Shown here: in pieces, positions 1-64,000 of the stretch
How the letters are laid out: the number at the start of each line of letters is the position of its first letter
How positions within the stretch are numbered: the stretch's first letter is position 1
Assembly: GCF_023555375.1 (NCBI RefSeq)
Contig: NZ_JAJSEE010000001.1
Coordinates: forward strand, 248,001 to 312,000
Length of the DNA: 64,000 nt
DNA from: Guyparkeria hydrothermalis
GTDB lineage: Bacteria; Pseudomonadota; Gammaproteobacteria; Halothiobacillales; Halothiobacillaceae
Direction: 5' to 3'
Notes under the pieces: generated by a model
Told to the model about the DNA's origin: nothing
Databases searched by the model: none
The model's input: the letters and a program-made list of their open reading frames with translations, nothing else
Made by a program: the position numbers and the translations under genes

Positions 1-2420
<2,420 letters not shown>

Positions 2421-2930
2421 ATGACCGATACCCGCCAGGAGCACAGCGAGACATACGAAGCCCTGCGACACGGCTACTACCAGCTGCTCGAACGGATCTA
2501 CGCCCGCCTGCTAGACGAGCCCGGGCACAAGCCGGCCGACCGGGCCCGGATTGCCCAATTGGCCGAGGAGGAGGCATCGGCACTGGACACCGAGGATTTC
2601 CGCCACGAGATCGTCGAGGCGGTGAAGGACGACCTCGAGCACACCCGCGAGAACCTGGCGCATGAAGGCGAAAGCATCCGCGAGACCCTGCGCGACTGGG
2701 CCGGCGACATCGGCGCGAAGCTCCTGTCGATCGCCGATCACACCGACGTGACCCTGGAACAGATCCGCAACGAGGCCGAGCGCACCCGCCCGCGCGAATG
2801 GGTCGCCGGCCACGTCACCAGCCCCAAGCGCCTCAAATGCGTCGATTGCGGGGCGATCCTGCACCACGACACCTTCGGCCCGCTGCCCACCTGCCCCGAG
2901 TGTGGCGGCCAGTCCTTCCGGCGCGCCTGA
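2421..2930 (+). CDS. DUF1451 (YbeL-like) zinc-ribbon protein
   Basis: A 169-residue cytoplasmic protein of the DUF1451/YbeL family. The first 120 residues are charged and predicted helical (it opens with MTDTRQEHSETYEALRHGYY). The C-terminus is a zinc ribbon with CxxC pairs at residues 140/143 and 158/161 (CVDC and CPEC), matching the E. coli YbeL layout. ATG 2421 is chosen because a GGAG lies upstream and the protein then has family length; an in-frame ATG at 2304 would add a low-complexity extension through the repeat at 2175-2318. No biochemical function is established for the family that I can name. It is divergent from leuS. Confidence 0.85.
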   Translation: MTDTRQEHSETYEALRHGYYQLLERIYARLLDEPGHKPADRARIAQLAEEEASALDTEDFRHEIVEAVKDDLEHTRENLAHEGESIRETLRDWAGDIGAKLLSIADHTDVTLEQIRNEAERTRPREWVAGHVTSPKRLKCVDCGAILHHDTFGPLPTCPECGGQSFRRA

Positions 2931-2989
2931 GCGCGCCCGCCCTCGCCGCCTCGTCCACGAGGCAACCACTCAGACCCACGTCGTTGGCA

Positions 2990-3892
2990 ATGAAAGCACC
3001 ACTGATCCTGCTACTGGCCCTGACGCTGACCGCCCTGCCGGTGCGGGCGGCAAACGCGACGAGCGTCCCGCCATTGGTCGAACCGGGCTGGTTGGCCGAT
3101 CGACTCGATGCGCCTCGACTGGCCATCATCGAGATGTCCAACGAAACCTCCTATACCTTCGACGGGCACATCCCGGGGGCACGCTTCACCACGAAGTCCG
3201 CCTGGCGCGAGCAGAACGACGACGGCACGCTGATCCGCCTCCCGGTGGACACGCTAGAAAGCCGCTTTCGTGAGCTGGGGGTGAACGACGGCGACGGCGT
3301 GGTGATCTACTACAAGGGCAACGACCGCGACGAGGTCCTGGGCGCGTATTACCTCTTCTGGCTGTTGCACTACCTGGGTCATACCAACGTCGGGATGCTC
3401 GATGGCGGCTGGCACGGCTGGCAACAGGCCAATGGCCCGGTATCGGACGAGGGCGGTGCGGCGGAATCGGGGGATTTCGTTGCCCGCCCCCTGCCGGCGC
3501 TGGAGATCTCGACCGAGGAGCTCGACGCCATCCGCGAGCACTACCCCGTGATCGACGGCCGACCGGCCAGGCATTTCAGTGGCGAGGACAAGTTCCCCGC
3601 CAACCCGCGCCACGGACGCATCCCGGACACCATCAGCCAGCCCTGGGCGGATTTTCTCCGGACCGCCGACGACGGGACGATCTACACCGAACGCACCGAC
3701 CTGGCCCCCTTCTTCGTCGAACACGGCATCGACCCGTCGACCCCCATGCTGATCACCTGCCTGGGCGGCACGGGCGCGGCCATCGACTACGCGATGTTCT
3801 ACAGCCTGGGCTACCGCAACATGCGGGTACACGACGCCGGGCTGCGCGAATGGAACGTGCGTGACCTGCCCCTGATCACGCCGGACGACTAG
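2990..3892 (+). CDS. Secreted two-domain rhodanese / sulfurtransferase
   Basis: A 300-residue protein with an N-terminal signal peptide (MKAPLILLLALTLTALP, then cleavage after VRAA or a nearby Ala). Two rhodanese-like domains follow: the first around residues 30-150 contains FDGHIPGARF, and the second around 170-295 contains VIDGRPARHFSGED, HGRIPDTI and the active-site loop CLGGTGA with cysteine near residue 257. The catalytic loop departs from the CRxGx(R/T) form of classical thiosulfate sulfurtransferases, so the sulfur acceptor is uncertain. It probably moves sulfane sulfur in the periplasm, which would suit a sulfur oxidiser. Start ATG 2990 is chosen because it opens the signal peptide. 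Confidence 0.87.
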   Translation: MKAPLILLLALTLTALPVRAANATSVPPLVEPGWLADRLDAPRLAIIEMSNETSYTFDGHIPGARFTTKSAWREQNDDGTLIRLPVDTLESRFRELGVNDGDGVVIYYKGNDRDEVLGAYYLFWLLHYLGHTNVGMLDGGWHGWQQANGPVSDEGGAAESGDFVARPLPALEISTEELDAIREHYPVIDGRPARHFSGEDKFPANPRHGRIPDTISQPWADFLRTADDGTIYTERTDLAPFFVEHGIDPSTPMLITCLGGTGAAIDYAMFYSLGYRNMRVHDAGLREWNVRDLPLITPDD

Positions 3893-3909
3893 CCCCGTGC
3901 CGCGTTTCC

Positions 3910-4602
3910 TTACCGGTTGAACAGCCGCGGGTTGGCCTCGAGGAATGCCGCGATCCACTGCTCCAGAAACGATCGCCCCGCCGCCACCTTGAGGTAGCCG
4001 TAACCGAGTATCGCGATCGCCCCCGCCCCCAGGGCATCGACGATCAGATCCCACATGGTGTCGGTCAGCCCCGACGGGTCGCCGAGCATCGCCTTCTGCA
4101 TGTCGGAGCCGAACCACTGGTCCATCGTGAACTCGACGATCTCCCACATCGCGCCGATCCCCAGCGCGAACATGTAGGCGAACAGCGCCACGAACCCAGG
4201 CGTCATGTGAAAGCGCAGGCTCTTCTTCTCGTTGAGGATGTACACCAGCAGGAAGCCGACGATGCCGAGCAGGAAGCCCGAGGCGGTGTGCAGCACGAGA
4301 TCCCACCACCAGAAGCGGGTGTAGTAACCCTGCACCTCGCCGAGAAAGAGCGAGGCGAAGATGAACAGGGTCGCCAGCAGCTTGAACTCCGAGGGGATAA
4401 ACACCTCGAAGCGCCGGAACATCAGCACCGGCGCCAGCGTCAGTAGCAGGATGAGAAATGTCATTGCCGCCGTCAGCCACAGGCCTTCCCAGAGGGCAAA
4501 ACCCAGCTCGGCGAGCATGATCAACTGGATCACCAGGGTGACGCGCTGGTGGACGCGTCGTTGCTGCCCAGGCGCTTTGCGATCAACAGGCGTCATCGGC
4601 AT
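3910..4602 (-). CDS. DUF2238 multi-pass membrane protein
   Basis: A 230-residue inner-membrane protein. I count about six hydrophobic segments, including VTLVIQLIMLAELGFALW, LLTLAPVLMF, FASLFLGEVQGYYTRFWWWD and GFLLGIVGFLLVYIL. The conserved region around GIGAMWEIVEFTMDQWFG followed by DTMWDLIVDALGAGAIAI is typical of the DUF2238/YjdF family. The acidic and aromatic residues in these motifs recur across the family, but the function is unknown. It is convergent with the rhodanese gene (18 bp between stops) and divergently oriented from nothing nearby, so it may be transcribed together with the CIA30 gene at 4654-5154. Confidence 0.82.
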   Translation of the reverse strand: MPMTPVDRKAPGQQRRVHQRVTLVIQLIMLAELGFALWEGLWLTAAMTFLILLLTLAPVLMFRRFEVFIPSEFKLLATLFIFASLFLGEVQGYYTRFWWWDLVLHTASGFLLGIVGFLLVYILNEKKSLRFHMTPGFVALFAYMFALGIGAMWEIVEFTMDQWFGSDMQKAMLGDPSGLTDTMWDLIVDALGAGAIAILGYGYLKVAAGRSFLEQWIAAFLEANPRLFNR

Positions 4603-4653
4603 GAGTGGAAGACGGTTGTCGCGGGGTTGCCGCGGGTGCGACCGCCACGCCGA

Positions 4654-5154
4654 TCAGGAATCATCGACGTGTCGATCGGCCGTGATGGAGGCAATCTCGA
4701 GCCGAAACGGCCCGGGCCGACGGTCGGCGAGCAGGAACCCCACCCGGTCGATGCGCTCCGGGGTCAGGCGCGGCGCATCCGGCACATCGCGCCCACGAAA
4801 CACCGCCTCGAACGCCGGCCAGGCAAGACTCACCTCCAGCCACCGGCCGGCCACGGTATCGAAACTCGCCGCGTAGGAAATGCCCGGCGCGGTCTGGTCG
4901 GTTCCCACACGACACTGGTAGCGCCGCCCATCGCCCCGCACACGCATCGACAGCCCCGTCGCGCCGGCCAGCACGCCGGGACGCAACTCGCGACGCACGG
5001 AGGCAAAACCGCCGCCGTGTTCGAGCGACAGCTCCCCACCGAAGACCGCAATGTCAGTCTCGAACGACATCGAGCCGGCGGATACCCCGCCCATCACGCC
5101 ATCGTTGACGGCATGCCAGCCCTCCGGCTCGAGGAAACTTGTACGGGATATCAT
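4654..5154 (-). CDS. CIA30-domain protein
   Basis: A 166-residue protein starting at MISRTSFLEPEGWHAVNDG. It carries the CIA30 (complex I intermediate-associated protein 30) beta-sandwich signature: WHAVNDGVMGGVSAG near the N-terminus, then GGGFASVR, GLSMRVRGDGRRYQCRV and a C-terminal RIDRVGFLLADRRPGPFRLEI. Bacterial members are usually stand-alone proteins with unknown ligands; the fold is related to carbohydrate-binding modules, and a role in complex I assembly has been shown only for eukaryotic members. The start is set at ATG 5152-5154; longer in-frame upstream starts would overlap the promoter side of the divergent gene at 5222. Confidence 0.82.
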   Translation of the reverse strand: MISRTSFLEPEGWHAVNDGVMGGVSAGSMSFETDIAVFGGELSLEHGGGFASVRRELRPGVLAGATGLSMRVRGDGRRYQCRVGTDQTAPGISYAASFDTVAGRWLEVSLAWPAFEAVFRGRDVPDAPRLTPERIDRVGFLLADRRPGPFRLEIASITADRHVDDS

Positions 5155-5221
5155 CGGACTAACGTAGATCACCGGCGCGCTCGCCGCTGACCGGTCGAAT
5201 CGACAAACAGGAGGTGCCACC

Positions 5222-5746
5222 ATGCTGATGACAACCCACGCCTTCAAACCGACCCGGACCACGGGCCTGGTCCTGGGCCTCGTCCTGACGTTGCCAATGC
5301 TTGCGCCGACGGCGTGGGCGGCGGACGACGAGCCGTGGAAAAAGCCGGGCTGGGAGCCGATCACCGACGAGGAGCGCCAACCGCCCAGCCCCGACGAGAT
5401 GGCGGAAAGCGCCGTCGAGATCCGTGAATCCCAGGGGATTCGCTATTTGAGCGGCGGCCTGGGCGCCGGGGAGCGGGCCTGGCTGCAACAGCACGGGGCC
5501 TCGTACCCGGTGGCCCTGCAATTCTCCAAGGGGGAACGCGGGGCGTTCGTCTCGTCAGTGGGCGTGACGATCCGCACGCCCGATGGCCAGACGCGCTTCG
5601 AGGCCACGACGGACGGGCCGATGATCTTCATCGACCTGCCCGCCGGCCGCTACGACGTCACGACCCGCTACCAGGAGCACAGCCGCGACTTCTCGCTGCA
5701 GGTACCCACCAGCGGCCAGACGAGCCAGTCGATCAATTTCCCCTGA
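5222..5746 (+). CDS. Small secreted protein with beta-rich domain, unknown function
   Basis: A 174-residue protein with a clear Sec signal peptide: a charged N-terminus, the hydrophobic stretch TTGLVLGLVLTLPMLAPT, and an AWA-ADDE cleavage site. A strong AGGAGG ribosome site precedes ATG 5222. The C-terminal half (about residues 95-170) looks like a small beta-sandwich of the carboxypeptidase-regulatory type, with alternating segments such as GVTIRTPDGQTRFEA and IDLPAGRYDVTTRYQ. I do not recognise a specific family. Its location suggests a periplasmic role, and the terminator at 5785-5819 follows it. Confidence 0.75.
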   Translation: MLMTTHAFKPTRTTGLVLGLVLTLPMLAPTAWAADDEPWKKPGWEPITDEERQPPSPDEMAESAVEIRESQGIRYLSGGLGAGERAWLQQHGASYPVALQFSKGERGAFVSSVGVTIRTPDGQTRFEATTDGPMIFIDLPAGRYDVTTRYQEHSRDFSLQVPTSGQTSQSINFP

Positions 5747-5784
5747 GAACACCGACACCGGAGCCGAACATCCGATGCAACGAA

Positions 5785-5819
5785 AAAATCCCGGGTCGCC
5801 AGTGCGAACCCGGGATTTT
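5785..5819. terminator. Bidirectional terminator between secreted-protein gene and tRNA-Ala
   Basis: The stem AAATCCCGGGT/ACCCGGGATTT has an A-rich run on the left and a T-rich run on the right. It can therefore stop transcription from the gene ending at 5746 on the plus strand and from tRNA-Ala on the minus strand. Confidence 0.8.
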
Positions 5820-5827
5820 CTGATGTT

Positions 5828-5903
5828 TGGTGGAGCCAGGCGGGATCGAACCGCCGACCTCCTGCATGCCATGCAGGCGCTCTCCCAGCTGAGCTATGGC
5901 CCC
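5828..5903 (-). tRNA. tRNA-Ala (anticodon GGC)
   Basis: A 76-nt cloverleaf read on the minus strand. The acceptor arm is GGGGCCA/TGGCTCC with encoded CCA, the D-arm contains AGCTGGGA, the anticodon stem CCTGC/GCAGG encloses loop ATGGCAT (anticodon GGC), and the T-arm contains GGTTCGATCC. All stems pair with at most one G-T. It is preceded by a strong promoter at 5925-5952 and followed by a terminator. Confidence 0.97.
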
Positions 5904-5924
5904 TCGTGCCTGAGGAATGCGCGC

Positions 5925-5952
5925 ATTGTACCGGCAGAACGGAGGCTGTCAA
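5925..5952 (-). promoter_or_regulatory. Sigma-70 promoter of tRNA-Ala
   Basis: On the minus strand TTGACA (5947-5952) and TACAAT (5925-5930) are separated by 16 bp. They lie about 20 bp upstream of the tRNA 5' end. The segment just downstream of the -10 is GC-rich, as expected for a stringently controlled stable-RNA promoter. Confidence 0.75.
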
Positions 5953-6139
5953 CACCCTGTCACGCGGATTTTGTCGGGATCGACACAACCCCCTGATTCC
6001 CCGACATCTCGGCATCGCATCGCCCCGGAATTGGGCCGGGGCCGCGCACGCCATCGGGATTTTGGTTACATTACCGCCACACGATCGGGCAGCCACCCGC
6101 GCCTGTCCGCCCCACCCTTCGAAAGCGACGAGGTATCAC

Positions 6140-6631
6140 ATGACGTCGAGCAACACCCCGAGCGTCCTGTTCGTCTGCATGGGCAACATCTGCCGTTCGC
6201 CCACCGCCCACGCCGTGTTCGAGCGGCTTGTCGAGCAGGCCGATCTGGCCGATCGAATCCGTATCGATTCGGCCGGCACGCATGCCTATCACGTCGGCAA
6301 TCCGCCTGACGAACGCGCCATGCGCGCGGCCATGACACGCCAGTACCGCATGGATCACCTCGTCGCGCGTCAGGTACGTCCGGAAGATATCGCCGAGTAC
6401 GACTACGTGCTCGCGATGGACCTGGCCAATCTCGAGATCCTGCAATCGCTGGCCGACGAGGCCCTGCGCGACAAGCCGCACCTGTTCATGAGCTACGCCC
6501 CCGACTACGGGCTAGAGGAGGTGCCGGACCCGTACTACGGTGGCACCAATGGTTTCGAGCAGGTGCTCGACATGGTCGAGGCCGCCGCCGGCAACCTCTT
6601 GGAAGACATTCGTCGGCGCCACCTGGGCTAA
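6140..6631 (+). CDS. Low-molecular-weight protein tyrosine phosphatase
   Basis: A 163-residue cytoplasmic phosphatase of the LMW-PTP/arsenate reductase fold. The P-loop CMGNICRSP near residue 13 has the C(X)5R(S/T) signature, with Cys as nucleophile and Arg binding phosphate. The general acid lies in the C-terminal DPYYGG motif. FVCMGNICRSPTAHAVF and IDSAGTHAYHVG match the eukaryote-like LMW-PTP group more than the exopolysaccharide-linked Wzb group, and no polysaccharide genes are nearby. A GAGG lies upstream of ATG 6140. It is convergent with rne across the terminator at 6701-6738. Confidence 0.93.
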   Translation: MTSSNTPSVLFVCMGNICRSPTAHAVFERLVEQADLADRIRIDSAGTHAYHVGNPPDERAMRAAMTRQYRMDHLVARQVRPEDIAEYDYVLAMDLANLEILQSLADEALRDKPHLFMSYAPDYGLEEVPDPYYGGTNGFEQVLDMVEAAAGNLLEDIRRRHLG

Positions 6632-6700
6632 CCCGCGACGATCCGCCGGGCTCCTCGACCCGGCCAACGGCGTTTCGCCCTGGAGCGGAACGAACAAAAG

Positions 6701-6738
6701 AAAACGCCCCGCTACGATCAGCGGGGCGTTCTTGTTTC
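6701..6738. terminator. Bidirectional terminator between LMW-PTP gene and rne
   Basis: The stem AACGCCCCGCT/AGCGGGGCGTT (about 6703-6730) has a 6-nt loop. It is flanked by an A-rich run on the left and CTTGTTT on the right, and sits between two converging genes. Confidence 0.8.
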
Positions 6739-6757
6739 CGGCCGATTCACGACGGGA

Positions 6758-9625
6758 TCAGCGCTCGCGCTTTTCCTCGTCGGTGGTTGACTCGGCGGCG
6801 GACTCATTGGAGCTCGCGGCTTCCGACGTCTCAGCTGCGTTCGCCTCGGCGGTCGGCTCCGCGCTCTGCTCCTTGGAGCCCTTCTCTTCCGGTGCCTTCG
6901 CTGCCGGCGCCTCGGCCTTTTCCGCCGCCGAGTCGGCAGTGGGTGCCGCGTCAGCCGGCTCGGCCGCCTTCGGCTTCTCGGCCTTTGCCGCCGTCTCGGA
7001 CACGTTCGACGGCTTTTCCTCGGCTACCGGCTTCGCCTCGTCGGCTACCGGCTTCGCCTCGTCGGCGACCGGCTCGACCGTCGGCGGTGTTTCCGCGGCG
7101 TCTTCCTTGACGGGCTGGCCTTGCGTCGGCGCGGTTTCCGTCGCCTTGCTCGCCGCCTGCTCGGACTTGCCCGAATCGGTCACCTCGGCACTGGCCTCGG
7201 TCGGCGCGGCCGCCGGCGTAACGGACTCGGGGGCTGCGGCCTTGCTGGTCTTGGTATCGCTTGCCTTGACCAGGCGGTCACTGCTTTCGAGCCGGACGGC
7301 GGCGTTCGGCGGCAGTTCCTCGGCCACGCCTTTCTTCTTGGCGACGTCGAGCGGCAGGCTCTTGCCTTCGCTGATCGGCGCGGCCAGCTGCTGCTCGACC
7401 ATCTGGCGCTCGCGCTCGTCCAGCGGGGGCGGCGTGCGCGGCTCGCTCTTGGGACCGCGGTCACCACGACCGCGACCCTTGTTGACCGGGCCGCCTTGGC
7501 CACCCTTGCCGGAGGTATCGCCGGAGGGCTTGCCAGCGGAGGACTCGGCCTTGCCCTGGGTGTCGGCCTTGGTGGTATCAGACGGCTGCTCGCTCTTCTG
7601 CTGCTCCGGCTTCTGGCCACCGGTCTGCTGGGCCGCGTTGCCACCGTTGCCACGGCGACCACGGCCACGCCGACGACGGCTGCCGGACTTGCCCTTGCCC
7701 TGCCCCTTGTCCTGGGACTCGTCGCGGGCGGACTTCGCCTTCTCGCCACCGTCACCGGCCGCTTGACGGCGACCGCCGCCCTTGCGGCCGGAACGATCCG
7801 CCGACTTCTCGTCGCCCTTGCCGGACGGCTTGCCCCGGCGCGATGCGGTCTCGGCGCCCTCGTCCTCGTCGGCGCGGGCACCGAAGAGCTGACCCACCAC
7901 GCGACGCAACAGGGAAACCGCGCCATTGGCGGTCGGACGCTGCGGTGCTGCTGGCGCCTCGACGGCCTTTGCCTTGGTCGCCGCCGGCGCCGGGGCCGGC
8001 TCGGCGGCCTTTTCCGGGGCCGGCTGGGCCGGGCGCGGGATGGTCTGCACCGCGGCCTTCTCGGCCTGGCGATGACGCGGCTCCGGCGACGGGGTCTCGA
8101 CGGTCAGCGGCTCGATCAGCTGCTGCACGTCGCGCGAGCGGGCCTCGCTGTCATCGGCGCGCACCCGCTCGATCTCGTAGTGCGGCGTCTCGAGATTGAT
8201 GTTCGGGATCAGGAGCAGGTCGACGTTGTTGGCCTGCTCGATCTCGTTGATCTGGTCACGTTTCTCGTTCAGCAGATAGGTGGCGACATCGATCGGCACC
8301 TGGGCGATCACGCGGCCGGTATTGTCCTTCATCGCCTCGTCGACCAGCAGACGCAGGATGGCGAGCGACAGCGACTCGACCGAACGGATCACGCCCTGGC
8401 CGTTGCAGCGCGGGCACATGTGCTGGCTGGATTCCTCCAGCGAGGCGCGCAGGCGCTGGCGCGACATCTCCAACAGGCCGAAGCGCGAGATGCGGCTGGT
8501 CTGTACCCGGGCGCGGTCGTACTTCAACGAATCGCGCAGGCGGTTTTCCACCTCGCGCTGGTGCTTGGAGGAGCCCATGTCGATGAAATCGATCACGATC
8601 AGCCCGCCCAGATCCCGCAGGCGCAGTTGCCGCGCGATTTCCTCGGCCGCCTCCAGGTTGGTGTTGAAGGCGGTGTCCTCGATGTCCTGGCCCTTGGTGT
8701 TGCGCCCGGAGTTGATGTCGACCGCGGTCATGGCCTCGGCGACGTCGAACACCAGTTCACCGCCCGAGGGCAACGTCACGTTGCGCTGGTAGGCGGACTC
8801 GATCTGGGACTCGATCTGGTAGCGGGAGAACAGCGGGGTCGGGTCGTCGTAGAGCTTGATCTTCTCGGCGACCTTTGGCGTGACCATCTGGACGAAGTCC
8901 ATCGCCTGCTGGTAGATGGTCGGCTCGTCGATCAGGATTTCGCCGATGTCGTTGCGCATGTAGTCGCGCAGCGCCCGGATGATCAGGTTGCTTTCCTGGT
9001 AGATCAGGAAGGGGGCCGGACGGCCCTCGGCCGCCTCGTGGATCGCGCTCCAGACCTGGACGAGGTAGTCGAGGTCCCACTGGAGTTCCTCGACGTCACG
9101 CCCCACCCCGGCAGTGCGCACGATCAGGCCCATGCCCGCCGGTACGTTCAGCTGGGCCAGCGCGGCCTTGATCTCGGCGCGGTCATCGCCTTCGATGCGG
9201 CGCGAGACGCCACCGGCCTTGGGGTTGTTGGGCATGACCACCAGGTAGCGCCCGGCCAGGCTGACCAGCGTGGTCAGGGCCGCGCCCTTGTTGCCACGCT
9301 CTTCCTTCTCGACCTGGACGATCAGTTCCTGACCTTCCTTGAGCGCGTCCTTGATGATCGGACGCCCCTTGTCGTCGACCGCCTTGGGGTCGAAGTACTC
9401 GGGCGAGATCTCCTTGAAGGGCAGGAAACCGTGGCGATTGGCGCCGTAGTTGACGAACACGGCCTCGAGGCTGGGCTCGATGCGCGTGATGGTGGCCTTG
9501 TAGATGTTGGCCTTCTTTTGCTCCCGGGACGGGGTCTCTATGTCGATGTCATAGAGGCGTTGCCCGTCTACTAGCGCAACGCGGATCTCCTCGGAGTGCG
9601 TTGCGTTGATCAGCATTCGTTTCAT
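6758..9625 (-). CDS. rne: Ribonuclease E
   Basis: Single-strand endoribonuclease that starts mRNA decay, processes rRNA and tRNA, and scaffolds the RNA degradosome at the inner membrane. The protein has 955 residues. The catalytic half (to about residue 520) shows the S1 domain opening [20 protein letters not shown], the metal-binding aspartates in [10 protein letters not shown] and [10 protein letters not shown] near residues 300-345, and the Zn-link CPRCNGQG near 404-407. The C-terminal half is low-complexity, with basic Arg/Gly patches ([10 protein letters not shown]) followed by Ala/Glu/Pro-rich tails containing tandem PVADEAK units. It is shorter than E. coli RNase E (1061 residues), as expected since this half diverges rapidly. 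It is divergent from rluC, the order seen in E. coli and Pseudomonas. Confidence 0.97.
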
Positions 9626-10166
9626 GGAAAAAATCTCGACGTTTCTGCACGAGTCGCGGCTGGCAACAGGCCGCTCGCGACAGGTGACTTGACTTCAGGG
9701 GAACGTCCCGACGCGCGATTGCCGGCCACCCCGCCAGTCGCCGGGCCGCAAGCGACCACGACGTCTGCCGCCCGGCTGCCACGAGGCGAACCAGGACGGA
9801 GAACGGCAGGGAGAGAAACCGGAAAAGGCACATTGAGTACAGGACGTGATAACCGTTGATCGTTCTTGACAACTGTGAGCGGGCGGCAGCCCGAGGCTTG
9901 TCGTGCCCGTCGAGACCCGCCAGGGGTGCTGGCAAGGCCGCGTCAAAGGCAAGCGGGATGGTCTGGCGCGGGGCGCCGGCTTGAAGAACCCGAGCGCTCG
10001 CTGACTGCCGTGGGTGGTCGGCACCTGCCGCTCCACCTGACTTTCGCCACAGTCCACTGATACTATCACATCCCCGCCGGCCCACCGCCGCGATTTACCC
10101 GTCGCCCGCAGGCCCCGGCCGCGCCCCACCGGTGCCCCGGTTCACCGCCGCACGCAAGCCAGCCAG
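9626..10166. promoter_or_regulatory. Long rne/rluC divergent region, probable rne 5' UTR
   Basis: A 541-bp gap between divergent rne and rluC. In E. coli the rne mRNA has a 361-nt leader whose hairpins let RNase E autoregulate its own message, so the length here is consistent with such a leader. On the minus strand a weak TTGTCA...TATCAC pair lies near 9850-9875, with 15-bp spacing. No gene is supported inside; the open frames present lack family features. Leader function is inference from position. Confidence 0.45.
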
Positions 10167-11222
10167 ATGACTGCCGAGAACCGTCCCGAACACCACCGAC
10201 AGACCACCCAGCAGGCAGCCGATCGACCCGCTGTCGATCGTCCCCGGGTCCGCCTGGAAACGGTCGACGCACGCAGCGATGGCCAACGGCTCGACAACTT
10301 CCTGTTGCGCGAGCTGGGCGCCCAGCACGACAAGCAGCCGCGCGCCCTGGTCTATCGCCTGATCCGCAAGGGCCAGGTGCGGGTGAACAAGAAGCGCGCC
10401 AAGCCGATGCAGCGACTGCGCAGCGGCGACATCGTGCGCATCCCGCCGGTGCGCGACCTGCGCGGCGACCCGGACACGGCCCGCCCGACGGCCAGCATTC
10501 CCGCCGGCTGGATCGAACGCATCGAGACGCTCATCCGACACGAGGACGAGGCCCTGCTGGTGGTCGACAAGCCCGCGGGGCTGGCCGCCCACGCCGGCAG
10601 CGGCTACGACTTCGGCCTGATCGAGCTGCTGCGCGCCGCGCGTCCGAGCGAGGCCATGCTCGAGCTGGCCCACCGGATCGACCGCGAGACCAGCGGCCTG
10701 ATCGTGGTGGCCAAGTCCCGCGAGGCCCTGCTTGCCCTGCAGGAACAGTTCCGCCCCGAGGGCGCGGCGAAGAAACACTATCTGGCCCTGTGCCACGGCC
10801 ACTGGCGCGACGCGCACCAGACCGTGAATGCCCCGCTGCGCAAGGACCAGGGCGAGGGGCGGGCCCATCGGGTGGTCGTGGACACCCAGCGCGGCAAGAG
10901 TGCCCGCACCGATTTCGAACGCCTCGGCACCAGCCATCGTGGCCCGGCTCTCAGCCTGATGAAGGCCACCCTGCACACCGGGCGCACCCACCAGATCCGG
11001 GTGCACTGCCGTCACGTGGGCCACCCGATCGTCGGCGACAGTAAGTACGGCGATCGCGGTCTCGATCGCCCCCTGTCCCGCCGGCGGCCCGGGCTGATGT
11101 TGCACGCCTACCGCCTGACCCTGGCCCACCCGGACCACGGCGGACGACTGACGATCACCAGCATGCCGCCGGATAGCTGGCAGCCGCTACTCGAGCAGGC
11201 CGGCCTGGCCGTGAAACCTTGA
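10167..11222 (+). CDS. rluC: 23S rRNA pseudouridine synthase RluC
   Basis: Converts uridines 955, 2504 and 2580 (E. coli numbering) of 23S rRNA to pseudouridine. The protein has 351 residues. After a roughly 30-residue tail an S4 RNA-binding domain (QRLDNFLLRELGA...GQVRVNKKRAKP) is followed by the RluA-type catalytic domain with HRIDRETSGLIVVAKS, where Asp is the nucleophile. LHTGRTHQIRVHCRHVGHPI and SKYGD are conserved downstream. ATG 10167 is the listed start; a shorter start within the N-terminal tail cannot be excluded. It is followed 31 bp later by the HAD phosphatase and then sppA, as in Pseudomonas. Confidence 0.95.
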   Translation: MTAENRPEHHRQTTQQAADRPAVDRPRVRLETVDARSDGQRLDNFLLRELGAQHDKQPRALVYRLIRKGQVRVNKKRAKPMQRLRSGDIVRIPPVRDLRGDPDTARPTASIPAGWIERIETLIRHEDEALLVVDKPAGLAAHAGSGYDFGLIELLRAARPSEAMLELAHRIDRETSGLIVVAKSREALLALQEQFRPEGAAKKHYLALCHGHWRDAHQTVNAPLRKDQGEGRAHRVVVDTQRGKSARTDFERLGTSHRGPALSLMKATLHTGRTHQIRVHCRHVGHPIVGDSKYGDRGLDRPLSRRRPGLMLHAYRLTLAHPDHGGRLTITSMPPDSWQPLLEQAGLAVKP

Positions 11223-11253
11223 AAATCGCCGACCCGACCCGATAACCGCTCCC

Positions 11254-12000
11254 ATGACCGACATCCGCACACTCCTGAGCCGCCCGGACCACCTGGCCAC
11301 CCCGCCCCGCCTGGTCGTGTTCGACTGGGACGGCACGCTGGCCGATTCGACCGGCCGGATCGTCACCGCCTTCCAGGAGGCGCTGGGCTCGGTGGACCAC
11401 CCGCCCCTGCCGGACGACTCGATCCGCGGCATCATCGGCCTGTCCCTGGCCAACGCCATCGCCGAACTGTTCCCCGAGGCCGAGGACGCCTTCCGGGAGG
11501 CGCTTGCGCAGGCCTATCACCACTGCTACTTCGCCAACGAGGAGCCCGTCGCGCTCTACCCGGAGGCCGAGGCGCTGCTCAAGGGCCTGGCCGAATCCGG
11601 TTGCCTGCTCGCCGTGGCGACCGGCAAGTCGCGCCGCGGGCTGGACCGCGCCCTTGCGCAGACGGGGGCGGCGAACTACTTTCACCACACGCTGACCGCC
11701 GAGGAGACGCGGTCGAAACCCCACCCGGAGATGCTCGAGGGCATCCTCGAGTACACCGGCAGCCGCCCGGTCGAGACCTGGATGGTGGGTGACACCGACT
11801 TCGACCTGCTGATGGCCCGCAACGCGGGCACGCACGCGATCGGCATCACCCATGGCGCCCACCCGATCGAACGCCTTGCCGCCGCGCGGCCGGACTGGCT
11901 GATCGAGCGTCTGGCGCAGCTGCACGAGCCGGACCAACGGCCCGCACCACCCGGCATCGCGGATCAGGCAGGGGAACCCGGGACCCGCCCGGCCGTCTGA
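11254..12000 (+). CDS. HAD-IA hydrolase, phosphoglycolate phosphatase-like
   Basis: A 248-residue haloacid-dehalogenase phosphatase. Motif I is VVFDWDGTLADST near residue 22, motif II is the threonine in AVATGK, and motifs III/IV are SKPHPEM and VGDTDFDLLMARNAG. The alpha-helical cap between motifs I and II places it in subfamily IA, near Gph and the phosphatases found downstream of rluC in Pseudomonas. The substrate cannot be settled from sequence; 2-phosphoglycolate would make sense in an autotroph. A C-terminal tail of about 20 Pro/Gly-rich residues is unusual. It probably forms an operon with rluC and sppA. Confidence 0.88.
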   Translation: MTDIRTLLSRPDHLATPPRLVVFDWDGTLADSTGRIVTAFQEALGSVDHPPLPDDSIRGIIGLSLANAIAELFPEAEDAFREALAQAYHHCYFANEEPVALYPEAEALLKGLAESGCLLAVATGKSRRGLDRALAQTGAANYFHHTLTAEETRSKPHPEMLEGILEYTGSRPVETWMVGDTDFDLLMARNAGTHAIGITHGAHPIERLAAARPDWLIERLAQLHEPDQRPAPPGIADQAGEPGTRPAV

Positions 12001-12089
12001 CTCGGTCATCGAATGCGCCGACCGGACGATCCCCCGCCGGCCAATCACCCTGGAAAATCACCCCGGACGACAACGCAGGCAAGACCGCC

Positions 12090-13157
12090 ATGAGCCAGAA
12101 CACCCCGCCAGACGACGTGCGCATCGAACCGCCCGGTGGCCCGGACTACCATCCGGGCGACCCCTCCGGCGAGTCGTCACGCCCCCGGCGCGAGAAGGCC
12201 GAGGCCTCGCCGGACTGGGCACGTGACGCCCTGCTCGACATGGCCCGCCACGGGCTGGTCGAGCAGCGTCGGGCCCGGCGCTGGAAGGTGTTCTTCCGTT
12301 TCGTCTCGGTGGCGCTGGTGATCTGGTCGCTGACCATCATCACCCTGCTGTTCACGGCCGGCGATCGCAGCGCGCCGGGCGTGGGCAAGCCCGCCGCGGC
12401 GGTAATCGATATCAGCGGCCTGATCGCCGCGGGCGAGACCACCGAGGCGCGCCGCGTGATCCCGCAGCTGGAGAAGGCGTTCAAGGACGACAACGTCAAG
12501 GGCATCGTGCTGCGCCTGAACACACCCGGTGGCAGCCCGGTCCAGTCCAGCGCCATCTTCAATGCCATCCGCGATCTCAAGGCGCAGTACCCGGACAAGC
12601 CGGTCTACGCCGTGGCCGAAGACATGGCGGCCTCGGGCGGCTACTTCATCGCCGCGGCGGCCGACGAGATCTACGCCAACCCCTCCTCGATCGTCGGCTC
12701 GATCGGCGTGCGCATGGACAGCTTCGGCTTCGTCGACGCCATGGAGAAGCTCGGCATCGAGCGTCGCCTGCTCACCGCCGGCGAGAACAAGGCCCTCGGC
12801 GACCCGTTCAGCCCCAGCGACCCGGCGGAGACCGAGTATCTCAAGGGCGTACTGGATGAAATCCACGAACAGTTCATCGCGGCGGTCAAGACCGGCCGCG
12901 GCGACCGCCTCGATGACGACGAGGCGATCTTCTCCGGGCTGTTCTACACCGGCGAGACCGCCGTGGAGAAGGGGCTGATCGACGGCATCGACAGCGTGCG
13001 CGGCGTGATCCGCGAGCGCATCGGCGTCGAGCACCAGATCGATCTCACCCCGCGCAGCAATCGCCTGGAGAAGCTGCTCGGTGCGACGGCCCAGGAGTTC
13101 GGCTCGGCCCTCACCGGCGTCAGGAACGAGCCGGCACGACCCATGATGCTGCCCTGA
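12090..13157 (+). CDS. sppA: Signal peptide peptidase SppA (S49 family)
   Basis: Membrane-bound serine peptidase that degrades cleaved signal peptides. The protein has 355 residues with a cytoplasmic N-terminal tail of about 70 residues and one membrane segment (FRFVSVALVIWSLTIITLLF). The single S49 domain contains the nucleophile in DMAASGGYFIA, the SSIVGSIGVRMDS motif, and the general-base lysine in TAGENKALGDPFSP. This length corresponds to the short bacterial SppA form rather than the tandem-domain E. coli enzyme. It closes the rluC cluster. Confidence 0.93.
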   Translation: MSQNTPPDDVRIEPPGGPDYHPGDPSGESSRPRREKAEASPDWARDALLDMARHGLVEQRRARRWKVFFRFVSVALVIWSLTIITLLFTAGDRSAPGVGKPAAAVIDISGLIAAGETTEARRVIPQLEKAFKDDNVKGIVLRLNTPGGSPVQSSAIFNAIRDLKAQYPDKPVYAVAEDMAASGGYFIAAAADEIYANPSSIVGSIGVRMDSFGFVDAMEKLGIERRLLTAGENKALGDPFSPSDPAETEYLKGVLDEIHEQFIAAVKTGRGDRLDDDEAIFSGLFYTGETAVEKGLIDGIDSVRGVIRERIGVEHQIDLTPRSNRLEKLLGATAQEFGSALTGVRNEPARPMMLP

Positions 13158-13199
13158 GGACCCGGTCACGCGACGGTTGGCTCGGGTTAGACTGTGCAG

Positions 13200-13568
13200 A
13201 TGACTGACACCAGCCAGACACGCCTACCGTTCACCGCCGGCATCAGCGCCGGTCCGCAGACCACCCACCGCCCGCTCGAGACCGAGGAAGTCTCCGAGCA
13301 GGCGGTCAGCGACGAGCCGCCCATGTACCGGGTGCTCTTGTTGAACGACGACTTCACCCCCATGGATTTCGTGGTGCAGATCCTGATGCAGCTGTTCGGC
13401 ATGACCTTCGACCAGGCCAATGCCGTGATGCTGGAGGTGCACCACAACGGCCGTGGCGTCTGCGGCGAGTTCACCCGCGAAATCGCCGAGACACGCGTGA
13501 GCCAGGTCAACCAGATCGCGCGGGAACACGAATACCCGCTGATGTGCGTGATGGAACGCGCCGAATAA
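13200..13568 (+). CDS. clpS: ATP-dependent Clp protease adaptor ClpS
   Basis: Binds the N-domain of ClpA and delivers N-degron substrates bearing bulky N-terminal residues. The protein has 122 residues with a flexible N-terminal tail and the folded core [21 protein letters not shown] (about residue 42 onward), followed by [15 protein letters not shown] and a C-terminal [20 protein letters not shown]. The substrate pocket residues of the family (DD and the histidines) are present. A GTG at 13194 would add two residues, and neither start has a strong ribosome site. It lies 127 bp upstream of clpA in the usual clpSA order. Confidence 0.95.
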
Positions 13569-13695
13569 GTCGAAAGACTGAAAATTCCTCGCCCCGTTGG
13601 CAACGCCGTAATCCGGCGTATCATCGGGACACAGGCCCACGGTTCGACACCGAACCGGAAACGGGCCATCGCAGATACCCCGGAGGAGAGGATCG

Positions 13696-15984
13696 GTGCT
13701 GAGCAAATCCCTCGAAACCACCCTGAGCCGCGTGTTCGATCGCGCCCGGCGCCAGAACTACGAATTCGTCACCCTCGAGAGCCTGCTGCACACGCTGCTC
13801 GAGGACCCCGACGCGCGCATGGTGCTGGAGGGCTGCAACGCCAACATCTCCCAGCTCGCCATGGACCTCGAGGCGCACATCCGCCGCACCACCCCGCGCA
13901 TCCCGGAGAACGACCCGCGCGAGACCCAGCCCACGCTGGGCTTTCAGCGCGTCCTCCAGCGTGCGGTGATGCAGGTGCAGGCCGCCCAGCGCAGCGAGGT
14001 CTCCGGCGCGCACGTGCTCGCCGCGATCTTCGGCGAGCAGGACGCCCATGCCGTGCACCTGCTGCACAAGGCCGGCGTTACCCGCCTCGACGTGATCAAC
14101 TTCATCTCGCACGGCCCCGAGGCCGACGACGAGGGCGTCGACGACGAGGAGCCGGAGATCAACCAGGCCGACGTCGAGGCCGCCGAGGAGCAGCCGGCCG
14201 ACGAGAACGCCTTCGAGAACTTCGCGATCAACCTCAACAAGCAGGCGGCCGAGGGCAAGATCGACCCGCTGATCGGCCGCACCGCCGAGCTTGAACGCGT
14301 CCAGCAGGTCCTTTCGCGTCGCCGAAAGAACAACCCGCTGCTGGTCGGCGAGGCCGGCGTCGGCAAGACCGCCATCGCCGAGGGCCTGGCGCGCAAGATC
14401 ATCGACGGCGAGGTGCCCGAGGCACTCTCCGAGGCGACCATCTACGCGCTCGACCTGGGCGCGCTGGTCGCCGGGACCAAGTACCGCGGCGACTTTGAGA
14501 AGCGCCTGAAGATCGTCTTGAAGAAGGTCCGCTCTGTGCCCGACGCGATCCTGTTCATCGACGAGATCCACACCCTGATCGGCGCGGGCTCGGCCTCCGG
14601 CGGCTCGATGGATGCCTCGAACCTGATCAAGCCGGCACTCGCCTCGGGCGAGCTGCGCTGCATCGGTTCGACCACGCACCAGGAATACCGCAGCATCTTC
14701 GAGAAGGATGCCGCCCTGACCCGCCGCTTCCAGAAGATCGACGTCCCCGAACCCTCCGAGGAGGAGACGATCGACATCATCCGCGGCCTGCGCGAGGGCT
14801 ACGAGAAGCACCACCACGTCGTCTACACCGACGAGGCGATCGAGGCGGCGGTCAAGCTCTCCACGCGCCACATCAACGACCGCCACCTGCCGGACAAGGC
14901 GATCGACGTGATCGACGAGGTGGGCGCGCAGTACCGCCTGCTCCACCCGCGCCCCGAGGACAACCGCATCACCGCCAGCGACATCGAGCGCGTGGTCGCG
15001 CGGATGGCACGCATCCCCGAGCGCAGCGTCTCCACCTCGGATCGCGAGGTGCTCAGGAACCTCGACCGCAACCTCAAGATGGTGGTCTTCGGCCAGGACG
15101 AGGCGATCGCGCAGATCACCACCGCGATTCGCCTGGCACGCTCGGGCCTGCGCCCGGACAACAAGCCGATCGGCTCGTACCTGTTCGCCGGCCCGACCGG
15201 CGTGGGCAAGACCGAGGTCTCCAAGCAGCTCGCGCGTCTGCTCGGCATCGAGCTGGTGCGCTTCGACATGTCCGAGTACATGGAGCGCCACAGCGTCTCG
15301 CGGCTGATCGGCGCCCCGCCGGGCTACGTCGGCTTCGACGAGGGCGGCCTGTTGACCGAGAAGGTGCACAAGAACCCGCACTGCGTGCTGCTGCTCGACG
15401 AGATCGAGAAGGCGCACCCGGACGTGTTCAACGTGCTCCTTCAGGTGATGGACAACGGCTCGCTGACCGATACCAACGGGCGCAGCATCGACTTCCGCCA
15501 CGTGATCCTGATCATGACCTCCAACATGGGGGCCGAGGAGATGGCGAAGAACAGCATGGGCTTCGTCGCCCAGGACATCGGCTCGTCGGGCATGGAGGCG
15601 ATCAAGCGCGGCTTTACCCCCGAGTTCCGCAACCGCCTGGACGCGATCATCCAGTTCCGGTCGCTCGGCACCCGGCAGATCGCCAACGTGGTCGACAAGC
15701 TGTTGCTGGAGCTCGAGCAGCAGCTCGAGGCAAACCACGTCACCCTGCAGGTCGACGACGAGGTGCGTCACTGGCTGGGCGAGCATGGCTACGACGTGGT
15801 GCTGGGCGCCCGGCCGATGGCCCGCCTGATCCAGGACAAGCTCAAGCGCCCGCTCGCCGAGCAGATGCTGTTCGGCGATCTCGCCGACGGCGGCAAGGCG
15901 CGCTTCACCATGGACGAGGACGAGCCCGCCCTGATCGCCACGCCAGCCGCGGAGTCCGTGGCCGAGGAATCCTCCACGGCCTGA
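13696..15984 (+). CDS. clpA: ATP-dependent Clp protease ATPase subunit ClpA
   Basis: Hexameric unfoldase that partners with ClpP and receives substrates from ClpS. The protein has 762 residues: the Clp N domain ([20 protein letters not shown]), AAA-1 with Walker A GEAGVGKT near residue 220 and Walker [15 protein letters not shown], then AAA-2 with GPTGVGKT near residue 500 and [15 protein letters not shown]. There is no ClpB-type long middle coiled coil. Translation begins at a GTG (13696) preceded by a GGAGGAGAGG-type ribosome site. Its ClpP partner lies far downstream in this window (50157-50804). Confidence 0.97.
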
Positions 15985-16010
15985 GGTCAGTAAATAGACC
16001 GATCAAAGAC

Positions 16011-16043
16011 GAACGGCGCCCCTTGTGGGCGCCGTTTCTCTTG
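16011..16043 (+). terminator. Terminator after clpA
   Basis: The stem AACGGCGCCC/GGGCGCCGTT is followed by TCTCTT shortly after the clpA stop. Confidence 0.72.
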
Positions 16044-16424
16044 GTGGGCTATTTTTCGAGCACACAAACGCGCTCGCCCGGCTCACGCAAGGCGTGGCCA
16101 CCGGGAAACGCTGCACGAATGGCATGCCACTCTGGCCTGTCGAGCCGTTCGTGATCAAGGCGCGATGTCGCCGGCGTGCCGGCGGCCACGTCAAGACATC
16201 GCAACGCCGAGCACGGGCGGCTCGACAGGCCCCGCAGGGCGCGCCTTGAGCCGGGCATCTGCTGCGTTGTCGTCCTTGGAAAGAGAATGACTCTTCCGCG
16301 GCGGACGAGCGCCTTGCATCTGCCCGGCTCAAGGCACGCAGAGCGGTATGCCATTCGTGCAGCGTTTCCCGGAGATGGGCCGTCGGGATCGGTGGCGGTC
16401 GGCTCGGGCGGACCTACCGCGGGA
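16044..16424. other. Intergenic region clpA-infA, mostly repeat element
   Basis: No gene is supported here. Apart from the clpA terminator on its left it consists almost entirely of the palindrome-bounded element at 16101-16372. infA reads towards it on the minus strand and I see no separate classical terminator for infA; the element's hairpins could serve that purpose. Confidence 0.5.
16101..16372. repeat. Palindrome-bounded intergenic repeat, long copy
   Basis: A perfect 25-bp inverted repeat bounds it: 16101-16125 (CCGGGAAACGCTGCACGAAT plus GGCAT) is the exact reverse complement of 16348-16372. Internal palindromes include GCCTGTCGAGCCG/CGGCTCGACAGGC and GCGCCTTGAGCCGGGC/GCCCGGCTCAAGGC. 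It shares internal blocks and the TGCACGAAT motif in the ends with the shorter copy at 2175-2318. The extra interior length looks like a second nested hairpin. There is no coding signature. Confidence 0.75.
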
Positions 16425-16643
16425 TCAGCGGGAGCGGAAGGAGATGCGCCCCTTGGTCAGGTCGTAGGGGGTCAGCTGCACCGTGACCTTGTCGCCGGTC
16501 AGGATGCGGATGTAGTTCTTGCGCATGCGCCCGGAGATGTGGGCGGTCACCACGTGGCCGTTTTCCAGCTCGACCCGGAACATGGTGTTCGGCAGGGTGT
16601 CGATCACCACGCCCTGCATCTCGATGTAATCTTCTTTTGCCAT
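16425..16643 (-). CDS. infA: Translation initiation factor IF-1
   Basis: An S1/OB-fold protein of 72 residues that occupies the ribosomal A site during initiation. It reads [20 protein letters not shown], then [20 protein letters not shown] and [26 protein letters not shown], matching E. coli IF-1 in length and sequence. ATG 16641-16643 is chosen because a longer in-frame extension has no family counterpart. It is transcribed alone and divergent from the nitroreductase gene. Confidence 0.97.
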
Positions 16644-16837
16644 AAATCCTCTAGCAGGTTGAAATGGGGCGTGATTATCGACGAAAACCGAGCTCGCGCC
16701 AAGAAAACGCCCCCGTCGGACCAAGCGCCGTGCCGAATCATTCAACATGGGCGACTCGTTCGATGACCAAACCGGTTGGTCGCAAGCCCGCCATTATGAA
16801 CGAAAACCGCCCAACCTTATATCGAGACCCTGCAGAC

Positions 16838-17419
16838 ATGACCGAACACCGTGACCTGGTCGACGCCCTGATCCATCGCCACTCCACGCCGGCGACTTGC
16901 CTGACCGAGCCGGCACCGGACGACGACACGCTCCAGCGCATCCTGCAGGCGGCGGAAAGCGCCCCGGATCACGGCGGCCTGCACCCGTGGCGCTTCCTGG
17001 TGATCGACGGCCCGGCCCTCGATCGACTCGGCGAGGTGTTCGTCGAGGCGATGCGCCGGAAGGACCCGGAGGCGAGCGACGAGTTGCTTGATCGCGAACG
17101 CCTGCGCGCCCAACGTGCGCCGATGATCATCGCCGCGATCGCTCGGGAAGAGGCGGGACACGCCAAGATCCCCGAGGTCGAGCAACTGCTTTCCGCGGGC
17201 ATCGCCGCCCACCACGTGCTGCTCGCCGCTCGGGCATCGGGTTTCGGCGCGGTGTGGCTGACCGGCCTGCGGGTCTACGACGAGCACGTCATGGCCGCCC
17301 TGGGGCTGGCCGAGGACGAGCGCCTGATCGGCCTGATCAACATCGGCACCGTCAAGGAAGGCGCCCCGACCAAGGGCAAGCGCCGGCGCCAGGCCACGAT
17401 CGACCGCTGGGCGGGCTGA
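16838..17419 (+). CDS. YdjA-type nitroreductase family protein
   Basis: A flavoprotein of the nitroreductase superfamily, 193 residues. It resembles E. coli YdjA: LTEPAPDDDTLQRILQAAESAPDHGGLHPWRFLVI corresponds to the YdjA FMN-binding N-terminus, followed by RAPMIIAAIA and a C-terminal RASGFGAVWLTG and LINIGTVKEG. The family uses FMN and NAD(P)H to reduce nitro or quinone compounds, but natural substrates are unknown. ATG 16838 starts MTEHRDLVDALIHRHS; an upstream ATG at 16796 would add 14 atypical residues. Confidence 0.87.
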   Translation: MTEHRDLVDALIHRHSTPATCLTEPAPDDDTLQRILQAAESAPDHGGLHPWRFLVIDGPALDRLGEVFVEAMRRKDPEASDELLDRERLRAQRAPMIIAAIAREEAGHAKIPEVEQLLSAGIAAHHVLLAARASGFGAVWLTGLRVYDEHVMAALGLAEDERLIGLINIGTVKEGAPTKGKRRRQATIDRWAG

Positions 17420-17570
17420 CGTCGGCCGTTGTGTCCCGATCCGGGCGGGAGCACGGCGCGCGGCCCGATTTTTCGTACAATGCCCGCTTCACACGCGATC
17501 GATGCCCCCGCTCACACGTGGCGGGCCCGATCTACGCACCGCCCATCCAGCCGAGGCCCATCGAGCAAGC

Positions 17571-19286
17571 ATGTCCGAATCCAACGAGCCGATCAGCCAC
17601 TTCATCCGCAACCGCATCGACGCCGATCAGGACAAGGGCACCTACGGCGGCAAGGTGACCACGCGCTTCCCGCCGGAACCCAATGGCTACCTGCACTTCG
17701 GGCACGCCAAGAGCATCTTTCTGAACTTCGGCCTGGCGCGGGACTACGACGGCATCTGCCACCTGCGCTTCGATGACACCAACCCGGTCAAGGAAGAACA
17801 GGCGTACGTCGACGCGATCCGCGAGGACATCGACTGGCTGGGCTTTCGTGACCCGGCCCACGAGCACTTCGCCTCGGATTACTTCGAGACCCTCTACCAG
17901 GGCGCGGTTGCCTTGGTGAAGGCGGGGCTGGCCTACGTCGATTCCCAGTCGGCCGACGAGATGCGCGCCAATCGCGGCACGCTCACCGAACCGGGCACGA
18001 ACAGCCCGTACCGCGAGCGCTCGATCGACGAGAACCTGGATCTGTTCACCCGCATGCGCGCCGGCGAGTTCCCGGACGGCGAGCATATCCTGCGGGCCAA
18101 GATCGACATGGCCTCGCCGAACCTGAACATGCGCGACCCGGCCATCTACCGCATCCGCCACGCGCATCACCACCGCACCGGCGACGACTGGCCGATCTAC
18201 CCGATGTACGACTACGCCCACTGCGTGTCGGATGCCATCGAGGGGGTCACCCACTCGCTGTGCACGCTCGAGTTCGAGGACCATCGCCCGCTGTACGACT
18301 GGTTCATCGACAAGCTCGCCGATCTCGGCTTCTTCGAGCGCCCGCTGCCGCAGCAGATCGAGTTCTCGCGCCTCAACCTCACCTACATGCCGCTGTCCAA
18401 GCGGAAATTGATCCAGCTGGTCGAGGGCGGCCATGTCGATGGCTGGGACGACCCGCGCATGCCGACGCTCAAGGGCGCGCGCCGTCGCGGCTTCACCCCG
18501 GCCGGCTTCAAGCTGTTCACCGACCGCATCGGCGTCTCCAAGTCCGACAGCCTGATCGACTTCGGCGTGCTCGAGGACTGCATGCGCGAGACGCTCAACG
18601 AGTCGGCCGAGCGCCGCATCGGCGTGCTCGATCCGCTCAAGCTCGTGCTGGTCAACTTCCCCGAGGAACACGAGGAGACCTGCTACGCGCCCAACCATCC
18701 GCAAAAGCCGGACTGGGGCAAACGGGAGGTGAAACTGACCCGCGAGCTGTGGATCGAGCGCGGCGACTTCGCCCTCGACCCGCCCAAGAAGTACTTCCGC
18801 CTCAAGCCCGACGGCGAGGTCCGGCTGCGCTACGGCTTCATCATCAAGCACGTCGGCCATGACGTGGACGAGGACGGCAACGTCACCTGCGTCTACGCCG
18901 AATACGACCCGGACACCAAGTCCGGCACGCCGGGGGCCGACTCGCGCAAGGTCAAGGGCAACATCCACTGGCTGTCGGCACGCGACGCGGTGGAGACCGA
19001 GATCCGCCAGTACGACCGCCTGTTCAACGTGCCCGCCCCGGGCGCGCGCCGCGAGGGTGACGAGCCGGACGTCGAACGCGATTTCCTCGATGACATCAAC
19101 CCCGACTCGATCCACACGCTGACCGCCTATATCGAGGCCGGTGCGGCGAATGCCGAACCCGAGTCGATCTACCAGTTCGAGCGGCACGGCTACTTCGTCG
19201 CCGACCAGAAGGAGCACGCACCCGACCAGCGCCCCGTCTTCAACCGGGCCGTGACCTTGCGCGACTCCTGGGGCCAGGGGAAATAA
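17571..19286 (+). CDS. glnS: Glutaminyl-tRNA synthetase
   Basis: Class Ib synthetase charging tRNA-Gln, 571 residues, close to the 554 of E. coli GlnRS. The HIGH-like motif is PEPNGYLHFGHAKS near residue 37 and the KMSKS-like motif is MPLSKRKLIQLV near residue 275. RFDDTNPVKEEQAYVDAI is diagnostic of GlnRS/GluRS-type enzymes and the C-terminal beta-barrel anticodon-binding domain is complete. ATG 17571 (MSESNEPISHF) is the start. A direct GlnRS fits a gammaproteobacterium rather than lineages relying on GatCAB alone. Confidence 0.97.
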   Translation: MSESNEPISHFIRNRIDADQDKGTYGGKVTTRFPPEPNGYLHFGHAKSIFLNFGLARDYDGICHLRFDDTNPVKEEQAYVDAIREDIDWLGFRDPAHEHFASDYFETLYQGAVALVKAGLAYVDSQSADEMRANRGTLTEPGTNSPYRERSIDENLDLFTRMRAGEFPDGEHILRAKIDMASPNLNMRDPAIYRIRHAHHHRTGDDWPIYPMYDYAHCVSDAIEGVTHSLCTLEFEDHRPLYDWFIDKLADLGFFERPLPQQIEFSRLNLTYMPLSKRKLIQLVEGGHVDGWDDPRMPTLKGARRRGFTPAGFKLFTDRIGVSKSDSLIDFGVLEDCMRETLNESAERRIGVLDPLKLVLVNFPEEHEETCYAPNHPQKPDWGKREVKLTRELWIERGDFALDPPKKYFRLKPDGEVRLRYGFIIKHVGHDVDEDGNVTCVYAEYDPDTKSGTPGADSRKVKGNIHWLSARDAVETEIRQYDRLFNVPAPGARREGDEPDVERDFLDDINPDSIHTLTAYIEAGAANAEPESIYQFERHGYFVADQKEHAPDQRPVFNRAVTLRDSWGQGK

Positions 19287-19312
19287 GGCCGCCGGGGCGG
19301 CCGTGACGAACC

Positions 19313-19383
19313 GTAGGAGCGCCTTCAGGCGCGAAAGGCTCGGGCGGCAATTTGCGTGGTTTCGCGGCTGAAGCCGCTCCTAC
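19313..19383. repeat. Paired REP-like element (REPIN-like) 1
   Basis: Begins GTAGGAGCGCCTTCAGGCGC and ends GCGGCTGAAGCCGCTCCTAC, so two short hairpin REP units face each other over about 30 bp. The two units have different stem subtypes (GCGCC..GGCGC and GCGGC..GCCGC). It lies between glnS and the HiPIP gene. Confidence 0.8.
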
Positions 19384-19435
19384 GAACCGCATCGTGACCG
19401 GTGCCTCAGGATCGAACAGGCCCGTCATGCACACG

Positions 19436-19467
19436 AAAAACGGCCCGGGAGTCCCGGGCCGTTTTCT
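19436..19467. terminator. Bidirectional terminator between glnS and HiPIP gene
   Basis: The stem AACGGCCCGGGA/TCCCGGGCCGTT is flanked by AAAA on the left and TTTTCTCGTT on the right, between two converging genes. Confidence 0.82.
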
Positions 19468-19505
19468 CGTTGCGCGGCCAGATCCGATGACCTGGTCCGT
19501 CGGAC

Positions 19506-19850
19506 TCACCCCTTCACGTAGGAGCTGCACCAGCCGGTGCCCTTGACCGCCTTGCCACGGAAGATGGAGCAACCGCCCCAGCCTTCGCCCGCCGCATCGG
19601 CCTTGTAGAGCGCGCAGTTGGCGCAGGTCTGGCCGCTCTTGTACGAGCCGTGCTCGACCTCGCTGGCCTCGTGCTTGTAGTCCAGCGACTGAGCCATCGG
19701 GTCGTCCTCGGACAACTGCTCGAGCTCCTGCGCCCGGGCCGGGGCGATCGCCATCAGCGGGATCACGGCCGAGGCGAGCGCCCCGCCGACAAAGCGCCGG
19801 CGCGATCGATCTGCCGGCAGCTCGGTGTTCGGTGTGTGCTTATCCGTCAT
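19506..19850 (-). CDS. hip: High-potential iron-sulfur protein (HiPIP), Tat-exported
   Basis: A periplasmic [4Fe-4S] electron carrier, 114 residues as precursor. A twin-arginine signal (RSRRRFVGGALASAVIPL, cleavage after APARA near residue 40) shows export of the folded, cluster-loaded protein. The four cluster cysteines are C76, C79, C94 and C108 in CANCALY, GGCSIF and GWCSSYVKG, with the family spacing. HiPIPs carry electrons from bc1 complexes to reaction centres or terminal oxidases, and occur in purple sulfur bacteria and acidophilic or halophilic sulfur oxidisers. This is the strongest lifestyle clue in the window. Confidence 0.95.
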   Translation of the reverse strand: MTDKHTPNTELPADRSRRRFVGGALASAVIPLMAIAPARAQELEQLSEDDPMAQSLDYKHEASEVEHGSYKSGQTCANCALYKADAAGEGWGGCSIFRGKAVKGTGWCSSYVKG

Positions 19851-19982
19851 GGTTCCTCTCCCTTGGATGAGTTGACAGCAACCCGACTGTAGCGCGCTTT
19901 TTCCAAGGAGGGAAACACGTTAGAAGACGCTAACCCGTTAATATAAAAACGGTTCTCATTCGTTCGTCCATTCGCTTTCGCC

Positions 19983-20327
19983 TCACGTGATCGCCCAGCT
20001 GAACACCAGCAGCAACAAGGCGGCTGCTACCAGCCACCAGGCCAGCCGGGAGGATTCGGCCACCTCCTCGGCGTCCTCGGCCTCCGCCTGGCCACGTTCA
20101 CCGGGCGGGAGTGGTTCGCGCTCCTCGTATTGCGCGATCACCCGCTCGGCGCGATCGGCGTCGCGCTCGTCGATCAGCATCACCCGCGCGAAGTCCTGCG
20201 GGGCGAGTTGGCCGACCGCCCCCTGCTGGTAGAACCCGGCCACCTCGGCCTCGATGCCCTCGGCATTCAGCATGCCGGCGACGATGTGCGCCTCGAGGAT
20301 GTCCGCTGCCCGGTAGATGGTTTTCAT
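19983..20327 (-). CDS. DUF2007-type putative signal-transducing protein with C-terminal membrane anchor
   Basis: A 114-residue protein. The N-terminal 70 residues (MKTIYRAADILEAHIVAGML, then AEGIEAEVAGFYQQGAVGQL and ARVMLIDERDADRAERVI) match the small DUF2007 domain, a ferredoxin-like fold related to nitrogen-regulator-type domains. An acidic linker (EAEDAEEVAE) leads to one C-terminal membrane helix (LAWWLVAAALLLLVFSWAIT). The membrane anchor suggests a tail-anchored protein. The partner is unknown. It is divergent from purM. Confidence 0.8.
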   Translation of the reverse strand: MKTIYRAADILEAHIVAGMLNAEGIEAEVAGFYQQGAVGQLAPQDFARVMLIDERDADRAERVIAQYEEREPLPPGERGQAEAEDAEEVAESSRLAWWLVAAALLLLVFSWAIT

Positions 20328-20441
20328 TGCCGCTCCATTCAATGCGATTCGCGCCCTGGCGAGACCCGCCGAAGGGGGCGCCGGATGCCGAGATTGATGT
20401 AGACTACGCGCCATCTCAATCCAAGCGTTCAGCCTACCGCC

Positions 20442-21491
20442 ATGACCCAGGACAAGTCCCCGGAAAACACCCCCCTGACCTACCGCGACGCGGGCGTCGA
20501 CATCGATGCCGGCAACAGCCTGGTCGATCGCATCAAGCCGGCGGTCAAGCGCACCCAGCGCCCCGAGGTCATGGGCGGCCTGGGCGGCTTCGGCGGTCTG
20601 TTCGCCCTGGATACTGCCAAGTTCAAGCAGCCGGTGCTGGTTTCGGGCACCGACGGCGTGGGCACGAAGCTGCGCCTGGCGATTGATCTGAACAAGCACG
20701 ACCAGATCGGCATCGATCTCGTCGCCATGTGCGTCAACGACATCCTGGTCACCGGCGCCGAGCCGCTGTTCTTCCTCGACTACTACGCCACCGGCAAGCT
20801 CGACGTCGACGTGGCCGCGCAGGTGGTCGAGGGCATCGCCGAGGGCTGCTCGCAGGCCGGCTGTGCGCTGATCGGCGGCGAGACCGCCGAGATGCCGTCG
20901 ATGTACGAGCACGGCGACTACGACCTGGCCGGCTTTGCCGTCGGCGCGGTGGAAAAGGACCAGCTCATCGACGGCAGCAAGGTCGCCGCCGGCGACACGC
21001 TGATCGCCCTGCCCGCCTCCGGCCCGCACGCCAATGGCTATTCGCTGATCCGCAAGATCATCGAGCGCGCCCGGCCAGACTGGAACAGCGCCGAGGGCAA
21101 GACCCTGCTCGAACAACTGCTCGCGCCGACTCGCATCTACGCGCGTGCGGTCGCCGCTCTCGCCGAGCAGGTCGACATCCACGCGATGAGCCACATCACC
21201 GGTGGCGGGCTGACCGAGAACCTGCCGCGCGTCTTCCCCGACGAACTGGCCGCGGTGATCGACTGGTCGAGCTGGGAACGCCCGACCGTGTTCGACTGGC
21301 TGGCCAAACAGGGCAACGTCGAGATCGCCGAGATGCGCCGGACCTTCAACAACGGCGTGGGCATGGTGGTCATCGTCGCCGCCGACCAGGCCGAGAAGGC
21401 CGTGTCGGCCATGCAGGCAGCCGGCGAGAACGCCTGGGTGATCGGCGAGATCGTCGAGCGGGGTAACGGCGAACCCGTCATCTACCGCTGA
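20442..21491 (+). CDS. purM: Phosphoribosylformylglycinamidine cyclo-ligase (AIR synthetase)
   Basis: Fifth step of de novo purine synthesis: ATP-dependent closure of FGAM to AIR. The protein has 349 residues. Diagnostic segments are [21 protein letters not shown] near residue 12, [29 protein letters not shown]-type (here [17 protein letters not shown]), [11 protein letters not shown] and the C-terminal [11 protein letters not shown]. Its TGA overlaps the ATG of purN by one base, so the two are translationally coupled as in other gammaproteobacteria. Confidence 0.97.
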
Positions 21492-22156
21492 TGGCGGCGG
21501 GAGAGAAGGCCCGGCTGGTCGTCCTGGCCTCCGGCAACGGCTCGAACTTCCAGGCGATCATCGATGCCTGCGAGAGTGGCCGACTGGATGCCGAGGTCGT
21601 GCTGCTGGTGGTCAACCGCCCCGGCGCCTACGCGCTCGAGCGCGCCCGAACGCACGGCATCCCCAGTCGCCTGATCGATCACACGACCTACCCCGACCGC
21701 GAGGCCTTCGATGCCGAACTGGCCGCGGTGATCGACGAGGCGCGTCCGGACTGGATCATCATGGCCGGCTTCATGCGCATCCTCACCGACGGCTTCGTCG
21801 ACCGGTTCCAGGGACGCCTGATCAACATCCACCCGTCGCTGTTGCCGAAGTACCCGGGCATGAACACCCACGCCCGGGCTCTCGAGGCCGGCGACCTCAA
21901 GCATGGCGCGACCGTGCACTTCGTCACCCCGACCGTCGATGCCGGCCCGCCGATCGTGCAGGGCCGTCTCGAGATCCTCGACAACGACGACGTCGAGTCA
22001 CTCAAGCAGCGCATCCACGGTGTCGAGCATCGGCTCTACCCGCTCGCCATCGACTGGCTGGTCAAGGGCAAGATCGACTTCGAACGAGCCGAGAAGCAGA
22101 GCCGCCCGGCGGTGGTCGATGCCTCCGGCGCGCTGATCGTCCCGCCAAGTCCGTAG
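21491..22156 (+). CDS. purN: Phosphoribosylglycinamide formyltransferase
   Basis: Third step of purine synthesis: 10-formyl-THF-dependent formylation of GAR. The protein has 221 residues. The phosphate-binding SGNGSNFQAIIDA lies near residue 12, the catalytic Asn and His are in INIHPSLLPKYPG, and the catalytic Asp is in VTPTVDAGPPIVQG. The start overlaps the purM stop by one base. The C-terminus is about 10 residues longer than E. coli PurN. Confidence 0.97.
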   Translation: MAAGEKARLVVLASGNGSNFQAIIDACESGRLDAEVVLLVVNRPGAYALERARTHGIPSRLIDHTTYPDREAFDAELAAVIDEARPDWIIMAGFMRILTDGFVDRFQGRLINIHPSLLPKYPGMNTHARALEAGDLKHGATVHFVTPTVDAGPPIVQGRLEILDNDDVESLKQRIHGVEHRLYPLAIDWLVKGKIDFERAEKQSRPAVVDASGALIVPPSP

Positions 22157-22224
22157 CAGGCAGCTCCCGGCATTCGCCCGGTACCGCTCTCCGCGTTGTC
22201 GGCGAATGACGGGCAGAAACTCTC

Positions 22225-22293
22225 GTAGGAGCGGCCTTAGCCGCGATAACCCAAGGTAAACGCTCAGCCGTTCGCGGCTAAAGCCGCTCCTAC
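22225..22293. repeat. Paired REP-like element 2
   Basis: Begins GTAGGAGCGGCCTTAGCCGC and ends GCGGCTAAAGCCGCTCCTAC. Unlike the other four, both units are of the GCGGC subtype. It lies between purN and the converging membrane-protein gene. Confidence 0.8.
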
Positions 22294-22298
22294 CGTGG

Positions 22299-22706
22299 TT
22301 ACAACCGCCCTGCCCGGCTGACCAACCACGGCATGACCGCCATGATCAGCAGACTGAGCACGTAGGCCGACCCCGCCAGCGGGTCCCGCCCGGCGACAGA
22401 TTCCGCCAGCGTCAGCCCGCGCAGACCGAGGACCAGCGCGATCTCCGCCAGCAGCAGCCAGGCCACGGCCAGCAGACCGGCACCGAGCCGCGCAGGGCCG
22501 GTAGCCAGTACAAAGCGTCGTACCGTCCAGCGGGCGGCCAGCACGATCACCGCCAGCATCACCGGCATTTCCACCAGCTCCGCGACGCGGGCACCCAGCC
22601 ACGGGCTCAGCCATAACTCCCGCAGCACGCCGAGGAAAAACCCCACGGCAAACACCCACAGGAAATAGGCCGTCCCGGCACGGAGCACGTTCATCGCTTT
22701 TCTCAT
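22299..22706 (-). CDS. Small four-helix membrane protein, unknown family
   Basis: A 135-residue protein from ATG 22704-22706 (MRKAMNVLRAGTAYFLWVFA). Four hydrophobic segments are visible: GTAYFLWVFAVGFFLGVL, VEMPVMLAVIVLAARW, GAGLLAVAWLLLAEIALVLG and GSAYVLSLLIMAVMPWLVS. Small charged loops suggest an inner-membrane location. I do not recognise a family with confidence. A longer start at 22757 would read through the terminator at 22711-22743, so the shorter start is preferred; ATG 22694 is also possible. Confidence 0.65.
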   Translation of the reverse strand: MRKAMNVLRAGTAYFLWVFAVGFFLGVLRELWLSPWLGARVAELVEMPVMLAVIVLAARWTVRRFVLATGPARLGAGLLAVAWLLLAEIALVLGLRGLTLAESVAGRDPLAGSAYVLSLLIMAVMPWLVSRAGRL

Positions 22707-22710
22707 GAGC

Positions 22711-22743
22711 AAAGAAAAGGGCCCGCCTGAACCAGGCGGGCCC
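22711..22743 (-). terminator. Terminator after YdcH-like gene
   Basis: The stem GGGCCCGCCTG/CAGGCGGGCCC with a 3-nt loop is followed on the minus strand by TTTTCTTT. It separates the YdcH-like gene from the membrane-protein gene downstream. Confidence 0.82.
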
Positions 22744-22769
22744 TCGTCATGTGCCATTGGGTGGACCGC

Positions 22770-23006
22770 TCAGCCCTTGAGCATGGCGTAGAGCTCGTCC
22801 TTGAGCGCGAGGCGCTGCTTCTTGAGCTCTTCCATGTGCTCGTCGGTGACCGGCTCGTCCTGCTTCTCCAACCGCTCGATTTCCTTGGTCAGCTCGTTGT
22901 AACGCTCGAACTGCTTGTGGAAATGGTTGTCGCTGGTCTTGAGCTCGTGAATGCGCTCCTTGAACTCCGGGAATTCATGGGCGAGATCGTGATGGTCTAC
23001 CTGCAT
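22770..23006 (-). CDS. YdcH (DUF465) family protein
   Basis: A 78-residue, almost entirely helical and highly charged protein, MQVDHHDLAHEFPEFKERIH followed by a coiled-coil-like LTKEIERLEKQDEP and HMEELKKQRLALKDELYAML. This matches the DUF465/YdcH family, a small helical hairpin of unknown function widespread in proteobacteria. The conserved DHHDL...FPE start and LKK..ALKDEL end are present. It is a single gene with its own terminator. Confidence 0.88.
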   Translation of the reverse strand: MQVDHHDLAHEFPEFKERIHELKTSDNHFHKQFERYNELTKEIERLEKQDEPVTDEHMEELKKQRLALKDELYAMLKG

Positions 23007-23131
23007 CGGTCACCTCTGTTTCGGAATGGAAAGCCTGCCGGGAATTCCGGCCAGCACCAGCGTAGATCATAGCGCCGAATCAGGCAGGCGTCCCCCGAGC
23101 GTATCGCTCGGGAATCGCGCCTCCAGCGGGC

Positions 23132-24400
23132 TTAGAACCGGGCGTTGACCTGCAGGCCCAAGATGTCGACCTTGCCTTCGTACTCGCCCTGGAGCCGGTC
23201 CGAAAGGGGGGCGGAAGTCACGTTATCGATCGTGCTGTCATTGAGCCAGATGTGGGTATAGCCCAGATCCACCGACCAGTGCTCGTTGAGCGCGTACCCC
23301 AGGCCAATGGACCCCCAGATGCGATCCGCATCGGGCAGACGAGCCGTCCGGAATTCGGCGCTCGGCACGGGCGTCGGATCATAGGCCGCCCCGGCACGCA
23401 GGGTCCAGCGCGGGGCAAATTCCCATTCGCCGCCCATCGACACGCGCAGCGTGTCATCCCAGTTCTCGCGAGTCACGATATCGTCCAGCCCGGTCTCGGT
23501 CTGTCGCACCCGCAGTTCGTCGAAGCTGGACCAACCGGTCCACAACAAACCAAGCGAGCCGCGAACGGATTCGGTGAACTCGTGCGTGACGGTGGCGGCG
23601 ATCGACGCCGGCAGGTCCAGACCTGCACTCACGTCGCCATCGATCATCGGTGTGGCCGAATACTCGATGTCTCCCTCAAGCCCATGATCGACGCCGGAAC
23701 GGTAGCTGACGCCCACGCGAGTCTGATCGGTGGCTTGCCACAACACGCCGAGGTTGAAACCCAGGGCCCAGTCGTCGCCCTCGATCTCCGCCGTGCCCTC
23801 AGGGGTACCCAGAACAGGGTTGGGCGGCGTGGCCGACGTGAGCTTGGCCTCCGAGTATTGGGCGACCAGCCCGGCGGCAACCGACAGGTCGGGCGTAACA
23901 TCGAAACTGAGCGCGGGATTGAGCTCGATGACCTCCACCCGGCTCTCAATACCGTGGTATCGACCCAGCCACTCCTCGTCGTACTCGGTGGCAAGCCCGA
24001 ACGGCACGGTCAGCGCCACGCCCACGCGGGTACGCTCGTTGAGTTGGTGGACGATCGAGGCGTTGGGGATCGCCGCGGACTCGCCCGCGTCGCCTCCCAG
24101 GCCGCCAACGGTCGGGCCAAAGGCGCTCTGCGAGTTCGCCCCGGCCTGAAGTTCGAACGAGGGGCGGATGTAGTTGATGCCACCGGACACCGCGGTCCCG
24201 TCGATCTGCGTCATCGCCGCCGGGTTGCCGATCATGCCGCTGGCCTGGCCATTCCCGGTGGCGAGGTTGGCGTAGGCCTGGCCGAGGTCGGTGGCGTTCT
24301 TTTCCATCAGCGCAAAGCCGGCGGCCTGCGCCTGGCCGCCCAGCGCGGCCATCGACAGCGATACGGCGGTCGCGAGCGTCGTCTTGTGGATACGGTTCAC
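23132..24400 (-). CDS. Outer-membrane long-chain fatty acid transporter (FadL/OmpP1/TodX family)
   Basis: A 14-strand outer-membrane barrel importing fatty acids or other hydrophobic compounds; 422 residues. A signal peptide (IHKTTLATAVSLSMAALGG, cleavage at AQAAG) precedes the FadL N-terminal plug: AGFALMEKNATDLGQAYANL and GNPAAMTQIDG, containing the conserved NPA motif. The C-terminus ends in VNARF, with a terminal Phe typical of BAM substrates. Translation starts at GTG 24400, preceded by GAGAGGAG; extending upstream would run into the REP element. It stands beside an acyl-CoA synthetase gene, so uptake and activation of fatty acids may be linked. Confidence 0.9.
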   Translation of the reverse strand: MNRIHKTTLATAVSLSMAALGGQAQAAGFALMEKNATDLGQAYANLATGNGQASGMIGNPAAMTQIDGTAVSGGINYIRPSFELQAGANSQSAFGPTVGGLGGDAGESAAIPNASIVHQLNERTRVGVALTVPFGLATEYDEEWLGRYHGIESRVEVIELNPALSFDVTPDLSVAAGLVAQYSEAKLTSATPPNPVLGTPEGTAEIEGDDWALGFNLGVLWQATDQTRVGVSYRSGVDHGLEGDIEYSATPMIDGDVSAGLDLPASIAATVTHEFTESVRGSLGLLWTGWSSFDELRVRQTETGLDDIVTRENWDDTLRVSMGGEWEFAPRWTLRAGAAYDPTPVPSAEFRTARLPDADRIWGSIGLGYALNEHWSVDLGYTHIWLNDSTIDNVTSAPLSDRLQGEYEGKVDILGLQVNARF

Positions 24401-24476
24401 GGTGGGACTCCTCTCTCGTTCCTTTGGTTTTTCTGTTTGATTTGCGTGACGACAGGTCGTCTCTTGCGAACGCCCC

Positions 24477-24556
24477 GTAGGAGCGCCTTCAGGCGCGATA
24501 GGCTGAACTTGCAACCACGGTTGTCGCGAAGCAATTGCGGCTAAAGCCGCTCCTAC
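24477..24556. repeat. Paired REP-like element 3
   Basis: Begins GTAGGAGCGCCTTCAGGCGC and ends GCGGCTAAAGCCGCTCCTAC, with the two subtypes in opposite orientation. At 80 bp it is the longest of the five. It lies between the FadL-like and acyl-CoA synthetase genes. Confidence 0.8.
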
Positions 24557-24563
24557 AATGGCG

Positions 24564-26402
24564 CTAGCGTCCGGCGAAAAGCTCGGCGATGTCCTCGGCG
24601 TGTTCCTTCTCGATCAGCGGCCGCTTGAGCTTCTGCGTGGGCGTCATCAGCCCGTCCTCGATCGTCCACGGCTCGGTCAGGATCTTCACGCGACGGATCT
24701 GGGCATATCCGGGGAAGTCCTCGAGGCGCGCATTGACGCGCTTCAACACCAGGCGTTCGACGAAGCGGTCGACGAGCGTCTCCGGGTCCTCGGGGTCCAT
24801 GTCGAACTCGCGCATCAGCCCGGCGAAGGCCTCGGGCTCGACCACCACTAGCGCGGCCAGCTGGTGCTGACCTTCACCCAGCACCAGCACCTGGTCGATC
24901 AGCGGGTCGAGACCAATGGCCGACTCCATCGCCGCCGGCGGCACCTTCTCGCCGTTGGCCATGACGATGATGTCCTTGATCCGCCCGGTAATGCGGATGT
25001 GGCCATCCTCGTCGATGGCCGCCTGGTCGCCGGTGTGCAGCCAGCCGTTCGCGTCGATGGCCGCCGCGGTGGCCTCCTCGTTCTTCCAGTAGCCCTGCAT
25101 CACGCCGGCGCTCTTGACCAGGAGCTCGTCATGCTCGCCGAGACGCACCTCGACGCCCTCGAGTACCGTGCCGATGGTCTCGGGGCGGTTGTCGTCCGGG
25201 CGGTTGACCGACACCACGGGGCTCGCCTCGGTCAGGCCGTAGCCCTGCAGCACCGGCACGCCGATGCCGGTGAACACCGTCGCCAGTTCCGGGGAGAGCG
25301 GCGCCCCGCCGCAGATGGCATAGCGCAGCCGTCCGCCAAGGCGTTCGCGGAGCGTCGCCGCCACCAGCCGATCGAACAGCGGCCAGAAGGCCGCCTTGAT
25401 CGCGCTACCGTCCCGCCCCTGCGCGCGCTCGAACCGCGCCGTGCCCACCGACACGGTGCGTTCGAACAGGGCCTGGGCGAACGCGCCCTTCTTTTTCAGC
25501 GCCGAGCCGATGCGGTCGTAGACGCGCTCGTAGACGCGCGGCACCGAGATCAGCAGGGTCGGCTTGATGATGCCGAGATCCTCGCCCAGCTGCTGCGCCG
25601 AGCGGGCAAAGGCGACGGTCGAGCCGCAGATCATCGGCAGGTAGTAGCCGCCGGTGCGCTCGAGGGTGTGCGACAGCGGCAGGAAGGAGAGGAACAGGTC
25701 GTCGCCGGTGATCGAGGCGACCTTCGAGCAGGCAAACGCGTTTTCCAGCATGTTGCTGTGCGTGAGCATCACGCCCTTGGCCCGCCCGGCCGTGCCGGAG
25801 GTGTAGACGATCGACGCCAATGTCTGGCCATCGGCCTCCAGACGGACCGGCTCGCCGCGCGCGCCGAAGGTCCAGTCGGCGAAGGACTCCAGGTGCTTGT
25901 CCTTGGCGCCGTCCTCCACGTCGACCGGCGCGAGCGTGATGATGTGCTTGAGCGTCTCGAAGCCGTCGGACACGGCCTCCAGCCCGCGCCACTGGCGCCG
26001 ACCATCCACGACAAGCAGCCTCGCCCCGGTCTCCTTGATGATCTTCGCCACGTTCTGCGGCCGGTCGTCGGTGTAGAGCGGCACGGTCACCAGCCCCAGG
26101 CCCAGGGCGGCTTGGTCGAACAGCACCCATTCGCGGGCGTTCTTCAGCATCATCGCGATGCGATCACCGGCTTCGAGACCGTCACGCCTCATCGCCGCCT
26201 GGATGCGCCCCACCTCGTAGGCCATGTCGCCCCAGGTGGTGTCGATCCAGTCCTGGCAGCCGGGATCGTACTGGCGATACGCGATCGCCTCCGGCGTGCG
26301 CGCGACGCGCTCGAAAAAAAGCCCGCTCAGGTTGACGGCCTGGGCAGGCGTGACGCGGTGATCCGCCAAATCACTGGCGTGGGTCGGGTTGGGCGAGGAC
26401 AT
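24564..26402 (-). CDS. Long-chain acyl-CoA synthetase (AMP-forming)
   Basis: Activates fatty acids to acyl-CoA through an acyl-adenylate. The protein has 612 residues of the ANL superfamily. The P-loop-like IVYTSGTAGRAKGVMLTHSN near residue 200, QGYGLTEASPVVSVN near 370 and the hinge TGDQAAIDEDGHIRITGRIKD near 450 are present, with the catalytic Lys near the C-terminus in MTPTQKLKRPLIEK. It is closer to the FadD15/ACSL-like long-chain group than to E. coli FadD. ATG 26402 has GGAGG at good spacing; ATG 26405 is also possible. It is downstream-neighbour of the FadL-type porin on the same strand. Confidence 0.92.
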   Translation of the reverse strand: MSSPNPTHASDLADHRVTPAQAVNLSGLFFERVARTPEAIAYRQYDPGCQDWIDTTWGDMAYEVGRIQAAMRRDGLEAGDRIAMMLKNAREWVLFDQAALGLGLVTVPLYTDDRPQNVAKIIKETGARLLVVDGRRQWRGLEAVSDGFETLKHIITLAPVDVEDGAKDKHLESFADWTFGARGEPVRLEADGQTLASIVYTSGTAGRAKGVMLTHSNMLENAFACSKVASITGDDLFLSFLPLSHTLERTGGYYLPMICGSTVAFARSAQQLGEDLGIIKPTLLISVPRVYERVYDRIGSALKKKGAFAQALFERTVSVGTARFERAQGRDGSAIKAAFWPLFDRLVAATLRERLGGRLRYAICGGAPLSPELATVFTGIGVPVLQGYGLTEASPVVSVNRPDDNRPETIGTVLEGVEVRLGEHDELLVKSAGVMQGYWKNEEATAAAIDANGWLHTGDQAAIDEDGHIRITGRIKDIIVMANGEKVPPAAMESAIGLDPLIDQVLVLGEGQHQLAALVVVEPEAFAGLMREFDMDPEDPETLVDRFVERLVLKRVNARLEDFPGYAQIRRVKILTEPWTIEDGLMTPTQKLKRPLIEKEHAEDIAELFAGR

Positions 26403-26618
26403 CATTTCCTCCGGCTAACATCCTGAACTTGCCGGAGTGTAACAGTGCGGTTACGGGAGGTAACGGCAGAGAGTTTTATGCCCCATCAAGGGCGAAAGCC
26501 TGTTGCAAGGCCATTTATCACCTAGGCCAAGGACTCGGGGACATGGTGCTGGTCTGCCGTGGGAGGTGGTTTCGCACGCCGGTTGCTTGGTGCGGCACGA
26601 ATCAAGCTCCGTGCCCAT

Positions 26619-26858
26619 TTAACCTCGCAACAGTCCCTTGACGCTGATGTCCTCGTCCAGCGCGGGCCAATGAATACCTTCGCCGTCCCCCAGGAGCTCG
26701 AATGTCTCGAGCTGCTTGCGATCGGCAGCCGCCAGCAACGGAAACCAGGCCAACGGCACGCTGATCTTGCGACCATCAACAAGCTGGACCGTCATGTCGT
26801 CGTCACCAAAAAAAACCCGCTCGGCACGGGCCTGCGCCTCAACCGCCAATGTGCTCAT
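26619..26858 (-). CDS. DUF2442 protein, second gene of a DUF4160/DUF2442 pair
   Basis: A 79-residue protein from MSTLAVEAQARAERVFFGDD. It contains MTVQLVDGRKISVPLAWFP and the family-typical GEGIHWPALDEDISVKGLL. DUF2442 proteins (NE0471 N-terminal-like fold) usually follow a DUF4160 gene, and the pair has been proposed to be a toxin-antitoxin-like module; direct evidence is limited as far as I know. The start overlaps the end of the DUF4160 gene by 20 bp, so the two are co-translated. An in-frame ATG at 26897 would give an atypical extension. Confidence 0.85.
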   Translation of the reverse strand: MSTLAVEAQARAERVFFGDDDMTVQLVDGRKISVPLAWFPLLAAADRKQLETFELLGDGEGIHWPALDEDISVKGLLRG

Positions 26859-27075
26859 TCCAGGCCTCCAGGAAGGTGTCCTGATTCTTCCGAACAATGT
26901 CCATTATGGTCCGGAGTTCATGGGACGGAAAGTGACTCGAACTCGCGAGCGCAACTGGCTTAAGCCAGCATTTCGCCAAGAGGCGATCCCGCTGCACGTG
27001 AATATGCGGCGGCTCACCGTGCTCGTTGCTATAGAAGAAGAATCGATAAGGTCCGGACCGAAGTACCGTTGGCAT
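26839..27075 (-). CDS. DUF4160 protein, first gene of a DUF4160/DUF2442 pair
   Basis: A 78-residue protein starting MPTVLRSGPYRFFFYSNEHG, followed by EPPHIHVQRD, the hallmark of DUF4160 (FFYSNEHxEPPHIHV). The C-terminal half HELRTIMDIVRKNQDTFLEAWNEHIGG is helical. DUF4160 is nearly always paired with DUF2442 and found in genomic islands. A start at 27123 (94 residues) is possible but adds residues not typical for the family. It lies directly beside the giant repeat element and the OLD nuclease gene. Confidence 0.87.
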   Translation of the reverse strand: MPTVLRSGPYRFFFYSNEHGEPPHIHVQRDRLLAKCWLKPVALASSSHFPSHELRTIMDIVRKNQDTFLEAWNEHIGG

Positions 27076-27972
27076 ACGCGTCCCTGCGTTAGCTACTTGG
27101 GCGATCACAAGATCATTGCACAATTCTGACGTTCATCAATATGGCGTGGAGGACCGTTTCGCACGCCGTTTGCGAGGGATGGCACAAACCGTCCGCCTTG
27201 CGCGGCGTGCGAGGGTATTTTCTTGCTTGTCCAAGAAAATACCCGAAAAGAAGGACTCCCCGCGGCTTGGCCCTTCGGGCCTTCTAGGCCGGACATCGTC
27301 CGACCTAGAAGCCTCACGACCGACGGCTGTCTCGGGGCCGGCTCGACGCGACGTCGTGTCGCGGCGAGCCTCGGAGCGACGTCCCTGTCGCTCCGACCCC
27401 GGCCAGCCGCCGGCCGTGAGGCAAGCCGAAAGGGGGAAGTCTCCGTTACCCGCCGTGCCGCACGCTGGCAACGACGTGTCCGCCTACACATTAAGGCAAG
27501 CATGCTGCTCAAACACCAACAACAATTCGAATCGAAGACCCAGTCCCCCTTACGCCTTGCCTCGCGAGCGGGGAATCGCAGGGTCGGGCCGCCAGGGACG
27601 GCGGTCCGAGGTTCGCCGCGACAGGACGTCGCGTCGAACCGACCCGTCCGCGATTCCCCGTTCGCGAGGCTGATCGCGCCAGCGATCAGGCCCGCAGGGC
27701 CAAGGCGTCGGGGTGTCCTTCTTTTCGCCCCTTTTCTTGGACAAGCAAGAAAAGGGGCTCGCGCGCCGGGCACAGCGCCAGATTGATACTGCGTCGGGCT
27801 AACGGCGCGTGAAAACGGTCCACCAAACGATAGGGGGAACCGCTCCTCCCTTAGGCAACCAGTTTTGTCGCCGAAAATGACATTCCAAGGCACACAAAGC
27901 CGTGGCTCACCGCCTATATCGTGCTGAATATCAGCTAGTTACTTGGGCCCGACCCCATATTAGGTCAAATAT
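27076..27972. other. Gene-free stretch holding the giant inverted repeat element
   Basis: About 900 bp without a credible gene. Most of it (27145-27826) is the self-complementary element described next. Open frames inside are Arg/Ser/Pro-rich on both strands and mirror each other because the DNA is an inverted repeat; they are not real genes. The last 145 bp before the OLD gene stop (27827-27972) are AT-richer and show nothing recognisable. Confidence 0.75.
27145..27826. repeat. Giant imperfect palindrome built of two inverted, self-folding arms
   Basis: The left arm (about 27145-27440) and right arm (about 27540-27826) are imperfect reverse complements around a unique core of about 100 bp. 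The outer ends contain GGACCGTTT on the left and AAACGGTCC on the right. Each arm also folds on itself: left hairpins lie at 27213-27244, 27269-27281, 27281-27311 and 27372-27395, with right counterparts at 27728-27757, 27689-27701, 27670-27689 and 27585-27608. Stem bases differ between the arms while pairing is kept. A 20-bp stem with one G-T pair (27560-27579 with 27650-27669) closes the right arm, and CCTCACG/CGTGAGG closes the left. It is non-coding and looks like a head-to-head pair of a structured mobile or RNA-forming repeat. Confidence 0.85.
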
Positions 27973-29763
27973 TTACCCACGCAGACGACTGTCTATTTCG
28001 GCCAACCAATGAGCAACCTCGCCCGCCGGGTCTCTCTCCTCCAAGCGTGCCCGATTCATTCTATACACAGCTTCTCGGTTCAATTTTCGCTTAGCAGTCC
28101 TTTCCTTTATCGAAAGAGCTGTCGCCACATCTTGAGGGACGTTATTATTGTCAGTTATTGAAACGTGAACGGACAACGATTCGTTAATTGCGTCCGGATG
28201 GAAATAGTTCTCGCACTCACGCTTCCTCGTAAGGAATGCAACGGACCCATCACCCCTAGCATTAACTTCATCGCACGCGGATTGATATTTAGGAGGCTCA
28301 CTCTCGTCTCTATCGTAAATATGAACTTCCGGCTTTCCTAAACTTTTTAGGTAATTATTGTTTACCCAATTTCTGAGTGTGTCGCCGCCGAGAGGAAGAA
28401 GAACTATTCGCGGGTCATTAGCCAAATCAGGAACATTTACACCCTCATCTCTAAGGACCTTAGAGATGCCCTTCAGGAAGCTGACGTCATGGGGTCCTTC
28501 AACGCAGACTATCACTCTGGCTCGAGAGTCCGGCAAAACGCCAAGATCGCGGGCTATAACCTCGCACATCTCACTAGATTCAGAGTCAACCTCAACATGC
28601 CCTCCACTGTTCTTTCGAACATGACGCAATGACTGCACCGGCAATTGTTCTGCCAACCCAGGGACATGCGTCGTCAACAGAATTTGGCATCCATCCGACT
28701 CAGACATATCAACCAACGACTCAATCAAGAGACGTTGTTTATCAGGGTGCTGTGAGGTCTCAGGCTCCTCTATTGCATAGATAACCCCGTTACCTTCACT
28801 TTCTTCTCGGATCTTCTCTGCCTCAGCCTTGAAGAAACTAATCAAGACCAGCCTACGCACCCCACTTCCTCTCTTGTTTATTGGAATGTCATCATCCCCA
28901 GTGAGCGACAGTTTGAATACACTTTCCCATTTGGGGTCCGCTCTAAAAACAGGTGACAAATCCATTGCGAGATCAGGATCAAAGCCAGCCAAGTGTTTTA
29001 ATGTTTTGTTAGCAACATCAAGTGCTCGATCACGCACCTGGACCTTAATTGCATCAAGCTCGTCGTCGAGCTCCTGAAGAGCGTGCGAGACGGCCACCTT
29101 CATCGGATCTTGGACCTCGGCCTCTTCATCAGTACTTGGCCGATCCGCTCTAAAAAGAGCAAAATGTGGCAATTTTGATAGGACTTGATCAAGAATTTCC
29201 TTTCCATCCTCTTTGGAAAGGGAGACTCTCTGTGGAGTCAACTCAAGATCTTCCAAGTGGCCATAAATAGCCTGACGGAGGCTTACGTTTGACCGATTGT
29301 CATCGGCCGCGACACCTAGATGCTGCGCGGTGGACTTGAGGTCTGAATTTTTCTTTAAAAGGGTTCCTTTAGCATGTTGGCTGGAAGGATGGATGCAATT
29401 TACGAAATAAGCGCCCGCTCCCTTTCCCTTTTTGAACACACGAGAAAGTGACAACATCCCATCACTATCAAGGAGGTACTCGTCACGCAAGGTAGTCTCA
29501 GACGAAGAATCAATCACCAAACGTTCAGGGAGGTCTGAGAACACACATGTAATCTCGACATCCTCATCGTCCGAGGCAAATACACATTTATCGGTTGGAT
29601 CGTATTTGCAGGACTTATTGTTGAAAAACACACCTAGCGCGTCTAGCACCGTGGTTTTTCCAACATCATTCCTGCCAATCAACGCAGTAAGATCACCGAT
29701 TTTGATTGAAACTTCTTCTTGATAAGCGCGGAAGTTTTTTATTTCCAGCCTTTCTAATTTCAT
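27973..29763 (-). CDS. OLD-family ATP-dependent endonuclease (AAA ATPase plus TOPRIM), stand-alone
   Basis: A 596-residue protein. The N-terminal ABC/SMC-type ATPase begins MKLERLEIKNFRAYQEEVSI with Walker A GRNDVGKTT at residues 30-38. The ABC signature region (INKRGSGVRRLVLISFF), Walker B (GVIYAIEEPETSQHP) and H-loop (ILLTTHVPGLAEQLP) follow near 290-370. The C-terminal TOPRIM nuclease domain shows VIVCVEGPHDVSFLKG and IYDRDESE, supplying the acidic metal ligands. No UvrD-like helicase gene lies beside it, so this is a class 1 OLD type rather than a Gabija GajA. P2 OLD and relatives act in phage exclusion. Base composition is clearly AT-richer than neighbours, indicating transfer. AAGGAGGG lies just upstream of tandem ATGs (29766/29763). 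It lies 63 bp after dnaE, same strand. Confidence 0.88.
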   Translation of the reverse strand: MKLERLEIKNFRAYQEEVSIKIGDLTALIGRNDVGKTTVLDALGVFFNNKSCKYDPTDKCVFASDDEDVEITCVFSDLPERLVIDSSSETTLRDEYLLDSDGMLSLSRVFKKGKGAGAYFVNCIHPSSQHAKGTLLKKNSDLKSTAQHLGVAADDNRSNVSLRQAIYGHLEDLELTPQRVSLSKEDGKEILDQVLSKLPHFALFRADRPSTDEEAEVQDPMKVAVSHALQELDDELDAIKVQVRDRALDVANKTLKHLAGFDPDLAMDLSPVFRADPKWESVFKLSLTGDDDIPINKRGSGVRRLVLISFFKAEAEKIREESEGNGVIYAIEEPETSQHPDKQRLLIESLVDMSESDGCQILLTTHVPGLAEQLPVQSLRHVRKNSGGHVEVDSESSEMCEVIARDLGVLPDSRARVIVCVEGPHDVSFLKGISKVLRDEGVNVPDLANDPRIVLLPLGGDTLRNWVNNNYLKSLGKPEVHIYDRDESEPPKYQSACDEVNARGDGSVAFLTRKRECENYFHPDAINESLSVHVSITDNNNVPQDVATALSIKERTAKRKLNREAVYRMNRARLEERDPAGEVAHWLAEIDSRLRG

Positions 29764-29826
29764 CATCCCTCCTTGGAGTAAAAACGGCCCGCATGTCACA
29801 AGAGCACAAAGTGAGCGTGGCAGTTA

Positions 29827-32800
29827 CTACCGGCCTTTTTCTCTACCAGGGTAATAAGCCGCCGCCCGGATAACGGTATCCAGTTCCTCCAACCGCTCCA
29901 TCAACGTAGCCTCCGGCGCCACCCGCCAGTCATCGGAAAGACGAAACGCCCCCCGCCCCAACTCACTCTGCACCTCGACAATCACCGGCAACCCCTCCGC
30001 CTCACGGAACGGCTCGATGATGTCGAGCATCCGCTCGGTGGCCTCGATGCCGCAATCGGGGGTGAGCGCCACGGTGACGCACTGCGCAAACCGCGCCCGC
30101 GCCTCGCCGAGCGTGTAGAGCCGCTTGTGACGAATGCGCAGGTTGCCGTTGAAGGAATCGAAGGAGACGTCGCCCTCGACGATTACCAGCTGGTCGCGAC
30201 CGACGCGGTCGGCGAGCACCTCGATGTCGTCGCCCACCAGCCGCATCTCGCCGCGACCGCGACCGTCGTCGAGGGTGATGAACAGCTGCTTGTCGCCGCT
30301 CTGGGTGCGCATGGTGCGCTCGGCGACGCACAGGCCGGCCACCACCGCCGGCGTACCGCGAACGAAGCCGCCACCGGCGGCCGCCGCGGCGGACTCGGCC
30401 TTGTCGGTGAGCGTGTCGAGCCGCCCGGTGATGAAACGCGTCAGCTCGTCGAGGTACTGGTTGATCGGGTGACCGGTGAGATACAGCCCGAGCATGTTCT
30501 TCTCGAGACGCAGGCGCTCGTCGTCCGACCACTCGGGCAATGGCTTGATCGGGCTGGCCACGGCCGTCTCCGGCTCGTCCATGCCGCCGAACAGGTCGCT
30601 CATGCCGGCCTCGGCGGCCGTGGCGACCTGGCTGGCCGCCTTCATCGCCTCGGGGATGTGGGCGTGCAGCGCGGCGCGTGAGGGACCGAGCTCGTCGAGC
30701 GCCCCGGCGCAGACCATCGCCTCGAGCACGCGCTTGTTGAGCGTGCCGGCGCCGACGCGCTGGCAGAAGTCGTTCATGTCGCGGAACGGGCCGTTCTCGG
30801 CGCGCTCCTCGACGATGCGCTGGATGACGCCCTCGCCCACCCCGCGGATCGCGCCGAGGCCGTAGACGATCTCGCGCTCGCCGCCGGCGGTGAAGCGGTA
30901 GGCGCAACGCTGCACGGACGGCGGCACCACCTCGAGCTCCATCCGCCGGCATTCCTCGATCAGGCCGACCACCTTGTCGGTGTTGTCCATGTCCGCGGAG
31001 AGCACGGCGGCCATGAAGTACGCCGGGTAGTGGGCCTTGAGCCAGGCGGTCTGGTAGGCGACCAGCGCGTAGGCGGCCGAGTGCGACTTGTTGAAGCCGT
31101 AGCCGGCAAACTTCTCGACCAGATCGAAGATGTAGCCCGCCTCGTCGACGTCCACACCCTTCTCTTTCGCGCCGTCGAGGAAGATCTGGCGCTGCTTGGC
31201 CATTTCCTCGGGCTTCTTCTTGCCCATCGCCCGGCGCAAGAGATCCGCGCCGCCCAGGGTGTAGCCGGCCAGGATCTGCGCGATCTGCATGACCTGCTCC
31301 TGGTAGACGATCACGCCGTAGGTGGGCTTGAGGACCTCCTCGAGCCACGGGTGGAGGTACTCGACCTGCTGCTCGCCTTTCTTGCGCAGGATGAAGTCGT
31401 CGACCATGCCCGAATCGAGCGGGCCCGGGCGGAACAGGGCCACCAGGGCGATGATCTCCTCGAAGTTGTCCGGCTGGAGCTTCTTGATCAGGCCCTTCAT
31501 GCCCTTGGACTCGAGCTGGAACACCGCGGTGGTCTCGCAGCGCTTGAGCAACTCGAAGCTCTTGGGGTCGTCCATCGGGATGGCCGAGATGTCGATCGGC
31601 TCCTCGCCCGCCTTCTCGCGCGTGGCGTTGATCGCCTTCAGCGCCCAGTCGATGATGGTGAGGTTCCGCAGGCCAAGGAAGTCGAACTTGACCAGGCCGA
31701 CGGCCTCGACGTCGTCCTTGTCGAGCTGGGAGGCCGGCGAGGCGTGGTTGGCCTCGCAGAACATCGGCGTGAAGTCGGTGAGCTTGGAGGGCGCGATCAA
31801 GACGCCGCCGGCGTGCTTGCCCACCGAGCGCGGCAGGCCCTGCAGGGCGCAGCCCATGTCGACGATCGCCTGGACTTCCTCGTCGCGGTCGTAGAACTCC
31901 TTGAGGTCGGCCGAATAACGCTCGGGTTCCTTCTGGCTCTTCTCGGTGCGCCCGAGGGCGTCGTCGAGCGAGACGTCCATGCCCGGCTTGAAGGGGATCA
32001 GCTTGGCGATGCGATCGACGAAGCCGTAGGGGTAGCCCAGCACCCGGCCGACGTCACGGACCACCGCCTTGGCGGCCATGGTGCCGTGGGTGGCGATCTG
32101 CGAGACGGCGTCGCGGCCGTAGCGCTCGGCGACGTAGTCGATCACCCGGTCGCGGCCTTCCATGCAGAAGTCGATATCGAAGTCGGGCATCGAGACCCGC
32201 TCGGGGTTGAGGAACCGCTCGAACAGCAGGTCGTAGGCCATCGGGTCGATGTCGGTGATCAGCAGCGCCCAGGCGACGATCGAGCCGGCGCCCGAGCCCC
32301 GCCCCGGCCCGACCGGGATGTCCTGGCGCTTGGCCCACTGGATGAAGTCCGCGACGATCAGGAAGTAGCCGGGGAAGCCCATCTGGATGATGACGTCCAG
32401 CTCGCGCTCGAGCCGCTCGCGGTAGGTCTGGTGGTCTTCCGCCGGCACGCGCTCCAGGCGCTCTTCCAGCCCCTGCGCGGAGAGCTCGCGCAGGTAGTCG
32501 GATTCGGTCTGCCCGGCCGGGGTCGGGAAGTTGGGCAGGAAATTCTCGCCGAGTTTCAGCGTGACGTTGCAGCGCTCGGCGATGGCCAGACTGTTGTCGA
32601 TCGCCTCGGGGATATCACTGAACAGCTCGCGCATCTCGTTCGCGGTGCGCAGGTACTGGCGGTCGGAGTAGTCGCGCGGGCGGCGCGGGTCCTCGAGCGT
32701 GCGCCCCTGGTTGATGCACACCCGCACCTCGTGGGCCTCGAAGTCCGACTGGTCGAGAAAGCGCACGTCGTTGCTGGCGACCACCGGCAGGTCCTTCGCG

Positions 32801-33357
32801 ATGGCCAGATCCACGACGGATTCGATGAACGCGCCCTCGTTGACACGGTTGGTGCGCGTGAGCTCGAGATACAGCCGGTCGGGGAAGCGCACCGTCCAGA
32901 AGGCGAGCGCCTCGTCGACCACGTGATCGAGCCCGTGGACGAGACCACGACCGAGATCGCTGTCCACCCCGATCAGCGCGATCAGCCCGTCGGTCTTCTC
33001 TGGGGTGAGCCAGTCGCGGTTCAGGCAGGGCCGGTCGTCGTGCTGGCCCTCGCAGTAGGCCTGCGACAAGAGCTCGGTCAGATGCAGAAAACCGGTGTCG
33101 TTCTGCGCGAGCAGCACCACGCGCGACGGCGGGGTCTGGGCGTTCTCGTAGACGAAGCAGTCCGCGCCGAAGATCGGCTTGATGCCGGCGCCGAGTGCTG
33201 CCTTGTAGAACTTCACCATCGCGAACAGGTTGCCCTGGTCGGTCAGGGCGATGGCGGGCATGCCGCGTTCCTTGGCGTGCTTGACCGCGTCCTTGACGCG
33301 CAGGGTGCCGTCGATCAGCGAGTACTCGCTGTGCACGTGCAGGTGGACGAAACTCAT
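29827..33357 (-). CDS. dnaE: DNA polymerase III alpha subunit
   Basis: Replicative polymerase catalytic subunit, 1176 residues (E. coli 1160). The PHP domain opens MSFVHLHVHSEYSLIDGTLR. The palm carries the catalytic aspartates in MPDFDIDFCMEGRDRVIDYV near residue 400, with VGPGRGSGAGSIVAW just before. HhH, OB (near residue 1000) and C-terminal tau-binding regions follow. ATG 33355-33357 is preceded by GGGGGAGGTGG and gives family length; a longer in-frame start is rejected. In many relatives accA follows dnaE; here an AT-rich OLD gene does, which suggests an insertion point. Confidence 0.97.
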   Translation of the reverse strand: MSFVHLHVHSEYSLIDGTLRVKDAVKHAKERGMPAIALTDQGNLFAMVKFYKAALGAGIKPIFGADCFVYENAQTPPSRVVLLAQNDTGFLHLTELLSQAYCEGQHDDRPCLNRDWLTPEKTDGLIALIGVDSDLGRGLVHGLDHVVDEALAFWTVRFPDRLYLELTRTNRVNEGAFIESVVDLAIAKDLPVVASNDVRFLDQSDFEAHEVRVCINQGRTLEDPRRPRDYSDRQYLRTANEMRELFSDIPEAIDNSLAIAERCNVTLKLGENFLPNFPTPAGQTESDYLRELSAQGLEERLERVPAEDHQTYRERLERELDVIIQMGFPGYFLIVADFIQWAKRQDIPVGPGRGSGAGSIVAWALLITDIDPMAYDLLFERFLNPERVSMPDFDIDFCMEGRDRVIDYVAERYGRDAVSQIATHGTMAAKAVVRDVGRVLGYPYGFVDRIAKLIPFKPGMDVSLDDALGRTEKSQKEPERYSADLKEFYDRDEEVQAIVDMGCALQGLPRSVGKHAGGVLIAPSKLTDFTPMFCEANHASPASQLDKDDVEAVGLVKFDFLGLRNLTIIDWALKAINATREKAGEEPIDISAIPMDDPKSFELLKRCETTAVFQLESKGMKGLIKKLQPDNFEEIIALVALFRPGPLDSGMVDDFILRKKGEQQVEYLHPWLEEVLKPTYGVIVYQEQVMQIAQILAGYTLGGADLLRRAMGKKKPEEMAKQRQIFLDGAKEKGVDVDEAGYIFDLVEKFAGYGFNKSHSAAYALVAYQTAWLKAHYPAYFMAAVLSADMDNTDKVVGLIEECRRMELEVVPPSVQRCAYRFTAGGEREIVYGLGAIRGVGEGVIQRIVEERAENGPFRDMNDFCQRVGAGTLNKRVLEAMVCAGALDELGPSRAALHAHIPEAMKAASQVATAAEAGMSDLFGGMDEPETAVASPIKPLPEWSDDERLRLEKNMLGLYLTGHPINQYLDELTRFITGRLDTLTDKAESAAAAAGGGFVRGTPAVVAGLCVAERTMRTQSGDKQLFITLDDGRGRGEMRLVGDDIEVLADRVGRDQLVIVEGDVSFDSFNGNLRIRHKRLYTLGEARARFAQCVTVALTPDCGIEATERMLDIIEPFREAEGLPVIVEVQSELGRGAFRLSDDWRVAPEATLMERLEELDTVIRAAAYYPGREKGR

Positions 33358-33483
33358 GCGGCCACCTCCCCCGACGCGAACGAGCCGTGCCAGCCCAACC
33401 TGCGGCGGCATGCGGAAGCCGGGACCCGCGCCGGCGGCGCGGTTCGCTTGCAGGGCAAGCTCACACGGAACATCGCCATTACC

Positions 33484-33553
33484 GTAGGAGCGGCTTTAGC
33501 CGCGATACCCGCAGATACCAATCCCAGACCATCGCGCCTGAAGGCGCTCCTAC
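33484..33553. repeat. Paired REP-like element 4
   Basis: Begins GTAGGAGCGGCTTTAGCCGC and ends GCGCCTGAAGGCGCTCCTAC. The subtype order is reversed on the plus strand compared with elements 1, 3 and 5. It lies between dnaE and the DUF455 gene. Confidence 0.8.
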
Positions 33554-33601
33554 GGGCGGAGGCGGCAGGATCGGCTTGGTGACACGTCATGCGAAAAGCG
33601 C

Positions 33602-34438
33602 TCATTTGCCCTCCAGCATGGCGAGCGTCTCGGCTTCCATGTCCTTCAAGTCCTGCATCTCGCCGTCGGTGAAGCCGGCGGCCTTGCGGCCGACCTCGTC
33701 GTAGGGGCCGCGGATGCGCCCGGCCATGTACTGCTGCAAGAGCTCGCGGAAGGTGGTACGCGGATCGACGCCGCGCTGCTCGCAGGCATAGCGGAACCAG
33801 CGCGTGCCGATGTGCACGTGCTCGATTTCTTCGGTGTAGATGACATCCAGGATGTCGATCAGCGGCTGGTCGTCGTACTGGGCGAGCTTGCGCTGGATGC
33901 CGGGGGTGACGTCCAAGCCGCGCGCCTCGAGCACGCGCGGGATCAGGGCCATGCGCACCAGCACGTCGTGCTCGGTGCCGTGCACGGTCTCCCAGAGGCT
34001 GGCGTGCGCCGGGAACGCGCCGTATTCGTAGCCGCGCTCGCGCAGATAGGCGTCCAGCAGTTCGAAGTGCTTGGCCTCGTCGCGCGCTACCGACAGCCAG
34101 TCGCGGTAGAAGCCCGCGGGCATGGCATCGAAGCGGTAGCAGGCATCGAGACCGATGTTCATGGCGTTGAACTCGATATGCGCGAAGGAATGCGCCATCG
34201 ACGCGCGGCCCTCGGGCGTGGCCGGGCCGCGCTTGGGCACGTCGCGCGGGGCGACCAGTTCCGGGCGCTCGGGGCGGCCCGGGTCCGGCACCGGTTCGAC
34301 CGATACGGGCGGCAGCGGCACCTCGGCGTCCGGCATGGCCATCGCCTCGTCATAGAGTGCGCGCACGGTGTCGGCCTTGGCCGCCGGGTTGTTGTCGCGC
34401 AGGGCACGGCCGGCGCGCTCGCGGAGCGTGTCGGTCAT
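33602..34438 (-). CDS. DUF455 ferritin-like protein
   Basis: A 278-residue protein starting MTDTLRERAGRALRDNNPAA. It has a ferritin-like helical bundle: HSFAHIEFNAMNIGLDACYR, ARDEAKHFELLDAYLRERGY and IYTEEIEHVHIGTRWFRYAC supply paired Glu/His residues able to bind a di-iron centre. DUF455 proteins belong to the ferritin-like superfamily; no function is established. The ATG overlaps the stop of the ModE-like gene by 4 bp (ATGA), so the regulator and this protein are made together. Confidence 0.87.
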   Translation of the reverse strand: MTDTLRERAGRALRDNNPAAKADTVRALYDEAMAMPDAEVPLPPVSVEPVPDPGRPERPELVAPRDVPKRGPATPEGRASMAHSFAHIEFNAMNIGLDACYRFDAMPAGFYRDWLSVARDEAKHFELLDAYLRERGYEYGAFPAHASLWETVHGTEHDVLVRMALIPRVLEARGLDVTPGIQRKLAQYDDQPLIDILDVIYTEEIEHVHIGTRWFRYACEQRGVDPRTTFRELLQQYMAGRIRGPYDEVGRKAAGFTDGEMQDLKDMEAETLAMLEGK

Positions 34439-34833
34439 GCCTGCCCTCCCCGCTTGCCGGCCTTCGTTTCGGCCCGCTGGGCGAGAAACGCGCGCAGGTC
34501 GTCCTCGAGCTCCCGATAGCGGGCGATGGCGGCACGGCCGGTCTCGGTGACCGTGGCGTGTCCGCCGCCGGCACCGCCGACCTCCTTGGACACGTAGGGC
34601 TCGTCCTCGAGCTGGTTGACCTCCTGGATCAGCGACCAGGCGCGCTTGTAGCTCATGCCGAGCGTACGGGCGGCGTGGCTGATCGAGCCGAGCTCGTCGA
34701 TGGCCTCCATCAGGCGCACCTTTCCCACCCCCAGATAGTGCTCGCCGGCCTCGTCGATCAGCCACAGGCGGGCGTGGATCCCCGGGGCATAGGCCTGGCC
34801 GGGAAGTCGATTCTGGCGGGATTTCTTGGGCAT
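34435..34833 (-). CDS. ModE-type winged-helix DNA-binding protein lacking the molybdate domain
   Basis: A 132-residue protein from MPKKSRQNRLPGQAYAPG. The winged-helix region reads VGKVRLMEAIDELGSISHAA and TLGMSYKRAWSLIQEVNQLE, closely matching the N-terminal LysR-type HTH domain of ModE, followed by VSKEVGGAGGGHATVTETGR. The C-terminal molybdate-binding MOP domains of full-length ModE are absent. Such short forms occur as transcription factors for molybdenum or other functions. It is translationally coupled to the DUF455 gene downstream. Confidence 0.85.
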   Translation of the reverse strand: MPKKSRQNRLPGQAYAPGIHARLWLIDEAGEHYLGVGKVRLMEAIDELGSISHAARTLGMSYKRAWSLIQEVNQLEDEPYVSKEVGGAGGGHATVTETGRAAIARYRELEDDLRAFLAQRAETKAGKRGGQA

Positions 34834-35004
34834 GCGCGATCGATCCGTGACGGGGCGGGTGGGCGAGAATGAATGCGCCCCATGATACCCGAGCGGGTCG
34901 GCCGGGTGGCAAGGGAAGCCGGATGAATTCGAGCCCATCCGAAGCCGGGCGCGGTCTGGCCGGGACGGCCGCTGACGCGGCTCCCTACCTCGCCGACAAA
35001 TACC

Positions 35005-35074
35005 GTAGGAGCGCCTTCAGGCGCGATGGTCTGGTTCTGGCACCTGAGGGTTTCGCGGCTAACGCCGCTCCTAC
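35005..35074. repeat. Paired REP-like element 5
   Basis: Begins GTAGGAGCGCCTTCAGGCGC and ends GCGGCTAACGCCGCTCCTAC, the last with a changed loop base. It lies between yejE and the ModE-like gene. Confidence 0.8.
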
Positions 35075-35086
35075 CGGGAGGCCGGC

Positions 35087-36160
35087 TCAGCCGCGGCGGG
35101 TGTCGAGCGCGTCGCGGGTGGCCTCGCCGACGAAGATCAGCAGCACCAGCGTGCCCACCAGGACGAAGAAGGTCGAGACCGACAGCCACCAGGCGTCGAT
35201 GTTGCTCTTGCCCTGCGAGAGCAGCTCGCCCAGCGAGGGCGTCGACGGCGGCACGCCCAGGCCGAGGAAGTCGAGGCTGGTCAGGGCCAGCACCGCCCCG
35301 GAGATGCGAAACGGCAGGAAGGTGATCACCGGGGTCATGGCATTGGGCATCAGGTGGCGGAACATCAGCCGCGGGCCCGAGACCCCCAGCGCGCGGGCGG
35401 CCCGGACGTAGTCGAGGTTGCGCCCCTTGAGGAACTCGGCGCGCACGTAGTCCGACAGCCCCATCCAGCCGAACAGGGCCAGCAGGGCCAGCAGCAGTCC
35501 GATCGACGGCTCGAAGATCGAGGCGAAGATGATCAGCAGATACAGCTCCGGCAGTGCGGCCCAGACCTCGATGAAGCGCTGGAAGACGAGGTCGGTCTTG
35601 CCACCGAGATAGCCCTGCACGGCACCGGCGAGCACGCCGATCGCCGTGCCGATCACCGTCAGGGCCAGCGCGAACAGCACCGAGATGCGAAAGCCGTAGA
35701 TCAGCCGGGCGGCCACGTCGCGGCCACGGTCGTCGGTGCCCAGCAGGTGGCGACTGTTGGGCGCGGCCGGGTTGGGCTCCTCGTTGTAGTAGTCGATGGT
35801 GTCAAAGGAGAACGGGATCGGCGCGCGGATCACCCAGCCCTCGCGCTCGATCAGCTCGATCACGTACGGGTCGGTGTAGTCCGCGGCGGTGGCGAAATCC
35901 CCGCCGAAGCGCGTTTCGGGGTAGTCGTTCCACAGCGGGAACAGCAGCTCGCCCTGGTACTGGGCGATCAGCGGCCGGTCGTTGGCGATCAGTTCGGCAC
36001 CGAGACTCAGGACGAACAGCGCCAGGAACACCCACAGGCTGATCCAGCCGCGCCGATGGCGACGGAAGCGCTTCCAGGCGCGTGCCGCCGTGGAAACCTG
36101 CCCTTCGGCGCCACTGCCCTTGGTGACGGCCGTGTCCGCTCCGGCATCGACAATCGACAT
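35087..36160 (-). CDS. yejE: Peptide ABC transporter permease, YejE type
   Basis: Inner-membrane permease of a peptide/nickel (PepT) ABC importer, 357 residues. The first membrane helix is ISLWVFLALFVLSLGAELIA, followed by a long periplasmic loop containing FPLWNDYPETRFGGDFATAA and NSRHLLGTDDRGRDVAARLI, characteristic of YejE. The ATPase-contact EAA loop is near YVRAARALGVSGPRLMFRH. It is the last gene of the visible yej operon. No YejF ATPase follows; a REP element and a ModE-like gene come next. Confidence 0.92.
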   Translation of the reverse strand: MSIVDAGADTAVTKGSGAEGQVSTAARAWKRFRRHRRGWISLWVFLALFVLSLGAELIANDRPLIAQYQGELLFPLWNDYPETRFGGDFATAADYTDPYVIELIEREGWVIRAPIPFSFDTIDYYNEEPNPAAPNSRHLLGTDDRGRDVAARLIYGFRISVLFALALTVIGTAIGVLAGAVQGYLGGKTDLVFQRFIEVWAALPELYLLIIFASIFEPSIGLLLALLALFGWMGLSDYVRAEFLKGRNLDYVRAARALGVSGPRLMFRHLMPNAMTPVITFLPFRISGAVLALTSLDFLGLGVPPSTPSLGELLSQGKSNIDAWWLSVSTFFVLVGTLVLLIFVGEATRDALDTRRG

Positions 36161-36181
36161 CTACGAGGTCTCCTCGCCCAT

Positions 36182-37240
36182 TTACCGTACCGCCTCGAAG
36201 TGGATACGCGGATCGACCCAGACATACACCAGGTCAGAGAGCAGCTTGCCGAACAGCCCGATCAGGCTGAAGACGTAGAGCGTGCCCAGCACCACGGGAT
36301 AGTCACGTTGCAGCACCGCGTTGTACGAGAGCAGCCCAAGCCCGTCGAGCGAGAAGATGGTCTCGATCAGGAGGCTGCCGGTGAAGAACGCACCGATGAA
36401 CGCCGCCGGAAAGCCCGTCACGATCGGAATCAGCGCATTGCGGAAGACGTGGCGGTAGAGCACCGTGCGCTCGGCCAGGCCCTTGGCGCGCGCGGTAAGC
36501 ACGTACTGCTTTCTTATCTCCTCGAGGAAGCTGTTCTTGGTCAGCATGGTCATCACGGCGAAGTTGCCCACCACCATCGCGGTGATCGGCAGCACCAGGT
36601 GCCAGAGATAGTCGAGGATCTTGCCCATCAGCGAGAGCTGCTCGAAGTTGTCCGAGGTCAGCCCGCGCAGCGGGAACCACTGCACGAAGCTGCCACCGCC
36701 GAACAGCACCAGCAGTACCAGGCCGAGCACGAAGCCCGGGATGGCGTAGCCGACCAGGATCACCGTCGAGGTGATCGAGTCGAACTTGCTGCCGTCGCGC
36801 ACCGCCTTGGCCACCCCGAGCGGGATGGAGACGAGATACGTGAGCAGGAAGGTCCACACCCCGAGACTGATCGAGACCGGCAGCTTCTCGACGATCAGCT
36901 CGCCGACGGACCGCTGGTAGAAGTAGGACTCGCCCAGGTCGAAGGTCAGGTAGTTGCCGAGCATATCGCCGAAACGCTGCCAGGCCGGCTGGTCGAAGCC
37001 GTAGAACTCGCGGAACTGCTCGATCTGCTCCTCGCCCAGCCCCTGCTCGCCGCGGTAGAGCCCGCCGGTGAACTGGCCACCCGACTCGGCCGCCGCGCCC
37101 TGGGCACCGCCCTTCAACTGCATCATCAGCTGCTCGACCGGCCCGCCGGGGACGAACTGGATCACGGCGAACGAGATCAGCAGGATCCCGAACAGGGTCG
37201 GGATCATCAGGGCCAGGCGCTTGGCGATATAGGCGCCCAT
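36182..37240 (-). CDS. yejB: Peptide ABC transporter permease, YejB type
   Basis: A 352-residue permease opening MGAYIAKRLALMIPTLFGIL. A long periplasmic insertion (GLYRGEQGLGEEQIEQFREF) matches YejB, followed by about five membrane helices and the EAA-loop region LTARAKGLAERTVLYRHVFR. Its ATG immediately follows the stop codon of the Cys-rich lipoprotein gene, and yejE begins 21 bp downstream, so the genes are one transcription unit. Confidence 0.92.
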   Translation of the reverse strand: MGAYIAKRLALMIPTLFGILLISFAVIQFVPGGPVEQLMMQLKGGAQGAAAESGGQFTGGLYRGEQGLGEEQIEQFREFYGFDQPAWQRFGDMLGNYLTFDLGESYFYQRSVGELIVEKLPVSISLGVWTFLLTYLVSIPLGVAKAVRDGSKFDSITSTVILVGYAIPGFVLGLVLLVLFGGGSFVQWFPLRGLTSDNFEQLSLMGKILDYLWHLVLPITAMVVGNFAVMTMLTKNSFLEEIRKQYVLTARAKGLAERTVLYRHVFRNALIPIVTGFPAAFIGAFFTGSLLIETIFSLDGLGLLSYNAVLQRDYPVVLGTLYVFSLIGLFGKLLSDLVYVWVDPRIHFEAVR

Positions 37241-37957
37241 CTATTGCCCCCCGCCCCTTGATGACGGTTCGGCGGTCGGACTGGACGGGATGCGCGAGAC
37301 CGGCGCCTCGCCGTCGCAATTCTCCACGCAGACCACGCGACGCTCGACCTGCCCGCCGCAGCCGACATAGCACTGGTCGAAGGCGGCCTGACAGCCGCAG
37401 TCGATGTTGCATTCCTGGTCGATCACCGCCGCGCGGATCGCCTCGCGGCTGGGGGCCTCGGGCGGAATCGGCGGGTCGTCGTAGAAGCGGTCGGTGAACC
37501 AGAACGAGGCCGGGTAGCCGTAGTAGAACGGGTCACGGTACAGCCCGAACTGCATCGCCCGGTCGAGCTGGTAGTACTGGCGCTCGCGCATGTAGACGCG
37601 TCGCTCGGCCTCGTACTGGCGCAGGGCCTGGTCGAAGGCCGCCTCCACCTGCGGCTGGATGCCGGCGATGCAGCTCTCGCGACGCGACTGGCAATCGGCC
37701 TGGCAGGCCTGCATGTCGGTCTGGCAGCCACGCAGGCAGGACCGGCCGGCCTCGGTCGCAGGTGGCAGGTAGCGCACCTCGGTGGCGTACTGCGGCGAGG
37801 CGCAGCCGGCGAACCCCAAGACCATCGCCAGGCCCATCGCCAAGGCCATTACCCGGGCCATCCCAGTGGCGAGCCGTGGCAACCGGCGGGGTCGGAACCG
37901 CGCGCCCATCGACACCGACGATGCGCCGCGTGCTACCGGCGGAACGATTGGATTCAT
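37241..37957 (-). CDS. Cysteine-rich lipoprotein embedded in the yej operon
   Basis: A 238-residue predicted lipoprotein. The hydrophobic stretch VMALAMGLAMVLGFAGCASP carries a lipobox ending LGFAGC. The mature part has 12 further cysteines. The first cluster follows C-X3-C-X6-C-X3-C-X6-C (CLRGC, CQADC, ESC) and a second near residue 190 holds CNIDCGC and CYVGC, with a final CVENC. Such CX3C spacing suits disulfide-linked helical hairpins in the periplasm. The middle is Tyr/Arg-rich (YEAERRVYMRERQYYQ). Its ATG overlaps the yejA stop by 4 bp and its stop abuts the yejB ATG, so it is truly an operon member. The family is not recognised. Confidence 0.8.
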   Translation of the reverse strand: MNPIVPPVARGASSVSMGARFRPRRLPRLATGMARVMALAMGLAMVLGFAGCASPQYATEVRYLPPATEAGRSCLRGCQTDMQACQADCQSRRESCIAGIQPQVEAAFDQALRQYEAERRVYMRERQYYQLDRAMQFGLYRDPFYYGYPASFWFTDRFYDDPPIPPEAPSREAIRAAVIDQECNIDCGCQAAFDQCYVGCGGQVERRVVCVENCDGEAPVSRIPSSPTAEPSSRGGGQ

Positions 37958-39915
37958 GACGGGCTCCCTCCATTCAGGCTGCTCACGTCGTTGACCACCG
38001 GCCCCGGCTGGGGTTCGGCATGGGTTTCCCACCAAGTCTGCATCACCCATTCCGCCCCGCTGAAATAACGTGGCAGCGGCTCATCGTGGTAGCCGAACCG
38101 GTTCCACCACGCGAGGCGATGCGCGCCGATGTACCAGTTCGGCACCAGGTACTCATTCCACATCAGCACCCGGTCGAGCGCCCGGCAGGCGGTCACCAGG
38201 GCCTCGCGGTCCTCGGCGTAGATCACCGCCTCGATCATGGCGTCCACCACCGGGTCATCCACCCCACTGTAGTTCCTCGACCCCTCGCGGTGCGCCGATT
38301 CGCTGCCGAACATCTCGCGCAACTCGTTGCCCGGCGATTGCGACTGGCCGTAGGAGACCACGGTCATGTCGAACTCGAAGCGGTTCATGCGCCGCTGGTA
38401 GAGCGCCACGTCGATGGTGCGGTAGGAGACGTCGATCCCCAGCCGGCGCAGGTTGTAGGCGAACGGCGCGACGATCCGCTCGAAGCCGCGCTGCGCCAGC
38501 ATGATCTCGAAGGCGAACGGTTCGCCGTCGGCGTTGCGCAGCTTGCCGTCCTCCAGCCCCCAGCCGGCCTGTGCCAGCAACTGCTGGGCCTGGACCAGGT
38601 GCTGACGCTGGATCTCAGGGGTGGGCGCGAAGGGCACCACGTGGGCCTGCTCGAACAGCTCGGGCGGCAACCGGTCCCGGTGTGGCGCCAGGAGATCGAG
38701 CTCGGCGCCCTCCGGGATGTCGCGCGCGGCCAGCTCGCTGTTGGCGAAGTAGCTGTCGCAACGACTGTACTGGCCGTAGAACAGGTGCACGTTCGACCAG
38801 TGAAAATCGAAGGCGAGATTCAGTGCCCGACGGACGCGGCGATCGGCGAACAGTGACCGGCGCGTGTTCATGGCGAAGCCCTGCATGCCGGCGTTGTTGT
38901 CATGCGGGATCTCGCGGCGACGGATGCGCCCCTCGTCGAACGGCTTGCCGTGGTAGGCGCGCGCCCAGCGCTTGGAATTGGTCTCGTGGAAGACGTCGAA
39001 CTCGCCGGCCTTGAATGCCTCGAGCGCGACCGTCTCGTCCTTGTAGTACTTGAAACCCAGCGTGCGGAAGTTGTGCTGACCGCGGTTCACGCCCAGGTCC
39101 TTCGCCCAGTAGTCGTCCCGGCGGCGATAGCGGATATCGCGACCGAAATTGATCGCCTCGATCGCGTAGGGGCCACTGCCCGGCAGCGGCGTGCGCGAGT
39201 AATCGGCGAAATCCACCTCGGCGAGTGCATCGCGGGAGAACACCGGCAGCTCGCCGATGATCATGTGCAGTTCGGGATTGACGCGGCGGAAGTCGAAGCG
39301 CACGTGCCGCGCATCGACCGCCTCGGCACCACTGACATCCGCCCAGTAGTAGCGGTAGCGGGGATGGGCCGATTCGCCCACCAGGGTCTCGAAGCTGAAC
39401 ACCACGTCATGCGCCGTAACGGGGCGGCCGTTGACGAACCGGGCGTCGGCATTGATGCGGAACGTGGCCGACAGGCCGTCTTCGGCCAGTTCCAGCCGGT
39501 CGGCCAGCAGGCCGTAGACCGAGAACGGCTCGTCCCAGGCCCGCACCACCAGGGTGTCGAACAGCAGGCTGTTGGTGCCGGTAGCGGCCAGCCCCTTGAG
39601 GACGAAGGGGTTGAGCGAATCGAAGGTACCGAATACCGACAGGGTCAGCGAGCCCTCGCGCGGGGCGCGGGGATTGACGTACTCGAAGTGCGACAGGTCA
39701 GCCGAATAACCGGGGTCGTAGCCAAGCGCCTCGGCGAAGCCCGCCGCCCGGGACAGCCCCGGCCCGGCGCCCATCGCGGCGATGCCACCGATACCGGCCA
39801 GTCGACGCAGGAACAGGCGCCGGTCGGGCGAGAGCAGGTTCTCGCCCCGCGGCGGGTCGGCCGTGTCGTCCCTAACCGAGGGGCAATGTAGCTCTGTGGG
39901 ATGCTTGTTGATCAT
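37954..39915 (-). CDS. yejA: Extracellular solute-binding protein, YejA type
   Basis: Periplasmic binding protein family 5 (oligopeptide/microcin C type), 653 residues from ATG 39913-39915. A twin-arginine signal ([19 protein letters not shown]) indicates Tat export, unlike the Sec signal of E. coli YejA. Mature features include [40 protein letters not shown] and a C-terminal [20 protein letters not shown] that is typical of YejA. An upstream ATG at 39954 is possible. It is divergent from fabI and first gene of the operon yejA/lipoprotein/yejB/yejE. Confidence 0.92.
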
Positions 39916-40025
39916 CAGGCGAATACAATACGGTGAAAATCGAACGCAGACCAAGCATCATCCGGCGGTTTTCGCCGTCGGCCCGATGCGGCCGTCGCCC
40001 CCTTTTCGAACACAAGGAGAGACCC

Positions 40026-40817
40026 ATGGGATTCCTATCCGGCAAGCGTGCCCTGATCACCGGCATCGCCAACAACCGCTCGATCGCCTACGGCATCGCC
40101 GAGGCCATGCACCGCGAAGGCGCCGAACTGGCCTTCACCTATCTCAGTGAGCGCTTCAAGCCGAAGGTCGAGAAGGCCACCAAGGACCTGGGCTCCGACA
40201 TCTACCTGCCCTTCGATGCCACCGACGACGAACAGGTCGACGCCCTGTTCCCGGCTCTGGCCGAGCACTGGCCGGAAGGTGTCGACATCGTCATCCATGC
40301 GATGGCCTTCGCCCCGCGCGAGGCACTCGACGGCGACTTCCTCGACGGGATGTCCCGCGAGGCGTTCGCTCAGGCCCACGACGTCTCCGCCTACTCGCTC
40401 GCCGCCCTGGCCAAGGCCGGCGAGACGTACATCCGCGACGAGGGCGCGCTGCTGACCCTGAGCTACCTGGGCGCCGAGCGCGTGATGAAGAACTACAACG
40501 TCATGGGCGTGGCCAAGGCCTCGCTGGAGGCGACCGTGCGCTATCTCGCCGGCTCTCGGCTGGGCGAGCGCGGCATCCGCGTCAACGCGATTTCCGCGGG
40601 TCCGATCAAGACGCTGGCCGCCTCGGGCATCGGCGATTTCAAGGGCTTCCTCGATTACGTCGCCACCAACGCGCCGCTGCGCCGCAACGTCACCATCGAG
40701 CAGGTCGGCAACACCGCTGCCTTCCTGTGCTCGGACCTCGCCTCGGGCGTGACCGGCGAGAACGTCCACGTCGACTCGGGCTACTTCATCACCGGCATGG
40801 GTCGTTGCGAGGACTGA
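40026..40817 (+). CDS. fabI: Enoyl-[acyl-carrier-protein] reductase (NADH)
   Basis: Reduces enoyl-ACP in the last step of each fatty-acid elongation cycle and is the triclosan target. The protein has 263 residues (E. coli 262). The nucleotide-binding start is [20 protein letters not shown], and the catalytic Tyr and Lys are in [13 protein letters not shown] after [23 protein letters not shown] matches the flexible substrate loop. An AAGGAGAG ribosome site precedes ATG 40026. It has its own terminator at 40843-40867. Confidence 0.97.
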
Positions 40818-40842
40818 ACCCCGTCGGCGACGACGCGAGATC

Positions 40843-40867
40843 AGGGCGCCCTCGGGCGCCCTTTTTC
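40843..40867 (+). terminator. Terminator after fabI
   Basis: The stem AGGGCGCC/GGCGCCCT with a short CTCG-containing loop is followed by TTTTT. Confidence 0.85.
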
Positions 40868-41012
40868 GTTGCCCTCCGCCGGCGTTGGCAAGACCGATAA
40901 AAACACGAGGTCCCACCGAGAAAACTTTGATTGGAAAAGGGGATTGCCCGCCACCACCATTCCTAAAACAGGAATATCAGTTAATCAGGACATACTGGAG
41001 GAAACAGGGACG

Positions 41013-41699
41013 ATGGATACTGGCATCCGCAAGGTCTTTCATTTCGGCGAACAGGTCGACGAGTACCCGGTCCGGGTCATCAACGAGCGCGAGGCGCGGG
41101 CCGCCGCCGGCGTGCTGGCGCTGTTCGCCGGCTTTGCCTTCGCCCAGGGGTTTCTCACCGGCGATTTCATGTGGGAACGCCTGCTGATCCTCGCCTTCAC
41201 GGTCGAGTTCGGCATCCGGGTATTGATCAACCCGCAGTACGCCCCGTTCATGATCATGGGGCGATTGATCACGCGCAACCAGGAAGTCGAGTACGTCGGC
41301 GCACCGCAGAAACGGGTGGCCTGGGGCATCGGCCTGTTGATCGCGGCGTTCATGATCTGGGTGGTGTTCATCGAGGCGAACACCGGCCTGATGAACCTGA
41401 TCGGCTGCTCGGCCTGCCTGCTGTTCCTGGCCTTCGAGTCGGCCTTCGGCATCTGCCTGGGCTGCGTGGCCTACAACCTGCTGACCGGCAAGCAGGCGCA
41501 GCTCTGCCCGGGTGGCGCCTGCCGCATCAAGCGGCTCGAGCCGATCCAGCGGGTCAAGTGGTGGCAGGTCATCCTGGTGGTCGCCTTCCTCGGCCTGCTC
41601 TGGGCGATCCCGGAATACAACCTCTGGAATATCCAGGACAACGTCGAGGTCGACGAGTCCAACTTCGACACGATCGATCTCGACACCCTGGAATACTGA
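41013..41699 (+). CDS. DUF4395 family membrane protein
   Basis: A 228-residue membrane protein starting MDTGIRKVFHFGEQVDEYPV. About four helices are visible (AAAGVLALFAGFAFAQGFL, LLILAFTVEFGIRVL, GIGLLIAAFMIWVVF, WQVILVVAFLGLLWAI). The central segment holds clustered cysteines, CSAC and CLGC, then CPGGAC, with the FE(S)AFGICLGC motif typical of DUF4395. Family members are common near sulfur-metabolism or thioredoxin-like genes, but no function is proven. GGAGGAAAC precedes the start. It is monocistronic. Confidence 0.83.
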   Translation: MDTGIRKVFHFGEQVDEYPVRVINEREARAAAGVLALFAGFAFAQGFLTGDFMWERLLILAFTVEFGIRVLINPQYAPFMIMGRLITRNQEVEYVGAPQKRVAWGIGLLIAAFMIWVVFIEANTGLMNLIGCSACLLFLAFESAFGICLGCVAYNLLTGKQAQLCPGGACRIKRLEPIQRVKWWQVILVVAFLGLLWAIPEYNLWNIQDNVEVDESNFDTIDLDTLEY

Positions 41700-41720
41700 C
41701 GCCGCCGAGAGGCCCCCACG

Positions 41721-41752
41721 AAAAAAGCCCGCCATCGGCGGGCTTTTTTACG
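41721..41752. terminator. Bidirectional terminator between DUF4395 and symporter genes
   Basis: AAAAAAGCCCGCC, a short ATC loop, and GGCGGGCTTTTTT form a nearly perfect symmetrical terminator between two converging genes. Confidence 0.9.
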
Positions 41753-41772
41753 GGTCCGGATGTTATCCGATC

Positions 41773-43083
41773 CTAGCCGCGCTCGGCGGCCCCGGCCGGC
41801 TCGCCGGTCTCGGCACCCTCGTCGGGACGGGTGTCCATCAGGACACGCTCCTCGCCACGCAGCTTGGCAATGATCACCGCGCCGGTCGCGTCGCTGTAGA
41901 CGTTGACCGAGGTGCGCAGCATATCCAGCAGCCGGTCGACCACCAGCAGCAGCCCCATGGCCTCCAGCGGCAGGCCGAGTACGCCCAGGATCAGGGCGAT
42001 CGCGACCAGGCTCGCCGACGGCACGGCGGCCACGCCCACCGAGGTGACCAGGGCGAGCACGACGATCAGCACCTGCATCGACAGCGACAGGTCCACGCCG
42101 TAGGCCTGGGCGATGAACAGCACCGCCGCGCATTCGTAGAGCGCGGTGCCGTCCATGTTGATGGTCGCGCCCAGCGGTAGCACGAACGAGGAGGTCTCGC
42201 GCGAGACGCCGGCACGCTGGGTGAGTGCCTGCAGGGTGACCGGCAGGGTGCCGGCCGACGAGCTGGTCGAGAAGGCCACCAGCAGTGCCGGCCAGATCGC
42301 GCGCATGAAACGGATCGGCGATCGCCGGGTCACGAGCCAGAGCACCAGGGGCAACACCACCAGCGCGTGGATCGCGAGCCCCATGACCACGGCCAGGAAG
42401 AAGTCGATCATCGGCAGGATCACCGACAGGCCGCTCTCCGCGATCACCCCGGCCACCAGCGCGAACACGCCGATCGGCGCGACCTTCATCACCCAGTGGG
42501 TGATCTGGACCATCACGTCCTGCACGCCGGCCCAGAAATCCTTGACCGTCTGCATGCCTGGCGAGGTCGCCCGCGTCAGGGCGATGCCGAACAGCACCGA
42601 GAAGAAGATCAGGCCGAGCATCTGGGCCTCGGCGCCGGCCTCGACGATGTTCGCCGGCACCATGTCGCGCAGGATATTGAAGAACTCGGACAGTTCCTTG
42701 CCCTCCAGCCGACCGCTGACCTCGTCGCCGATCGGCGGCAGGGCCACGGTCTCCGAGAGCGGCTGCCCGCCCGAGATGCCCGGCTGGAACAGGTTCATCA
42801 CCATCAGGGCAGTGGTCACCGCCAGGGTGGTGGAGAACAGGTAGTAGATCACGGTGCGGCCGGCCATCTGCCCCACCCCGCCGGCACTGCCGATGCTTGC
42901 CACCCCGGTGATGATCGAGGCGGTGATCAGGGGCACGATCAGCATCTTGAGCGCGTCGAGGAACAAGCCGCCGACGAACTCGTAGATGGACAGCAACGGG
43001 ATGCCGGCCGCCTCGGTGCCGAACACGGCACCGACCAGGAAGGCGGCGGCCAGGGCGGTCAGGATCTGCCAGTGCAGGGCCAT
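41773..43083 (-). CDS. Dicarboxylate/amino acid:cation symporter (DAACS family)
   Basis: A 436-residue inner-membrane symporter of the GltP/DctA/SstT family. The re-entrant loop STSSSAGTLPVTLQAL and the transmembrane NMDGTALYECAAVLF carry the substrate- and Na+/H+-binding signatures, and the C-terminal helix DRLLDMLRTSVNVYSDATGA has the conserved Asp residues. In E. coli GltP the last motif is NVxGD; here it is NVYSD, so substrate preference is uncertain between glutamate/aspartate and C4-dicarboxylates. It is monocistronic, converging on DUF4395. Confidence 0.92.
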   Translation of the reverse strand: MALHWQILTALAAAFLVGAVFGTEAAGIPLLSIYEFVGGLFLDALKMLIVPLITASIITGVASIGSAGGVGQMAGRTVIYYLFSTTLAVTTALMVMNLFQPGISGGQPLSETVALPPIGDEVSGRLEGKELSEFFNILRDMVPANIVEAGAEAQMLGLIFFSVLFGIALTRATSPGMQTVKDFWAGVQDVMVQITHWVMKVAPIGVFALVAGVIAESGLSVILPMIDFFLAVVMGLAIHALVVLPLVLWLVTRRSPIRFMRAIWPALLVAFSTSSSAGTLPVTLQALTQRAGVSRETSSFVLPLGATINMDGTALYECAAVLFIAQAYGVDLSLSMQVLIVVLALVTSVGVAAVPSASLVAIALILGVLGLPLEAMGLLLVVDRLLDMLRTSVNVYSDATGAVIIAKLRGEERVLMDTRPDEGAETGEPAGAAERG

Positions 43084-43135
43084 GCAAACACTCCGGTTCG
43101 CCCGCCCGAATCAGGGCGGGCGTGCACGGTCGCCG

Positions 43136-45064
43136 TCAGTCGAAGGCGCTCTCGCGGATTTCGACCTCCGCCCCGGCGCGCAGGGAACGCATGAAGGCGT
43201 CGATCAGACGATTGGCCTGGTTGTTCTCCAACTGGCCGGCGAGACGATTGCGCGTCTCGGCGTCCAGCTCGGCCGGCTCGCCGGCACGCACGCCGGTCAG
43301 GACCAGCACGGCCCGATCGCCATTGTCGAGCTCGGTCGTCGCGGTGGCCGGGGCATCACCCTCCGGCGGGGTGAGGGCAAACGCCGCCGCCAGGGCATCG
43401 CGCGGCATGCTCGCGCCGGCATCGCCCCGACCGACCCAGGCCGGGGCGCTCCAGCTGGCCGCTTCCACCTCGGCCACGCGCTCGGCGGGGTCCTGGCCGG
43501 CGGCCAGATCGGACTCGATCGCCTCGGCCAGCTCGGCCATCTCCGTCTCGATTCGCTCGGCACGCCATTGCGCGAGCACCTGGTCCCGGACCTCTTCGAA
43601 CGGCAACGGCTGGGCCTCGCGGTACTCCTCGACGCGCACGACCACGCCATGGCTGTTGTCGAGATCGATCAGCTGGCTGTTGAAGCGCTCCTCGAGCACC
43701 GCCTCGTCGAAGGCGGCGTCGCGCACGGCCCGGTGCTCACCGATGCCCTCGCCGGATTCGCGGCTGATCCAGTCGCTGGTCTCGATCTCGAGGCCAACGG
43801 CCTCGGCGGCGGGCACCAGGCTGTCCGGCTGCTCGTAGCTGATGCTGGCCAGCTGCTCGGCGGCATCGTAGTAGGCACGCTCGGCGGCGTCCTGCTTGAG
43901 TTGCTCGATCAGCTCGCCACGCGCCTGCTCGAGCGGCGGCACCTCGGCCTGACCCACCTCGTAGACCTCGATCAGGTGCCAGCCGAAACGGGTGCGCACC
44001 GGCTCGCTGATCTCGCCCTCGCCCAGCTCGGCCACGGCCCGGTCGAAGGACTCGGCGATCTCCCCTTCGCCCACGCGACCCAGGTCACCCCCATTCTCGC
44101 GAGTGCTGCCGTCGTCACTCAGCTCGGCGACCTTCTCCTCGAAGCTCGCCTCGCCGGCCATGATGGCCTCGCGCGCCGCCTCGAGCCGCTCGCGCGCCTC
44201 GTCGACCGTGGCCGCGTCGGCGTCGCTGGGCAGCTGGATCAGGATGTGACGGGCACGGCGAACCGCCTCGTCGGCCATCCGCTCGCGATAATCGTCATAG
44301 GCGGCCTGCAGGGCCGCGTCACTGACTTCCTGGGAGGCCGCCAGTTTCTCCGGGCTGATCTCCACGTACGCCAGGCGCACCTGCTCCGGCCGCTGGAAGG
44401 CATCCACGCGCTCGTCGTAATACGCCTTGAGGGTCGACTCGTCGGGCTCGGCGATGCCGGCGGCAACCGTCTCGCGGTCGAGACGCACCAGGCCGACCTC
44501 GCGCATCTGGTCACGCAGGGCAACCAGTTGGCGCACCTCGGGCTCGGTGACGAAGGCACTGCCGATCAAGGCGTTGTCGAGGGTGTTGAACAGCAGGTCG
44601 CGGCGCACGTCGTTCTCGAACTGCTCGACCGTCATGCCCTGCTGGGCCAGGCGGCGTTCGTAGGCCTCGCGGTCGAACTCGCCGTCGCGCTCGAAGGCGG
44701 GAATGCCGCGAATGGTGGCGGCGACCAGGCCATCGGGCACGGCGTAGCCCTGCTCCCGGATGAACTGGACCAGCAGGCGCTCGTTGATCATCTGGTCGAG
44801 CACCTGGCGCTTGAGGCCCATGCGCTCGATCATTTCGGCGGTGATCTGCTGCTCGCTCTGGGCGATCAACTGCTGACGGCGCTCGCTGAAGGCCTGATCG
44901 AGTTGACGGGCCGTGATTTCCTCGCCGTCGACCTCGGCGACCGGTTGCTCCTTGCCGCCACCGAGGTACTCGCCCACACCCCACAAGGCGAACGGGATGC
45001 TGATCAAACCAACGATTACATAGGCCAGCCAGCCGCGAATCTTCTCGCGGATATCCATCAACAT
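43136..45064 (-). CDS. ppiD: Periplasmic folding chaperone / peptidyl-prolyl isomerase PpiD
   Basis: Anchored periplasmic chaperone associated with the SecYEG translocon; 642 residues (E. coli 623). One N-terminal membrane helix (WLAYVIVGLISIPFALWGVG) is followed by a SurA-like N domain (AEVDGEEITARQLDQAFSER) and a parvulin domain near residues 265-365 (RARHILIQLPSDADAA...GDLGRVGEGEIAESFDRAV...FGWHLIEVYEV), then a C-terminal helical domain. GGGAG lies before ATG 45062-45064; an internal ATG at 45058 is close behind. It follows hupB in the conserved order tig-clpP-clpX-lon-hupB-ppiD. Confidence 0.94.
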   Translation of the reverse strand: MLMDIREKIRGWLAYVIVGLISIPFALWGVGEYLGGGKEQPVAEVDGEEITARQLDQAFSERRQQLIAQSEQQITAEMIERMGLKRQVLDQMINERLLVQFIREQGYAVPDGLVAATIRGIPAFERDGEFDREAYERRLAQQGMTVEQFENDVRRDLLFNTLDNALIGSAFVTEPEVRQLVALRDQMREVGLVRLDRETVAAGIAEPDESTLKAYYDERVDAFQRPEQVRLAYVEISPEKLAASQEVSDAALQAAYDDYRERMADEAVRRARHILIQLPSDADAATVDEARERLEAAREAIMAGEASFEEKVAELSDDGSTRENGGDLGRVGEGEIAESFDRAVAELGEGEISEPVRTRFGWHLIEVYEVGQAEVPPLEQARGELIEQLKQDAAERAYYDAAEQLASISYEQPDSLVPAAEAVGLEIETSDWISRESGEGIGEHRAVRDAAFDEAVLEERFNSQLIDLDNSHGVVVRVEEYREAQPLPFEEVRDQVLAQWRAERIETEMAELAEAIESDLAAGQDPAERVAEVEAASWSAPAWVGRGDAGASMPRDALAAAFALTPPEGDAPATATTELDNGDRAVLVLTGVRAGEPAELDAETRNRLAGQLENNQANRLIDAFMRSLRAGAEVEIRESAFD

Positions 45065-45414
45065 GTCTAGGTCACTCCCGCTTCGGGTCTGTCTTGGTGG
45101 TGTGGGCGCGGCCGTCGCTCCGACGGCTCGGTATCGGTGCAAACCGAGCGGCATGATAGCAGGGCCGGGCCTGCCAACCCATGCCGCTCCCGGGTTCCCC
45201 CGGCCACCCTCGGGCGCCGGGCGCCAGCCAAGGCACCGGTGCGCCGGTTCTCTCGCCGCGCCTTCAACCGGCCGTCGGCCGGGTCAGGGCGCGACCAGAG
45301 GCGCGGTTCAAGGGAAAAGCGCCGGGCAAAAAGAAAGGGGCGTCTCCGCCCCTTCTCGTCGGTGGGCCGGCCATCAATGCGGCCGGCCCACCGGATGCTT
45401 TCCGTCTGGATCGA
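45065..45414. other. Intergenic region hupB-ppiD
   Basis: It holds the hupB terminator at 45328-45356 and a second hairpin at about 45362-45394 (GGTGGGCCGGCC/GGCCGGCCCACC), plus the presumed ppiD promoter. No gene signature is visible; the 45063-45422 open frame is Arg/Pro/Gly-rich and has no ribosome site. Confidence 0.55.
45328..45356 (-). terminator. Terminator after hupB
   Basis: On the minus strand AAGGGGCGGAGACGCCCCTT is followed by TCTTTTT. The stem is 8 bp with a 4-nt loop. Confidence 0.8.
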
Positions 45415-45687
45415 TCAGTTGACCGCGTCCTTGAGGCCCTTGCCCGCCTTGAAGGACGGCAGCTTGGAGGCCTTGATGTTGATCGTCTCGCCGGTGCGCG
45501 GGTTACGGCCAGTCCGGGCCTCACGCTCGCGAACCAGGAAGGTCCCGAAACCCACCAGCGTGACCTGATCGCCTTTCTTCAGCGCGCCACCAACGGCATC
45601 GATGAAACCATCCAGGGCACTCGCGGCCGCCGACTTGGAAATGCCAGCGTTGTCGGCCATCGCATCGATCAGTTCAGATTTGTTCAT
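45415..45687 (-). CDS. hupB: DNA-binding protein HU-beta
   Basis: Nucleoid-associated histone-like protein, 90 residues, identical in length to E. coli HU-beta. It opens [20 protein letters not shown] and contains the DNA-binding arm [20 protein letters not shown] with the conserved proline, then [20 protein letters not shown] strong promoter lies about 107 bp upstream and a terminator follows. Confidence 0.97.
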
Positions 45688-45793
45688 ACCTTGTCATCCC
45701 TTGGTGAAAAAAGTGTCTGTTCGGGTCCCGGCTCACCGCGCGTCAGCGTCAGGACGCGGCGCAGCTGGCCACCGCACGGAAACAGCGAAAACA

Positions 45794-45823
45794 GTTATAC
45801 AAGTGCGACCTTCGGCGTGTCAA
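45794..45823 (-). promoter_or_regulatory. Sigma-70 promoter of hupB
   Basis: On the minus strand a consensus TTGACA (45818-45823) and TATAAC (45794-45799) are 18 bp apart. They are correctly oriented about 107 bp upstream of the hupB ATG. Confidence 0.65.
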
Positions 45824-45926
45824 CACGCAAATCGCCCGCGTAACGCGCATTCTGGCGCGACAGGTAGGCAGGCAAACCGCCAAATCCATCCAGTAACCCG
45901 ACGATCGCTGCACGCCCCATACAAAC

Positions 45927-45957
45927 AAACCGCCCCTCCGGTTGTGGAGGGGCGGTG
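45927..45957 (-). terminator. Terminator after lon
   Basis: The minus-strand stem ACCGCCCCTCC/GGAGGGGCGGT is followed by TTGTTTGT. It sits about 90 bp after the lon stop. Confidence 0.75.
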
Positions 45958-46046
45958 TGGTTTTCTTGCACGTCGGGGTACTGGACCCGGTCATGCACGT
46001 CCCGGCAACGCGACCGACCGGAGCCGGGCGCGGGCCGCGACCTGCC

Positions 46047-48482
<2,436 letters not shown>

Positions 48483-48577
48483 ATAGGGGTATACCTGTAG
48501 CGCCGTGATGGCGGTGTATTCGGGTGGTCGGGCGCGCGAGTGGGCGCGGATCGCAAGTCAGTGGGTTTCCCCTGACG

Positions 48578-48602
48578 TATGACCGGAGAATAGCTTTTCA
48601 AG
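48578..48602 (-). promoter_or_regulatory. Possible heat-shock (sigma-32-like) promoter of lon
   Basis: A -35-like CTTGAAA (48596-48602, minus strand) lies about 100 bp upstream of lon, with CGGTCATA about 10 bp downstream as a weak -10. The -35 fits the sigma-32 consensus well; the -10 does not fit cleanly. Confidence 0.35.
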
Positions 48603-48652
48603 CGGGTTCTGTCAGAAACCGGGCGCGCAAAACGCTTGCCGTGCCCCACATG

Positions 48653-48678
48653 AAAACACCCCGGACAGGCCGGGGTGC
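48653..48678 (-). terminator. Terminator after clpX
   Basis: On the minus strand CACCCCGG and CCGGGGTG form a stem around a short loop, followed by TTTT, about 30 bp past the clpX stop. It separates the clp genes from lon. Confidence 0.75.
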
Positions 48679-48707
48679 AGGGGTCGGGACAAGCAAAGGC
48701 GAGCGGA

Positions 48708-50036
48708 TCAACGATCCGACGAAGCCTTGTCGTGCTCGGCGGCCGTCTCGTCGCCCTTCGTCTCTTCTGCCGACTCGCCGCGGCCCTTGCCGTAGACGAT
48801 GTAGGGCTCCGACTCGGCGCGAACCACCGCCCCGTCGACCACCACCTTCTCGACGTTCGAGAGCGACGGCACCTCGTACATGGTGTCGAGCAGGATGTGC
48901 TCCATGATCGTGCGCAGACCACGCGCGCCGGTGCGGCGACGGATGGCCTTCTTGGCGATCTCGCGCAGGGCGTCCTCGCGGAATTCGAGCTCGACGTCCT
49001 CCATCTCGAACAGGCGCTCGTACTGCTTGGTCAGCGCGTTCTTCGGCTCGGTCAGGATGCGGATCAGCGCGTCCTCGTCGAGCTCCGTGAGCGTGGCGAT
49101 GACCGGCAGGCGGCCGATGAACTCGGGGATCAGGCCGAAGCGGGTCAGGTCTTCCGACTCGATCTGCGCCATCAATTCGTCGGTGGCCTTCTGGTCGAGC
49201 TCGGACTTCACCTCGGCGGAGAAGCCGATGCCGCCCTTCTCGACCCGCTGGCGAATGATGTTCTCGAGCCCCGCGAACGCGCCGCCGACGATGAACAGCA
49301 TGTTGCTGGTATCGATCTGGACGAATTCCTGCTGCGGGTGCTTGCGCCCGCCCTGCGGCGGCACCGAGGCTGTGGTGCCCTCGATCATCTTCAGGAGCGC
49401 CTGCTGCACGCCCTCGCCCGAGACGTCGCGGGTGATCGACGGGTTCTCGGACTTGCGCGTGATCTTGTCGATCTCGTCGATGTAGATGATGCCGTGCTGG
49501 GCCTTCTCGACGTCGTAGTCGCAGCGCTGCAGGAGCTTCTGCAGGATGTTCTCGACGTCCTCGCCGACATAGCCCGCCTCGGTGAGCGTGGTCGCATCGG
49601 CGATGGTGAACGGCACGTCCAGCACGCGCGCCAGGGTCTGGGCCAGGAGCGTCTTGCCCGAACCGGTCGGGCCGATCAGCAGGATGTTCGACTTCGACAG
49701 CTCGACGTCGTCTTCCTCGGCATCACGGTGGCGCTCGCCGAACAGGTTGAGACGCTTGTAGTGGTTGTAGACGGCCACGGCCAGCGCGCGCTTGGCGGTC
49801 ATCTGGCCGATGACGTACTCGTCGAGTGCGGCGACCAGCTCGTGCGGGGTCGGCAGACGCTCGGGGCCGTTCTCGCCCTCGGCCTCCACCTCTTCACGCA
49901 GAATGTCGTTGCACAGTTCGACGCATTCGTCGCAGATGTAGATGTTCGGACCGGCGATCAGTTTCTTGACCTCGTCCTGGCTCTTGCCGCAGAACGAGCA
50001 GATCAGATCCTGCGTGTCTTTCGTCTTCTCAGCCAT
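48708..50036 (-). CDS. clpX: ATP-dependent Clp protease ATPase subunit ClpX
   Basis: Unfoldase partner of ClpP, 442 residues. The N-terminal zinc-binding domain has [11 protein letters not shown] and [10 protein letters not shown]. Walker A is [20 protein letters not shown] near residue 125 and Walker B is [11 protein letters not shown]. The pore loop GYVGED and the C-terminal sensor-2 [15 protein letters not shown] are present. It lies 120 bp downstream of clpP. Confidence 0.97.
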
Positions 50037-50156
50037 GGCTGTTCTCGTCGAACCTCGTGGGTCGGTGCGGCCGAGCGGTACCCGGCTCGGCCGGTCGGCT
50101 GAATGGGTCGCGACCGTTTTCCGGGCGCGATGGGCCTGGAGCGATCCGCCGGGGGA

Positions 50157-50804
50157 TCAGTCCGCCTTGCCGGCCTTCTGTCGGCTGGTGAGTACCTTGT
50201 CGACCAGATTGTAGTCGCAAGCCTGATCGGCCGTCATGAAGTTGTCGCGATCGGTGTCGCGCTCGAGCTGCTCGAGGCTCTTGCCGGTGTGATGCGACAG
50301 GATGCTGTTGAGACGCTCGCGCAGCTTGATGATCTCCTCGGCGTGGATCTTGATGTCCGAGGCCTGGCCCTGGAAGCCGCCCAGCGGCTGGTGGATCATG
50401 ATGCGCGAGTTCGGCAGCGCGTAGCGCTTGCCCTCGGCCCCGCCGGCGAGCAGGAACGAGCCCATGCTGGCCGCCTGGCCGATGCAGAGCGTCGAGACGT
50501 CGGGCTTGATGAACTGCATGGTGTCGTAGATCGCCATGCCGGCGGTGACCACGCCACCCGGCGAGTTGATGTAGAGGTGGATGTCCTTGTCCGGGTTCTC
50601 GGACTCGAGGAACAGCAGCTGGGCAACGATCAGGTTGGCCATCTGGTCCTCGATCGGACCGACCACGAAGATCACCCGCTCCTTGAGCAGGCGCGAGTAG
50701 ATGTCGTAGGCGCGCTCGCCCCGGGAGCTCTGCTCGACAACCATCGGTACCAGGGCATTCATTTCCGGTTGGCCGCCATGGTGGCTTTCAAACGCCTCTT
50801 TCAT
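50157..50804 (-). CDS. clpP: ATP-dependent Clp protease proteolytic subunit ClpP
   Basis: Tetradecameric serine protease, 215 residues. The catalytic Ser is in [14 protein letters not shown], the His in [12 protein letters not shown] and the Asp further on in [12 protein letters not shown]. The N-terminal region [20 protein letters not shown] matches mature ClpP, preceded by a propeptide of roughly 14 residues. It serves both ClpX (next gene) and ClpA (13696-15984). Confidence 0.97.
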
Positions 50805-50879
50805 TCATCACCTCGGTATAAACGGTTCGGCCGCCTCGAGGGCGGCCAGATTCCAGTCAGCTATCGACTACCCGGGATT

Positions 50880-52172
50880 TCAGCCCTGCGGGTTCATCAG
50901 TTCCTTGAAGGGAACCTTCTTCTCGCTGACCTTGGCCTTGCCAAGGATATGCTCGACGGCCTGTTCTTCAAGGACCACGGTGCGGGCGTTGCTCATCATC
51001 TGGTGATCGCCCTTGTAGTGAGCGACCACCTGCTCTGGCTCGTCGTAGGCCTGAGCGATCTCGTTGATGAAGGCATCGACGCGCTCGTCTTCCGGCTTGA
51101 GGTCGGCTTCCTTGACCACTTCCATGATCACCAGACCCATGCGCACGCGCTTCTCGGCCTGCTCCTTGAACAGCGACGGATCGAGCTTGGAGGCATCCGC
51201 CTGCGGCATCTGGTTGCGGACGAACTGGTCGCGCATCGAGACGGCCTCGTCGTCGATCAGCGTCGAGGGCACATCGAACTCGAGCGAGTCGGTCAGGGCC
51301 TCGATGGTGCGATCCTTGTTGCGACGACGCATGGTCTGCTTGAGCTCGCGCTCCATGTTCTCGCGCACGTCCTCGCGCAGCTTGTCGGCCGAATCGGCGC
51401 CGAACTTCTTGGCGAACTCGTCATCGACCTCGGGCAGCACCTGCTCTTCGACCTGGGTGGCCTCGATCTCGAATTCGGCGGTCTTGCCGGCCAGGTGCTC
51501 GGCCTGGTATTCCTCCGGGAAGTTCACCTCGATCGTGACCGGCTCGCCCGGCTTGATGCCCTTCAGGCCCTTCTCGAAGTCCGGCAGCATCTGCCCTTCG
51601 CCCAGGATCACCTCGACGCCTTCGGCCGAGCCACCCTCGAAGGCCTCGCCGTCGATCTTGCCGACGAAGTTGATGGTGACCTTCTCGCCCTTGCGCGCCT
51701 TGTGACGCACCTTCTTCCAGTCCGCGTTCTGCTTGCGCAGGGTGTCGATCATCTCGTCGACGTCCTCGTCGGACACCTCGCTGGTCACGGTCTCGATCTT
51801 GAGCTTGGACAGGTCGCCCAGCTCGATCTCCGGGTAGACCTCGACGGCGGCGGTGAACTTCAGGGCCTCGCCGGCCTTGTTGTTCTCGATCGACTCGATG
51901 CTCGGCTGGCCGGCAACGCGCAGGTCGTTTTCCTCGACGGCCTTCTGGAAGCTCTGGCCCATGACGTCGCCGATCACGTCGTCACGCACCCGGCCGGCGT
52001 ACTGCATGCGGATCACCGACAGCGGGGCCTTGCCCGGACGGAACCCGTCGATGCGGACGCGACCGCGCATGTCCTTGAGACGCTTCTCGACCTGCTCGTC
52101 GATCTCGTTGGCGGGAACCTCGATCGCCAGGCGACGGGTCAGGCCTTCGGCCGGCTGCAATTCAACCTGCAT
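50880..52172 (-). CDS. tig: Trigger factor
   Basis: Ribosome-bound chaperone and peptidyl-prolyl isomerase, 430 residues (E. coli 432). The ribosome-binding tail holds the signature region GFRPGKAPLSVI near residue 44. The FKBP-type domain lies near 150-240 (KGEKVTINFVGKIDGEAFEG) and a helical C-terminal chaperone domain follows. ATG 52170-52172 gives family length; a longer in-frame start would run into tRNA-Leu. It is the first gene of the tig-clpP-clpX-lon-hupB-ppiD series. Confidence 0.97.
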   Translation of the reverse strand: MQVELQPAEGLTRRLAIEVPANEIDEQVEKRLKDMRGRVRIDGFRPGKAPLSVIRMQYAGRVRDDVIGDVMGQSFQKAVEENDLRVAGQPSIESIENNKAGEALKFTAAVEVYPEIELGDLSKLKIETVTSEVSDEDVDEMIDTLRKQNADWKKVRHKARKGEKVTINFVGKIDGEAFEGGSAEGVEVILGEGQMLPDFEKGLKGIKPGEPVTIEVNFPEEYQAEHLAGKTAEFEIEATQVEEQVLPEVDDEFAKKFGADSADKLREDVRENMERELKQTMRRRNKDRTIEALTDSLEFDVPSTLIDDEAVSMRDQFVRNQMPQADASKLDPSLFKEQAEKRVRMGLVIMEVVKEADLKPEDERVDAFINEIAQAYDEPEQVVAHYKGDHQMMSNARTVVLEEQAVEHILGKAKVSEKKVPFKELMNPQG

Positions 52173-52250
52173 GGATGCGATACCTCGAAAAAAACAAATG
52201 TCTGAATGTTGTTCGCCCCGCCAACGCGTGGCGGGACGCCTATCGGGATC

Positions 52251-52335
52251 TGGTGCGAGAGGAGAGACTCGAACTCTCACGCCGTCAGGCGCTGGTACCT
52301 AAAACCAGTGCGTCTACCAATTCCGCCACTCTCGC
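52251..52335 (-). tRNA. tRNA-Leu (anticodon UAG)
   Basis: An 85-nt class II tRNA on the minus strand with a variable arm. The acceptor stem GCGAGAG/CTCTCGC and encoded CCA are seen; the anticodon stem CTGGT/ACCAG encloses TTTAGGT (anticodon TAG) and the T-arm has GTTCGAGTC. It lies just upstream of tig, as in Pseudomonas. Confidence 0.96.
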
Positions 52336-52386
52336 CGGCTGGGGAACCGGTCGCGACGACCGCTTCCCAGACGTTCAAAGCCGGGC

Positions 52387-52414
52387 AGTATACCGGAGCG
52401 GCACGCGCGCCCAA
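52387..52414 (-). promoter_or_regulatory. Probable promoter of tRNA-Leu
   Basis: On the minus strand a good -10 TATACT (52387-52392) is preceded by a weak TTGGGC (52409-52414) with 16-bp spacing, about 50 bp upstream of the tRNA. Confidence 0.4.
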
Positions 52415-52442
52415 AGCGCGCTACCCGTGGGGCCGCCTGTCG

Positions 52443-53798
52443 TCAGAACGGCAGGCCGGGCATGCGCCCCTTCATGGCGCGCATCATCTTCTTCATGCCG
52501 CCGCCGGACAGCTTCTTCATCATGTCGCGCATGTCGCGGTACTGCTTGAGCAGGCGATTGACGTCTTGGACCTGCATGCCCGAGCCGTTCGCGATCCGGC
52601 GCTTGCGCGACCCCTTGATGATGTCGGGCCGCTGGCGCTCGCCCGGGGTCATCGAGTCGATGATCGCGATCATGCGCACGATGTCCTTGTCGTCGATGTG
52701 CTTTTGCGCATCGGCACCGAGCTTGCCCATGCCGGGCAGCTTGTCCATCAGGCCACCCATGCCGCCCATCTTGAGCATCTGGCTGAACTGGTCGCGCATG
52801 TCCTCGAGGGTGAAGCCCTTGCCCGAACGCACCTTGTCGGCCAGCGCCTTGGCCTTGTCGGCGTCGACCGTCTCCTGCGCCTGTTCCACCAGCGAGACCA
52901 CGTCGCCCATGCCGAGGATGCGCGAGGCGATCCGATCCGGGTGGAACGGCTCGAGCGCGTCGAGCTTCTCGCCCACGCCGAGGAACTTGATCGGCTTGCC
53001 GGTGACCTGACGCACCGACAGCGCCGCGCCGCCCCGGGCATCACCGTCGGCCTTGGTCAGGATCACCCCGGTCAGCGGCAGCTGCTCGTGGAAGGCCTGC
53101 GCCGTATTGGCCGCGTCCTGGCCGGTCATCGCGTCGACGACGAACAGCGTCTCGACCGGGTCGACCGCGCCGTGGATGCGGGCGACCTCGCCCATCATCT
53201 CCTCGTCGACGTGCAGGCGACCGGCGGTGTCGACGATCAGCACATCGTAGAACTTGAGCTCGGCCTCCTTGCGGGCGGCCTTGGCGATCTCGACCGGGTC
53301 CTGATCGCTGGTCGACGGGAAGAAGTCGACGCCGACCTGCTTGGCCACCGTCTCGAGCTGGTCGATCGCCGCCGGGCGATACACGTCCGCGGAGACCACC
53401 AGCACCTTTTTCTTCTGGTTGTTCTTGAGCCAGCGGCCGAGCTTGCCCGCGGTGGTGGTCTTGCCCGCGCCCTGCAGGCCGGCCATCAGGATCACGGCCG
53501 GCGGACGCGCGGCAAGATCGAGCTCGGCGTTCTCCGAGCCCATCAGGCGCGTCAGCTCGTCATTGACGATCTTGACGAACACCTGACCGGGCTGGAGGCT
53601 CTTGGCCACCTCGGCGCCGACGGCGCGCTCGCGCACGTCCTTGATGAACTCGCGCACCACCGGCAGGGCCACGTCGGCCTCCAGCAGTGCCATGCGCACC
53701 TCGCGCAGGGCATCCTTGATGTTGTCCTCGGTCAGGCGCCCCTGGCCCTTCAGGCCATCGAGCAATCCACCGAGTCGCTGGGAAAGGTTGTCAAACAT
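52443..53798 (-). CDS. ffh: Signal recognition particle protein Ffh (SRP54)
   Basis: GTPase that delivers nascent membrane proteins to FtsY/SecYEG; 451 residues (E. coli 453). The N domain opens MFDNLSQRLGGLLDGLKGQG. The G domain has GLQGAGKTTTAGKLGRWLK near residue 107, VDTAGRLHVDEEMM and TKADGDARGGAALS. The Met-rich M domain spans residues 300-451 with MKMGGMGGLMDKLPGM-type repeats and SGMQVQDVNRLLKQYRDM, which binds 4.5S RNA. Confidence 0.97.
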   Translation of the reverse strand: MFDNLSQRLGGLLDGLKGQGRLTEDNIKDALREVRMALLEADVALPVVREFIKDVRERAVGAEVAKSLQPGQVFVKIVNDELTRLMGSENAELDLAARPPAVILMAGLQGAGKTTTAGKLGRWLKNNQKKKVLVVSADVYRPAAIDQLETVAKQVGVDFFPSTSDQDPVEIAKAARKEAELKFYDVLIVDTAGRLHVDEEMMGEVARIHGAVDPVETLFVVDAMTGQDAANTAQAFHEQLPLTGVILTKADGDARGGAALSVRQVTGKPIKFLGVGEKLDALEPFHPDRIASRILGMGDVVSLVEQAQETVDADKAKALADKVRSGKGFTLEDMRDQFSQMLKMGGMGGLMDKLPGMGKLGADAQKHIDDKDIVRMIAIIDSMTPGERQRPDIIKGSRKRRIANGSGMQVQDVNRLLKQYRDMRDMMKKLSGGGMKKMMRAMKGRMPGLPF

Positions 53799-53881
53799 CG
53801 CTTGCCTCTCTCACTGCGGATGCCCCCGGTCCCAGGCGGGGCTCTGTCGAGCCTGACCGCCCGAACCGGACCGCGCCGCGA

Positions 53882-55735
<1,854 letters not shown>

Positions 55736-56096
55736 TCGAATTCCGGGTTGTTATGTACACCAATATGTACACAAAAGTTTTCACGAGCGATCGCCGGGTA
55801 GCGCGCGTTTGTGTCACGCCATGACCGGTTTGAAAGAGGGGCATTGTACAGAGATTGATTAGAACTTAATGACGAATCGTCTAAGCATGAATCCGCCGCC
55901 GGATTCTCACGAGGATCAGAGGCCGCGAAACAAGTAACAACCTGCTAGGCTAAATGTCGATCACGCCCCTCGGCCGACGCCTGACTCCAGCAATCCAAGT
56001 CAGGCCTCAACCGAGGGGCTTTTCCGTTCCGAAGGCCTGCCACGGGGCCCGCACCGGGAAGGCCAACAGGTGCTTGAAAAGAGCCTATCGTTCCAA
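55736..56096. other. Intergenic region typA-CRISPR trailer end, with orphan hairpin
   Basis: No gene is supported. It contains the putative typA promoter region and a strong hairpin at 55965-56023 whose T-rich tail reads on the plus strand, although no plus-strand gene precedes it here. No cas1 or cas2 is present on this side of the array. Confidence 0.55.
55965..56023 (+). terminator. Nested hairpin terminator without an obvious upstream gene
   Basis: The outer stem GCCCCTCGG (55965-55973) pairs with CCGAGGGGC (56011-56019), and the inner stem GCCTGACT (55979-55986) pairs with AGTCAGGC (55998-56005). TTTT follows at 56020. It could end a small RNA starting divergently from typA. Confidence 0.6.
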
Positions 56097-56400
56097 AGAA
56101 GACACCCCGCTCGCGCGGGGAGGACGATTCGGAAACCGATCAACCACCGGAAACAGCCAGAAACACCCCCGCTCGCGCGGGGAGGACGGCTCGATCTCGA
56201 TGCCCTTGGCGCCGACGGTGGAAACACCCCCGCTGACGCGGGGAGGACACCCTGCCGACGCTGGGCTGGAAGACCGAGGAAGAAACACCCCCGCTCGCGC
56301 GGGGAGGACGACGACGGGAACCCGTTGCGTCATCGCGTGCCGGAAACACCCCCGCTCGCGCGGGGAGGACTCGGCGGTGTCCTTGCGCTGCTTGGCGATA

Positions 56401-56600
56401 GCAGAAACACCCCCGCTCGCGCGGGGAGGTCTTCACGGACGCCAAGTACTGCGCTTCGTGGCCGGAAACACCCCAGTTTGCACGGGGAGATCACGCCTGC
56501 GGCCACAGTAGCAGCCTGATTCCAAGAAACACCTCCGTTCGCACGGGGAGGACGCGGTGTCGCCGGTCGAATCAAGCTGAATCTGGGAAACACCCCCGCT
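56401..56600. repeat. Duplicated array block, copy 1
   Basis: It contains three spacers and the variant repeats at 56464 and 56525, identical to 56890-57089. The shift is 489 bp, corresponding to eight repeat-spacer units. Confidence 0.9.
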
Positions 56601-56889
56601 CTCGCGGGGAGGACATCAGCGCGCAATAGCTGGCGGCATCCTCGTAGGAAACACCCCCGCTCGCGTGGGGAGGACCGCCGTGGCCTTCTTGGCCCAATGC
56701 CCGCGAGCGGAAACACCCCCGCTCGCGCGGGGAGGACTTCAGCAGGCCAAGCTCCATGGCGTTGACGGCAGAAACACCCCCGCTCGCGCGGGGAGGACCG
56801 CTGTAGTTCCTTGAGCTTGCGGCTCTTGGCGGAAACACCCCCGCTCGCGCGGGGAGGATTGCCCAATCCCGTGCAAGTGACCCTGGACG

Positions 56890-57089
56890 GCAGAAACACC
56901 CCCGCTCGCGCGGGGAGGTCTTCACGGACGCCAAGTACTGCGCTTCGTGGCCGGAAACACCCCAGTTTGCACGGGGAGATCACGCCTGCGGCCACAGTAG
57001 CAGCCTGATTCCAAGAAACACCTCCGTTCGCACGGGGAGGACGCGGTGTCGCCGGTCGAATCAAGCTGAATCTGGGAAACACCCCCGCT
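56890..57089. repeat. Duplicated array block, copy 2
   Basis: Identical to 56401-56600, including mutated repeat bases such as CCAGTTTGCACGGGGAGAT. The flanking spacers differ. Confidence 0.9.
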
Positions 57090-58141
57090 CGCGCGGGGAG
57101 GACTCGTCGCGGTCGCTGGTCAGCAGCTTGGACAGGGAAACACCCCCGCTCGCGCGGGGAGGTTGCAATAATCAACGCCACCACGCCGTCGATCTTGGAA
57201 ACACCCCTGCTCGTGGCGGGGAAGTCGACACCTTTTTTACCTCACGGCGAATCCTTAAGAGAAGCACCCCGCTCGCGCGGGGAAGGCTGCCACAGGTCGA
57301 TCAGCCGGGTCCGGTACTTGGAAACACCCCCGCTCGAGCGAGGAAGCCGGGTCCATTGTCATCTACGAGGAGGCCCAGCAAGAAACACCCCCGCTCTCGC
57401 GGGGAGGACGCATTCAGCGGCGGGGAGATCAGCCCGGAGATGGAAACACCCCCGCTCTCGCGGGGAGGACGTGCGCCAGACCGGGCCGTGGATGCGGGTG
57501 TCGGAAACACCCCCGCTCGCGCGGGGAAGGCCTTGCGCGCAGAGTGGCCAGGGTGATGCCGTAGGAAACACCCCCGCTCTCGCGGGGAGGACAGCCCCTC
57601 GACCAGCGCCATGATCTGCGCGTGGGAAACACCCCCACTAGCGCGGGGAGAACATCATGAAGTAATCCTTGCCGATCTTAGTGTCGGAAACACCCCCGCT
57701 CTCGCGGGGAGGACATCACCGAGGCTCGTGAGTGGATCGGTACGCCGGAAACACCCCCGCTCGCGCGGGGAGGACATATGCTGGAAGCGGGTCCACTGGT
57801 CCATCAGGGAAACACCCCCGTTCACGCGGGGAGGGCGTAAACACGATCTGGAAGTTGGTCTCGGCCTGGGAAACACCCCCGCTCAGGCGGGGAGGACTCG
57901 GTCACGTCTTCCATGTAGGTCTTCGTGATGGAAACACCCCCGCTGGCGCGAGGAGGACTGCATGACGATGCACCCGTCACGGACGTTGTAGGAAACACCC
58001 CCGCTCGCACGGAGAGGAATCGCGGTCGTGGGCGATCGTGCCGCAATGGATGGAAACACCCCCGCTCGCGCGGGGAGATGCTCGTGGCTTGGGGGCCGAA
58101 TACCTGCCACCTAGAAACACCCCCGCTTACGAGGGGAGGCC

Positions 58142-58298
58142 AGAAATATATTTGTTAAAGAGCCAAACTCCACAACTCAATATGTTGGGGTTTTTGGGAT
58201 TACGGGGTGTCGACGACGAGCAGATCGTACGGACCTCTTGTCTGGGACAGCGACTCCCGGGGCACCTTGACGACCAGTCAGTTGGGAGCCCCCGCCGG
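58142..58298 (-). promoter_or_regulatory. CRISPR leader with candidate crRNA promoter
   Basis: This 157-bp region between cas5e and the array is AT-richer next to the first repeat. On the minus strand TTGAGT (58175-58180) and TAACAA (58152-58157) lie 17 bp apart, ending about 10 bp before the first repeat. It is on the same strand as the cas operon. No cas1-cas2 fits in this space. Confidence 0.6.
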
Positions 58299-59012
58299 CT
58301 ACTCCATCATCCACTGAACTGTCACTCGGCGGTCTCGATAACGCTTGTCTTCACCGAACTGGACAGGCACGTCATTGAGGGTCATCACCTCGTCTCCCTC
58401 ATGCTCTCCTTCCAACACCCGGAAAGCAGGAGCCCTGCCCTTGGCGCTTGCCAGTTCACGGGCTGCGGAAAGGGCCTCGTCATGAGTCGCGTGGATGCCC
58501 TGGAAGATCATTTCCGTCGGCACGAAACTCTTCCTGCCGAGGAAGACATCCCATCGAGGCTCGACGAGTGCTTTGGCGATCGTCTCGGCTAGGTCGTCGG
58601 GCAAGCCCAGCACGACAGCGAATGCCATGTCCTGAATGGCATACCGGTAGGTCATCTTGATTGCTGTGCTGGAGGCCGTGCCATCCGCTTTCTTGGGGAT
58701 CAGAAGACTTTCCCATGGATCGTGGCCGTCATACCCGCTGCCGACCATGTGGAAGTCGCGCATCAGCGGAGGCCGTGGCACAGGCCGACCCTGTTCATCC
58801 GCGCGGGGGTAGGCTTCCACCCGTATATCACTCGATGCGAGGCGGGAGAGCAGTTCGTGCTGCTCTCCCGCCGCCCCCAGTGCACAGCAGATCAAACCGG
58901 TCACACCGGATCGGGTCGGGAAATCGAGGGTGTCCCGACGACCGAAGCGGGAATCATGCCCCCAAGACTGCAGGGGGGCCTCCAGCCACAAGAGCATGTT
59001 TCGATCGCCCAT
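58299..59012 (-). CDS. cas5e: Type I-E Cascade subunit Cas5e (CasD)
   Basis: Binds the 5' handle of crRNA in the Cascade complex; 237 residues. The N-terminal signature NMLLWLEAPLQSWGHDSRFG is the classical Cas5 motif, followed by TRSGVTGLICCALGAAGE. The family length (about 225-240) is met. It begins 2 bp after the cas7e stop and ends at the leader, where cas6e or cas1 would lie in the E. coli order. Confidence 0.95.
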   Translation of the reverse strand: MGDRNMLLWLEAPLQSWGHDSRFGRRDTLDFPTRSGVTGLICCALGAAGEQHELLSRLASSDIRVEAYPRADEQGRPVPRPPLMRDFHMVGSGYDGHDPWESLLIPKKADGTASSTAIKMTYRYAIQDMAFAVVLGLPDDLAETIAKALVEPRWDVFLGRKSFVPTEMIFQGIHATHDEALSAARELASAKGRAPAFRVLEGEHEGDEVMTLNDVPVQFGEDKRYRDRRVTVQWMME

Positions 59013-59014
59013 CC

Positions 59015-60106
59015 TCAGGCCTCCTCCACGGGAGCGGCATCCTCCACATGGCCCTTCAGTGCACCGACAAGGTCATCAATGCTGAAATCCTCCCGGTCAC
59101 CCCAGCGATAGTCACCCAGCTTCCCGTAAAGGGAGCCGAGCATCTTTTCCCGGCTGTCGATGAAACCGTCCAGCTCCCGAAGGCTCGGCTCCAGATAGCC
59201 CTGGCCTTGCGCTTGCACGGGGCGGTCGAACGGCACTTGGAGCCGTTGCCCCTTGCGGACCAGAACCCGTGCGTAATCCCAAGGACTGGCCCCGGACATG
59301 GTCGTCTGTCGGGCACCGGGGACGGCAATGAACAGCGCCTTGACGAATGACTCCACCGCATCGGCAAGGTTATCGGCCGGAATCTGCTCTGCCAGTTGCC
59401 CGAGATCGAGGCTCACGTAGCGGTAATACGTTGCTGAATTGAACTCGAGGCTTCCCATGTGGGCCGAGCCGCTCTCGTGCTCGGCCTCTTCATCGGGGTC
59501 GGCGTAATCATCGAGAGCGGTGAAAAACTCCACTTCGTTGGCCACCTTGTGGGTAGAGATGGCGTGGGCAAAAGAGGACGCTGCTTCCACGTTCATGTCG
59601 GGCAGCTTGGCGACCATGCGGCCAAAGAGTGCGATGTCCAGGGCGTTGAGGTGCTTCAGGCTCCGATCCTGGTCAAGAACCTTCTTCGCCTCTTTCCAGA
59701 GTGTCTTTTCCTTTACGCCAGAGGTATCGAAGTCGATAGAGTTGCCGTATCGGGCCAACGCCTCGACCTCGTTGTCACCGATGAACAGCAGAGTGTCCTT
59801 GGTCAGGATTTCCGCAAGACGATCCGCAAAAGCCTCGGCCGCCTGATGATCCGCACCCTGTGCCTTGCAGGCTGGCACCAGAAGCTCTTTGACTTTCTTG
59901 GTGCGTGTCCCGGCCTTTGCACCCAGGTCTCGCAGCGCCAGTCGCACCTGGCGTTTCCAGCACTGAGAACTAACCCGGGCCCGGGTCACTCCGCCAATGT
60001 TGGCGGTTTTCGGTGCGCCCACGTCATCCCGGTTCAGGCAGGTCACCGGAAACGACTGGAGAATATGAAACTCGATGCGAGTGTTCTTGAGGGAATTGTT
60101 TTCCAT
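59015..60106 (-). CDS. cas7e: Type I-E Cascade backbone subunit Cas7e (CasC)
   Basis: Six copies form the crRNA-binding backbone of Cascade; 363 residues. The signature start is RIEFHILQSFPVTCLNRDDV, followed by GGVTRARVSSQCWKRQVR near residue 40, diagnostic of the CasC family, and ATYYRYVSLDLGQLAEQIPA in the second half. It is 36 bp downstream of cas6e. Confidence 0.96.
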   Translation of the reverse strand: MENNSLKNTRIEFHILQSFPVTCLNRDDVGAPKTANIGGVTRARVSSQCWKRQVRLALRDLGAKAGTRTKKVKELLVPACKAQGADHQAAEAFADRLAEILTKDTLLFIGDNEVEALARYGNSIDFDTSGVKEKTLWKEAKKVLDQDRSLKHLNALDIALFGRMVAKLPDMNVEAASSFAHAISTHKVANEVEFFTALDDYADPDEEAEHESGSAHMGSLEFNSATYYRYVSLDLGQLAEQIPADNLADAVESFVKALFIAVPGARQTTMSGASPWDYARVLVRKGQRLQVPFDRPVQAQGQGYLEPSLRELDGFIDSREKMLGSLYGKLGDYRWGDREDFSIDDLVGALKGHVEDAAPVEEA

Positions 60107-60142
60107 GACTTCTTCCTTTCTCGATTGCTGGTAGCCGCCCCT

Positions 60143-60799
60143 TCAGGAGCCGAACGGGTTGTCGATCACCGGTCTGATCTGCAGGAGGCCGCAGCCAAAG
60201 GCTCGCCCTCGTCCGATGCCGCGGGCAAAGCTCTCACGGAACCGCGCCTCATCCGTTACTTCGAGCAGACCGGTCAGGTGGGCCTGAGACAGCGTGATGT
60301 GGTTTCCATGTTTTCCTTTGAATTGCTGGACATTCACCTGCCCGACCTGAAGTGATTGCGCAGGGGCCGAGAACCCCCAGTTCTCTGCGCTGCGCTCGAC
60401 GAACCACTTCTCGATGGCATCCCGCCCCTTGATGGGTACGCGCTTGCCGGCGCTCGTGACGGTCGGGTTGACGACCACTTCGAATCGATACCGGGGATGG
60501 CGCAGAAAGTCCTCGGGAATGGGCCGCGATTCGACTTCACCGAAGGCTTCCCCGTCCCAAATCACACCTTGGGCCGCGGCCCGGTCGGAAAGGGTAAGAA
60601 TGGTTCTTCCCAGGCGATTTCCGCCCTTGTCGGCGAATACGATCCCGCTGGGATCATGTCCGCGCTTCTCCGCTTCGGTTCTTGTATCGTCGAACAAGCT
60701 GTAGACGACTCGATGCAACGAATAGGGATCGGTGATGGCAAGTTTTCGGATGGCTCGCCGATCGAGCCGCAGGACACTGGCGTATAGCGCGTCTGTCAT
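60143..60799 (-). CDS. cas6e: CRISPR RNA endoribonuclease Cas6e (CasE)
   Basis: Cleaves the pre-crRNA at the base of each repeat hairpin; 218 residues. The N-terminus MTDALYASVLRLDRRAI precedes the catalytic-His region DPYSLHRVVYSLF. The C-terminal Gly-rich loop GIGRGRAFGCGLLQIRPV binds the repeat RNA. The ATG overlaps the cse2 stop by 4 bp. A longer in-frame start at 60847 would overlap cse2 more deeply and is rejected. Confidence 0.94.
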   Translation of the reverse strand: MTDALYASVLRLDRRAIRKLAITDPYSLHRVVYSLFDDTRTEAEKRGHDPSGIVFADKGGNRLGRTILTLSDRAAAQGVIWDGEAFGEVESRPIPEDFLRHPRYRFEVVVNPTVTSAGKRVPIKGRDAIEKWFVERSAENWGFSAPAQSLQVGQVNVQQFKGKHGNHITLSQAHLTGLLEVTDEARFRESFARGIGRGRAFGCGLLQIRPVIDNPFGS

Positions 60800-61359
60800 G
60801 CCCCCTCCTCTTCCTTGAAATGACCCCGAAAAAAATCCTGCGCCCACCGGGCCCGGGTCCGCTCGCCATAGCGATGAAACCAGCTCAATTCATTGAGCAG
60901 GCGGGCATAGTCGAGCCTCGCGCCCAGACGTGACTGCACCAGCGTGAGGATCGGGCGCAACACCTCGCAGGCTTCTTCCGTGGAATCACAGGCAAGCAGA
61001 CGACGTAGCCGGGCGCGAGCCGGCGCGCTCTCCTTGCCATCCGGATAGCTATGAGCAAGGCCGGCTCCTATCGAAAGCGCACCATTCTTCTCCGCGTGAG
61101 CCCGCATCATCGCTGCGCCGACAGTCACGAAAGGCAGTCGCTGATCCCGGCACTCCAGATCGATGCCAAAATCCGCTAGCACTTCCCAGACTTGGTACTC
61201 CGTAGCGGGGTTGTCCGCCCGCCGGAACCGTGCCGAGAGACCCTTGTCGTTGCGGGCCCTCTCGAGCAGGTAAGCGACGAAGCGGTGCCCTCGACTGGAT
61301 TCGTGGCCACTCGTTTTGCTCCGGGTCGCCTCCTCGGTGGTTTGATTCTCCATCATCAT
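60796..61359 (-). CDS. cse2: Type I-E Cascade small subunit Cse2 (CasB/Cas11)
   Basis: A dimer stabilises the crRNA/target and non-target strands; 187 residues, mostly helical. Family features are LSARFRRADNPATEYQVWEV near residue 45 and a C-terminal DYARLLNELSWFHRYGERTR. Both ends overlap neighbours by 4 bp (ATGA with cas8e upstream and cas6e downstream), so the three are translationally coupled. AAGGGG before the ATG is the ribosome site. Confidence 0.93.
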   Translation of the reverse strand: MMMENQTTEEATRSKTSGHESSRGHRFVAYLLERARNDKGLSARFRRADNPATEYQVWEVLADFGIDLECRDQRLPFVTVGAAMMRAHAEKNGALSIGAGLAHSYPDGKESAPARARLRRLLACDSTEEACEVLRPILTLVQSRLGARLDYARLLNELSWFHRYGERTRARWAQDFFRGHFKEEEGA

Positions 61360-62957
61360 GCCCCTTGGGTCGTGGGTTGTTGTCGTTCGGCGGTCTCGAG
61401 ATAACCGGCAGGCGGATTCGGACGTCGGTTTGCCCAGGCCTCCAATTGCCGAGCTGTTTCCCTTGGTGCGTACAGGTCGAACACTTTGTGCGCGTGCTGC
61501 ACAAAGCGGTGTCTCAATGCCTCTCGGGCCTGCGACTCCCGCTCCCCTCGCTCGCAGTTATCGACGAGAGTCTGGAAATCCCGCTCACAGAACTGCCAGA
61601 AGAGGTTTGAGCCCAGCGCCGCTTGTGCACCGGCATACTCAGGCGTGGCATGAAGGTCTGCAAAATAGTTGCGCAAGGAGCCGTAAACGGTGCTTGCGAG
61701 CTTATCCATTCCCTTCATTTCAAGATCGAGGTGGTTGAGCCAGACCGTGCCGAGGTCATCGCCGTCAATCCAGACTGTCGATTCAAGAAAGTCGTCGTCC
61801 TGCTTGGCCGACTGATCGCCCGATGTGCTGCTTACCCGGATTCCACCTGTCCAGACGCACAGTCGCTCTTTCCGCTGCTTCATTCGTTGGACGCCGACTC
61901 GAAACGCCATATTCTCGAAGCCTGCTGTACTTCCACTTTCCAAGAACGAGAGAAAAGCAGGAAGCTCTCTCCAGGGGCGTTTTTCCAGGTTCACGTATTT
62001 CGCTTTCGGCAGCTTGTCGCTCTGATCGAGCATCAGGGTGGGCTCGAACCAGCCCTCGCTGACCTTGGGATACTGAATGCCATCGAGGTAATAAATCCCA
62101 CCATCCTTGAGGTAGACAAACCGCGAGACCCCAACCAGACACCCCTGGTAACTTTCCCTGATGGCCTTGGCCCGAGCGTCCTGCTCGTGAGCGGGCATGG
62201 CTTCCCAGGCAGGACACCCCACTCCCTCTGGCCACCGGTTCGCCTTTTCAATCTGTTCCCTGGTCAGCACATTCAACCAGACATCCTTTCGCAGGTCTCC
62301 GGTTACCACGAGCCCATGCAGCTGACCCACGAACCCCCCAAGACTGGGGCCTGCAGGCGCGCTGTGCTTGTCACTGAGCACGGTGCCGGCAAGGGATTTC
62401 ATCCCCCCCTCAACCCGCTTCCCAGCAAAGGCGAAGTTCATCAGGGTCAGCATGAAGAGGGCCTGTTCACCCGAATCCAGTTCTTTTCCCAGCATGGTGT
62501 GGGAGAGCATCGAGTTGTTGTCCGATGGAAGATCCGGATAGAAGCCGGCACCGAATGGCTTCGGTGCCCCTTTCTGTATCTCTTGCTTCTTCTTCCCGCG
62601 CGTCTTGGCCTTCTTCAATCGGGCGTCCGTCCGGGCGGCGACCAAGGACTCCACCGTTGGCATCTGCAGGAAGGGGACTTCACCGAACAAAAAGAAGCGG
62701 TGGCGCCACCTTTCCAGGTAAGAGAGACAGCGCGATGCCAGACCTTCAGGCCCCATCTTCCGCCACTCTTCCTCGTCTTCGGGCGTGCAGGCGGCCTGTG
62801 CAATGGCAAGGAGCAGCTTCATGACGGCCAGCTTCTGGATCGGGTTTCCGCCCAGTGCACGGATGTCCGTGCGGGAAAAGATGTCTGCCAGACCTACCCT
62901 GCCGTGGTCGGCCACCGGGATCCAAGGCTCGTCGATCAGGTTGTATTCATTTCTCAT
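61356..62957 (-). CDS. cas8e: Type I-E Cascade large subunit Cas8e (Cse1/CasA)
   Basis: Recognises the PAM and recruits Cas3; 533 residues (E. coli 502). The opening MRNEYNLIDEPWIPVADHGR is the CasA signature, followed by LLAIAQAACTPEDEEEW. The L1-loop region lies near residue 130 in a Lys-rich stretch (KKAKTRGKKKQEIQKG), and the C-terminal four-helix bundle ends the protein. It starts just 6 bp after the cas3 stop. Confidence 0.95.
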   Translation of the reverse strand: MRNEYNLIDEPWIPVADHGRVGLADIFSRTDIRALGGNPIQKLAVMKLLLAIAQAACTPEDEEEWRKMGPEGLASRCLSYLERWRHRFFLFGEVPFLQMPTVESLVAARTDARLKKAKTRGKKKQEIQKGAPKPFGAGFYPDLPSDNNSMLSHTMLGKELDSGEQALFMLTLMNFAFAGKRVEGGMKSLAGTVLSDKHSAPAGPSLGGFVGQLHGLVVTGDLRKDVWLNVLTREQIEKANRWPEGVGCPAWEAMPAHEQDARAKAIRESYQGCLVGVSRFVYLKDGGIYYLDGIQYPKVSEGWFEPTLMLDQSDKLPKAKYVNLEKRPWRELPAFLSFLESGSTAGFENMAFRVGVQRMKQRKERLCVWTGGIRVSSTSGDQSAKQDDDFLESTVWIDGDDLGTVWLNHLDLEMKGMDKLASTVYGSLRNYFADLHATPEYAGAQAALGSNLFWQFCERDFQTLVDNCERGERESQAREALRHRFVQHAHKVFDLYAPRETARQLEAWANRRPNPPAGYLETAERQQPTTQGA

Positions 62958-62963
62958 GCTGTT

Positions 62964-64000
62964 TCAGTCCTTTCTGCGTTCGGCCTGATAACCCAGTTCA
63001 TGGCGATAGAAGGTCCGGAACTTATCGTTGGCGGCGTGACCATCAAGCCCGACCACTTCCCGCGCATCGTTCACCAATCCAACCCGAAATGACGAAACCT
63101 CGTCCTCCGGTTGCCCGAGATAGAAGCAGTTTCCCAATCCGTAACGCCGCAGTTGCCGCACCGGCAACGCCCTTGGAGCCTGATGTTCGGCCACTCTCAC
63201 TTTCTGTCGAGCCAACTGGACACTCAGAACCCGCCACTCGCGCCTTTGCAGGACATGACGGTCCCATGGAATCTTATGGCGGCTACCGTCGAGCAAGGTG
63301 ACGATCGTCTCGCGGTTGTCGGGCCGCGAGCGGATATCGCTCAAGAGGAGAACCTCGGTGGACTCCATGTCGCTGTAACGCGTGCCCGCCTTGTCCTCGG
63401 ATTGCGTCTTGCCACCGAGTGAAAGAGCCCCGCGGGCGAGTCGCCTCATGGTCGATATGCCCGTTTTTCGCCGGTTCCCTTCGTGCAATTCGTGCAGCCA
63501 TCGAGCCATCGGTCCGGTCTCTTCCCGGGCTCGATAGGTGGCATCGATCATCGGCCGGATATCCTCTGGCAGTTTGATCTCACCGCGGTCCTGCCAGACC
63601 CCCAGACTTCGGCACAGGACATAAGCGTCGTATACAGCCTCCGTGGAACCAAAAGCCTTCGACGGATTCTCAACAGCGTCGACCAGGGCGGGGGCCAAAA
63701 TGGCCGCCTCGCACCGGCTACCGGCGGGCCGTGCCGTTCCCTCGTGGCGCCAAAGCCGACCCAGACGCTGGAACAGCATGTCGGTGGGGCAAAATCGGGC
63801 AACAAGGTAATCGGCATCGATATCTAGGGACTGTTCCAGCACCTGCGTGCCGACGAGGATGCAGCCACCCCCAGATGACCCTGCCCGTCCACCCCGCCCG
63901 AAACGGCCAACCCATCGATCCTCGAGGCTTTCGCGATCGGACGCGGTAAAGCGGGAATGCAACAACCCGATTTCGATGCCTGCATCCCGGGCGCGCGCCG
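62964..64000 (-). CDS. cas3: CRISPR-associated helicase/nuclease Cas3, C-terminal part
   Basis: Degrades target DNA after recruitment by Cascade. Only the last roughly 345 codons are inside the window; the frame is open to base 64000. Helicase motif V (ILVGTQVLEQSLDIDADYLV) and motif VI (FQRLGRLWRH) are visible, followed by the family C-terminal region with YGLGNCFYLGQPEDEVSSF. The N-terminal HD nuclease and motifs I-IV lie outside. It probably heads the operon cas3-cas8e-cse2-cas6e-cas7e-cas5e. Confidence 0.93.
   Translation of the reverse strand, partial: ARARDAGIEIGLLHSRFTASDRESLEDRWVGRFGRGGRAGSSGGGCILVGTQVLEQSLDIDADYLVARFCPTDMLFQRLGRLWRHEGTARPAGSRCEAAILAPALVDAVENPSKAFGSTEAVYDAYVLCRSLGVWQDRGEIKLPEDIRPMIDATYRAREETGPMARWLHELHEGNRRKTGISTMRRLARGALSLGGKTQSEDKAGTRYSDMESTEVLLLSDIRSRPDNRETIVTLLDGSRHKIPWDRHVLQRREWRVLSVQLARQKVRVAEHQAPRALPVRQLRRYGLGNCFYLGQPEDEVSSFRVGLVNDAREVVGLDGHAANDKFRTFYRHELGYQAERRKD

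Follow-up and report, generated by a model that had tools for sequence, protein, structure and literature searches.

The window, a stretch of 64,000 nucleotides from the Guyparkeria hydrothermalis genome, harbors at positions 27145-27826 two divergent structured units of about 280-310 nt each. An AMP-binding gene adjoins this site and dnaE lies beyond it. Next to the element lies a variable island (26619-29799) made up of DUF2442, DUF4160 and AAA_15 ATPase genes, and a possible leftover tip of another unit, GGTTTCGCACGCC, can be read on the minus strand at 26568-26580. The right unit, subtype A, occupies 27545-27826 on the plus strand and consists of an outer stem, two apical hairpins, two small hairpins, a long 3' hairpin and a terminal hairpin. 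The left unit, subtype B, has the same architecture read on the minus strand (27145-27455). An earlier note had described the arms as imperfect reverse complements around a 100-bp core. The complementarity is borne out by the blocks 27194-27273 with 27698-27777 (78%), 27335-27399 with 27581-27645 (86%) and, at the tips, 27140-27159 with 27813-27832 (80%), but the core is shorter, about 90 nt (approximately 27456-27544), and its sequence is poorly kept between copies. The termini of the pair are TTTTCGCACGCC / GGCGTGCGAAAA-like inverted ends, and the pair thus has the terminal inverted repeats of a MITE. Because copies of the arms turn up at other places in this genome and also in relatives, the inverted repeat is not a chance product.

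Outward from the core, each arm runs through an outer stem enclosing hairpins 1 and 2, a variable hairpin, a small GGCCC-loop-GGGCC hairpin, a linker with a TTCTTTTC end, a long hairpin around CTTGgaCAAGCAAG and a terminal hairpin that ends in GGCGTGCGAAA or similar. Hairpin 1 of the right arm (27585-27608, plus strand, CGGGCCGCC..GGCGGTCCG) and hairpin 1 of the left arm (27372-27395, minus strand, CGGAGCGAC..GTCGCTCCG) both present the loop AGGGAC, a form of ANGGA, on their unit strand. Hairpin 2 has the loop AGGAC on the right (27610-27640, plus strand) and ACGAC, without GGA, on the left (27340-27370, minus strand). The long 3' hairpin is the most widely shared part of the element and lies at 27727-27758 on the plus strand (GCCCCTTTTCTTG/CAAGAAAAGGGGC, containing ..TTTTCTTGgaCAAGCAAGAAAA..) and at 27213-27244 on the minus strand (GGGTATTTTCTTG/CAAGAAAATACCC). 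The right terminal hairpin (27759-27813 on the plus strand, limits approximate) is followed by AAAA and makes up the outer end of the pair. The stems are specific to each arm but still paired, as the earlier note had seen, and the small hairpins indeed differ in their loops (GGCCC-TTC-GGGCC and GGCCC-GCA-GGGCC). Folding is very stable, with -181 kcal/mol for the right arm (z -9.6 against 200 dinucleotide shuffles), -200 kcal/mol for the left arm (z -12.8 against 100) and a z of -24 for the whole inverted repeat (against 20). Divergent promoters in the core were considered and rejected, since it holds no sigma-70-like match and is not conserved between copies.

In a search against all Rfam families both arms score above the gathering cut-off of 43 bits of RF01731 (TwoAYGGAY), a family that belongs to the Csr-Rsm clan. 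The right arm matches the whole model (27557-27672, plus strand, 59.1 bits), the left arm with its two-hairpin core only (27333-27401, minus strand, 49.9 bits, model positions 43-114 of 168). Hence the unit does have a formal name, which the earlier note had not known. MIR918 and further Rfam matches in the element fall far under their own cut-offs. Like TwoAYGGAY, the arms carry two apical GGA-type hairpins within one outer stem, an architecture that fold and covariation both recover, with loops looser than AYGGAY. In contrast to the family, the element is a dispersed repeat with an added 3' chassis of small, long and terminal hairpins, it often occurs as heterotypic inverted pairs, and hairpin 2 is partly degenerate. 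TwoAYGGAY is listed from human gut, gamma-proteobacteria and Clostridiales (PMC2864571), and a motif study proposed it to be a CsrA-binding or CsrA-sequestering small RNA in Clostridia (PMC4333381). An Alcanivorax sRNA is unrelated to the element (PMC9788540). Among the titles listed from the open-licence literature we found no report of TwoAYGGAY as a dispersed repeat or as a paired element. The giant inverted repeat is thus two head-to-head copies of a folded TwoAYGGAY RNA element that is scattered in the genome, a known RNA family in a paired, modular form that we did not find in print.

The fold of the arms is under constraint. The covariation alignment comprised 51 distinct core sequences of the genus, 22 from the genome of the window and 29 from nine relatives. 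Pairing is kept in 96.1% of the pairing cells, compared to 83.4% in shuffles and 33-47% when the structure is slid by 1-3 columns; the 44-pair structure derives from the first sequence of the alignment, a choice that gives it an advantage over the slid versions. Double-sided changes occur in 27 of the 44 base pairs, against 16.9 in shuffles that ignore kinship, and none of 500 shuffles reached this value. The number of double-changed cells (284 versus 88) lies far outside the shuffled range despite the bias from structure choice and kinship. The hairpin-1 loop reads ANGGA in 50 of the 51 units, with a free second base, while hairpin 2 has AGGA or GGGA in 31 and ACGA in 20, including the left arm of the window. 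Arms at the same site in different species keep their folds while their stems change. These data support the earlier view that the arms fold individually and are constrained in their structure, with covariation above the shuffled background (kinship ignored). A decayed protein gene was also considered, and overlapping six-frame ORFs are present, but covariation and copy-to-copy length changes argue against it and no conserved reading frame was seen.

The genome of the window (2.43 Mb, 9 contigs) contains 18 RF01731 matches, all above the cut-off. BLAST searches using the element and the individual arms, followed by a hand tally, located 24 units at 15 places, namely six single units, eight divergent pairs and one convergent pair. 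The element is therefore dispersed and its arms occur single, paired and in different orientations, the states that the earlier note had suggested looking for. Two damaged units (C3:257729 and C3:261251) were left out of the alignment and tree of 22 units, in which we labelled clades A to E. Six of the divergent pairs join a B to an A arm with a gap of about 90-110 nt (for four of them the tree includes both arms; two were assigned by BLAST), and two join a D to a C arm with gaps of about 286 and 547 nt. The pairs at C1:496 and C2:176 cluster by their B arms and again by their A arms, a partial co-divergence of the arms; the B arms of the window and C7 pairs fall into one clade, but the A arm of the window sits at the base of the A clade. 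Since the divergent pairs are heterotypic and their arms partly co-diverge, judged from these sequences it was probably the pair rather than the single arm that spread in this genus. Gene cargo between the D-C pairs was considered and rejected; the 95-aa ORF at C6:182497-182784 has no Pfam match.

RF01731 matches occur in 10 of 11 Guyparkeria genomes and, with stricter filters, in 24 of 369 genomes sampled evenly from the class. Within the family, where no more than 52 candidates were scored in any genome, the counts range from 0 to 46 and swing strongly: 46 matches in G011, 43 in G012 and none in seven of the eight genomes of genus g4 that were examined. In G012, which belongs to genus g3, at least eight pairs among the matches listed run plus-then-minus with starts 369-409 nt apart, and one of them, on L081, was confirmed. 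The pair layout thus depends on the lineage, and the module that is conserved is the single unit.

At the site of the window the pair or its remains are found in G000 (the genome of the window), G001, G002, G004, G005, G009 and G010; the G010 contig stops inside the right arm and dnaE is not visible there, and the G007 site is split over contigs and was not judged. Internal deletions affect the right arm in G002 and the left arm in G004. In G001 the left arm is interrupted, and a full left-type unit lies between the AMP-binding gene and DUF2442. DUF2442-DUF4160 is present at this site in G000, G001 and, broken, in G010, and AAA_15 in G000 only. A second place, site A (G000 C2:176487-177140), could be compared in 10 of the 11 genus genomes. 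Eight of them carry the pair between the same flanks, in the orientation B-minus/A-plus in six and A-minus/B-plus in two (G002 and G005), while in G004 and G007 the pair is absent and a scar or terminal-hairpin sequence is left. At site A, G006 and G002 have the outer left flank and tip in common but the pair in opposite orientations, a pattern suggestive of inversion through exchange between the ends of the arms. Comparison of sister strains had been proposed as a way to find empty sites; at the two sites compared across the genus genomes (site A and site B) it gave neither a clean empty site nor a target duplication. In an intergenic region that carries a single unit in G000, G002 has a MITE-like insertion with inverted GGAACCTCTGCACGAATAGTAAT-like ends (L287, G002:C6:2000-6000).

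The A(N)GGA sequences exposed in the hairpin loops are the primary CsrA/RsmA motif (PMC4066749), and the genome of the window encodes one CsrA (E 2.2e-25, PF02599 search). Units were gathered by the pattern of the 3' hairpin in a contig collection (a lower bound, among the matches listed) and in the 369 class genomes, 28 of which had a match. TTCTTT just upstream of the 3' hairpin was required, which dropped 6 of 118 units, and hairpin loops were sought in the 250 nt upstream of the 3' hairpin; GGA hairpins played no part in the selection. CsrA status was taken from a PF02599 search in the same genomes, with Salinisphaera (20.3 bits, below the cut-off) counted as lacking CsrA. Four of the 28 class genomes belong to Guyparkeria and were not counted, the genus entering through two named records, and G186 was lost to the TTCTTT filter. 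Match-rich genomes were read in part (for example, 6 regions for the 19 matches of G314, 7 of 10 matches in G210 and 4 of 9 in G246), and named records and numbered genomes may overlap in the genome counts. From the contig collection, 18 of 80 loci (Clostridia, alpha-proteobacteria, Latescibacterota) were left out of the comparison and counted separately.

Among the matches listed, GGA ranks first of the 64 loop trinucleotides in genomes with CsrA (1.21 per unit, genome-weighted; 93 units, 39 genomes) and 29th in those without (0.07 per unit; 19 units, 10 genomes). Any GGA loop is found in 28 of the 39 genomes with CsrA and in one of the 10 without (Fisher p 0.0006, kinship uncorrected). The exception, G210, is 86% complete and carries GGA units. 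Loops with GGA outnumber those with TCC by 128 to 11 in the units of CsrA genomes (3 to 1 in the others), which indicates the RNA strand. All 24 class genomes with RF01731 fall among the 313 of 369 that have CsrA, a distribution with a chance of about 0.02. Thus, GGA loops co-occur with CsrA genes, kinship uncorrected. Kinship confounds this association, since six of the 10 genomes without CsrA are named as beta-proteobacteria or their genera. Again among the matches listed, 11 of the 39 genomes with CsrA have no GGA loop at all. The same holds for 20 units found in Clostridia and in single records of an alpha-proteobacterium and of Latescibacterota, nine of these 20 being from a Ruminococcus that has CsrA. 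Presence of CsrA alone therefore does not bring GGA loops.

REP palindromes are marked by GTAG. No REP-like GTAG palindrome was found in the 22 units, and bare GTAG or CTAC is scattered in six of them. In REPINs, as described in PMC3116915, inverted doublets are the replicative unit, lie between genes, show compensatory changes and leave singles as probable remnants. The element shares the inverted doublet layout, the intergenic position, the compensatory changes and the singles, and REPINs are its closest layout analogue. It differs in its unit of about 285 nt compared to the short REP, in its heterotypic arms and in having no link to RAYTs. Y1_Tnp matches came from 11 of the 20 genomes searched, and there were none in the unit-bearing G004, G005, G011, G014, G016 and G018, of which G011 has the most units. 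A unit fragment lies near one of 30 Y1 loci read (L357; 31 matches). A REPIN/RAYT drive was thus rejected, as the units have no GTAG palindrome and do not follow RAYTs, and the element is not a REPIN; its description as a larger cousin of REPINs is an analogy only. Separate from the element, the window contains five REPIN-like GTAGGAGCG..CGCTCCTAC inverted doublets of 69-80 bp (19313-19383, 22225-22293, 24477-24556, 33484-33553 and 35005-35074). Y1-transposase (RAYT-like) genes flanked by several GTAGGAGCGCCTTCAGGCGC GTAG-type REPs occur at L363 (G000:C4:113009-113233) and L368 (G009:C1:1682281-1682505), and these two genes probably drive the REPINs.

We consider it somewhat more probable than the alternatives taken together that this is a dispersed element whose arms are putative CsrA/RsmA-binding RNAs and which spread as a heterotypic inverted pair. 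RNA from the unit strand would fold into the arm and present A(N)GGA in the apical hairpin loops, and a transcript carrying the arm may bind the global regulator CsrA/RsmA. In Guyparkeria one arm would have been joined head-to-head with a second, different subtype, and the resulting heterotypic inverted pair of about 650 bp probably was the unit that spread to several intergenic places, possibly mobilised by an enzyme acting in trans. After spreading, a pair may be inherited at its site, flip, lose parts or gain neighbouring genes. Transcription of the arms might occur by read-through or from local promoters. Given the many arms, each offering one or two sites at most, the copies could act as a scattered CsrA sink by titration, or could place neighbouring or host transcripts under CsrA. 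The A(N)GGA motifs are shared with CsrA-sequestering small RNAs of the CsrB/RsmZ type (PMC4066749), but those are single multi-site genes, whereas the element occurs in scattered copies with up to two sites each. The function of TwoAYGGAY so far is a motif-based proposal of CsrA binding, and the repeat together with the co-occurrence of GGA loops and CsrA makes this link directly testable. It suggests that a repeat can distribute the binding sites of a global regulator over a genome.

The units might instead be purely selfish DNA, MITE-like or transposed as a single strand, whose transposase recognises the hairpins and their GGA loops as folded DNA, with no role for RNA. We give this a minor share of the probability. 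Dispersal, the TTTTCGCACGCC..GGCGTGCGAAAA inverted ends, the copy-number swings between genomes and a chassis found also with other central modules would all fit, and the element resembles a MITE in being small, apparently non-coding, multicopy and bounded by inverted ends. It differs from a MITE in that the folds of its arms are under constraint. No target duplication was found at the two sites compared, and no parent transposase in a search for Y1_Tnp, which gave no match in six unit-bearing genomes. The strand bias of the GGA loops and their company with CsrA genes, and the folds kept at shared sites across species while stems change, also speak against an element that acts as DNA only.

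A bidirectional transcription terminator, or a stabiliser of mRNA ends made of stacked stable hairpins between genes, is improbable to us. The units are intergenic according to a rough ORF caller, three of the 15 places end 16-30 bp from a stop codon and the folds are very stable, but a two-hairpin multiloop with conserved ANGGA loops exceeds what a terminator needs, the flanking genes have mixed orientations, and three terminator-like sites were counted in 27000-28000 compared to 1.2 (sd 1.1) in shuffles. Still less probable is a hot spot for recombination or cassette insertion, with the units as attachment sites of mobile gene cassettes. It could account for the pair staying between the AMP-binding gene and dnaE while flanking genes vary between species, and for the DUF2442-DUF4160 genes, which lie between two same-direction units in G001 and adjoin the possible unit tip in the window. 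However, neither DUF2442-DUF4160 nor AAA_15 accompanies the pair or its remains in G002, G004 and G005, and ordinary recombination between repeats suffices.

Beyond the putative CsrA/RsmA-binding arms, a 3' chassis is shared more widely. A lead resembling GG..TG..TTCTTT into the 3' hairpin is present in 107 of 112 units among the matches listed, its TTCTTT part being a selection criterion. Units without GGA loops keep this chassis, and some of them have another central motif. A TGTYYGAG..GAGTT centre is found, among the matches listed, in 21 units of 13 genomes, six without and seven with CsrA. Since the same chassis carries GGA hairpins or this motif, there are at least two alternative centres. 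Searching Rfam with 15 loci at the cut-off and six loci at E 0.01, nine of them from such genomes, returned RF01731 only and no family for the TGTYYGAG..GAGTT centre. By their sequence these units look like an RNA class without a family, and the presence of an alternative motif on a shared chassis points towards a second class of RNA that has no match in Rfam. Examples in which the motif replaces the GGA hairpins come from the genomes at L106, L116, L132, L159, L182, L290, L308 and L315. It is conceivable, if rather doubtful, that a modular class of mobile RNA elements is common to gamma- and beta-proteobacteria, with the 3' hairpin even in Clostridia. The common 3' chassis would then serve spread, and an exchangeable centre would plug into RNA regulators of the host, the CsrA/RsmA module where CsrA is present and the TGTYYGAG..GAGTT module in others, with insertions and flips rewiring local control and adding to a distributed CsrA sink.

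Copies of TTCTTTTGTTACTTTTCTTGTGCAAGCAAGAAAAGTAA, nearly identical to the proteobacterial 3' hairpin, were seen in a Firmicute, Ruminococcus sp. SIG547 (L117-L119, L124, L134, L147, L150, L160, L162, L170), several of them near contig ends. In the STE_204 units at L104 and L105, extra GGA hairpins are inserted in the central domain, near 1318 in L104. This locus also has three same-direction 3' hairpins 747 and 540 bp apart, and a minus-strand TwoAYGGAY match lies between the first two.
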